Source of the DNA: a virus
Reading direction: 5' to 3' (one strand)
IMG/VR virus record: IMGVR_UViG_3300006749_000051
Span: 1 to 33,761 of that record
Length of the DNA stretch: 33,761 nt
A program made the translations under genes and the position numbers. The notes beneath the pieces are model-generated. The model saw only the letters and a list, made by a program, of their open reading frames with translations. It ran no database searches and was not told the DNA's origin. Shown piece after piece: positions 1 to 33,761 of the stretch (positions within the stretch are counted from its first letter, which is position 1; each line of letters opens with the position of its first letter).

Positions 1-879
1 GCCAATCTTCTTGCCTTCAAACTTCTTCTTGATGAACTGACCTTTACTTAAATCCATCACCATTGAGTTACCACTCTCAAACTTTATAGTCCCGGAGTAT
101 ATCTGATGTAGCTTAGACATCAGTTTCACTGCGGTGTCGGCAAGTATCACTTCCTCATTTCCTTCCACCACTAAGTCTTTCTTGAGTCTATTGGCTAGGT
201 TATAAGTCTCTCTACTCATAGCACAATGCAATACTGTCTCCTTGGTCTGAACTTTAAACCCTGCCTCCTTCTGACTATAACTAATCATATAGGGTTGCAT
301 CACATCTAATATCTTTGTGCTTCCTCTAGAGTAATCATTGATCATGTGGCTACCTATCTTCCTTTGAAAGACATTAACAAACTCAGAGGCAAACTTATAA
401 AAGTTCTTGTGGTGACTGAATGGATTCGTTCTTATGCTATACACCTGATGATACATCTGAGAGAAACTCTCAGGAGTAGGCGTACCTGACAAGAGGATAA
501 CTTTGGAGTTGCAATCTCTTACAATGTCTCTTACTTGCTTCGCTCTTTTGCTAGGCTTAGGGAATGCTCCCATCGTATGGGCCTCATCACATATCACCAT
601 ATCCCAAGTCAAATCAGGTAGTTTATGTAGACTCTCATAGTTGATGACATACAAAGGGAATCTAGGATTGAGGCTGTCATAATCTTCAATGATACTTTGC
701 ATCGCCTTCTTCTTGGTGATAAACAAAGCATTAACTGCTCCAACCTTATCCACTATGCCAAGGCTCGTGAGCGTCTTACCTGTCCGCACCTCCATCGCTA
801 GGTATAGGAAGCCATAGTTTCTCATGACCTCCGTCCCCTTGGCTATGATGTCAGTTTGATAGTCTCTAAACTGAATCAT
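1..879 (-). CDS. DEAD/DEAH (SNF2-like) helicase, 3'-truncated by window edge
   Basis: The first 293 residues are present, read leftward from an ATG at 879-877; the C-terminus lies outside the window. Superfamily 2 motifs are visible: a Walker A-like EVRTGKT near residue 30, the Walker B box CDEAH near residue 97, and motif III LLSGTPTPE near residue 130. Families of this kind are phage ATP-dependent helicases that remodel replication or recombination intermediates or act in origin opening. It overlaps the upstream 70-aa gene by 14 bp, so the two are probably co-translated in the replication operon. The exact role is inferred from the motifs and the neighbours. Confidence 0.9.
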   Translation of the reverse strand, partial: MIQFRDYQTDIIAKGTEVMRNYGFLYLAMEVRTGKTLTSLGIVDKVGAVNALFITKKKAMQSIIEDYDSLNPRFPLYVINYESLHKLPDLTWDMVICDEAHTMGAFPKPSKRAKQVRDIVRDCNSKVILLSGTPTPESFSQMYHQVYSIRTNPFSHHKNFYKFASEFVNVFQRKIGSHMINDYSRGSTKILDVMQPYMISYSQKEAGFKVQTKETVLHCAMSRETYNLANRLKKDLVVEGNEEVILADTAVKLMSKLHQIYSGTIKFESGNSMVMDLSKGQFIKKKFEGKKIG

Positions 880-1078
880 CTTCTTTGTTTGAGTTTAGTT
901 CATTTACAATTGAATCAACACCCTCAATGGGGTCTACCTTCCTGCTCTTGATAAGCATTACCGTTTCATTGATTGCCTCTCTGTCTCCAATGACATAGCC
1001 GAGCTTCAGTAAAAGCTGTATCGCTTCTTGCTCTTTCTTCTTTAGTTCTCTGTAGTGTTCGAAAATTTGATTATCCAT
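866..1078 (-). CDS. small hypothetical protein (70 aa)
   Basis: This is a charged, probably helical 70-residue protein that I do not recognise. The N-terminal half is rich in Lys and Glu (HYRELKKKEQEA) and the C-terminus is acidic. It lies between the PAPS-reductase-like gene and the helicase, and its stop overlaps the helicase start by 14 bp. That coupling suggests it is co-expressed with, and possibly an accessory to, the helicase. There is no signal peptide or membrane segment. Confidence 0.7.
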   Translation of the reverse strand: MDNQIFEHYRELKKKEQEAIQLLLKLGYVIGDREAINETVMLIKSRKVDPIEGVDSIVNELNSNKEDDSV

Positions 1079-1163
1079 ATTATTTATTTTATTTGTTTTG
1101 ATTTACTTGATTGCTTTATATATCCGTATCCGGAATCTAAAGATGTTTAATCTGAATATTGTT

Positions 1164-2051
1164 CTATATACTGTCATTGTCCCAGTTTAAATCTAACTCA
1201 GTCTGAGATCTAGCGGACAAGTCATTAATACCACACATACCATTGCAGTCAAACAGAGGCTCGACATTTCTCTCAGGCATATCATCTAAGCATTTGTTGT
1301 TAGGATACAATGGATGCTTCTTTAAGAAAACTAAATGAGCTTTCTTATCAGTCTTCATCTTTTCCTTTGCTTCATTTGACTGATCCTTTAGCATCGTAAC
1401 AGGACTACCTCTTAACTCAGTAAGCTCATGCTCTAAGTCAGACATCACATCGAACTTTTCGGGAAAGTTCTTACGCATCTTCTGCCAATAACCTATGCCT
1501 CCTTGAACACACCCTGTTGAAAAGCAATTGTTGTTTTTAAAACCTAGCTTATACATCTCAGGTATCTCAATGTCTGCTTCCTGAACGATGTCAATACACT
1601 TCTGTTTGTCATATCCAAGTAGAAGCAATGGGTATATAGGCTTTGCTCTATCATAATAGTTCTTGGTCATAGACAAGGCACGAGCAAACTCCTTCTTGTC
1701 GAACTCAAATCCAAACACTTGATGTTGAAAGTCATTCTTCTTCTCCCACTTCTGTCTAACCAACCTCTTTAAATGTGTAGAACATATTGCTCCAGTCGCT
1801 GTGTTAAGAGACTTGAACTTTCTCCATACGTCAAATATGTTTCCATACTTTTCCCCTATCCCTGAGATAGTTTCAATAGACAATCCATACCACTGCTCAC
1901 AGTCCTCTTTGAATCTATAGGTGTCGGGATGTTCATTCTTAGTATCAATCATAATCACCCTACAATTATCAACACCATACATATCAATAGCAATCTTACA
2001 CGCTACTGCTGATGTTATACCACCACTCCACCAACCTATTATTTTCTCCAT
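1164..2051 (-). CDS. phosphoadenosine phosphosulfate reductase-family protein
   Basis: A 295-aa N-type ATP pyrophosphatase. The PP-loop is at the extreme N-terminus (WWSGGITSAVA, SGGITS at residues 9-14). Further Cys-bearing segments follow: CSTHLKR near residue 90, CFSTGCVQGGIGYW near 177 and a C-terminal CNGMCGIND. True PAPS reductases transfer sulfur in sulfate assimilation, but phage members are usually found with DNA-metabolism genes and their substrate is generally unknown. The gene starts 3 bp after the primase-helicase ends, so it is in the replication operon rather than a sulfur operon. A role in thiolation or nucleic-acid modification is possible but is inference. Confidence 0.85.
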   Translation of the reverse strand: MEKIIGWWSGGITSAVACKIAIDMYGVDNCRVIMIDTKNEHPDTYRFKEDCEQWYGLSIETISGIGEKYGNIFDVWRKFKSLNTATGAICSTHLKRLVRQKWEKKNDFQHQVFGFEFDKKEFARALSMTKNYYDRAKPIYPLLLLGYDKQKCIDIVQEADIEIPEMYKLGFKNNNCFSTGCVQGGIGYWQKMRKNFPEKFDVMSDLEHELTELRGSPVTMLKDQSNEAKEKMKTDKKAHLVFLKKHPLYPNNKCLDDMPERNVEPLFDCNGMCGINDLSARSQTELDLNWDNDSI

Positions 2052-2054
2052 ATT

Positions 2055-4490
2055 TTAAAATTCAAAGTCGTTATTGTCTATGGTAGGACTCGCCTTCTTT
2101 TTCCTAATCTTTATCCATCTACCACTCATATCACGACCCTCTTCTGGTGCGAGCTTGGTGTGGTACATACAGTAAGCGTGAAGCCATTTGTAGAACTTGG
2201 TTCGGCTCACAGTCATCTTTGCCTTGGGAGCAAAGTCAGGATTGTCTTGAATGAAATCAAAGTATAAGTCCTGCTTCAATGTCCTTGTTCCTAATGAGAA
2301 GTTTTTAAACACCTCGTTAGGCTCATTGCCATCCACCAATCCACACCACTCTATAAACTCGTGACAAGTCTCGGCAGACAACTTACGGATGCTAAGGTTT
2401 ACGAAGGTAGACTTTATTAATCCAGTGTCTAGGTATCTGCTCAGGCATCGGATCATGTAGTTATCAAACTGACACCACTCATTGTCATCCCACTCCCCGA
2501 ACATTAACTTACCAAACTCATCCATCGGAGTGTAGTCCTTGGTGTAGTATTGATTCAGTTCTAGTTCCCACTTACGTCTCTCGAAACTATTCCCAGCACC
2601 CTTGATGGCGTAGTTGGTTGTGATTGTAATCTTAGGAGACTTACTGAATGGTATCTTGATAGCGTCCTTATTCTTCTTCTCAAGCGTTAATCCTTCGGTG
2701 ACCACACTAAACAACCTCTCGAAGTCAAAGTGCTTTCTAACGTCATCAAAACATAGTATCTGAGTGTCTGCACTAACCAATTGATATGCAAAGCTACGCT
2801 CAAAGTTAAATGACTTACCATCTATGACCACCAACTTCTTCAGTTGAGAGAGTGCATTCATAAACAATCCCTTACCTGTACCTCCTTCGGGGTGATCACT
2901 AATCACCTCATCATTAAGAATTACAGCCGGGCAATATCCTAAATCTTTATATGCGTGCATAAGAAATCCTATCGTAGATTCCATCGACCTAGCTCTCTCC
3001 TCATCCGATCCGCATATGTTGTACACAAACTTTTGAAAGTCGCACTTGACAATGTCACATATACTAAACACCCTATCAATCACATGGTCTTTCCAAACAT
3101 ACCCACCTAAGTCGAGGTAGTCAATCATCTCCACCCCAACCTTGGTAACCTTCACAGCTGCATTGCGATAGTAAAGATAAGCAGCACTCTTGGTGTCCTC
3201 GATAAAGAACACATCAATGCTACCTAGTAATGTCAAGAACTCCTCTCGAAAGTATCTAGTATTATCGGCAAAGTAATTGTACACCTGAGCATCATCCAAT
3301 TCCAATAGGTATTCCAGTATAAAATCTTTGATGTCCTTCTCAGATGTATGATCGATGAGGTTGTTAGTAACCTTCACGAACACATAGTTCTTACTACCCT
3401 CTGGGTTGTATTTGTAGAAGCCATTGTCCTCAAGGAACTTCTTAAAAGATATATGAATGATTTTTATTACACCCCGGTCAGACTTTGTCCAGAACTTTTG
3501 ATCCGATGTCTCTTCTTCAAGCCTGCCAATGACAGCCTCGGCTACACCATCATCAACCGAAGAGTCTAGAAGTTGATGACGGATTTCTTTTTTTGATACA
3601 CCCCTCCTCATCTGAGACTTGACAGTATTTATCTTGTCCTCATCCTCATAGTACTTTGTTCCAAACGCTTGGGTGTTTGTGTACGCAGAATCAATCGTCC
3701 TTTTAATTTCTGCTGAATTAAAATCCCTTGTGGCGTAGTTCGCTAACACATACTCAGTCAAGCTCTTGTTAACACCGAACTCATTCATAGCCATAGCCAA
3801 TACATATACATTGTGATTGCGTTGGCCCTCCACCATTGGATACTTTTTCTCCCACCACTTCACCAAAATGTCTACAATCTTATTCTCATCTGTGATTGGA
3901 ATGGTTGCTCGGTCTTTAAACTTTACTACTTCTTTGAAGTTGTCATCCTTAATCTCTGTCCATACACTTGATTGAGGATTGATATAAATTAAAGGATCAT
4001 AACTCTCGTAACAAACTCGACTCACATTCTTGCTTGTCTTGTCAAAGTGTTCAGAGTTAAAGTGTTCGTCCAGGGCATTGAAATAATTTTTGTGGTTGTC
4101 TCCATCATCAGGAATCTTTACCAAGACCTTGAGACCTTTCCCAGATGGTGATATAAATATGGAGTACACATAGTTGTCCTTGCTATAAAGCTCTTTCACC
4201 TCAAGCAAATCCTTCTGCTTTTTGTAGCCATCAAAATCTAAGCATATCAATCCACTATGCTTCATCAATGAGGAGTCGGTTCTCTTGTTAAACTTTCCAG
4301 AGAAACATATTGCTGGGAGCTGTTGCTTTAGTTCATTGATTACAATCTTATCCTTCTCCTTTCTAATCCTCTTAATTAATTCCTTAGACGATCCCTCTTT
4401 GATTCTTTCTAAGATAAATTCTACATTCCTAAAGAATGGTTGCTCAGTAGTTTTGATGTCTCTGAATATAGTTATGTCGTTTTCTGTCAT
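2055..4490 (-). CDS. primase-helicase with BT4734/VirE-like N-terminus
   Basis: An 811-aa replication protein. Residues 60-180 look like the BT4734/VirE-N fold related to archaeo-eukaryotic primases: the hDhD pair CLDFD (D85, D87), SPSGKGLKV (114-122), and SKNVSRVCYESYDP. A PriCT-like segment (KWWEKKYP...EGQRNHNVY) lies near 210. The C-terminal half is a superfamily 3/VapE-type ATPase with Walker A GGTGKG near 537, Walker B ILCFDDV near 573 and an Arg finger region SFERRKW near 628. It should prime and unwind DNA at the phage origin. It is the first gene of a leftward operon, and its upstream region carries TATGTCGA-type repeats. Confidence 0.9.
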   Translation of the reverse strand: MTENDITIFRDIKTTEQPFFRNVEFILERIKEGSSKELIKRIRKEKDKIVINELKQQLPAICFSGKFNKRTDSSLMKHSGLICLDFDGYKKQKDLLEVKELYSKDNYVYSIFISPSGKGLKVLVKIPDDGDNHKNYFNALDEHFNSEHFDKTSKNVSRVCYESYDPLIYINPQSSVWTEIKDDNFKEVVKFKDRATIPITDENKIVDILVKWWEKKYPMVEGQRNHNVYVLAMAMNEFGVNKSLTEYVLANYATRDFNSAEIKRTIDSAYTNTQAFGTKYYEDEDKINTVKSQMRRGVSKKEIRHQLLDSSVDDGVAEAVIGRLEEETSDQKFWTKSDRGVIKIIHISFKKFLEDNGFYKYNPEGSKNYVFVKVTNNLIDHTSEKDIKDFILEYLLELDDAQVYNYFADNTRYFREEFLTLLGSIDVFFIEDTKSAAYLYYRNAAVKVTKVGVEMIDYLDLGGYVWKDHVIDRVFSICDIVKCDFQKFVYNICGSDEERARSMESTIGFLMHAYKDLGYCPAVILNDEVISDHPEGGTGKGLFMNALSQLKKLVVIDGKSFNFERSFAYQLVSADTQILCFDDVRKHFDFERLFSVVTEGLTLEKKNKDAIKIPFSKSPKITITTNYAIKGAGNSFERRKWELELNQYYTKDYTPMDEFGKLMFGEWDDNEWCQFDNYMIRCLSRYLDTGLIKSTFVNLSIRKLSAETCHEFIEWCGLVDGNEPNEVFKNFSLGTRTLKQDLYFDFIQDNPDFAPKAKMTVSRTKFYKWLHAYCMYHTKLAPEEGRDMSGRWIKIRKKKASPTIDNNDFEF

Positions 4491-4505
4491 TTTAATGCTA
4501 ATTAA

Positions 4506-4563
4506 ATGTCAATTATATTTATTTAACTTATTGATTATCAATACTTATGTCGATTATGTCAAT
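4506..4563. promoter_or_regulatory. TATGTCGA-type repeat cluster upstream of primase-helicase
   Basis: Within the AT-rich gap in front of the leftward primase-helicase gene lie ATGTCAAT (4506-4513), a palindrome TTGATTATCAA (4531-4541), and a tandem TTATGTCGA/TTATGTCAA with 9-bp period (4545-4562). The 19-bp stretch 4523-4541 matches 17 of 19 bases at 14437-14455. I infer an operator, a phage-specific promoter element or replication iterons. No TAnnTTTG box is visible here. Confidence 0.55.
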
Positions 4564-4650
4564 TTTATAGTCAGTTTCTAATAAAAAAAATAGATTATAA
4601 AAGTATAATTTATATATAGTAATGACGAATGTTTTTTTCTGGCATAAATA

Positions 4651-4680
4651 AAAGGAAGGGGATGCCAACACCCCTCCCTT
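4651..4680 (-). terminator. hairpin terminator after the SSB-like gene
   Basis: Read on the minus strand, AAGGGAGGGG (4680-4671) pairs with CCCCTTCCTT (4661-4652), with one G-T wobble, around a 9-nt loop, followed by TTTATTTA. It lies 16 bp beyond the stop of the 98-aa gene and separates it from the primase-helicase operon. Confidence 0.6.
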
Positions 4681-4695
4681 GTACATCCTAATAAT

Positions 4696-4992
4696 CTAGA
4701 ATGGTAACTCATCATCGTCCACATCAACCGTAGCTTGCTGCTCTTGCTTCGGCTCAGGCTTCGGCTTCGGCTCTGACTTTGCCTCTGGATTGTAAGTATC
4801 GATACTTACATGATGGGTTTTACCATACTGATCCGCACCACCTTTCTTTTCACCAACGTTTAACTTGATGTACTTCTTACCGTTGTACTCAAAGATGTGT
4901 TCTTGTGGTATGTCTGTCAGACATAAACTTACTGATACCAAGTTAGGAAAAACTTGCTTACCATTTCCTACGAAAATTTTATCTTCCGCCAT
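4696..4992 (-). CDS. small protein with SSB-type acidic C-terminal tip
   Basis: 98 aa. Residues 1-65 look like a compact beta-rich domain (VGNGKQVFPNLVSVSL, NGKKYIKLNV). A Pro/Lys/Glu linker follows (KSEPKPKPEPKQEQQ), and the protein ends in an acidic tail finishing DDDELPF. That tail closely resembles the DDDIPF tip by which bacterial SSB recruits replication and recombination partners. Together with its place between the recombination pair and the primase-helicase, this suggests a divergent ssDNA-binding protein. The domain itself is shorter than a classical OB-fold SSB, so the function is inferred. It is flanked by terminators on both sides, so it may form its own transcript. Confidence 0.75.
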   Translation of the reverse strand: MAEDKIFVGNGKQVFPNLVSVSLCLTDIPQEHIFEYNGKKYIKLNVGEKKGGADQYGKTHHVSIDTYNPEAKSEPKPKPEPKQEQQATVDVDDDELPF

Positions 4993-5018
4993 AAATTATA
5001 ATTTAAAAAGTTGCCTCT

Positions 5019-5067
5019 GAAAAAAGAAGCCTACACCCTGGACAGAGGACAACCCAAGGAGCAGGCT
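5019..5067 (-). terminator. two-part hairpin terminator after the exported-protein gene
   Basis: On the minus strand AGCCT (5067-5063) pairs with AGGCT (5032-5028), and inside it CCTTGG pairs with CCAGGG. A TCTTTTTT tract follows directly. It begins 5 bp after the stop of the signal-peptide gene. Confidence 0.55.
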
Positions 5068-5071
5068 ATGA

Positions 5072-5533
5072 TTATACCTTAAACTTAAAGCGATAAGATG
5101 ACGTACTATACTTACCCTTGTATTTTGTGGACACAGTAAACGTGCCACCGGTAGAAATAGTATCCATAAATATCTTGTACTCAGAGTCTGAGAATAATAT
5201 CATCCCCTGGTCGTAAAAGAACCCAAGCAATGCAACCACCTCTCCATCAGGACATTTAATTCTTACCTCGTTATATGCACTTTCCATCCATCTCTCCTTG
5301 GTGTCTCCACCATAAGGGTAGATTGTGATTCCAACCATACCTTGACCCTCTTCCAAAAAGAAAATACACTCGGCATTGGTGCTTGCAGAGTTACTGAAAA
5401 CCCCTGTCGCTTGAATGTAGTTATACTTCGTTCCAGTCTTATCACCGAACTCATCAACATACTCGCCTTGCTTCCATTGAGCATAGCTCATTCCTGTCAT
5501 TGCTAATGCAATGGTTAAAAATAATTGTTTCAT
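5072..5533 (-). CDS. exported protein of unknown function in the replication module
   Basis: 153 aa with a clear Sec signal peptide: basic start MKQ, hydrophobic core LFLTIALAMTG, and a likely cleavage after SYA before QWKQGEY. The mature part is beta-rich, with a DEFGDKTG motif typical of flavobacterial secreted proteins and a C-terminal STKYKGKYSTSSY. An exported protein amid recombination genes looks like a host-derived accessory gene; a superinfection-exclusion or envelope role is possible but unproven. The start follows directly after the RecE-like gene's stop, so it is probably co-transcribed and then ended by its own terminator. Confidence 0.8.
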   Translation of the reverse strand: MKQLFLTIALAMTGMSYAQWKQGEYVDEFGDKTGTKYNYIQATGVFSNSASTNAECIFFLEEGQGMVGITIYPYGGDTKERWMESAYNEVRIKCPDGEVVALLGFFYDQGMILFSDSEYKIFMDTISTGGTFTVSTKYKGKYSTSSYRFKFKV

Positions 5534-5537
5534 AAAT

Positions 5538-6296
5538 TTAAATTAATTCTTGATGAATAATAAAATGTTCAGGGTCATGAGTGGGATTTTCCCCCCAAAA
5601 TTTTTCGTACTGATCTAAGGCGGTCATCACCTTTTCCCTTCCTCCCTGAATGAAGGTGTCAGTTGGTGGAAATATTCCAAGATTATGCGTCTGCTTGTCA
5701 ACCACATAGAACACCAATGGCTTACCAAATATTTGTTGGTAGATGTAGCATTGGCTATCGTAGTTGTATCGCTTGGCGGATCGTGGAAAGTTTTGAATGT
5801 CACTCGTGGTCTTCAAATCGATGATGAAATTATCGGTGATGATATCTGCTTTACCCTTCCACCATACACCTCTGATTTTTTCTACTCCTGGAACTTCGTA
5901 AGAGTTACCCGGTTCATATATGTCATCAAAGAATCTGATGTTAGACTTCATTGCCGACACCCATTCCATACATTCTTCTCGCTCCTTGGATAGTAATAAC
6001 ATCTCCTCAGAACTCTGCTCTACCGCCTCCTTGTATAGCTTTGTGTTGCGACTTGCAACATCAAGCACCTCATAGAGTCCAGTCTTGTTTGGCTCAAGCA
6101 TAGCTGTGTGAAAATATCTGCCCAACAACATCGCCTTGGTCTGCTCAGTTGGCTTACCAAAATCCTTTGGGTTGTTCAACAACACATCAACATTGGAGTT
6201 GGATAAAAACTTACTGCCATACTCTCCATAGTATTGGTCATCATTCTTCAGAACCTCCTTGACCTCTAGAAGCTCTTGCTCTGTGAACTGCATCAT
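5538..6296 (-). CDS. RecE-like PD-(D/E)XK exonuclease
   Basis: 252 aa. Motif I GRYFH (G59-H63), a catalytic core with KADI (D151), IIDLKTT (D160 and K162), and the YDSQCYIYQ helix (Q182, Y184) match the lambda-exonuclease/RecE group (DUF3799-type). Such enzymes resect one strand of dsDNA to give 3' overhangs for single-strand annealing. It overlaps the Sak3-type annealing gene by 4 bp (ATGA), giving the classical nuclease-annealase pair, likely used for replication-coupled recombination and concatemer formation. Confidence 0.88.
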   Translation of the reverse strand: MMQFTEQELLEVKEVLKNDDQYYGEYGSKFLSNSNVDVLLNNPKDFGKPTEQTKAMLLGRYFHTAMLEPNKTGLYEVLDVASRNTKLYKEAVEQSSEEMLLLSKEREECMEWVSAMKSNIRFFDDIYEPGNSYEVPGVEKIRGVWWKGKADIITDNFIIDLKTTSDIQNFPRSAKRYNYDSQCYIYQQIFGKPLVFYVVDKQTHNLGIFPPTDTFIQGGREKVMTALDQYEKFWGENPTHDPEHFIIHQELI

Positions 6297-6898
6297 TTCT
6301 GTATGCTTTTATAGTAAGAACTTATTTCCTTCTTGGCCTTCGCACTAATAGTATACTTCTGACCCAGGAGTTTAGTTATTTGAGCAAGTTTCTTGTTGCT
6401 ATTGTTTGCAATGTAAGCCAACACTCTCTCCATGTTTTCAGTCCCAACCTCAAGAGTAATCAATTTCTTTTCCTCCTCTTTAGGTACTTCAATAGACAAG
6501 TCTTCACCTGTCCACAACGACAACCCTATACCATGCATCGCAATGGCTTTTGCTGTAGATCGTTGGATGGTCTTGTTCACATCGAACATTGTTACCTTGT
6601 CAACTGCAATAGCGTTGTTGCGAAAGTCCATGATAGGCAGGTAGTCAATATGCTCTACACCATTTGCCACCACACCGACCTTCACATAACAAGTGCGACC
6701 ATCAGTAAAATAATTCAACCCAGTATGCTCATGCTCATACACCTTTCTTTGTGCATCTGCACAATGGGTTTTTAATAAATCCCACGCAGAGGCCCAACTT
6801 ATATAGGACTGTACGCCTTTCTTCTCTAAGAAGCCTTTTATGTCAACGCTTTTTAGCGTCTCATAGGTAGACTTTACCTTTGTTTTTGTATTTGACAT
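6293..6898 (-). CDS. single-strand annealing protein, Sak3/DUF1071 type
   Basis: 201 aa. The segment GVQSYISWASAWDLLK followed by KVGVVANGVEHIDYLPIMD, then QRSTAKAIAMHGIGLSLWTGED, is characteristic of the DUF1071 (Sak3) annealases, which are analogues of RecT and Rad52. The C-terminal 50 residues are Lys-rich and probably bind DNA. Its stop overlaps the start of the RecE-like nuclease by 4 bp, so the two are translationally coupled. Annealing of resected phage ends and recombination-dependent replication are the expected roles. Confidence 0.85.
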   Translation of the reverse strand: MSNTKTKVKSTYETLKSVDIKGFLEKKGVQSYISWASAWDLLKTHCADAQRKVYEHEHTGLNYFTDGRTCYVKVGVVANGVEHIDYLPIMDFRNNAIAVDKVTMFDVNKTIQRSTAKAIAMHGIGLSLWTGEDLSIEVPKEEEKKLITLEVGTENMERVLAYIANNSNKKLAQITKLLGQKYTISAKAKKEISSYYKSIQK

Positions 6899-6902
6899 TT
6901 GA

Positions 6903-7298
6903 TTATAATTTACTTATTTGTTTGACAACCTTTAAGTAGTTGTGCATTATGCGTTGACGAGATGTTCTTAAACTTTTAAGGTGCTTATCATTTCGCCTTG
7001 TATTTACCTCGTCCCTTATGTTGTCTGATATTTTAGACAACTTATGATGATATGAATCTAATACTAACAGCAACACACCCTTGCGCCATCCATGTTTACA
7101 TATTTCATCATATTCATCCTTTCTCAGTTCCTTGTAAACTTCTCCTTTAGGTTTGTATATATGGATTTTATGTTTGCTATCTGATTCAATCTTGAAACCC
7201 TTGTAAACCAGGCACTCAGTATTGTTGTATGCATCCACCATGTGGAAGGCATCGTGTTGACCGAAGGCATCGTCCCAGATTTCGTCTAGTCTACACAT
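6903..7298 (-). CDS. hypothetical protein (131 aa)
   Basis: No family recognised. The N-terminal half is mixed alpha/beta with acidic and aromatic residues (DEIWDDAFGQHDAF). The C-terminal half, from about residue 80, is strongly basic and helical (NTRRNDKHLKSLRTSRQR), which would suit DNA or RNA binding. Its start overlaps the end of the DnaA-domain gene by 13 bp and the annealase follows after 4 bp, so it belongs to the recombination/replication operon. Confidence 0.75.
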   Translation of the reverse strand: MCRLDEIWDDAFGQHDAFHMVDAYNNTECLVYKGFKIESDSKHKIHIYKPKGEVYKELRKDEYDEICKHGWRKGVLLLVLDSYHHKLSKISDNIRDEVNTRRNDKHLKSLRTSRQRIMHNYLKVVKQISKL

Positions 7299-7597
7299 GA
7301 AGCAATGTGTTTAGCAACAGTTCTAATATCGCCATCGCTTCTCATTTTCTTCAGCATTGTAGCATGATGATGGATGATCGTAGAATGTGGTGTTGGCAAC
7401 CCCATTTCTTCCATGAAATTCTCAATGTGCTTGATCCGAATTTTTCTTTTTACGCACAAGTAAAATAGCATTTGTCGTGCATCTACTATTCTCCTTTCTT
7501 TTGTTTTAGAAAACATTTCTTCCTTAGATATTCCATGAGTCTTACATACTTGAGACACATAATCTTTGAAGGCCTTACCTTCTTGTAGATAAATCAT
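7286..7597 (-). CDS. free-standing DnaA domain IV-like DNA-binding protein
   Basis: 103 aa. Residues 35-90 carry the DnaA C-terminal signature: RRIVDARQMLFYLCVK (helix), then an IEN..EEMGLPTPHSTIIHHHATM segment equivalent to the DnaA GRDHSTVLHA box-recognition motif. There is no AAA+ domain. In bacteria this domain reads DnaA boxes at oriC. A stand-alone copy could recognise phage origin sites, or host boxes to redirect replication. The downstream gene overlaps by 13 bp. Confidence 0.82.
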   Translation of the reverse strand: MIYLQEGKAFKDYVSQVCKTHGISKEEMFSKTKERRIVDARQMLFYLCVKRKIRIKHIENFMEEMGLPTPHSTIIHHHATMLKKMRSDGDIRTVAKHIASCVD

Positions 7598-7623
7598 ATT
7601 ACTTTATTTAATTAAATTTTTAG

Positions 7624-7702
7624 AGAGCATGAGGGGAATCGAACCCCCCTGTACCTCGCAGACTATTAAACTAGAAAACAAATTGAAACCTGCAAATGCT
7701 CT
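7624..7702 (-). tRNA. tRNA-like element with canonical acceptor/T arm and non-canonical middle
   Basis: On the minus strand AGAGCAT (7702-7696) pairs perfectly with ATGCTCT (7630-7624). A T arm follows tRNA rules: GGGGG, loop TTCGATT, CCCCT. The middle does not fold as D and anticodon arms. Instead TTGCAGGTT and AGTCTGCGA can form a continuous 9-bp helix (three G-T pairs) around a 22-nt AT-rich loop. The total is 79 nt and no CCA is encoded. It sits alone in the gap between the DUF932 and DnaA-domain genes. It may be a decayed tRNA, a divergent tRNA or a tRNA mimic; no anticodon can be assigned with confidence. Confidence 0.5.
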
Positions 7703-7728
7703 TTAACCTATTATGAACGATTAAAATT

Positions 7729-7748
7729 ACACATTTTATATCATGTGT
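7729..7748. repeat. short inverted repeat near the tRNA-like element
   Basis: ACACAT (7729-7734) and ATGTGT (7743-7748) form a perfect 6-bp inverted repeat with an 8-nt AT spacer, between the DUF932 stop and the tRNA-like element. There is no T-tract, so it is not an obvious terminator; an operator or processing hairpin is possible. Confidence 0.35.
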
Positions 7749-7767
7749 ACAAATCTTTTGTTTAATA

Positions 7768-8562
7768 TTATAGGTGTGACTCAGATAATTCCCAGAGCAT
7801 TTTGTTTATTCTCAGATTCTCATCGATGGATGTTACCTTTCGGGATTTGTTGTAGATAATTTTATCCCCATCTTTTCTACTGGTATTTAATCCTCCATTG
7901 ATTAACTTCTCCTGTACCCTGTTAAAGACAGTCCATAGATCGTTTCCTTTGTCGGCTGACCTATTTACTTTTAAAAGTTGTTCAATGTCTACAGTACGAC
8001 CATCATTCCATCTTTTGTTTACGGCCTGTACACCAAACTTAACTCTTTCTTCAGGAGACATTTCAACAGACATCATTTCTTTTACTTTGTCAAACAAGCT
8101 GGGTATGTTGGATGTGATTTTGTCTACTGTTTCTATGATGTCAGTCTCCTGTAATCCCTTGTGAATGATTGTATGTTTGCCGAAGGTTTTGTCTGCTATT
8201 ACAAGCCCATTGGAACACACCAAACGAAAGAGTCCAATGTGAAATTTAAACGCTGACCGGCCATCGTGTGAATTAGTTACCACGATCTCCGGGCAAGTGT
8301 CGCTAGACATTTCTGTATTTGAAAACATTTTGTTTGGGTTTCGAAATCTCAGGATGTGTTTTTTGAACGGAGCTGTATGCTCATTTCCTTTTCTGTTTCG
8401 TACCTGGATTGCATGTGTAGGCATCCAGTTTCTTTTCTTTAAAATGTCTACCACAGATGCAGTTGATATGTGGTTGTAGACTTTTGATAAGTGTTCTGAC
8501 TGTTCATTAGTGAACACTGAAGGACATTCCTCCATGATTTGATTTGATTGTAAATAATCCAT
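7768..8562 (-). CDS. DUF932 (phage/plasmid-like TIGR03299) protein
   Basis: 264 aa. Recognisable DUF932 features: MPTHAIQVRNRKGNE, HILRFRNPN, the central CPEIVVTNSHDGRSAFKFH and GLFRLVCSNGLVIAD, with a helical, charged C-terminal third. The family is common in phages and plasmids; its biochemical role is not settled, though members are usually linked to early DNA metabolism. It follows the 53-aa gene by 1 bp, so it is part of the early leftward transcript. Confidence 0.85.
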   Translation of the reverse strand: MDYLQSNQIMEECPSVFTNEQSEHLSKVYNHISTASVVDILKKRNWMPTHAIQVRNRKGNEHTAPFKKHILRFRNPNKMFSNTEMSSDTCPEIVVTNSHDGRSAFKFHIGLFRLVCSNGLVIADKTFGKHTIIHKGLQETDIIETVDKITSNIPSLFDKVKEMMSVEMSPEERVKFGVQAVNKRWNDGRTVDIEQLLKVNRSADKGNDLWTVFNRVQEKLINGGLNTSRKDGDKIIYNKSRKVTSIDENLRINKMLWELSESHL

Positions 8563-8563
8563 T

Positions 8564-8725
8564 TTAATTGATTTGTGAGGATGTGTTTTCTTTTCCTCTG
8601 GTTTGTTTTCTTTGCACCCACTTTGAGTACATTTTACTTGCTATCGCTCTTCTTTGTGGTTTGAACGGATAGTCTCTCTTGATGATAGCCATAGCTATCC
8701 TTACAAAGTTTTCTCTCTCTGTCAT
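8564..8725 (-). CDS. small basic hypothetical protein (53 aa)
   Basis: A 53-residue Arg/Lys-rich protein beginning MTERENFVRIAMAIIKRDY. Its ATG overlaps the stop of the upstream gene (ATGA at 8725-8722), and the DUF932 start follows its stop after 1 bp. That tight packing is the main evidence that it is real. No family is recognised; the composition suggests a nucleic-acid-binding peptide. A GATAGC-N4-GCTATC inverted repeat lies within it. Confidence 0.65.
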   Translation of the reverse strand: MTERENFVRIAMAIIKRDYPFKPQRRAIASKMYSKWVQRKQTRGKENTSSQIN

Positions 8726-9006
8726 TGGTTTAATTTTAATTCAAGTTGAATAAGTATTTCTCTTTTGTTCTCCAGATTCTTACCATGCGAATCGCCATTC
8801 TCGTCATATGTCGGCTGAATGTTGCTAGGCATTAAGTAATTGTCTCTGGTTGTAGTGCGTGTAATCTCATCGTTAAAGCCATTGAAGGAGACATTACGCT
8901 CTCTGGTATGTCTCTGGACTTCAATGTCCGCACTATATTGATAGCCATGCACCCAAAAGAGTACATGGCCATCGTGTAATTCATCATCGTAGAAGATAGC
9001 TGTCAT
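8722..9006 (-). CDS. hypothetical early protein (94 aa)
   Basis: I do not recognise this protein. It is hydrophilic and Asp/His-rich at the N-terminus (MTAIFYDDELHDGHVLFWVHG), with many charged residues and a Leu/Ile-rich C-terminal helix. It is spaced 2 bp from the upstream 171-aa gene and overlaps the downstream 53-aa gene by 4 bp, so it is one link in a tightly packed early operon. Confidence 0.7.
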   Translation of the reverse strand: MTAIFYDDELHDGHVLFWVHGYQYSADIEVQRHTRERNVSFNGFNDEITRTTTRDNYLMPSNIQPTYDENGDSHGKNLENKREILIQLELKLNQ

Positions 9007-9008
9007 GA

Positions 9009-9524
9009 TTACTTTAGATTAATGGAGTAATGATTGTGGCCTATCTCCAGTACATCATCTTCAGACATATTGTATATGTCCCAATTGAATTCAGAGTCTT
9101 GCTTTGCAATCTCCTTTATCTTTGCAATGGCTTCGCTTCTGGAGTACTCAAATGTACCCTCAGCATGACCAGAGTCAATGTATGTCTCTGGTTCAATGCC
9201 TCTGTCTTTGCGCCACTTCGCAAACTCTTTGTCTGTCATCACTTCATATCCCAGCCACCCTTCAGCATTTTCAACACCCTTCATGTAGGCATCCAGCTCC
9301 GCTTGAGAATTAAAAGACTGATGATCTAATTCAGCATCATCCTCTGGAGACGATCCCCAGAGAATTTTGACATCAAAGGTTTCATCAACAGTTTCTGTGA
9401 CTGTCATCCCTTGTTTCTTGGCCTCTGCTTCCAGCATAGGTAAGCATTGGTTATACAATTCTTCGGTCTCAAATGTAGCGACCAATTCAGCATGTAAATA
9501 GCTTTCAAAATATACTCGTACCAT
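9009..9524 (-). CDS. hypothetical early protein (171 aa)
   Basis: Acidic, soluble protein with an N-terminal beta-alpha-beta-like stretch (MVRVYFESYLHAELVATFET), an acidic centre and a C-terminal DVLEIGHNHYSINL. No catalytic motif is evident. It lies 3 bp from the upstream DUF4241-like gene. Acidic early proteins of this size often act as inhibitors of host DNA-binding proteins, but nothing in the sequence proves that here. Confidence 0.72.
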   Translation of the reverse strand: MVRVYFESYLHAELVATFETEELYNQCLPMLEAEAKKQGMTVTETVDETFDVKILWGSSPEDDAELDHQSFNSQAELDAYMKGVENAEGWLGYEVMTDKEFAKWRKDRGIEPETYIDSGHAEGTFEYSRSEAIAKIKEIAKQDSEFNWDIYNMSEDDVLEIGHNHYSINLK

Positions 9525-9527
9525 ATC

Positions 9528-10073
9528 TTATAATTTAATTTTGATTTCACAAATGTCTCCATCAGCATCCCTTCGGCCTTTCACTTCGTATACGCCATCG
9601 CCATACTTCGTTCCAAAAACAACACCTAAACCGTATCCTAACTGAAATCTTTTGTTTAGATGCGTATGACATGCACCACCGAAATTAAAGTCTCCAATTT
9701 CATAATCTGATTCAAAAAATTCTTCCCATCCCTTTTCATTTCGCAATTCATTCATGCACTTACCATTAAACTCATCTAATGGTGTAGACCAAGTAATTGT
9801 CTTACCATCAATCTTATCGAAGCATCCTAACTTACGACCATCAGATATTCTTACAATACCTTTTCTAAAACTATAGTTGTTGTTAAATTCAACCGTCTTC
9901 AACATCTCTGAAGCCATTGTGTCGGCATCAATTTTACCCTCTTTAAAGTCTCGTAGTAACTTGTGGATGTCTAGCATTCCGCTAAAGTGTTTTGCGTAAC
10001 ATGGGTCAATTACCATCAATGCCCCAGAGTCTACTCCGCATTCGCCAATGCGCTCAAATTTTCGTGTGTTCAT
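9528..10073 (-). CDS. DUF4241-like hypothetical protein (181 aa)
   Basis: The N-terminal GVDSGALMVIDPCYAKHF and the C-terminal GLGVVFGTKYGDGVYEVKGRRDADGD resemble phage proteins of the DUF4241 type, which have a DPCY box and a G-D-G-Y-V strand. Function is unknown. The arrangement suggests a globular beta-rich fold. It is the first gene after the hairpin at 10103-10131 and leads into the 171-aa gene with 3 bp spacing. The family assignment is from memory and moderately certain. Confidence 0.7.
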   Translation of the reverse strand: MNTRKFERIGECGVDSGALMVIDPCYAKHFSGMLDIHKLLRDFKEGKIDADTMASEMLKTVEFNNNYSFRKGIVRISDGRKLGCFDKIDGKTITWSTPLDEFNGKCMNELRNEKGWEEFFESDYEIGDFNFGGACHTHLNKRFQLGYGLGVVFGTKYGDGVYEVKGRRDADGDICEIKIKL

Positions 10074-10102
10074 AATAAATTATATTAAAGTGTTATACCA
10101 CC

Positions 10103-10131
10103 AAAAGCCGACCACTATTTCAAGGTCAGCT
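10103..10131 (-). terminator. hairpin terminator in early region
   Basis: On the minus strand AGCTGACC (10131-10124) pairs with GGTCGGCT (10113-10106), with one T-G wobble, around a 10-nt loop, followed by TTTT. It lies about 80 bp past the stop of the 62-aa gene and just upstream of the DUF4241-like gene. Confidence 0.6.
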
Positions 10132-10212
10132 ATTGTGGGAATTATATAATTAGTTTAATTTCCGTTCACTAAAGTATACATTCTTTTTCTATTCGGCAAA
10201 TCTAGATCGTTG

Positions 10213-10401
10213 TTACCATTTTTTTGCTTGTGAATATGCTTTGTCAAAGTTTCTATCCATCCCTTCAGTTAGGGGTGCTTGAAACCTTCCTTGCATATAA
10301 TTTTCATTCGTCTTGTAAAAGTTTCCTTTTAGCTTCATAAGGATTTTTTTGTCCTTGATAAAGTATGTTGCGTTTTTGCTTTTATAAATTCCGTTCTGCA
10401 T
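10213..10401 (-). CDS. small basic hypothetical protein (62 aa)
   Basis: Starts MQNGIYKSKNATYFIKDKK and is Lys-rich with alternating beta-like residues; no family recognised. It begins 2 bp after the stop of the 45-aa gene, so the two are probably co-translated. Transcription likely ends at the hairpin 80 bp downstream. Confidence 0.6.
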   Translation of the reverse strand: MQNGIYKSKNATYFIKDKKILMKLKGNFYKTNENYMQGRFQAPLTEGMDRNFDKAYSQAKKW

Positions 10402-10403
10402 TT

Positions 10404-10541
10404 CTATTTTTTTATTATCATATTAACAAAAGGGTTACCATAATCTTGAATAAACTTTCTAATGGGGATGTATATAGCACAACCATTACCCAAAACTTCA
10501 ACAGTATTTTTATCTACACTTACTACTCTATATCTTTTCAT
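10404..10541 (-). CDS. very small hypothetical protein (45 aa)
   Basis: Begins MKRYRVVSVDKNTVEVLG and ends NMIIKK; a compact beta-strand pattern (RVVSV, NTVEVLG, CAIYIPI). The start lies 2 bp after the stop of the 119-aa gene and the stop lies 2 bp before the 62-aa gene. That position and spacing support it as a real gene. Function unknown. Confidence 0.6.
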   Translation of the reverse strand: MKRYRVVSVDKNTVEVLGNGCAIYIPIRKFIQDYGNPFVNMIIKK

Positions 10542-10543
10542 CT

Positions 10544-10903
10544 CTATTGGTTTTTATTGTATTTCTTTATAAATTTTACTACCGCTAAATATAGCATCTC
10601 TCTCGTTGTACTTCCATGCTCATTGCTTACAAAAATACGGTCGTAATTCTCATAGTATATTGTAACTTTGCTTGGATGTATGTTTACGCTATATACAAAC
10701 TCATCATCATCATCTAAAATGTTATTTATCTTCTCCACAACGGGCATCAACCAATCCCATGACTCGTGAAACTTTAACTCCATAATATCTCCATTGTCTA
10801 ATTGTAAATTAGACAGGTGTAGATTGGGTGGTATGGTAGTTAGGCTTTTAATATCCCACCTCATAAATTCTGCTATCATTTTATTGTTTTCTTGATTGCT
10901 CAT
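10544..10903 (-). CDS. hypothetical phage protein (119 aa)
   Basis: A soluble protein with the segment FHESWDWLMPVVEKI followed by an acidic DDDDEF and alternating beta strands (VNIHPSKVTIYYEN), ending in a basic helix. I recall similar small proteins in other Bacteroidetes phages, without known function. It sits 7 bp after the 49-aa gene in the early operon. Confidence 0.7.
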   Translation of the reverse strand: MSNQENNKMIAEFMRWDIKSLTTIPPNLHLSNLQLDNGDIMELKFHESWDWLMPVVEKINNILDDDDEFVYSVNIHPSKVTIYYENYDRIFVSNEHGSTTREMLYLAVVKFIKKYNKNQ

Positions 10904-10910
10904 TTTACTT

Positions 10911-11060
10911 TTAGTTTAATTGAGATAACTTTATCTCGTTAATAAATTTCTTTGCTTCTCCAGATGTTTTAAATGCATGTACTGAAATTGGTCTATGGAT
11001 GCTAATCACATGCACTATCCAGAGTAATCCATAATCTTGAAATAATTCAAATTCGCTCAT
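10911..11060 (-). CDS. very small hypothetical protein (49 aa)
   Basis: Starts MSEFELFQDYGLLWIVHVIS and ends in a helical SGEAKKFINEIKLSQLN. The form (short strand pair then helix) resembles small phage proteins of unknown role. It follows the hairpin at 11104-11135, so it may be read from a separate start or by read-through. Confidence 0.55.
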   Translation of the reverse strand: MSEFELFQDYGLLWIVHVISIHRPISVHAFKTSGEAKKFINEIKLSQLN

Positions 11061-11103
11061 AATAATTAATTAAAGTTATGCAAAGCAATATGCCTTGCAC
11101 CCG

Positions 11104-11135
11104 AAAACCCCAAGCGTAATTAAACTACTTGGGGT
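11104..11135 (-). terminator. hairpin terminator
   Basis: On the minus strand ACCCCAAG (11135-11128) pairs perfectly with CTTGGGGT (11114-11107) around a 13-nt loop and is followed by TTTT. It lies shortly after the possible 31-aa membrane peptide. Confidence 0.6.
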
Positions 11136-11155
11136 GTTGTAATTGGATGTGAATC

Positions 11156-11251
11156 CTACATCAGATAGTTAACGATAATGTATCCAGATGCACCACATAA
11201 AATCCCACATGATGATGACAATAATACCAGTCTTGAAATCTTAATTCTCAC
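11156..11251 (-). CDS. possible small membrane peptide (31 aa, GTG start)
   Basis: A short frame starting at GTG 11251 gives a peptide with a basic start (MRIKISRL) and a hydrophobic stretch containing LVLLSSSCGILCGASGY. It lies 10 bp after the stop of the 133-aa gene and ends just before a terminator. It would be a single-span membrane or lipoprotein-like peptide. The small size and GTG start make this tentative. Confidence 0.33.
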   Translation of the reverse strand: MRIKISRLVLLSSSCGILCGASGYIIVNYLM

Positions 11252-11261
11252 GATCTAAAAT

Positions 11262-11663
11262 TTATGATATGATTATTATACCTTCACTTTCCTCTGTTAT
11301 AAAATACCAGTTTAGGTCAGAGTATTCATGGTCATTTAATCCTTTAACTAGGCATCTTAACAATGATTCGTAATCATGTGATTCTTTATAACCGAATGCT
11401 AGTTTTTTAACTTCCTCATAACTTGTATGAAATTTGTCGAAATCAGATTCATTTGAATCAATTACATACATGCGATATGTTTCCTTGTTTAACTTGGTTA
11501 GAACGGTATTGAATCTGGTAATGCTTTTCAGAGATAATAAATCCATCAGAGGGCGATAGGATTCGTTCCAATTAGATTCTAATTCATCTCTTAAAGCAAT
11601 AAATTCATGCTTGGTCATCTCGCTGATTTTTGCTCTCAGCTCTGCTTCTGTTGGAATGTTCAT
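11262..11663 (-). CDS. hypothetical early protein (133 aa)
   Basis: A soluble, mostly helical acidic protein beginning MNIPTEAELRAKISEMTKHE, with no recognised family. The leader directly before its ATG contains two CCAGA words (ACCAGATAAAACCAGAG), a word that recurs near early gene starts and in the central non-coding block. Confidence 0.7.
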   Translation of the reverse strand: MNIPTEAELRAKISEMTKHEFIALRDELESNWNESYRPLMDLLSLKSITRFNTVLTKLNKETYRMYVIDSNESDFDKFHTSYEEVKKLAFGYKESHDYESLLRCLVKGLNDHEYSDLNWYFITEESEGIIIIS

Positions 11664-11673
11664 GTCTCTGGTT

Positions 11674-11850
11674 TTATCTGGTTATAAATAATAATTGTTC
11701 TTGTCTCTTAGCATATCTTCCAGATGGTGGTCTGGATGCTAACATTCTGCGCTTTGCTTCCTTCAAAATACGCAGGTGCTGAATGGATTTTGGCCCATCG
11801 TAATCGAATGCTTTTGTTCTTAATCTGTTAACTAGTTTTTGGTAATTCAT
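11674..11850 (-). CDS. small basic hypothetical protein (58 aa)
   Basis: Begins MNYQKLVNRLRTKAFDYDG and ends SGRYAKRQEQLLFITR; Arg/Lys-rich, likely helical. It was identified as an open frame directly downstream of the first copy of the 63-nt RNA element, whose end lies 15 bp before this ATG. The 133-aa gene starts 10 bp beyond its stop. Function unknown. Confidence 0.6.
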   Translation of the reverse strand: MNYQKLVNRLRTKAFDYDGPKSIQHLRILKEAKRRMLASRPPSGRYAKRQEQLLFITR

Positions 11851-11864
11851 AACGTTTTATTTTT

Positions 11865-11927
11865 GGTTAAGACATCCCCGATTCACATCGGTAATGTTTC
11901 GGATAATGAATCCATCTTCAGTTAACC
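11865..11927 (-). ncRNA. structured RNA leader element, copy 1
   Basis: Read on the minus strand, the 63-nt element is closed by GGTTAA/TTAACC. Inside are two hairpins: GGAT-TCATT-ATCC, and a longer one with ACAT/ATGT at the base and CCGAT-GTGA-ATCGG at the tip, where GTGA is a GNRA tetraloop. It begins at the stop codon of the upstream gene and ends 14 bp before the next ATG. Copy 2 at 12247-12309 differs at six positions, four of which keep base pairing. There is no T-tract, so it is not a simple terminator; a cis-regulatory leader is inferred. Confidence 0.65.
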
Positions 11928-12232
11928 TATATAAACCAATCGTCTGGAATCTCCATGTCTGATGGTGCAAGATATAATCCTTCGTTTTCTAATACCTTGT
12001 AAATCTTACCATCCAAAATAAATTCCTCTGTGCATAATCCTTCTGCCCAGATATCAAAATAATGCTCGTCTTTATATGGATTTCCATCTATTAATGATTC
12101 ATAACTAACGATGTTTGTCTGTCTTACCAGATGTGGTAAATACATCTTTGCAAATATCACATAGGAATATACACCATGATGTGAATCTACAACATGCAAT
12201 AATTCGTCTTGATTAAATTTTCTGATTGTCAT
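11927..12232 (-). CDS. hypothetical phage protein (101 aa)
   Basis: Contains DSHHGVYSYVIFAKMYLPHL and an acidic C-terminus ending PDDWFI; I recall similar short proteins in other phages, with no known function. It lies between the two copies of the RNA element: copy 2 forms its leader and its stop overlaps the start of copy 1. Confidence 0.7.
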   Translation of the reverse strand: MTIRKFNQDELLHVVDSHHGVYSYVIFAKMYLPHLVRQTNIVSYESLIDGNPYKDEHYFDIWAEGLCTEEFILDGKIYKVLENEGLYLAPSDMEIPDDWFI

Positions 12233-12246
12233 AACATTTTATTTTT

Positions 12247-12309
12247 GGTTAAGATACCCACGATTCACATCGGTAGTATTTCGGATATTGAATCCATCTT
12301 CAGTTAACC
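12247..12309 (-). ncRNA. structured RNA leader element, copy 2
   Basis: Same 63-nt plan as copy 1: GGTTAA/TTAACC closing stem, GGAT-TCAAT-ATCC hairpin, and a GTGA-capped hairpin whose basal stem is ATAC/GTAT instead of ACAT/ATGT. The basal stem therefore shows two compensatory pair changes. One pair in the upper stem is lost (ATCGT for ATCGG). It starts on the stop codon of the 56-aa gene and ends 14 bp before the ATG of the 101-aa gene, and the match continues through AAAAATAAAA to the ATG. Confidence 0.65.
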
Positions 12310-12474
12310 TTCCTTGATTTTACTTGTTAGTTTTTGAAATTCATCCCATTCCGCAGTGTTTTCAATTTCAACGAATGGATTATTACCGATTAACTTTTTG
12401 TGCAATTTAAGGTATCTTAAACCTTCTTTTTGCGTTATTTTATTCTCTCTAATTGCTTTAAGTATTCTGTTCAT
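12304..12474 (-). CDS. small basic hypothetical protein (56 aa)
   Basis: Begins MNRILKAIRENKITQKEGL; helical and Lys-rich with an acidic patch near the end. A longer reading from 12534 is open, but it overlaps the upstream gene by 49 bp; the ATG at 12474, 11 bp after that gene's stop, is the natural start. The 'RENKITQKEGLRYLK' pattern resembles a small helix-turn-helix-like unit, not enough for a call. Confidence 0.6.
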   Translation of the reverse strand: MNRILKAIRENKITQKEGLRYLKLHKKLIGNNPFVEIENTAEWDEFQKLTSKIKEG

Positions 12475-12485
12475 TTCTCTGTGGT

Positions 12486-12869
12486 TTATTTTGATATTGT
12501 TTCTATTTCTGTACCATCTTCTAGGTAATACCAATCGTCTTCGATTTCATCCCATTCAGTATAGTATACATAATCTGCATAGTAACCTATGGTAAGCAAA
12601 TCATCATCGCTATCCTCATTCTTATCTGCTCGTTGAATTGCAGATTCTAGTTTTGTGAAATCGTCATCGTCTTGGACGTTATCTAATTCATCTAATTCAC
12701 ATCCAATATTTCGAATGGCTTCCAGAATATGTTCGCGGTCTTTTCTGCATTCTGCATGGGTTAATTCTAGAGTAGATGTGTAATGTATACCATCTCCCCA
12801 AACCCATCCTTCATTCATCCCCTTTCCAGAGACGGTACACTTTCGTGCGTATTTCATTGGTTCTTTCAT
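12486..12869 (-). CDS. acidic hypothetical phage protein (127 aa)
   Basis: The N-terminal ARKCTVSGKGMNEGWVWGDG resembles a small family seen in other Bacteroidetes phages (a C-x-V-S/T-G-x-G-MNEG box). The C-terminal half is strongly acidic (QDDDDF, NEDSDDDLL, EWDEIEDDWYYLEDG). Such acidic proteins can mimic DNA, which is a speculation here. It follows the terminator at 12892-12918. Confidence 0.75.
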   Translation of the reverse strand: MKEPMKYARKCTVSGKGMNEGWVWGDGIHYTSTLELTHAECRKDREHILEAIRNIGCELDELDNVQDDDDFTKLESAIQRADKNEDSDDDLLTIGYYADYVYYTEWDEIEDDWYYLEDGTEIETISK

Positions 12870-12885
12870 AATATGTGTTTTTTTT

Positions 12886-12941
12886 AACCAGAAAAACCCG
12901 CATTTATTTCAGTGCGGGCCTCTGGAGAAAATTATCTGGTT
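12886..12941 (-). repeat. nested inverted repeats enclosing the early terminator
   Basis: On the minus strand AACCAGA (12941-12935) and TCTGGTT (12892-12886) are perfect complements flanking the terminator hairpin. A second CCAGA (12923-12919) can compete for the same TCTGG. These alternative pairings resemble an attenuator, though no leader peptide or sensor is evident. Confidence 0.45.
12892..12918 (-). terminator. strong hairpin terminator after the first early gene
   Basis: On the minus strand CCCGCA (12918-12913) pairs with TGCGGG (12902-12897) around a 10-nt loop, followed by TTTTT. It lies 22 bp past the stop of the 97-aa gene, so part of the transcription from the strong early promoter should end here. 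Confidence 0.75.
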
Positions 12942-13234
12942 TAACAAAATATATAATGCAATTCCTCGTATCCTTTCAAAAGTTTACGACATGCTTTTAC
13001 TTGATTGTTTAGGTGTTCTAATTCGATTTCATTATAACCTTCTGCGATATATCCCTGTATATCATAGTACATTCCATCGTACAAATTCTTATTGTGTTTT
13101 AACAATGAATCTGCTAAACAATTATACTCACTTAATAGGTCATTAAATTTTTTCTTTTTTAACCATTCTTTACGCTTGTTAATGGCTTCTTTGCATAGGT
13201 CTATGCTCCATGTTGTTTCTGGTTCGTGTTTCAT
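12941..13234 (-). CDS. first early protein, hypothetical (97 aa)
   Basis: Starts MKHEPETTWSIDLCKEAINK; a mainly helical, charged protein (KRKEWLKKKKF) with no recognised family. A much longer reading frame extends upstream to 13588, but it would run through the promoter at 13272-13302. The ATG at 13234 lies 38 bp downstream of the -7 box and is the natural start. Being first after the strongest promoter on this strand, it is likely an immediate-early product. Confidence 0.7.
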   Translation of the reverse strand: MKHEPETTWSIDLCKEAINKRKEWLKKKKFNDLLSEYNCLADSLLKHNKNLYDGMYYDIQGYIAEGYNEIELEHLNNQVKACRKLLKGYEELHYIFC

Positions 13235-13271
13235 GTTACTGGTTTTTTTTGTTTTTCGTTCATATCTGGTA

Positions 13272-13302
13272 CAAATATAGTATAATTCTGGATATAAACA
13301 AA
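13272..13302 (-). promoter_or_regulatory. strong Bacteroidetes-type early promoter (leftward)
   Basis: On the minus strand a -33 box TTTG (13302-13299) is followed after exactly 19 bp by a -7 box TATATTTG (13279-13272), matching the Bacteroidetes consensus TTTG-N19-TAnnTTTG. It lies 38 bp upstream of the first leftward gene. An ACCAGAT word (13270-13264, minus) falls at the expected start site. Confidence 0.75.
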
Positions 13303-13514
13303 CATATACTCTCCAGTATAATTCATACACCAGCATAAAATCATGCGCAAAGCCAGTAATAACCAGCGTTGTAGAATCAAATGAAATAATTTCAAATTGT
13401 ACCATAATTGTTAAAGGTGTCCAGAGGACTCTGCTGGGGTTACCAGATGTCTCTGCATCTGCGCTGGAAGGGAAACCTTCCCCTAGAAACCATACATCTA
13501 CGGGGTGCATGTGT

Positions 13515-13554
13515 ACCAGATGTTCTCCAGTATAACCAGATGTTCTCCAGATGC
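13515..13554. repeat. 20-bp tandem repeat
   Basis: ACCAGATGTTCTCCAGTATA is followed directly by ACCAGATGTTCTCCAGATGC; the first 16 bases of each unit are identical. Related TCTCCAGTATAA also occurs near 13310. Possible protein-binding iterons. Confidence 0.7.
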
Positions 13555-13556
13555 GA

Positions 13557-13600
13557 AATTCTACCCGGAAATTGCAAATTCTGAACACAATTCTACCCGG
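13557..13600. repeat. 12-bp direct repeat, 32-bp period
   Basis: AATTCTACCCGG occurs at 13557-13568 and again, unchanged, at 13589-13600. Confidence 0.65.
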
Positions 13601-13616
13601 GACAAATCATCTGTAA

Positions 13617-13657
13617 TAGGGATCGCGGACAGCTGTCGAATTTTAGGGATCGCAGAC
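13617..13657. repeat. 14-bp direct repeat, 27-bp period
   Basis: TAGGGATCGCGGAC (13617-13630) and TAGGGATCGCAGAC (13644-13657) differ by one base. Confidence 0.65.
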
Positions 13658-13724
13658 CGATGCCTGAAGAATCGCGTATGTCAATAGGGACGGGGTATGC
13701 GGGAGGGCAGGGCCATGTGGGGAA

Positions 13725-13763
13725 GAGGGCCAGCAGAGGGGAAGCAGAGGGCCAGCAGAGGGG
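13725..13763. repeat. 17-bp G-rich tandem repeat, 22-bp period
   Basis: GAGGGCCAGCAGAGGGG occurs at 13725-13741 and 13747-13763. Its GGG runs, with others upstream (GGGACGGGG, GGGAGGG), could form a G-quadruplex on the plus strand. Confidence 0.7.
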
Positions 13764-13949
13764 CAGAGCATCCAGAGAGCAGTGAGCAGTATACTATCCG
13801 TTACGCGCCATAGAAAAAACGGCAAAAAATCCGATGTGCGCCACCGAAAACATCACCCCCCCATCGAGCGCAAAGCCACTTCCCGAGCGCGGCCCGCGCG
13901 CGTACAACCTATAATAACCCAATCACTCATAGCATCTAAAAAAAATTTT

Positions 13950-13957
13950 TAACTTTG
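13950..13957 (+). promoter_or_regulatory. -7 box TAACTTTG (rightward)
   Basis: A full match to TAnnTTTG that ends 4 bp before the ATG of the 53-aa gene. No clear TTTG lies 19 bp upstream. If used, the transcript would start at or next to the ATG, so it would be leaderless. Confidence 0.5.
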
Positions 13958-13961
13958 TATT

Positions 13962-14123
13962 ATGTCAGTATGGGAGTTAGAGGTACAGAGTAGATTTCGT
14001 ATAGGCCCTGCTGTCGGGTTCAGTATTTACTTGTCGGATACTGAGTATGATTACTCAGAGTTTATACTGTTCTTATTATTTATAAGTATCCATTTTAAAT
14101 GGGAAGAACCATGGACGGATTAA
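13962..14123 (+). CDS. small aromatic-rich hypothetical protein (53 aa)
   Basis: Starts MSVWELEVQSRFRIGPAVGF and ends FISIHFKWEEPWTD. The layout, a WELE start, a GF-x-Y centre and an aromatic tail, resembles tiny proteins I recall from other marine phages, all of unknown function. The ATG is 4 bp after a perfect -7 box. It overlaps the start of the 66-aa gene in another frame. Confidence 0.55.
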   Translation: MSVWELEVQSRFRIGPAVGFSIYLSDTEYDYSEFILFLLFISIHFKWEEPWTD

Positions 14124-14299
14124 AAGTAAAGAACGGTAGATTAATTAATGATCGCCCTGAACCTGTGATAGGTTTGTATGAGATGGCTCGTGCTAAGAAG
14201 GCGCGTAAGAGAGCTGATAAGGTTGCAATGATAGCTGAGGGTAATGCTGTTGGTGAAGCGATTGAAATGATGCGCTCATCTATGCCGAAAAGGAAGTAG
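14099..14299 (+). CDS. small basic hypothetical protein (66 aa)
   Basis: Begins MGRTMDGLKVKNGRLINDR; Arg/Lys-rich with a central helical ARAKKARKRADK. An ATG at 14099 overlaps the preceding gene by 25 bp; a second ATG at 14111 would overlap by 13 bp and cannot be excluded. A strong terminator follows 22 bp after the stop. Function unknown; the composition suggests nucleic-acid binding. Confidence 0.65.
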   Translation: MGRTMDGLKVKNGRLINDRPEPVIGLYEMARAKKARKRADKVAMIAEGNAVGEAIEMMRSSMPKRK

Positions 14300-14321
14300 A
14301 ATTTACATTGATTATAATTTG

Positions 14322-14346
14322 AGGGAGGTTTGTCCTCCCTTTTTTT
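14322..14346 (+). terminator. strong hairpin terminator
   Basis: AGGGAGG (14322-14328), loop TTTGT, CCTCCCT (14334-14340), then a run of T to 14346. It closes the two-gene transcript upstream of the GroEL operon. Confidence 0.85.
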
Positions 14347-14386
14347 GTGTTTAGTATTTTATATTTTTTCTATTACTATATACTAT

Positions 14387-14564
14387 TATGTTGATTTTCG
14401 ACATAACTATGTTAATAATATGTCAATAATATATACTTAACTAATTGATAATCAAAGCCATGACAAAAATGTCGATTTTAAACCTATTATAAAGAAATAA
14501 ATTTACACTAAATAATAGTAATATATATATATATAATAGAGAGATAATTTTCGACATTCGACAT
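14387..14564. promoter_or_regulatory. TATGTCGA-type repeat cluster upstream of groEL
   Basis: Elements seen: palindrome TATGTTGA-TTT-TCGACATA (14387-14405); tandem TATGTTAATAA/TATGTCAATAA (14408-14429); palindrome TTGATAATCAA (14445-14455); ATGTCGAT (14469-14476) facing TGACA (14461-14465); and tandem TCGACAT TCGACAT (14551-14564). The same vocabulary occurs at 4506-4563. Likely binding sites of one protein, either operators or origin iterons. Confidence 0.65.
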
Positions 14565-14577
14565 AAAGTAAATTAAC

Positions 14578-14608
14578 TTTCAATCCTATTCATTTTTTCT
14601 TACCTTTG
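14578..14608 (+). promoter_or_regulatory. Bacteroidetes-type promoter of the groEL operon
   Basis: A -7 box TACCTTTG (14601-14608) is preceded at 19 bp by TTTC (14578-14581), one base off the TTTG consensus. The ATG of groEL lies 21 bp downstream. The tandem TCGACAT repeat sits just upstream of the -33 box, so a regulator bound there could control it. Confidence 0.65.
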
Positions 14609-14629
14609 ACCAAATCAAATCCAATACAT

Positions 14630-16243
14630 ATGAATCCATCAGGTTACAATCCTAAAGACCTAATCTTCGATGACGTTGCCAGGGGCAAGTTGATAGCGGG
14701 GATAGAGAAAATCGCAAAAGCAGTAAAGAGTACACTCGGCCCTATGGGTCAGACTGTATTAGTTGAATCACCGGAGCATACCCATTCGGTTACAGTTACC
14801 AAGGACGGTGTGACTGTTGCCAAGAGTATTGACCTCTTAGATCCTGTCGAGAACCTTGCGGTTAGAATAATGAAGGATGCCGCGAAGAGTACAGCGAGTA
14901 GTGCTGGTGATGGCACGACCACAGCAATTGTGTTGGCAGAAGCGATAGCTACCCTTGGTCTAAATGAGGAGAGTCTTCGAGACTATGACAAGACTGAGGT
15001 GATACGTCACATTCAAAAGTGGACAGACGCTACCATCAAGCGATTAACTACAATGAGTAAAAAGTTAACAAAGTCTAAGATGCGAGACGTTGCTACAATC
15101 TCTGCGAACAATGACAAGGAGATAGGTGAATTGATAACTGACGCATATACTCAGGTTGGTGTTGATGGGATAGTTACTGTTGAGAAGTCAATGACTGAGG
15201 AGACATACTCTGAGGTTACCCATGGTATCAAGATAGACCGGGGGTATAGTTCAAACCTATTCGTCAACAATCAAAAGAAGGACGAGTGCATCATGGAGAA
15301 TGTATATGTGATGATGACCGATCATCCCATTGAGAACATACTACAGATTGAAGGTATACTGAAACCAATCGTTGAGAACCGAGCTGCATTACTAATCATT
15401 GGAAACTGCTCTCAGGGTGTCACCAATACCTTGGCTGCAAATGTGGTGAAGAACGGATTGAAATTTTGTAGCGTGATGCCACCACAGTTTGGGTACAAAT
15501 CTCATGAGCTGATGAGCGACATGGCGGTGGCACTAGGTGGGAAATATTTCCAGGAGGGTATGGGTGATGACCTCAGCCTTATGACCATCGATGACCTTGG
15601 TGTAGCATCAAAGGTGATAGTGGGTACAGACTCAACTGTCATCATCCGGGAATCTGAGAAGGACGATGCGGTGATAGATAGAGTAAAAGAGTTGGAGGTG
15701 CAATACACCAACACCACTACTCCCAACGAGAAGAAATTTATCAAGGAGCGTATTGCCTGTTTGAATGGTGGGATAGGTGTGATATATGTTGGGGGTAACT
15801 CTGACGTAGAGCAAAAAGAAAAATTTGACCGCATCGATGATGCGGTGTGTGCTGTTAGATCAGCACAAGAAGAGGGGATTGTTGCCGGGGGAGGCTTGGC
15901 ACTATTTGAGTGTTCCGAACATTTAGCTTCAGCACTTCCTACATTCTCAGGAGCAGAGTCTCAGGCGATGGAGATATTAATGGAGGCGTATCAAGCACCC
16001 TTACGTCAGATATTAGAGAACGCTGGCAAAGACCCCAACGAGGTGATAAGCTATATCATCTACAAAGACTCCAACACAGGATACAATTTAAAGACTGGTG
16101 AGTATGGCGATATGTTCAAGATGGGCGTTGTCGATCCATTGAAGGTTACAAAGAACGCATTAAAAAATGCGGTGAGTGTTGCCACCACAATCCTAAGTAC
16201 TAATGCCATTGTGACGATGGCCCGATCATACGAGACGAAATGA
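14630..16243 (+). CDS. groEL: phage-encoded GroEL chaperonin (Hsp60)
   Basis: 537 aa from the ATG at 14630. A TTG eight codons upstream is in frame but lies inside the -7 promoter box, so it is rejected. Equatorial signatures are intact: KSTLGPMG (33-40), KDGVTVAK (58-65), and the ATP-binding GDGTTT (93-98). The catalytic Asp near 404 lies in RIDDAVCAVRSA, followed by EEGIVAGGG. The apical domain is divergent (FVNNQKKDE) and the C-terminus ends SYETK, with no GGM tail. It should form ATP-driven folding chambers, probably tuned to a phage protein such as the capsid. A phage GroES lies downstream. Confidence 0.96.
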   Translation: MNPSGYNPKDLIFDDVARGKLIAGIEKIAKAVKSTLGPMGQTVLVESPEHTHSVTVTKDGVTVAKSIDLLDPVENLAVRIMKDAAKSTASSAGDGTTTAIVLAEAIATLGLNEESLRDYDKTEVIRHIQKWTDATIKRLTTMSKKLTKSKMRDVATISANNDKEIGELITDAYTQVGVDGIVTVEKSMTEETYSEVTHGIKIDRGYSSNLFVNNQKKDECIMENVYVMMTDHPIENILQIEGILKPIVENRAALLIIGNCSQGVTNTLAANVVKNGLKFCSVMPPQFGYKSHELMSDMAVALGGKYFQEGMGDDLSLMTIDDLGVASKVIVGTDSTVIIRESEKDDAVIDRVKELEVQYTNTTTPNEKKFIKERIACLNGGIGVIYVGGNSDVEQKEKFDRIDDAVCAVRSAQEEGIVAGGGLALFECSEHLASALPTFSGAESQAMEILMEAYQAPLRQILENAGKDPNEVISYIIYKDSNTGYNLKTGEYGDMFKMGVVDPLKVTKNALKNAVSVATTILSTNAIVTMARSYETK

Positions 16244-16344
16244 GTGAGGCAATGATAATTGCATTGATGGAGAAGTATCCCAACGATGCAGACCTAGGCA
16301 AGGAGATACGAAAGATAGCAATCAAACTTAAAAAAATAAAATGA
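16240..16344 (+). CDS. very small hypothetical protein (34 aa)
   Basis: Starts MSEAMIIALMEKYPNDADLG, ending in a Lys-rich helix. Its ATG overlaps the groEL stop (ATGA) and its stop overlaps the next ATG (ATGA). This coupling on both sides supports a real gene or a coupling peptide. It resembles a short two-helix unit; function unknown. Confidence 0.6.
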   Translation: MSEAMIIALMEKYPNDADLGKEIRKIAIKLKKIK

Positions 16345-16601
16345 GCAAAGTACTTGAAGGAATAATAGAGCATTATGCGGAAGAGACATTTTTAAAGGCT
16401 GACGGGTTTGACGATGCTGTGATTGGTGTTGAAGAGCCTTCACTACGACTAATATATTCGGTAGGCAAATGCATAGAGATTCTTATTACTGAGGAGGACA
16501 TGGAACTGGAGGATGCCCTTGAGCATTTTAGTTACAATGTGTCTGGCGCATATGTTGGAGAGAAGACTCCAATCTGGTCACAAGATATGTTCTTATTATA
16601 A
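16341..16601 (+). CDS. conserved hypothetical phage protein (86 aa)
   Basis: The pattern FDDAVIGVEEPSLRLIYSVGK, then EDALEHFSYNVSGAYVGEKTPIW, is one I recall from many unrelated phages, all without known function. It is acidic and globular. It lies inside the chaperonin operon with a 4-bp overlap upstream, and the next start follows immediately after its stop. Confidence 0.8.
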   Translation: MSKVLEGIIEHYAEETFLKADGFDDAVIGVEEPSLRLIYSVGKCIEILITEEDMELEDALEHFSYNVSGAYVGEKTPIWSQDMFLL

Positions 16602-17048
16602 ATGAGTAGTCTGTACATTGTTCCTATAAAGCAAAGAGAAGCTAAAGATTTTATAAACAAAAATCACCGCCATCATAAAGCACCTGTTGGAAGCATATTT
16701 CAAATTGCAGTTGCTAAAGATAAAAACATTGTTGGTGTAGCTATGGTTGGAAGACCTGTCTCTAGAAATCTAGACAACGGTTGGACGTTAGAAGTAAATA
16801 GACTTTGTACTGATGGAACAAGAAATGCATGTTCAATGTTGTACAGTGCTAGCTGGAGAGTTGCAAAAAACTTAGGATACAAAAAACTAATAACATATAT
16901 TTTAAAATCTGAGTCAGGTGTCAGTCTTAAAGCATCAGGATGGAAACTTATCGGTGAAGCAGGAGGTGGGAGCTGGAATAAAAAATCTAGACCCAGAGTT
17001 GATAAACATTCCACTCAGTTAAAATTAAAATTTGAAAAATCAATTTGA
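16602..17048 (+). CDS. GNAT-like XF1762-type protein
   Basis: 148 aa. The string VGVAMVGRPVSRNLD, then LEVNRLCTDGTRNACSMLY and WRVAKNLGYKKLITYIL, then SGVSLKASGWKLIGEAGGGSW, matches the XF1762-type family of phage and plasmid proteins with an acetyltransferase-like (GNAT) fold. The substrate is unknown; distant resemblance to the Mu Mom DNA-modifying GNAT fold is possible but is inference. It lies between GroEL and GroES genes and looks more A-rich than its neighbours, which suggests a later insertion. Confidence 0.82.
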   Translation: MSSLYIVPIKQREAKDFINKNHRHHKAPVGSIFQIAVAKDKNIVGVAMVGRPVSRNLDNGWTLEVNRLCTDGTRNACSMLYSASWRVAKNLGYKKLITYILKSESGVSLKASGWKLIGEAGGGSWNKKSRPRVDKHSTQLKLKFEKSI

Positions 17049-17049
17049 C

Positions 17050-17307
17050 ATGAAAGCAATAAACAAATACCTAATCATAGATCCGATAACTGAGGAGATG
17101 AAAACAGAGTCAGGGTTATTGATGACCTCTACTGACACGAAGCAGATTCGATACAAGAAGGCAAAGGTAGTGTCACCTGGTAGCGAGGTGAATGTAATCA
17201 AGGAGGGCGATGTAGTATACTACGATGGTCATGCTGGTCACACGATGCTATTGAACGAGCATCCATACACCATCATTCAGGAGCGTGACGTTGTTGTTGT
17301 CGAATAG
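17050..17307 (+). CDS. groES: phage-encoded GroES co-chaperonin
   Basis: 85 aa from the ATG at 17050; an earlier TTG would overlap the previous gene more. The GroES layout is clear: KYLIIDPI (6-13), a mobile loop with SGLLM (21-25) in place of the bacterial GGIVL, VVSPGSEV (40-47), KEGDVVYYDGHAG (51-63), then IIQERDVVVVE at the end. It is shorter than bacterial GroES (about 95 aa), like T4 gp31-class co-chaperonins in being phage-specific. It should cap the phage GroEL ring or the host's. Its end overlaps a convergent minus-strand gene by 35 bp. Confidence 0.92.
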   Translation: MKAINKYLIIDPITEEMKTESGLLMTSTDTKQIRYKKAKVVSPGSEVNVIKEGDVVYYDGHAGHTMLLNEHPYTIIQERDVVVVE

Positions 17308-17746
17308 ATGCATTAATCTTCATAATATATTCCCGGTAGGCTCTATCATTATATCCAGCGTTTGATTTAAACATCGGCACATTTTCTGAGAACTCTTTAC
17401 CATTGAGTTTGTCATAAACATTTGACACCATACGTTTACCTTTGAACGACAATTCATATAGTGCCTTTTCATTGTGCGTATGGTTTCTCCACTTGACAAT
17501 CCAATCTCTAGAGAGTAGTGACTTGAATCTATTCTTATTCCAACCTACAAGTTTATTGAACTCATCGAACTGATCCTTATTAAATATTCCTTCGCTATAA
17601 AGAAAGAGCATCATATCTAGTTCACCTAATGTAATGTCATACTTATTGCGAGTCCAATACTTCACGACTCGCCAATACTTCATATAATCTCTAGGGGGTT
17701 CAGTTCTATCGTAGTTTTTTCTACGTCTTGTTTTATACTTAGCCAT
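17273..17746 (-). CDS. putative winged-helix regulator, opposite strand
   Basis: 157 aa, the only minus-strand gene in the right arm. The basic N-terminus (KYKTRRRKNYDRT) precedes a helical core (ITLGELDMMLFLYSEGIFNKDQFDEF) and NKNRFKSLLSRDWIVKW, then YELSFKGKRMVSNVYDKL. This resembles MarR-like winged helices with a wing near residue 105. The gene's 3' end overlaps groES convergently and its 5' end faces the first basic-protein gene, with head-to-head -7 boxes between. It may switch early to late transcription, an inference. Confidence 0.7.
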   Translation of the reverse strand: MAKYKTRRRKNYDRTEPPRDYMKYWRVVKYWTRNKYDITLGELDMMLFLYSEGIFNKDQFDEFNKLVGWNKNRFKSLLSRDWIVKWRNHTHNEKALYELSFKGKRMVSNVYDKLNGKEFSENVPMFKSNAGYNDRAYREYIMKINASIRQQQRHAPE

Positions 17747-17761
17747 TAAATTTTATTTTAC

Positions 17762-17780
17762 TAAATTTGTAACAAAGATA
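17762..17780. promoter_or_regulatory. head-to-head -7 boxes between regulator and basic-protein array
   Basis: TAAATTTG (17762-17769, plus) and TATCTTTG (17780-17773, minus) both match TAnnTTTG and are separated by 3 bp, forming an interrupted palindrome. The start sites would cross, so use of one promoter would block the other. The regulator could also bind the palindrome. No TTTG -33 box is clear for either. Confidence 0.55.
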
Positions 17781-17786
17781 GTTAAT

Positions 17787-17951
17787 ATGGCTAAGAGTGG
17801 TAGAGTAAAGAAAAAAGGCAATAAGATTTGTCCTGCAGGAATTGCTTGGGCCAAGAGAACCTTTGACACCTATCCATCAGCATATGCTAATATGGCTGCA
17901 AGTAAATATTGCAAAGACCCAAATTACGCGAAGGGGGCAAAAAAGAAATAA
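17787..17951 (+). CDS. small basic phage protein, YPSAYAN type (54 aa)
   Basis: Begins MAKSGRVKKKGNKICPAGIA and contains RTFDTYPSAYANMAASKYC. The YPSAYAN box is one I recall from many small marine phage proteins. Lys-rich with two Cys. First gene of the basic-protein array, 17 bp after a -7 box. Likely DNA-binding or virion-associated, not proven. Confidence 0.75.
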   Translation: MAKSGRVKKKGNKICPAGIAWAKRTFDTYPSAYANMAASKYCKDPNYAKGAKKK

Positions 17952-17953
17952 AA

Positions 17954-18082
17954 ATGGACGCAAAGAAACTAAAAACAATTTCAGCAGAGCTAAAGAAGGC
18001 ATCTGCAATGCACAAAGGTCAGGCTGCAAAGATTGACAAAATGCTAAAATCTATGCACAGTAAATCTAAAAAGAAGAAATGA
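17954..18082 (+). CDS. very small basic protein (42 aa)
   Basis: MDAKKLKTISAELKKASAMH start, ending KSKSKKKK-like; an amphipathic Lys-rich helix. Starts 2 bp after the previous stop and overlaps the next gene by 4 bp (ATGA). Member of the basic-protein array; function unknown. Confidence 0.6.
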   Translation: MDAKKLKTISAELKKASAMHKGQAAKIDKMLKSMHSKSKKKK

Positions 18083-18240
18083 GCAAGATGGGAAGAGGCA
18101 ACCGACCTAGAAAAGGAAACGGTAAGAAGAATAATAACCTAGGAATGCAAAGTGTTATACATGGATTGGATAATAATCCAAAAGTAACAGCGGCAGATCC
18201 TAAGGCAAAGTTTATCGCAAACAAAAATAAAAACAACTAA
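18079..18240 (+). CDS. small basic protein (53 aa)
   Basis: MSKMGRGNRPRKGNGKKNNN start; Gly/Asn/Lys-rich, probably disordered at the N-terminus and helical in the middle (LGMQSVIHGLD). The ATG overlaps the stop of the preceding gene (ATGA). Member of the basic-protein array. Confidence 0.6.
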   Translation: MSKMGRGNRPRKGNGKKNNNLGMQSVIHGLDNNPKVTAADPKAKFIANKNKNN

Positions 18241-18242
18241 TT

Positions 18243-18401
18243 ATGCCAACAGTAAAGGTAAAAGGTAAAGGTAAAAGAGTATTCCCATACAATGCGGTGG
18301 GAAAAGCTCAAGCACATGAATATGCAAAAATGCATGGTGGTACTAAAAAAAATAATCCAGGTTACGGCATGGAGAAAAAAACTAAGTCTACTGGCTATTA
18401 A
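18243..18401 (+). CDS. small basic protein (52 aa)
   Basis: MPTVKVKGKGKRVFPYNAVG start, then KAQAHEYAKMHGG. The FPYNAxGxAQAxxYAK pattern resembles small phage proteins with an 'FPYTA..G...A..YAK' core that I recall from marine phages. The stop shares a base with the next ATG (TAATG). Confidence 0.68.
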   Translation: MPTVKVKGKGKRVFPYNAVGKAQAHEYAKMHGGTKKNNPGYGMEKKTKSTGY

Positions 18402-18652
18402 TGGGCGAGTTAAAAAAGTGGCGTGATCAGAAGTGGGTTCGTATAGGAACTGACGGATCAATCAAGGGTGCTTGCGGTACAAGCAAGAATAAAAAGAACC
18501 CTGATAGATGCTTGCCATTAAAGAAGGCTCAGAGTATGACCAAGGCAGAGCGTGCGGCTACAGCTAAACGTAAAAAGAGATTTGGTCGTAAAGGTCAGCA
18601 GGTGGTGTCCAATACCCCTGCAGGCAAGGTCACAAAACAATACACCAGGTAA
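18401..18652 (+). CDS. basic phage protein resembling DUF5872/DUF6321 (83 aa)
   Basis: Contains LKKWRDQKWVRIGTDGSIKG, then CGTSKNKKNPDRCLPLKKAQSM and KAERAATAKRKKRF. This KW-x-x-V...G.CG.S....PRC.P..KA pattern resembles the small Cys/Lys families DUF5872/DUF6321 found in phages and large viruses; the family name is from memory. Two Cys may bind metal. TAATG overlap with both neighbours shows tight coupling. Confidence 0.75.
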   Translation: MGELKKWRDQKWVRIGTDGSIKGACGTSKNKKNPDRCLPLKKAQSMTKAERAATAKRKKRFGRKGQQVVSNTPAGKVTKQYTR

Positions 18653-18942
18653 TGGCTGATAAAAGTAGAATGAAGTGCAACAGGGTTGTCTCATCAGACA
18701 GACCCGGTAAGAAAAGAATGGTGAAAGCCTGTGAGGGTGGCAAGGAGAAACTTATTCACTTTGGTGCAAAAGGCTATGGTCACAACTATTCTGCTGCAGC
18801 TCGCAAATCATTCAAGGCACGCCACAAATGTGGCACTGCAAAATCAAAGCTCACTGCACGCTACTGGGCGTGTAAGAATCTATGGGCAGGGAAAGGTGGA
18901 AGCACTAAGTCATCACCAAAAAATCGTCAAGGAAAATATTAG
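18652..18942 (+). CDS. basic Cys-containing phage protein (96 aa)
   Basis: Contains KKRMVKACEGGKEKLIHFGAKG, abbreviated KACxGGKEKxIHFG, then AARKSFKARHKC and LTARYWACKNLWAGKG. This motif set recurs in small phage proteins I recall from marine and enteric phages, of unknown function. Strongly basic with four Cys (8-10, 27, 64, 80 region), a possible zinc site. TAATG-coupled to the 83-aa gene. Confidence 0.75.
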   Translation: MADKSRMKCNRVVSSDRPGKKRMVKACEGGKEKLIHFGAKGYGHNYSAAARKSFKARHKCGTAKSKLTARYWACKNLWAGKGGSTKSSPKNRQGKY

Positions 18943-18950
18943 TATATTTG
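18943..18950 (+). promoter_or_regulatory. possible -7 box TATATTTG
   Basis: A full match to TAnnTTTG, 16 bp upstream of the 259-aa gene. No TTTG at the right distance, so tentative. Confidence 0.4.
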
Positions 18951-18966
18951 TAAAAACATTTTAACA

Positions 18967-19746
18967 ATGGCATATAAAAGAGATTTATCTAAACCGTTAT
19001 CCCCTACCTTTGGTGACGACAAACCTAAAAAAAAGGTTAAGAGAAAGACAAAGGAGGTTGTAAACGTAAGAAAGCCTAAAAAGGACAGCTTTTCTATTAC
19101 ACAAAAAGGTGTTAAAAAAACTATTAAAAGAAAAGATGGTTCTGTAAAGAGAACTGTTTCTAAAACAAGGGGTAATTTAGGGGTGACACCTTCAACCGGT
19201 AAAGAGAATCAAAAAGTTCGAATCAATGACAAGATGGTTAGTGGGATACTGCCTGTCACCACTAAAGAAAAGAAAAAATACAAAAAGGACGGAACACTTA
19301 AAAAGTCTAAACGTACAGATAAAGAAGGAAGTGATTTCTATGACACTAAAACAACAACTAAAGTAAATAGAAAAGGTGATACTTCAAAAAAAGTTGTAAA
19401 GTCTAAAAGGCTTAAAAGTACAGGGACTGTTAGAAGTCAAATGGCGGCTGATAGACTGTCGGATAAATTAAAAAGAAAAGAACAAAGACCTGCGGTAAAA
19501 GCGAAAGCAAAAGCAGCACGAGCTGTAAATAAGTCTAAGCGGCAATCAGAAAGAACAAAATCAAAAGCAACGGCATCTCTTCAGAAGGCAGCAAGAAAGG
19601 CAGATAGATTGCAAAGAAAGGCAGATAGACCTGTAAAAAAAGCAGCAAGAAAAACAGATAGATTGGCTGATAAAAAGAAAAGAGTAGCAGCAAGAAAAGC
19701 TGCACCTAAAAAAAGAAGAGTAGTAACAAGAACAAAAAACAAATAA
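18967..19746 (+). CDS. long, extremely basic low-complexity protein (259 aa)
   Basis: The N-terminus AYKRDLSKPLSPTFGDD is shared in part with the proteins starting at 20072 and 20562. The rest is nearly all Lys, Arg, Ala, Ser and Thr, e.g. KKKVKRKTK and, from about residue 165, an Ala/Lys/Arg-rich helical region with repeats of ARKADRL, QRKADRP and ARKTDRL type. There is no catalytic motif. Composition resembles histone-H1-like or protamine-like tails. A role in condensing DNA, as an internal virion or host nucleoid-binding protein, is inferred. Confidence 0.8.
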   Translation: MAYKRDLSKPLSPTFGDDKPKKKVKRKTKEVVNVRKPKKDSFSITQKGVKKTIKRKDGSVKRTVSKTRGNLGVTPSTGKENQKVRINDKMVSGILPVTTKEKKKYKKDGTLKKSKRTDKEGSDFYDTKTTTKVNRKGDTSKKVVKSKRLKSTGTVRSQMAADRLSDKLKRKEQRPAVKAKAKAARAVNKSKRQSERTKSKATASLQKAARKADRLQRKADRPVKKAARKTDRLADKKKRVAARKAAPKKRRVVTRTKNK

Positions 19747-19749
19747 ACT

Positions 19750-19962
19750 ATGCAAGGGTATAACGCAAGACTCGATGAGTCATTAGGAGCAAAGAACGGA
19801 AAGAAGTCTCAGTCAATGAAGTCTCGTAGAGATGAGTCTAAGTCAATGTCTAAAAAAGATTACGGTCACGCTTACGGTGGAGATCACTCAATGTCTTATG
19901 AGCAGAAATGCATTCGTGATGGAAAAGTAAAAGAACATTTAAGCAAGCTTATTCGTAAGTAA
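19750..19962 (+). CDS. small basic protein (70 aa)
   Basis: MQGYNARLDESLGAKNGKKS start, then SRRDESKSMSKKDYGHAYGG and CIRDGKVKEHLSKLIRK. Similar KDYGHAYGGDHS-type segments are known to me from other phage small proteins, without function. Coupled by TAATG to the next 35-aa gene. Confidence 0.68.
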   Translation: MQGYNARLDESLGAKNGKKSQSMKSRRDESKSMSKKDYGHAYGGDHSMSYEQKCIRDGKVKEHLSKLIRK

Positions 19963-20069
19963 TGGGGAAGGCTTTAGTATGGTTAGGAAATAAAATCATT
20001 TCCTTTGGATTGAAATGTAAGAAGACTTGGAATAAGTTCCTTAGCAAGTTAATGTTTAAAAATGTATAG
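19962..20069 (+). CDS. cationic amphipathic peptide (35 aa)
   Basis: Starts MGKALVWLGNKIISFGLKC, followed by a Trp/Phe/Lys-rich helix (KKTWNKFLSKLMFKN). Nine Lys and no acidic residues, with a hydrophobic face of Leu, Ile, Val, Trp and Phe. It looks like an antimicrobial peptide or membrane-binding helix. TAATG overlap upstream and a 2-bp gap downstream support it as a gene. Confidence 0.6.
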   Translation: MGKALVWLGNKIISFGLKCKKTWNKFLSKLMFKNV

Positions 20070-20071
20070 CA

Positions 20072-20350
20072 ATGGCACACAACAGGGATTTTCCATTAGC
20101 ACCTACCTTTGGTGATGATAAGAAAAAGAAGAAAAAAAAGAACGGTAAAAAAGTATATGGGATAACTCCAGGCATGAGTGCTGAGGAAAAAAGAAACTAT
20201 CTTAAAAAGTTAAGTGGTTATAAAAAACAAAGAGCTAAAATAAATTATACCTCTTCTCCAATTGGTTCAGGAATGAAGCGAGGAGTTATTAAAAAAAATA
20301 ATCCAAATAAACGAGATAGAGGATGGGGAGGCGCGGGAGCTTCTTGGTAA
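20072..20350 (+). CDS. basic protein with PTFGDD N-terminus (92 aa)
   Basis: Begins MAHNRDFPLAPTFGDDKKKK, matching the RDL/F..PLxPTFGDD opening of the 259-aa protein and, in part, of the 85-aa protein, so they are probably paralogues or share a sorting signal. The rest is Lys-rich with YGITPGMSAEEKRNYLKKL and a Gly-rich C-terminus WGGAGASW. Function unknown; virion or DNA association is inferred. Confidence 0.72.
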   Translation: MAHNRDFPLAPTFGDDKKKKKKKNGKKVYGITPGMSAEEKRNYLKKLSGYKKQRAKINYTSSPIGSGMKRGVIKKNNPNKRDRGWGGAGASW

Positions 20351-20368
20351 ATTATAAAACAAATAGCA

Positions 20369-20557
20369 ATGGCATACAAGCAGAAGCAAACATTTAGTCA
20401 GCCTAGTAGAGGTTTAGGTGACAGCATTGAAAAGTTTACCAAGGCCACAGGTATTAAAAAAATTGTAAATAAAGTTTCTCAAGCATTAGGAGTTGAAGAC
20501 TGTGGGTGTGACGAGCGTAGAGATTCTTTGAATAGAGTATTTCCTTTTAAAAAATAA
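20369..20557 (+). CDS. small basic protein (62 aa)
   Basis: MAYKQKQTFSQPSRGLGDSI start; a KFTKATGIKKIVNKVSQALG helix, then DCGCDERRDSLNRVFPF. The C-terminal CxC-DERRDxLNxxFPF pattern occurs in other Bacteroidetes phage small proteins as I recall. A CGC pair may bind metal. Confidence 0.7.
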   Translation: MAYKQKQTFSQPSRGLGDSIEKFTKATGIKKIVNKVSQALGVEDCGCDERRDSLNRVFPFKK

Positions 20558-20561
20558 AAAA

Positions 20562-20819
20562 ATGGCAAAAAGAGATTTAAGTAACCCATTATCACCATCC
20601 ATATTTGATCCTAGAGATAGAAACAAAGATGGTGTGGTAGATGCAAAAGAGAAAGCATATGCTGCAAAAATGCAAAAGTTTAGAGCAGATAAAGGCAAGA
20701 GAGATGCCAAAGTAGCTGCTGCCGAGGCTCAAGATAAAATGTCATTGCGAGATAAGAAAATGGCTAATGCGAAGGCTAAAGCCGCTAGTAAAAAACTACC
20801 TTACCCAGGGATAAAATAA
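20562..20819 (+). CDS. basic protein with an EF-hand calcium-binding loop (85 aa)
   Basis: N-terminus AKRDLSNPLSPSIFDPRDR resembles that of its array neighbours. Residues 19-30, DRNKDGVVDAKE, form a canonical 12-residue EF-hand loop (D1, N3, D5, G6, V8, D9, E12). The C-terminal 50 residues are an Ala/Lys-rich helix (KMANAKAKAASKK). A calcium-responsive or calcium-stabilised virion protein is inferred; a single EF-hand often dimerises. Confidence 0.78.
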   Translation: MAKRDLSNPLSPSIFDPRDRNKDGVVDAKEKAYAAKMQKFRADKGKRDAKVAAAEAQDKMSLRDKKMANAKAKAASKKLPYPGIK

Positions 20820-20826
20820 AAAAGAA

Positions 20827-21093
20827 ATGGCGTATCAAAAATTACAAGCAGAAAGAGCAGCGGCAGTAACTCCTAGTGACACTGCAACCATACCTAGTGT
20901 ATCAACAGCAGATGGCACTGGAAATAATGGATGTGTATTATACGTTGGTGTAGCAGGAGATGTTAAGGTACAAACTGTTGGTGGTGACGATGTAGTGTTT
21001 ACAGGAATACTTGCAGGCAGTTTTATTCCGGTTCAAGTGCTAAAGGTATTTGCAACAGGAACTACAGCAACAAACATTGTTGCGTTGTGGTAA
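20827..21093 (+). CDS. conserved small virion-type beta protein (88 aa)
   Basis: Contains GCVLYVGVAGDVKVQTVGGDD, then VFTGILAGSFIPVQVLKVFATGTTATNIVALW. The pattern LYVGVAGDV...AG.FIPV.V..V.ATGTTAT.IVALW is one I recall from many tailed phages, where the gene lies near head genes; a decoration or spike role is likely. Not basic, unlike the preceding array, so the array ends here. Confidence 0.78.
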   Translation: MAYQKLQAERAAAVTPSDTATIPSVSTADGTGNNGCVLYVGVAGDVKVQTVGGDDVVFTGILAGSFIPVQVLKVFATGTTATNIVALW

Positions 21094-21147
21094 AATTCTA
21101 TTTCACCACATCGGTGGATATAAAAATAAATTATGAAATAGTTAGAG

Positions 21148-21411
21148 ATGGAAACGATTAGTGAGGATACAAAAATAAAACTTTCACCAAGGAACTTTAT
21201 TTTTATTGCAGGGTTAATAGGAACTTTTGTAAGTATGTACTTCACTCTTCAGTCTCAGATCGAGGAAGCTAAGACATTACCTGCTCAAGACCAAGAGGTC
21301 AAGGAGGCAGTAATAAAAACCTCTAACGAGCTTACGTTCATTAAGGAGGAAATCACAGAGATTAAGGGACAACTTCAGATTATGGAAGAACGTCTCTATG
21401 AACTTCAATAA
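21148..21411 (+). CDS. single-TM coiled-coil protein, probable lysis accessory
   Basis: 87 aa: a charged N-terminus, one transmembrane helix (FIFIAGLIGTFVSMYFTL, about 18-35), then a Glu/Lys-rich coiled coil (EEITEIKGQLQIMEERLYEL). The topology suits a spanin- or holin-like accessory. It is directly upstream of the amidase. Confidence 0.7.
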   Translation: METISEDTKIKLSPRNFIFIAGLIGTFVSMYFTLQSQIEEAKTLPAQDQEVKEAVIKTSNELTFIKEEITEIKGQLQIMEERLYELQ

Positions 21412-21417
21412 TAAATT

Positions 21418-22077
21418 ATGGCAAAGGTATGTAGATGCTGTGGTCAAGAAATCAAGAGCAATTCAAAATACCTTTGGATTCTTGATAATGGTCATGGAGG
21501 TATAATCAATGGCGTATATCAAACAGCCGGGAAGCGTAGCCCTATTTGGTCAGATGGTACTCAGCTCTTCGAGGGTGAGTTTAATCGATCTATTGTAGAT
21601 AGGATTGCAAAGTATTGTGATAAAAATAATATCGAGTACATAAACTTGGTTGACACCAATGAGGATGTTCCACTATCCACAAGAGTCAAGATGGCAAACG
21701 AAGTTTATCGTGAGTCAGACAAGCCTTGTATATATGTAAGCATACACGCCAATGGATTTAGTGATGAGTCGGCAAATGGCTGGGAGGTATTTACTTCTCC
21801 GGGAGAAACACAGTCAGACCATATAGCAACAGTATTGTACAAAGAGGTTGAGAAAGAGTTTCCTAATTACAATATGCGTAAGGACACAAGTGATGGTGAT
21901 GTGGACAAGGAGTCAAACTTCTATGTTCTTATACACACTGCTATGCCTGCTATACTATCTGAGAACTTTTTTATGACAAACGAGAGAGAGTGTAAGATAC
22001 TTTTACTTAGTGAGGAAGGTAGAGATCGTATTGCAAAGGCTCACATTGAAATGATAAATAAAATCGAGAACGAATGA
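21418..22077 (+). CDS. endolysin, N-acetylmuramoyl-L-alanine amidase (Amidase_3)
   Basis: 219 aa. The zinc amidase motif set is present: LDNGHGG (H26), EGEFNR (E54), YVSIHANG (H110), and the catalytic Glu in LSENFF (E182). It cleaves the amide bond between muramic acid and the stem peptide in peptidoglycan. A short CRCCGQE segment at the N-terminus may bind zinc. No signal peptide, so release depends on the holin. Its stop overlaps the holin start by 4 bp. Confidence 0.9.
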   Translation: MAKVCRCCGQEIKSNSKYLWILDNGHGGIINGVYQTAGKRSPIWSDGTQLFEGEFNRSIVDRIAKYCDKNNIEYINLVDTNEDVPLSTRVKMANEVYRESDKPCIYVSIHANGFSDESANGWEVFTSPGETQSDHIATVLYKEVEKEFPNYNMRKDTSDGDVDKESNFYVLIHTAMPAILSENFFMTNERECKILLLSEEGRDRIAKAHIEMINKIENE

Positions 22078-22469
22078 AAGAAATATTAACAAGACTATTT
22101 GGAAAAGGCTCAGGAGTTGTTGAGCAGGTCGGAGGGGTTGTAGACAAGTTCATTAGAACCAAAGATGAGAAAGCACAGTTTGAAAAGGAAATGGCAGAGA
22201 TACTTATCAATGCTGAGGCTGATATGCAGAAGAATGTCACCGAGAGGTGGAGGACAGACATGACCTCAGATTCTTGGTTGTCAAAGAATGTTCGCCCATT
22301 GGTATTGATGTTCTTAATTTTCTGTACCATGTTACTTATTTTTATCGATGCAGGTAAGCTTGATTTTAAAGTTGAAGATAATTGGGTTAGTTTACTTGAG
22401 ATACTTTTACTTACAGTTATAGCTGCATATTTTGGCGGCAGAACCATAGAGAAGACAAGAAAGAAATAA
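22074..22469 (+). CDS. holin, 3TM/GTA-holin-like
   Basis: 131 aa with a helical N-terminus rich in acidic and basic residues (KDEKAQFEKEMAEIL), then SWLSKNVRPLVLMFLIFCTML and a second hydrophobic segment LLEILLLTVIAAYFGGRTIEK. The VRPL and GGRTIEK boxes match the GTA_holin_3TM family. It should open the inner membrane for the amidase. Two membrane helices are clear; a third is weak. Confidence 0.82.
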   Translation: MKEILTRLFGKGSGVVEQVGGVVDKFIRTKDEKAQFEKEMAEILINAEADMQKNVTERWRTDMTSDSWLSKNVRPLVLMFLIFCTMLLIFIDAGKLDFKVEDNWVSLLEILLLTVIAAYFGGRTIEKTRKK

Positions 22470-22473
22470 TTCC

Positions 22474-22481
22474 TATCTTTG
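22474..22481 (+). promoter_or_regulatory. possible -7 box TATCTTTG
   Basis: A full match to TAnnTTTG, 15 bp before the 75-aa gene and between the holin and structural genes. No proper -33 box, so tentative. Confidence 0.4.
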
Positions 22482-22496
22482 TTAAAATTAAATTAA

Positions 22497-22724
22497 ATGA
22501 CAAAATTAACTGACAATGAGTTGTCGCAGATTAAAGAATTAAATTCTGAGTTTGCAAAAAACAAATCAGCGATTGGAGATTTAGAACTTCAAAAGCGAAG
22601 TATTTTTGAGAGGATGGATGTTATCCAAAATGAGTTCTCAAAGGTAGAAAAGAAACTGATGAAAAAATATGGTGAAGATTCCGTTGTAAATTTACAAACA
22701 GGAGAGGTCACTAAAAAAGAATAA
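22497..22724 (+). CDS. coiled-coil hypothetical protein (75 aa)
   Basis: A highly charged helical protein (LKELNSEFAKNKSAIGDL-type heptads, then ERMDVIQNEFSKVEKKLMKK) with a short tail NLQTGEVTKKE. Similar short coiled-coil proteins precede fibre genes in other marine phages as I recall. It may help trimerise or chaperone the following fibre-like protein; inferred. Confidence 0.72.
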   Translation: MTKLTDNELSQIKELNSEFAKNKSAIGDLELQKRSIFERMDVIQNEFSKVEKKLMKKYGEDSVVNLQTGEVTKKE

Positions 22725-22726
22725 CC

Positions 22727-23716
22727 ATGGGTAAGATAAGTACATATGCAAATATAAGTCCGGTAACAATATCGGATAAAGTAATTGGAACAGATGTTGG
22801 GGGTTCTCCAGCAGATCAGACAAAGAACTTCTTAATAGGAGACATTCTTACTTTGTTCCAATCTAACATCACATTGCAGAATGTACTTGATGCTGGAAAC
22901 ACTGCAACTCAAAGTATAATTCTTTCAGGAGACATAACTCAATCTGGAGGAGCTGTTACATTAGGAGGTACTGTAAAAGATTTTAATGGTAACCTGGGTA
23001 ACAATGGTGAGACGCTTGTATGTAATGCAAGTGGTCAACTTGTTTTTGGATCGGGACTTACTAATCAAAACCTAAGTCAAGTTTTAGCTGTAGGTAACAC
23101 TGCAACGAACGATATAAATCTTACAGGTAATTTAAATCTTGTAGGGAATATTGTTCAGACGGGTAATGTTACTCAAACAGGAGACTATGCTTTGACAGGA
23201 AATATTACTATGATAGGCGATCCTGACATAACAGGTGATGTAACCCATTCAGGGAATTATCTATTTGAAGTTGGTCAGTTCACCTTTGAGGGGACATCTA
23301 CAATTCTTTTACAGGGTGCAGTTAAAGATTCTACCAGTACATTAGGTTCTAATAGGCAAATTCTTGTTTCAGATGCAAGCGGAAAAGTTACTTGGCAGAA
23401 CAATACGTCTACCGTAACTACAAGTCCTTTGACTACAATAAACTTGACTCTTTCAAATTCTGAAGGAGTTCTTGTTACAACAGCAGCTACAGCTACAGAT
23501 GCAAGAATACCTACTAACGCAGGAACAGCTTTTATTATAGGAACTAAAATCACCATAATTCAAGAGGGCGCAGGACAAGTTACTATCACACCAACAGCAG
23601 GAGTTACTCTTTACTCTGAAGGCGGCAAGACCAAAACTACTGCTCAATACTCGGTGGCTCACGTTGTAAAAACAGCAACTGACACTTGGTATGCTTATGG
23701 AGACATAACAACATAA
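22727..23716 (+). CDS. tail-fibre or appendage-like protein (329 aa)
   Basis: Beta-rich with internal repeats: NITLQNVLDAGNTATQSI and NQNLSQVLAVGNTATNDI are two copies of one unit, and a G-D/N-rich stretch (LTGNLNLVGNIVQTGNVTQTG) reads like a beta-helix or fibre stalk. The C-terminal 100 residues (GAGQVTITPTAGVTLYSEGG) form a globular tip typical of phage fibres. Position before terminase is unusual for fibres but common in this type of genome. Trimerisation is expected. Confidence 0.72.
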   Translation: MGKISTYANISPVTISDKVIGTDVGGSPADQTKNFLIGDILTLFQSNITLQNVLDAGNTATQSIILSGDITQSGGAVTLGGTVKDFNGNLGNNGETLVCNASGQLVFGSGLTNQNLSQVLAVGNTATNDINLTGNLNLVGNIVQTGNVTQTGDYALTGNITMIGDPDITGDVTHSGNYLFEVGQFTFEGTSTILLQGAVKDSTSTLGSNRQILVSDASGKVTWQNNTSTVTTSPLTTINLTLSNSEGVLVTTAATATDARIPTNAGTAFIIGTKITIIQEGAGQVTITPTAGVTLYSEGGKTKTTAQYSVAHVVKTATDTWYAYGDITT

Positions 23717-23723
23717 AAATGAA

Positions 23724-23942
23724 ATGATACGAAAGGTTTCTATAGGATCAGATTATAAGGCCGCCATGCATTATGTGCTAGGTCAATCTGTCTTAGGAGG
23801 AAACTATACAATACATTTGATTCAGGTGGATGAGAAATTTGGAAACACAAAGATTTGGATAGAAGCAAACAATGAGGTTGTTCTTTGGAAGGAGTTCAGT
23901 TCATCGATGCCAATATCTATAGAGTACAATATAAATTTTTAA
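23724..23942 (+). CDS. conserved small hypothetical protein (72 aa)
   Basis: MIRKVSIGSDYKAAMHYVLG start with GQSVLGGNYTIHLIQVDEK. I recall this short all-beta pattern in other Bacteroidetes phages, always of unknown function. It lies 7 bp after the fibre-like gene and 4 bp before the GroES-fold protein. Confidence 0.72.
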   Translation: MIRKVSIGSDYKAAMHYVLGQSVLGGNYTIHLIQVDEKFGNTKIWIEANNEVVLWKEFSSSMPISIEYNINF

Positions 23943-23946
23943 TATA

Positions 23947-24510
23947 ATGAAATCACCCCATTGCTTTATTGTAAAGCCAATTGGGGGTAGACGTTACGAC
24001 AATCTAAAGAAAATAGGAGGTGTAGATTTTATAACCTCATCATCAAAAGAAGACCATACTGTTTCAAATAGATTTGCTGAAGTAATTGAAACGCCCCTAA
24101 GATATTCTGGAGACATTCAAGTTGGAGACACCTTAGTAGTTCACCACAATGCATTTAAGTTTTATAACGATATGCAAGGTAGAGAGCGAAGTGGTAGAAG
24201 TTTTTTTAAAGAAGATTTATTTTTAATTGACGAAGATCAATACTTTGCACATTCTCACAATGGAGTTTGGAAAAGCAGAGAAAAATATTGTTTTGTAAAA
24301 CCTATACCCCCAAAAAAATACACAATAGATAAAGCCATAAAAGAAGAAGAGCTTGTTGGTGTGTTGAAGTATGGAAATAAATTTCTATCTTCAATGGGAG
24401 TAAACGAAGGAGACGAGATAGGATTTGTTCCTGATTCAGAGTATGAATTTAAAATTGATGGTGAAAAGTTGTACCGGATGTACAACCACGCAATATGTGT
24501 GAAGACATGA
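23947..24510 (+). CDS. tandem GroES-fold protein (187 aa)
   Basis: Two GroES-like units in one chain. Unit 1: CFIVKPIGGRRY (6-17), SNRFAEVIETP (40-50), IQVGDTLVVHHNAFKFY (57-73). Unit 2: YCFVKPIPPKKY (114-125), GVLKYGN and MGVNEGDEIGFVPDSEY (150-166), ending YNHAICVK. This agrees with the GroES beta-barrel plan but lacks the GroEL-binding mobile loop. I recall similar proteins in marine phages, sometimes annotated co-chaperonin, though a head structural role is equally possible. The next gene overlaps by 4 bp. Confidence 0.72.
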   Translation: MKSPHCFIVKPIGGRRYDNLKKIGGVDFITSSSKEDHTVSNRFAEVIETPLRYSGDIQVGDTLVVHHNAFKFYNDMQGRERSGRSFFKEDLFLIDEDQYFAHSHNGVWKSREKYCFVKPIPPKKYTIDKAIKEEELVGVLKYGNKFLSSMGVNEGDEIGFVPDSEYEFKIDGEKLYRMYNHAICVKT

Positions 24511-24782
24511 ATGTAGATGAATTAAAAAAACAAATCATAGACGCTGGTGAAAGGGCGGTAAAGCAATTGATAAAAGTTGCTAAGGAAGATATTATAAAAC
24601 CCGATCCCGATGATGAGCTTGCAGCAGATAGATTAAAGAATGCTGCTGCTACAAAAAAGTTAGCGATATTCGATGCGTTTGAAATACTCACAAGAATTGA
24701 AGGAGAACGAGAGTTGTTAAAGAAAGGAGTAGATAAAGTAGTGGACTCCAAACAAGGATTTGCAGAAAGACGAGCTAAATAG
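24507..24782 (+). CDS. putative terminase small subunit (91 aa)
   Basis: An all-helical, charged protein beginning MNVDELKKQIIDAGERAVKQ, with PDDELAADRLKNAAATKKLAI and a tail QGFAERRAK. The ATG at 24507 overlaps the previous stop (ATGA) and is preferred to one at 24495. Position directly before the large terminase and small helical form suggest a small subunit, but the DNA-binding HTH is not obvious. Confidence 0.55.
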   Translation: MNVDELKKQIIDAGERAVKQLIKVAKEDIIKPDPDDELAADRLKNAAATKKLAIFDAFEILTRIEGERELLKKGVDKVVDSKQGFAERRAK

Positions 24783-27006
24783 CATATATAAAGAGGTGTT
24801 CGATGTAATACCTACTACTGTTCTAAAGAATAAGAACAGATTAAAGTCTTGGCTCTATGGTTACAATCACAAATATGACATTGTCGTAATATCAAAGACT
24901 GGAGAGATAGGCCCGATATACAACATTAGTGGTCTGCTTGTAGCACTTCCAAAAGTTCCATCTAATCCAACATCAAGAAGCAAGGTAAAGGGTGACCAAT
25001 ATTGGGAGAGGCAAGACTATCCAAAGCAGTTGTCTAAAATAAAATCGATATTCCAATGGAATGAAATGCCTTCAGCATTTAAAAACTTATGGGTAGATTA
25101 TATTGAGACAGAGTTTGATCGTAGAGAGTATGGTCATTGGTTTATGCGTAATGGTGAGCCTACTTATATCACTGGGTCTCATTATATGTATTTACAGTGG
25201 ACAAAAATTGATGTGGGATATCCTGACTTCCGGGAAGCTAATAGAATCTTTTACATATTTTGGGAGGCGTGTAAGGCTGACCATAGATCATTTGGAATCT
25301 GTTATCTAAAGATAAGACGTTCAGGATTTTCATTTATGGCATCTGAAGAATGCACCAACATAGGTACTCTAGCAAAAGATGCTCGTATAGGCATCTTGTC
25401 TAAGACTGGAGCTGATGCTAAAAAAATGTTTACCGACAAGGTTGTTCCTATATCAAACAACTATCCATTCTTTTTTAAACCCATACAAGATGGTATGGAC
25501 AAACCAAAAACTGAATTAGCATATAGAATACCAGCATCTAAGATTACAAAAAAGAATATGTCTACCATAGATGAAAATGATATGGAGGGACTAGACACAA
25601 CTATTGACTGGAAGAATACTTCTGATAACAGTTATGATGGTGAGAAACTACAACTATTAATTCACGATGAGAGTGGTAAGTGGGATAAGCCTGATAATAT
25701 ATTAAACAATTGGCGTGTAACAAAAACTTGTTTAAGGTTGGGAAGCAAAGTTATTGGTAAGTGTATGATGGGTTCAACTTCAAATGCGTTAGACAAAGGG
25801 GGTGGCAACTTTAAAAGCCTATACAATGATTCCAATGTAAAAAATAGAAATGCCAACGGGCAAACCAAGAGTGGTCTATATAGTTTGTTTATTCCAATGG
25901 AATGGAATATGGAAGGATTTATAGACAAGTATGGTAATCCAGTATTAAAAACTCCCGAGAAACCTATTCAAGGTATTGATGATATGTTAATTGATATAGG
26001 TGCAATAGATTATTGGGAGAATGAGGTTGATTCTTTAAAGTCAGATCCTGATGCATTAAATGAATACTATCGTCAGTTTCCTAGAAATGAATCTCACGCA
26101 TTCAGAGATGAGAGCAAGCAATCATTGTTTAATCTTACAAAGATATATGCTCAGATAGATTACAATGAAAGTTTAATAAAGCAGCAGTTCTTAACTAGAG
26201 GAACATTCAAGTGGTTAAATGGAGAGAAGGATACTAAAGTCGTGTGGACTCCTGACAATCGTGGCAGGTTTTTAGTCTCTTGGTTGCCTAGTGTAGGGTT
26301 ACAAAACAACATTATAACAAAGGGTGGAAGAAAACTTCCGGGTAATGAACACATCGGTGCGTTTGGATGTGACTCCTATGATATATCCGGAACAGTTGGT
26401 GGTGGTGCTTCTAATGGTGCGCTTCATGGATTGACAAAGTTTCACATGGACGATGCTCCTACAAATGAGTTCTTCTTACAGTATATTGCTCGACCTCAGA
26501 CTGCTGAGATATTTTTTGAAGAAGTATTAATGGCCTGTATCTTTTATGGTATGCCTATACTTGTAGAGAACAACAAGCCTAGGCTATTATATCATTTTAA
26601 AAACAGAGGGTATAGAGGATTTAGTATCAATAGGCCAGACAAACATATATCTAAGCTTTCAAAAACAGAAAAAGAATTAGGAGGTATACCAAACTCTAGT
26701 GAAGATGTAAAGCAGGCTCACGCCACAGCTATAGAGTCTTACATTGAGAAGTATGTCGGAATAGATATGGAGTCAACGTATAGGGATTCAGATGAAATGG
26801 GGTCTATGTATTTTACTAGGACGTTAGAGGATTGGGCAAAGTTTAACATAAACAATAGAACAAAGTTTGATGCCACAATAAGTTCGGGGTTGGCGATTAT
26901 GGCGTGTCAAAAACATATATACACACCACAAAAATCAGAGTCAAAAATAAGTATTAACTTTGCAAGGTATAGTAACACAGGTTCTATAAGTGAATTAAGG
27001 AAGTAA
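24760..27006 (+). CDS. terminase large subunit
   Basis: 748 aa. The ATPase has a deviant Walker A KIRRSGFS (184-191) in which the Lys sits at the front of the loop, as in lambda gpA (KSARVGYS), a Walker B LLIHDE (299-304), and the coupling GSTS (338-341). The nuclease domain starts near 535 with GCDSYD and continues with ILVENNKPRLLYHF. The start is a TTG at 24760: an in-frame stop lies 21 bp upstream, and the first ATG is 100 codons later. It overlaps the small gene by 23 bp. It powers DNA packaging through the portal. Confidence 0.93.
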   Translation: MQKDELNSIYKEVFDVIPTTVLKNKNRLKSWLYGYNHKYDIVVISKTGEIGPIYNISGLLVALPKVPSNPTSRSKVKGDQYWERQDYPKQLSKIKSIFQWNEMPSAFKNLWVDYIETEFDRREYGHWFMRNGEPTYITGSHYMYLQWTKIDVGYPDFREANRIFYIFWEACKADHRSFGICYLKIRRSGFSFMASEECTNIGTLAKDARIGILSKTGADAKKMFTDKVVPISNNYPFFFKPIQDGMDKPKTELAYRIPASKITKKNMSTIDENDMEGLDTTIDWKNTSDNSYDGEKLQLLIHDESGKWDKPDNILNNWRVTKTCLRLGSKVIGKCMMGSTSNALDKGGGNFKSLYNDSNVKNRNANGQTKSGLYSLFIPMEWNMEGFIDKYGNPVLKTPEKPIQGIDDMLIDIGAIDYWENEVDSLKSDPDALNEYYRQFPRNESHAFRDESKQSLFNLTKIYAQIDYNESLIKQQFLTRGTFKWLNGEKDTKVVWTPDNRGRFLVSWLPSVGLQNNIITKGGRKLPGNEHIGAFGCDSYDISGTVGGGASNGALHGLTKFHMDDAPTNEFFLQYIARPQTAEIFFEEVLMACIFYGMPILVENNKPRLLYHFKNRGYRGFSINRPDKHISKLSKTEKELGGIPNSSEDVKQAHATAIESYIEKYVGIDMESTYRDSDEMGSMYFTRTLEDWAKFNINNRTKFDATISSGLAIMACQKHIYTPQKSESKISINFARYSNTGSISELRK

Positions 27007-29442
27007 ATGAGAGAGGTAACGATAAACATATCGCCTACAGGATTCCCAAGCCAGTTTGTTTCAGACGCTGAAAAGAAAACCGATGAGTTCGGTTTACAAA
27101 TTGGTCAAGCCATTCAGTACGAGTGGTTTAAGAAAGATGGAACTAACTGTAGATTCTATAGCCAATGGGCAGAGTTTAATAGATTAAGATTGTATGCGAG
27201 AGGAGAACAATCCATCGCAAAGTATAAGAATGAAATTGCCATCGATGGTGATTTGTCTTATATTAATTTAGACTGGACACCGGTTCCTATACTTCCAAAA
27301 TTTGTAGACATTGTTGTGAATGGAATGTCAGATAGACTATTCCATGTTCGTGCATATTCTCAAGATGCCTTATCGGCAGAAAAGCGTTCACAATATCAAG
27401 ACATGATTGAGGCAGATATGGTTGCCCGTCCTGTACTAGAACAAATAAGTAAAGACTTTGGGGTTGATCCTTTTATGACCGATCCACAAGAGCTTCCAAC
27501 TAATGACCAAGAACTGTCATTATATATGCAACTGAATTATAAACCAGGTATAGAAATAGCAGAAGAAGAAGCTATCAATACTGTGTTAGAGGAGAATCAT
27601 TATCAAGATGTTCGTAAGAGAGTTGACTATGACCTTACAGTACTTGGTATAGGATGTACCAAGCATCAGTTTTTACCTGGTCAAGGTATTCAAGTTGAAT
27701 ATGTAGACCCTGCTAATATTGTATATAGTTATACTGAAGACCCTCATTTTAAAGATTGTTTTTATTGGGGAGAAGTAAAGACTGTTCCAATCACAGAGCT
27801 GGTAAAGATTAATCCTGACATTACCAATGAGCAAATGAAAGAGGTTAGTAGTTATAGCCAATCATGGTATGACTATTACAATGTTGCTCAACAGTATCAG
27901 AACGATATATTCTATAGAGATTCTTGTACGTTATTATACTTCAACTATAAAACTACAAATACTTTTACTCACAAAAAGAAAAGGCTTGAGTCTGGTGGGT
28001 ACAAGGTAATTGAAAAGGATGACCAATTTAATCCACCCGCTGAAATGATGGAAGAGGGTAGGTTTGAAAAGGTTGAAAAGAAGATAGAGGTTTGGTACGA
28101 GGGTATCATGGTGATGGGTACAAATATAATATTGAGGTGGGAGATGATGGAGAATATGGTTCGTCCAAAGTCTGCTAGTCAATATGCTATGCCTAGCTAT
28201 GTGGCGTGCGCCCCTAGAATGTACAAAGGAAATATTGAATCATTGGTTAGGAGGATGATTCCTTTTGCCGACCTTATTCAAATTACACATTTAAAACTTC
28301 AACAGGTAGTTTCTAAAATTGTACCCGATGGAGTGTTTATAGATGCAGATGGCCTTAATGAAGTAGACCTTGGAACAGGTCAAGCCTATAATCCTGAAGA
28401 TGCACTCAGAATGTATTTTCAAACAGGTAGTGTTATTGGTAGGAGTTATACTCAAGATGGTGATTACAACCAAGCCAAAGTGCCTATCACTCAGCTTACT
28501 GCTAATTCAGGACAAGCTAAAATGGGAGCATTGATTGGTAACTACAATCACTACTTAGATATGATTCGTTCAGTTACAGGATTGAATGAAGCAAGAGATG
28601 GCTCTACACCTGATCCAAATTCTTTAGTTGGTGTACAAAAGTTAGCCGCATTAAATTCTAATACTGCAACTAGACATATCTTAGATGCTAGTCTTTATAT
28701 TACACGCACAATTGCCGAAGGACTTTCTTGTAGGATTTCTGATTTATTGGAGTATGCAGATTTTAAAGATGAGTTTGCAATGCAAATTGGGAAATATAAT
28801 GTTGGTATACTAGATGAGATTAAAGATTTGTACATCTATGACTTCGGAGTATTTATCGATGTTGCACCTGATGAGGAGCAAAAGCAAAAGTTAGAAGAGA
28901 ATATTCAGATGGCTTTATCTAAGGGGGATATAAACTTAGAAGACGCTATAGATATTCGTGAGCTTAGAAACATTAAGTTAGCAAATCAATTGTTAAAAGT
29001 TAAGCGTACACAAAAGGCTGAGAAGGATCAGCAGATGGCGATGCAACAACAGCAGCAACAAGCAGAGATTAATATGCAGTCACAACAGATGGCGGCACAA
29101 ACTGCTATGCAAAAGTTAGAAGCAGAGACTCAGTCTAAGATGCAAATCAAACAAGCGGAGATTGCATTTGAGATTGATAAGATGCAGCAGGAAGCTCAAT
29201 TGAAGTTTGCATTGATGGAGAAAGAATTTAACTTAAATATGCAGATTAAAGGTGTAGAACAAAGTGGATTGGCGGATAGAGAGATTCAGCGTGAAGATGC
29301 TAAGTCACAGCGTATTAGTCAGCAAAACACTCAGCAGTCTAAATTAATAGATCAGCGTAAAAAAGACTTACCGCCTATTGATTTTGAATCCAATGAAGAT
29401 TCGTTAGATGGCTTTGACTTTGCTGAATTTAACCCTAGATAG
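27007..29442 (+). CDS. portal protein (811 aa)
   Basis: A large podovirus-like portal starting directly at the terminase stop. The core, residues 60-560, includes GDLSYINLDWTPVPILPKFVD, abbreviated WTPVP...FVDIVVNGMSDR, and RSVTGLNEARDGSTPDPNSLVG, typical of portals. From about residue 660 to 760 the chain is extremely Gln-rich and coiled coil (QQQQQQAEINMQSQQMAAQ). It forms the dodecameric DNA gate at one capsid vertex. It lies between terminase and scaffold. Confidence 0.9.
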   Translation: MREVTINISPTGFPSQFVSDAEKKTDEFGLQIGQAIQYEWFKKDGTNCRFYSQWAEFNRLRLYARGEQSIAKYKNEIAIDGDLSYINLDWTPVPILPKFVDIVVNGMSDRLFHVRAYSQDALSAEKRSQYQDMIEADMVARPVLEQISKDFGVDPFMTDPQELPTNDQELSLYMQLNYKPGIEIAEEEAINTVLEENHYQDVRKRVDYDLTVLGIGCTKHQFLPGQGIQVEYVDPANIVYSYTEDPHFKDCFYWGEVKTVPITELVKINPDITNEQMKEVSSYSQSWYDYYNVAQQYQNDIFYRDSCTLLYFNYKTTNTFTHKKKRLESGGYKVIEKDDQFNPPAEMMEEGRFEKVEKKIEVWYEGIMVMGTNIILRWEMMENMVRPKSASQYAMPSYVACAPRMYKGNIESLVRRMIPFADLIQITHLKLQQVVSKIVPDGVFIDADGLNEVDLGTGQAYNPEDALRMYFQTGSVIGRSYTQDGDYNQAKVPITQLTANSGQAKMGALIGNYNHYLDMIRSVTGLNEARDGSTPDPNSLVGVQKLAALNSNTATRHILDASLYITRTIAEGLSCRISDLLEYADFKDEFAMQIGKYNVGILDEIKDLYIYDFGVFIDVAPDEEQKQKLEENIQMALSKGDINLEDAIDIRELRNIKLANQLLKVKRTQKAEKDQQMAMQQQQQQAEINMQSQQMAAQTAMQKLEAETQSKMQIKQAEIAFEIDKMQQEAQLKFALMEKEFNLNMQIKGVEQSGLADREIQREDAKSQRISQQNTQQSKLIDQRKKDLPPIDFESNEDSLDGFDFAEFNPR

Positions 29443-29459
29443 GGATAAATTTTTTATTG

Positions 29460-29467
29460 TAACTTTG
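29460..29467 (+). promoter_or_regulatory. possible -7 box TAACTTTG before scaffold gene
   Basis: Full match to TAnnTTTG, 15 bp upstream of the scaffold ATG. It would let scaffold and capsid be made in excess over portal. No -33 match is visible. Confidence 0.45.
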
Positions 29468-29482
29468 TAAAAATATAATTAA

Positions 29483-30622
29483 ATGGAAATTAAAGTAAGA
29501 GCAGTAGAGGATCAAGGAGAAAAATCAGTTCAAGAAGTTGAACAAGAATTACTTCAAAAACATGAAGAGCAACTTGAAGGAGGTAATGGTAACGAATCAG
29601 GAAATGAATCAAGCCCTCCGAGTGCCGCCTCCACGCAAGAGCAAGAAAGTGTACAGCCGGAAGGCGAAGCACAAACTCAAGCCTCGGAGTTAAAAGAGGA
29701 AGACGTTCTTTCATATATAGGAAAAAGATATGGTAGAGAGATAACATCATTAGATGAACTCGCTGAGGCTCGCCAAGAGAATGAAGAGTTACCTGAAGAT
29801 GTTGCTACCTATCTTAAATTTAAAAAAGAAACTGGTAGAGGTTTGAATGATTTTGTTAATGCTAACAAAAATTATGATGACCTTGAGCCAGACCAACTCT
29901 TAGCAGAGTATTATCGTCAGACTGAAAAGGAATTAGATGGTGAAGACATTAGTTACCTCATCAAAGATAAGTTTGGTTATGATGAAGAGTATGACGAAGA
30001 TGATGTCATAAAGAAAAAAAATATCGCTAAGAAAAAGGAGCTTGCAAAAGCTAAAGATTTCTTTGAGGAATATAAGCAGAAATACTCCACTCGATTAGAG
30101 TCTAATCCTGAGTCGGCATCTGTGGAAAACCAAGAAGAATTTGATGCTTACAAGAAATATATAGATGATGCTAAGACGTATCAAGAGGAGCTAGAGAGAA
30201 AGTCAAAGTGGTTTGTAAATAAAACCGAGGAGGTGTTCAACGATGAATTCAAAGGTTTTGATTTCAAGATTGGAGAACAGCAAATAACATTCTCGCCTGG
30301 TGATAAGTCTGAGTTAAAGAAGAGTCAACTAGATGTAAACAACTTTATAAATAAGTTTCTAGATGAGTCGGGAATGATGAAGGATGCCAAAGGATATCAT
30401 CGAGCATTATCGATTGCAATGAACCCTGAAAAGTTTGCTCAATTTTTTTATGAGCAAGGGAAAGCCGATACGGTTACGGAATCTGCAAAGAAGTCTAAGA
30501 ATATAAACTTCAATTCTGTACGATCCACACCAGAGGTTTCCAATAAAGGGGGGACGCAAATTAAGGCACTTAGTTCGACATCGGGCCGAGGTCTTAAAAT
30601 TAGATCGAAAAAAAACAATTAA
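29483..30622 (+). CDS. capsid scaffolding protein (379 aa)
   Basis: Very acidic and helical. Residues 1-65 are low-complexity Glu/Gln/Ser (a likely disordered end). The middle is charged coiled coil (KKKNIAKKKELAKAKDFFEEYK) and the C-terminal 50 residues are basic (KSKNINFNSVRS, GLKIRSKKN), the usual capsid-binding end. Position between portal and major capsid supports scaffold function. Confidence 0.85.
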   Translation: MEIKVRAVEDQGEKSVQEVEQELLQKHEEQLEGGNGNESGNESSPPSAASTQEQESVQPEGEAQTQASELKEEDVLSYIGKRYGREITSLDELAEARQENEELPEDVATYLKFKKETGRGLNDFVNANKNYDDLEPDQLLAEYYRQTEKELDGEDISYLIKDKFGYDEEYDEDDVIKKKNIAKKKELAKAKDFFEEYKQKYSTRLESNPESASVENQEEFDAYKKYIDDAKTYQEELERKSKWFVNKTEEVFNDEFKGFDFKIGEQQITFSPGDKSELKKSQLDVNNFINKFLDESGMMKDAKGYHRALSIAMNPEKFAQFFYEQGKADTVTESAKKSKNINFNSVRSTPEVSNKGGTQIKALSSTSGRGLKIRSKKNN

Positions 30623-30642
30623 CAAAGTCCTCTGAATAAAAT

Positions 30643-30648
30643 AGGAGG
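30643..30648 (+). promoter_or_regulatory. perfect Shine-Dalgarno AGGAGG before the capsid gene
   Basis: AGGAGG lies 11 bp before the capsid ATG, unusual in a host group that makes little use of SD sites. An upstream CCTC (30629-30632) could pair with its GAGG in a small hairpin. Confidence 0.5.
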
Positions 30649-30659
30649 CATTTAAAAAA

Positions 30660-32075
30660 ATGGCTGGAAGTTTAGTCGCTGGTGGCGTTGCGTTGCAACC
30701 ATCAGCAGAACAGGTAGCATTGTCTACCAATTACATTACAAACTTTGACTTCTTGAATCAGTATCTTCCGGATACTTACGAGAAGGAGTTTGAGAGATAT
30801 GGTAATCGTACCATCTCTGGATTTTTAAGAATGGTTGGCGCAGAGATGCCATCCAACTCTGACCTCATCAAATGGGCAGAACAAGGGCGTTTACATACTA
30901 AGTATGAGGATTGTACTTCTGCACAAGCTGCTGCATCAGATACAGCAACTATTACTGTACCTAACGCTCAGTTGAACCCAGGTACTGGTGGTCTTGCAAT
31001 TCGTGTTGGTCAAACAGTTATGTTGTCTGACCAAACTGCTGCATCAACATTTTCCAACAAGGCAATTGTAACAGCGGTTGATAACACTGCAAGTCCTCGA
31101 ACTTTTGATGTTGCTTATTACGAAGCAGGTGGTCAAACATTTGCGGCAGCAACAAATGTTACTGTTTGGATTTATGGTTCTGAATTTAAAAAAGGAACTG
31201 CTGGAATGTCAGGTTCATTAGAGGCTGATGACTTAATCCTTTCTAACAACCCTATTATCCTTAAAGACACATATGCTGTCAATGGTTCTGACATGGCTCA
31301 GATTGGATGGGTTGAAGTTACAACTGAGAATGGTGCAAATGGATACCTATGGTACTTGAAGTCTGAGCATGAAACAAGATTACGTTTCGATGATATGCTT
31401 GAGACTGCAATGATAGAAGCAGTTCCAGCAGAAGGTGGTGCAGCAGGTGGTGCAGCAAACCTTGGATTCTTAGGTTCTGAAGGTATTTTCCACGCAGTTG
31501 GTCAAAGAGGAAATGTTTGGAACGGTGGTTTCCCTGTAGCATTAGCAGATTTTGATGCTATCATTTCACGACTTGACAAGCAAGGTGCAATTGAAGAAAA
31601 CGCAATCTTTTTAAATAGAGATTTCGGTTTTGCAATTGATGATATGCTTGCTGCTCAGAACTCTTATGGAGCAGGTGGTACATCTTTTGGATTGTTTGAC
31701 AATGACGAAGAGATGGCACTTAACCTAGGATTCACAGGATTCCGAAGAGGTTACGACTTCTACAAAACGGATTGGAAATACTTGAACGACCCTACAATGC
31801 GTGGTGGTCTAGTGGCTGGAAAAATAAGCGGACTTTTAGTTCCTGCTGGTTCAACTAGCGTTTACGATCAAGTATTAGGAAAGAACGCAAAGCGTCCATT
31901 CCTTCACGTTCGTTACCGAGCTTCTCAGACTGAGGACAGACGATACAAAACTTGGATTACTGGTTCTGCTGGTGGTGCAAGAACATCTTCTCTAGATGCA
32001 ATGGAAGTTAACTTCCTATCTGAGAGAGCTGTTTGTGTCATGGGAGCAAACAACTTTGTATTATTCCAAGGATAA
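30660..32075 (+). CDS. major capsid protein (471 aa)
   Basis: HK97-fold-type capsid candidate. It begins MAGSLVAGGVALQPSAEQVA, contains YEKEFERYGNRTISGFLRM, and has Gly/Ala-rich loops (PAEGGAAGGAANLGFLG). C-terminal segments include RGGLVAGKISGLLVPAGSTS and FLHVRYRASQ. Codon use is smooth and the gene is followed at once by a very strong terminator, fitting the most abundant virion protein. The phage GroEL/GroES may fold it. No cleavable N-terminal propeptide is obvious. Confidence 0.88.
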   Translation: MAGSLVAGGVALQPSAEQVALSTNYITNFDFLNQYLPDTYEKEFERYGNRTISGFLRMVGAEMPSNSDLIKWAEQGRLHTKYEDCTSAQAAASDTATITVPNAQLNPGTGGLAIRVGQTVMLSDQTAASTFSNKAIVTAVDNTASPRTFDVAYYEAGGQTFAAATNVTVWIYGSEFKKGTAGMSGSLEADDLILSNNPIILKDTYAVNGSDMAQIGWVEVTTENGANGYLWYLKSEHETRLRFDDMLETAMIEAVPAEGGAAGGAANLGFLGSEGIFHAVGQRGNVWNGGFPVALADFDAIISRLDKQGAIEENAIFLNRDFGFAIDDMLAAQNSYGAGGTSFGLFDNDEEMALNLGFTGFRRGYDFYKTDWKYLNDPTMRGGLVAGKISGLLVPAGSTSVYDQVLGKNAKRPFLHVRYRASQTEDRRYKTWITGSAGGARTSSLDAMEVNFLSERAVCVMGANNFVLFQG

Positions 32076-32090
32076 TATAAAACCAAATCA

Positions 32091-32116
32091 GGGGAGGTTC
32101 GCCTCCCCTTTTTTTT
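32091..32116 (+). terminator. very strong terminator after the capsid gene
   Basis: GGGGAGG (32091-32097), TTCG loop, CCTCCCC (32102-32108), then eight T. The TTCG tetraloop adds stability. It ends the head-gene transcript. Confidence 0.92.
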
Positions 32117-32134
32117 AACTTTAATTAAATCGAA

Positions 32135-32890
32135 ATGAAAAAAAATAATACCACACCAAAAGACATGATATTTGTCTTAAATCAAAAAAACCCTCCGTTA
32201 ACTTGGATGTTAAACTCTAGAAATACTTCAAGCAATCCTCTCATGCATTGGGATGGCTCTCAGAATAGAGCCTTGCGTTATGCAAAAAATCAAAAGTCTC
32301 CTTTTGAGGATGAGCAAGATGGCCAATTAGTATTAGAGCCTATTGTATTTCAAGATGGTTCTTTAGTTGTTCCAAAAACAAATCCAGCATTACAGCAATT
32401 TTTAATGTATCATCCCGGATTTAATAAATCATTTAGTTTATTAGACAACGAGAAAGATGCAAAAGAAGATGTTGAGATTTTAAGCATGGAGGTAGACGCT
32501 TTAATAAAAGCAAAAGAATTAAGTTTAGACATGATGCTTAGTATTGCACGAGTGCAGTTAGGTTTAAATGTAGATACGATTAGCACTGTTGAAATTAAAA
32601 GGGACGTTTTAGTTTACGCTAGAAACTATCCTGAAGACTTCTTGATTGCTATTCAAGATCCAAACCTTTCTGTCCAGGATACTATTGCTAGATGTTTTGA
32701 CGAAACTATTCTTCGTTTACGCAACAAGAATAGAGATGTTTATATTAACCTTCCTAACAACAAGACAAAATTGTTGACACTTCCTATCGGTGAGGAAAAG
32801 AATTATGCGGTTGCAACGTTCTTAAAAACTGATGATGGCTTGCCAACTTTAAAAATGTTAGAGAAGCATTTAGAAAAAATAGAAGTGTAG
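32135..32890 (+). CDS. hypothetical structural-region protein (251 aa)
   Basis: Begins MKKNNTTPKDMIFVLNQKN; segments include DGQLVLEPIVFQDGSLVVPK and LSMEVDALIKAKELSLDMM; the C-terminal half is helical and charged, ending LEKHLEKIEV. No family is certain. The position after the capsid suggests a head-tail connector, decoration or assembly factor. It ends 1 bp before the LamG gene. Confidence 0.75.
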   Translation: MKKNNTTPKDMIFVLNQKNPPLTWMLNSRNTSSNPLMHWDGSQNRALRYAKNQKSPFEDEQDGQLVLEPIVFQDGSLVVPKTNPALQQFLMYHPGFNKSFSLLDNEKDAKEDVEILSMEVDALIKAKELSLDMMLSIARVQLGLNVDTISTVEIKRDVLVYARNYPEDFLIAIQDPNLSVQDTIARCFDETILRLRNKNRDVYINLPNNKTKLLTLPIGEEKNYAVATFLKTDDGLPTLKMLEKHLEKIEV

Positions 32891-32891
32891 T

Positions 32892-33659
32892 ATGCAAATT
32901 TCAATATCCAATGCAATAGGTGGTGGCGGTGGCGCAAAGGGGGGTGGCACAGCACCTTTTGAAAACACAAAATCCACAAGGTTTGACGGTGTTGATGACT
33001 TCTGCGAGACATCAGCCAATTACTCCGAGTTAGATGGTAAAAACAAAGCAACGTTTAGTTTTTGGATTCAGCCACCTTCAACTATTGCAAACTTTAAAAT
33101 TATTTCTTCTACTATTAAAAATAGCACCGCTTCTCATCATCAGTTTCAAATAATACTTACGACAAGCGCATTGATTCAGATTTCAATGCACTCAAGTAGT
33201 AAATACATTCGCGCCTCCTCAACGCCTTTAAATTTAAATGCTTGGAATCACGTTATGTATTGTATTGATACGTCTCAAGGCGTAGGGTCACAGAGGGGAA
33301 GAGTTTTCATAAATGGAGTAGACTCAACGTCAAGCACTACGGTTTCGGGAACATTTGCAACCTCCACAGGTGCTTTATATATTGGCGAAAATGAAAACGG
33401 ATATTACAACCCTTTTGAGGGCGCCATTGATGAATTTGCGATATGGAGTGGCACAGACCAAAGAGCAAACGTATCTGAAATTTATGGAGGAGGTGTTGCA
33501 GTAGACCTTAATAATTTAGCAACTGCACCAAGTCCAACGACTTGGTATCGCATGGGAGATGGCGATACATTCCCGACCTTGCAAGATACAAACGGAAGCG
33601 CAGACTTAACGATGACAAATATGACAAGTGGTAATATAGTAACAGATGTACCAACATAA
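32892..33659 (+). CDS. LamG/concanavalin-fold protein (255 aa)
   Basis: A short Gly-rich start (GGGGGAKGGGTA) is followed by a LamG-like beta sandwich: STRFDGVDDFCETSA, then KATFSFWIQPP, WNHVMYCIDTSQG, GALYIGENENGYYNPFEGAIDEFAIW. This Laminin_G_3-type domain binds glycans or surfaces; phage members often decorate capsids or fibres. The next gene repeats the same LDGVDDF motif, so these are tandem paralogues. Confidence 0.82.
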   Translation: MQISISNAIGGGGGAKGGGTAPFENTKSTRFDGVDDFCETSANYSELDGKNKATFSFWIQPPSTIANFKIISSTIKNSTASHHQFQIILTTSALIQISMHSSSKYIRASSTPLNLNAWNHVMYCIDTSQGVGSQRGRVFINGVDSTSSTTVSGTFATSTGALYIGENENGYYNPFEGAIDEFAIWSGTDQRANVSEIYGGGVAVDLNNLATAPSPTTWYRMGDGDTFPTLQDTNGSADLTMTNMTSGNIVTDVPT

Positions 33660-33668
33660 ACTAAACAT

Positions 33669-33761
33669 ATGTCAAACTACTACCGATCCATATTAAACGT
33701 TCAAGGCTCGTCTTTTACTAACACAAAGAGCATACTATTAGATGGGGTTGATGACTTTGTA
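33669..33761 (+). CDS. second LamG-like protein, 5' fragment
   Basis: 31 residues in the window, starting MSNYYRSILNVQGSSF and containing SILLDGVDDFV, the same strand as in the previous protein. The gene runs off the right edge. A tandem copy of the LamG gene is inferred. Confidence 0.65.
   Translation, partial: MSNYYRSILNVQGSSFTNTKSILLDGVDDFV

Follow-up and report, generated by a model that had tools for sequence, protein, structure and literature searches.

Probable type I hammerhead ribozymes in the gaps between small genes of a phage and their relatives in other phages

The DNA analysed here (the window; 33,761 nucleotides, IMG/VR virus record IMGVR_UViG_3300006749_000051) carries a set of small genes upstream of a replication module, and because of this position the genes considered below are presumably early. 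In two of the gaps between them, on the minus strand of 11864-12310, lie two copies of a 63-nt element (Table 1). A sequence-only reading of the window had located both copies correctly, with their ends 14 bp short of the next ATG. It had also held that each copy starts on the stop codon of the preceding gene, which is true of copy B, whose first base (11927) overlaps a TAG by one base, but not of copy A, which starts at 12309 and has its stop, TAA, within GGTTAA. The plus strand encodes a GroEL-like chaperonin at 14606-16243 (225 bits to Pfam Cpn60_TCP1) and, beside it at 16602-17048, a protein that matches the DNA-modification family Mom (42.8 bits to Pfam PF25680). A tRNA search of the window found none. 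Terminators were considered and rejected, with 5 matches against 3 expected and a single overlap with a stem III hairpin, on the opposite strand.

Table 1. Predicted ribozyme features in the window, numbered from its first nucleotide
Feature	Position	Strand	Basis or remark
Copy A, predicted type I hammerhead ribozyme	12247..12309	-	core, stems and NUH site in register; model R2 60.4 bits, E 4.2e-14
Copy A, location	between ORFs 12304-12474 and 11927-12232	-	sequence
Copy A, stem I 5' strand GGTTAA	12304..12309	-	pairs with 12252-12247 (sequence)
Stop codon TAA of the ORF upstream of copy A	12306-12304	-	inside the GGTTAA strand
Copy A, catalytic core CTGAAGA (C3 U4 G5 A6 N7 G8 A9)	12297..12303	-	sequence
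Copy A, extra T after core	12296	-	sequence
Copy A, stem II GGAT-TCAAT-ATCC	12283..12295	-	sequence, fold; stem II covaries in relatives
Copy A, GAA (12282-12280) and stem III from A15.1 (12279) to U16.1 (12254)	12254..12282	-	GTGA tetraloop at tip
Copy A, basal stem III pairs ATAC/GTAT	within 12254..12282	-	compensatory changes relative to copy B
Copy A, predicted cut following C17 (12253) of the AUC triplet	12252..12253	-	inferred from hammerhead anatomy
Copy A, TTAACC (3' strand of stem I), with which the downstream mRNA is predicted to begin	12247..12252	-	sequence
Copy B, predicted type I hammerhead ribozyme	11865..11927	-	core and stems in register; model R2 60.5 bits, E 4e-14
Copy B, location	between ORFs 11927-12232 and 11674-11850	-	sequence
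Copy B, catalytic core CTGAAGA	11915..11921	-	extra T after core at 11914
Copy B, stem II GGAT-TCATT-ATCC	11901..11913	-	sequence, fold
Copy B, GAA (11900-11898) and stem III from A15.1 (11897) to U16.1 (11872)	11872..11900	-	basal pairs ACAT/ATGT
Copy B, predicted cut following C17 (11871) of the GUC triplet	11870..11871	-	inferred from hammerhead anatomy
382-nt RNA expected from double cleavage	11871..12252	-	20-nt leader, 101-aa ORF 12232-11927, 5' part of copy B

Judged by their sequence, the two copies are almost certainly type I hammerhead ribozymes. Read 5' to 3', each consists of GGUUAA, CUGAAGA, an extra U, GGAU-loop-AUCC, GAA, an A15.1 that opens stem III, U16.1, C17 and UUAACC. Both have the features of the hammerhead class, namely the core C3 U4 G5 A6 N7 G8 A9 with G12 A13 A14, three stems, the A15.1-U16.1 pair and an H at position 17 (triplets AUC and GUC), and their sequence order and fold, with stem I open and stems II and III closed as hairpins, give the type I topology. 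The earlier view that the element resembles nothing named was thus in error. From the conserved core, the element is predicted to cleave itself. The six differences between the copies (copy positions 22, 32, 34, 50, 53 and 55) are as previously described: positions 32/55 and 34/53 form two compensatory swaps at the base of stem III, C-G to U-A and U-A to C-G, position 22 lies in loop II, and the difference at position 50 disrupts one upper stem III pair. The two swaps fall on pairs 15.2-16.2 and 15.4-16.4, places where hammerheads may vary freely.

The pattern CTGANGA..GAAA..TCTTAACC matched twice in the window and not at all in 100 shuffles. Model R2, a covariance model built from 95 relatives with the window left out, returned exactly the two copies at 60 bits each (E about 4e-14) and nothing more up to E = 5. 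An Rfam scan of the window, both at the gathering cutoff and up to E 10, found no ribozyme, and at gathering cutoffs Rfam found no hammerhead in 14 ribozyme-bearing loci; since 0/14 reached these cutoffs, such ribozymes are probably unannotated in phage genomes. One relative, a member with stem II GUCC, reached 30.2 bits (E = 6e-6) against RF00163 Hammerhead_1, slightly below the curated cutoff of 34. Folding energy by itself was not decisive as proof of the element. The minimum energy fold of copy B is the hammerhead fold and that of copy A lacks stem III, while the folding energies of the two copies against shuffles gave z = -1.89 and -1.07, with 10/200 and 26/200 shuffles folding equally well. 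The comparison with shuffled copies that had been proposed earlier is therefore passed only weakly, and it is outweighed by the comparative evidence.

That evidence comes from relatives in viral contigs. In a first pattern scan, which prescribed the core and the GGAU of stem II and nothing else, stem I, stem III and the NUH site were in register in 133 of the 150 distinct pattern matches, among the matches listed. When the sequences downstream of these 150 were shuffled, a mean of 1.2 and a maximum of 4 full hammerheads arose; dealing the real downstream sequences among the matches gave 19, because some stem I sequences, chiefly GGTTAA, are common. Some pattern matches, for which the full descriptor failed, were discarded as chance. 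With a descriptor leaving all stems free, the fetched loci (2.07 Mb) yielded 344 full hammerheads and a Markov-1 control yielded none; the count of 344 is not a prevalence, as the loci were themselves chosen with the motif. Over 83 model hits, the single-stranded catalytic core is almost invariant and the stems change by compensation, the covariation score of the three helices being 0.687 as against 0.152 when shuffled, in an alignment that was fitted to the structure and hence leans towards it. Selection on RNA structure, which had been argued from the two copies, is strongly supported by the covariation of all three helices, and the relatives, in which a loss of pairing was to count against it, have kept their pairing.

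These hammerheads form a compact subfamily. Among the matches listed, stem I is exactly 6 bp in 128/133 and has an A on either side in almost every case, and stem II has 4 bp with a conserved UNANU-like loop; the flanking A's and this loop suggest a possible tertiary contact between the periphery of stem I and loop II. An extra base after A9, nearly always U, occurs in 54/344 members as well as in both window copies, whose cleavage it may slow. Position 17 is nearly always H, both in the 344 members found by descriptor and in the model hits (81/82). In four members C3 and G8 are replaced by U3 and A8, a core covariation reported by Perreault et al. in 2011 (PMC3088659); rarer variants, of kinds also mentioned there, are U4C in one copy and a non-pairing 10.1-11.1 in 3/81 distinct rows.

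The position of these hammerheads relative to genes is regular. It was assessed on 329 hammerheads with enough flank, and the percentages are approximate because ORFs were called by a simple rule and part of the loci belong to phages that are related to each other. In 89% of the 329 versus 13% of random places, an upstream stop codon ends at most 25 nt from the 5' edge; in 88% versus 18%, an ORF of at least 35 aa begins no more than 45 nt downstream; both hold in 80% versus 3%, and only 1% lie inside a long ORF versus 21%. The downstream start codon stands about 11 to 40 nt from the ribozyme, and the most frequent positions of the upstream stop lie inside the ribozyme, namely the TAA of GGUUAA, the TGA of CUGA, a TAG at the edge and the TAA of loop II. 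The hammerheads separate co-directional genes, with copies on the same strand in 70/72 multi-copy loci at a median spacing of 526 nt. Whole records hold 1 to 14 copies; the richest (L066) has 14 in 6.3 kb and another (L085) has 8 in 2.9 kb, nearly all of them in gene gaps. A conserved gene partner was sought and rejected, as the small proteins tested from the two gaps match no PHROG or Pfam family; for three of them viral contigs contained no close relative, and for one the more distant relatives mostly lack an adjoining ribozyme core.

The best overall explanation, to which we give a probability of about three in four, is that the hammerheads cut a polycistronic early transcript in the gaps between small genes, and their role is probably the processing of this transcript into single-gene mRNAs. 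Among the roles offered by the sequence-only reading (leader, processing site, translation enhancer), the processing site fits best. As a gap is transcribed, stems I, II and III would fold and the core would cut after C17 co-transcriptionally, in the window at 12253|12252 (AUC) and 11871|11870 (GUC); given these two cuts and the ORF between the copies, the 382-nt RNA would be released. The hairpins of stems II and III, with a 2',3'-cyclic phosphate, would form the end of the upstream mRNA, and the downstream mRNA would start with 5'-OH-UUAACCA, 20 nt ahead of its start codon. Because the upstream ORF ends on or within the 5' border of the ribozyme, a terminating ribosome would meet the fold without crossing it, and the embedded stop could couple cleavage to termination. 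The likely benefit would be that one long early message becomes several, each covering a single gene and having a short leader of standard form, a 3' end protected by hairpins and a 5'-OH, which may make the cleaved mRNAs more stable. Hammerheads clustered in prophages have been shown to cleave both in vitro and in E. coli, and for them the processing of prophage messages into single-gene mRNAs was proposed in 2011 (PMC3088659).

Other readings have to be weighed against cleavage in the gaps. A structured leader or translation enhancer without catalysis would agree with the closeness to the start codon and with the only modestly better folding of the window copies than of shuffles, but it is very improbable, given that the single-stranded positions relevant to catalysis are almost invariant in the 83 model hits, that position 17 is held to H and that the U3-A8 swap compensates within the core. 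We also think it unlikely that the elements are selfish or recombination-prone repeats that travel with exchangeable small genes and whose cleavage gains the phage little. Their patchiness among close relatives, their absence where the small-gene region differs and their lack of a tie to any particular gene family are what such repeats would show, whereas the intact core, the very exact placement relative to stop and start codons and stems that diverge by compensation, and are not kept as identical repeats, speak against them. Regulation of cleavage by a ligand, a protein or translation, which would make the ribozyme a genetic switch and not constitutive scissors, is unlikely. The stop codon within the 5' strand could link folding to the passage of ribosomes, and in 19/344 members GAAA and C17 stand more than 50 nt apart, in some because of inserts that several phages have in common; however, stem III is short and plain in most members, the window copies included (median 21 nt), and the loci scanned with Rfam showed no riboswitch.

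The matching of stem I between neighbours raises a further alternative. In 47 loci of the first scan, which were not selected on stem I, the likeness of stem I within a locus is 0.845, compared with 0.589 when labels are shuffled, and the share of the possible within-locus excess is 62% for stem I, 30% for stem III and 3% for stem II. Stem I is identical despite a diverged stem III in 46% of within-locus pairs versus 13% between loci. Such matching could come from shared descent, from stop-codon needs or from a functional match between neighbours. In the last case, the 5' UUAACC of an excised RNA might pair with the GGUUAA near its own 3' end to rebuild a hammerhead, and the ribozyme or an RtcB-type ligase would then close a circular single-gene mRNA. 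Stem I is identical in the two window copies, and the tandem type I hammerheads of animal retrozymes do make circles (PMC7761336). Even so, several records have mixed stem I types, recent duplication could explain the likeness, and Perreault et al. detected neither splicing nor circles with the tandem hammerheads of prophages (PMC3088659); we consider such rejoining improbable. If true, whole sets of early phage genes would be expressed from circular mRNAs via a genome-specific stem I.

The subfamily stands close to several known systems. With RF00163 Hammerhead_1 it shares the order of the stems, the CUGANGA...GAA core, the A15.1-U16.1 pair, the NUH site and the open stem I, but the scores fall short of that family as described above, and the subfamily differs in its unbulged 6-bp A-flanked stem I, 4-bp stem II, UNANU-like loop and the frequent extra U. 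The prophage hammerheads of Perreault et al. 2011 (PMC3088659) are similar in that several same-strand copies flank single phage genes of varying identity, but they appear to differ in that the type I subfamily here is uniform, with up to 14 copies per record and a stop inside the ribozyme. ArdA genes lie near some of those prophage hammerheads and near some subfamily members too, where anti-restriction genes of this kind occur a few kb from the hammerhead in Pelagibacter phage Jormungand (L146) and Cellulophaga phage phi18:3 (L349). HHphage of haloviruses HF1 and HF2 stands 13 nt upstream of the start codon of an early gene, and the 5' end of the transcript maps at most three nt from the hammerhead cut (PMC3088659). 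However, HHphage has insertions near C3 and stem I and needs high salt, whereas the subfamily keeps C3 and has its insertion after A9. The RAGATH-1 hammerhead, RF03152, has the type I order, and two subfamily loci score against it (L007 at 24.8 bits, L132 at 20.8 bits), but far from its cutoff of 56.3; its model has an extra 5' hairpin and another stem II, and in the window it has no match. Plant and animal retrozymes also carry tandem hammerheads a few hundred nt apart and yield 5'-OH and cyclic phosphate ends (PMC7761336), but the unit between the window copies is a protein-coding ORF of a DNA phage and not a non-coding repeat, which sets it apart from retrozymes.

Phage hammerheads, the type I topology and the clustered arrangement are already known. 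What is new is the compact subfamily, its large scale, its recurrence from one gene to the next, the stop codon that it contains and the frequent extra U after A9, together with the matching of stem I within genomes and the named cultured phages that carry the subfamily. We found no description of it in the open-access literature; subscription papers and supplementary alignments lay largely outside this search, so parts of it may sit unnamed in published hammerhead lists. The function of hammerheads in bacteria and phages has been described as an open question (PMC6155905). To this question the subfamily, with a ribozyme in successive gene gaps, a built-in stop and a nearby start, offers a clear and testable answer, and the cultured carriers make it testable in living infections.

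By its large terminase, the phage of the window groups with Cellulophaga phages, with 46% identity to the Flavobacterium elemo phages and 73% to an uncultured podovirus. Model hits occur in the cultured phages elemoA, elemoB, elemoC and elemoE, Cellulophaga phi19:3 and phi18:3, Methylophilales MEP301 and Pelagibacter Jormungand, one copy in each. When the window copy itself served as the blastn query against cultured phages, the matches did not rise above chance level; a relative and the model were needed to find them. The ribozymes of elemoC and elemoE are nearly the same save for stem II, GGUU/AACC in the one and GACU/AGUC in the other, which by its sequence is a compensatory change between close relatives. 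RefSeq places a small hypothetical protein antisense to the elemo ribozyme (NC_062743.1 16937-17044, NC_055854.1 16289-16396), which is probably not a real gene. Among the 50 records that share the primase of the window, 5 have the element; it therefore appears dispensable and its distribution patchy, following the variable small-gene regions. The nearest relative, whose primase is 96% identical, shares the replication module and only short pieces of the small-gene region; it has other small genes at that position and no ribozyme.

In some members stem III has long inserts common to different phages (L126:2369-2416, L129:2469-2542, L125:1068-1120, L090 and L022). Two examples are GAGCTACCATGCAGAGCGTGGGGGTAC, which precedes a 299-aa gene, and TTAGGAGAAACCAAC; such inserts could serve the ribozyme as domains for sensing or for binding a protein. 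A second hammerhead-like form has a stem I of CACGS/SCGTG and a conserved structured 3' extension, GAGTCTCCC..GGGGAATAACTGGAGACCTAGAC (L004:355, L017, L075:541). In a 14-copy cluster, an apparent second, degenerate hammerhead lies within a stem III loop (L123:1686-1833), as if one had been inserted into another.
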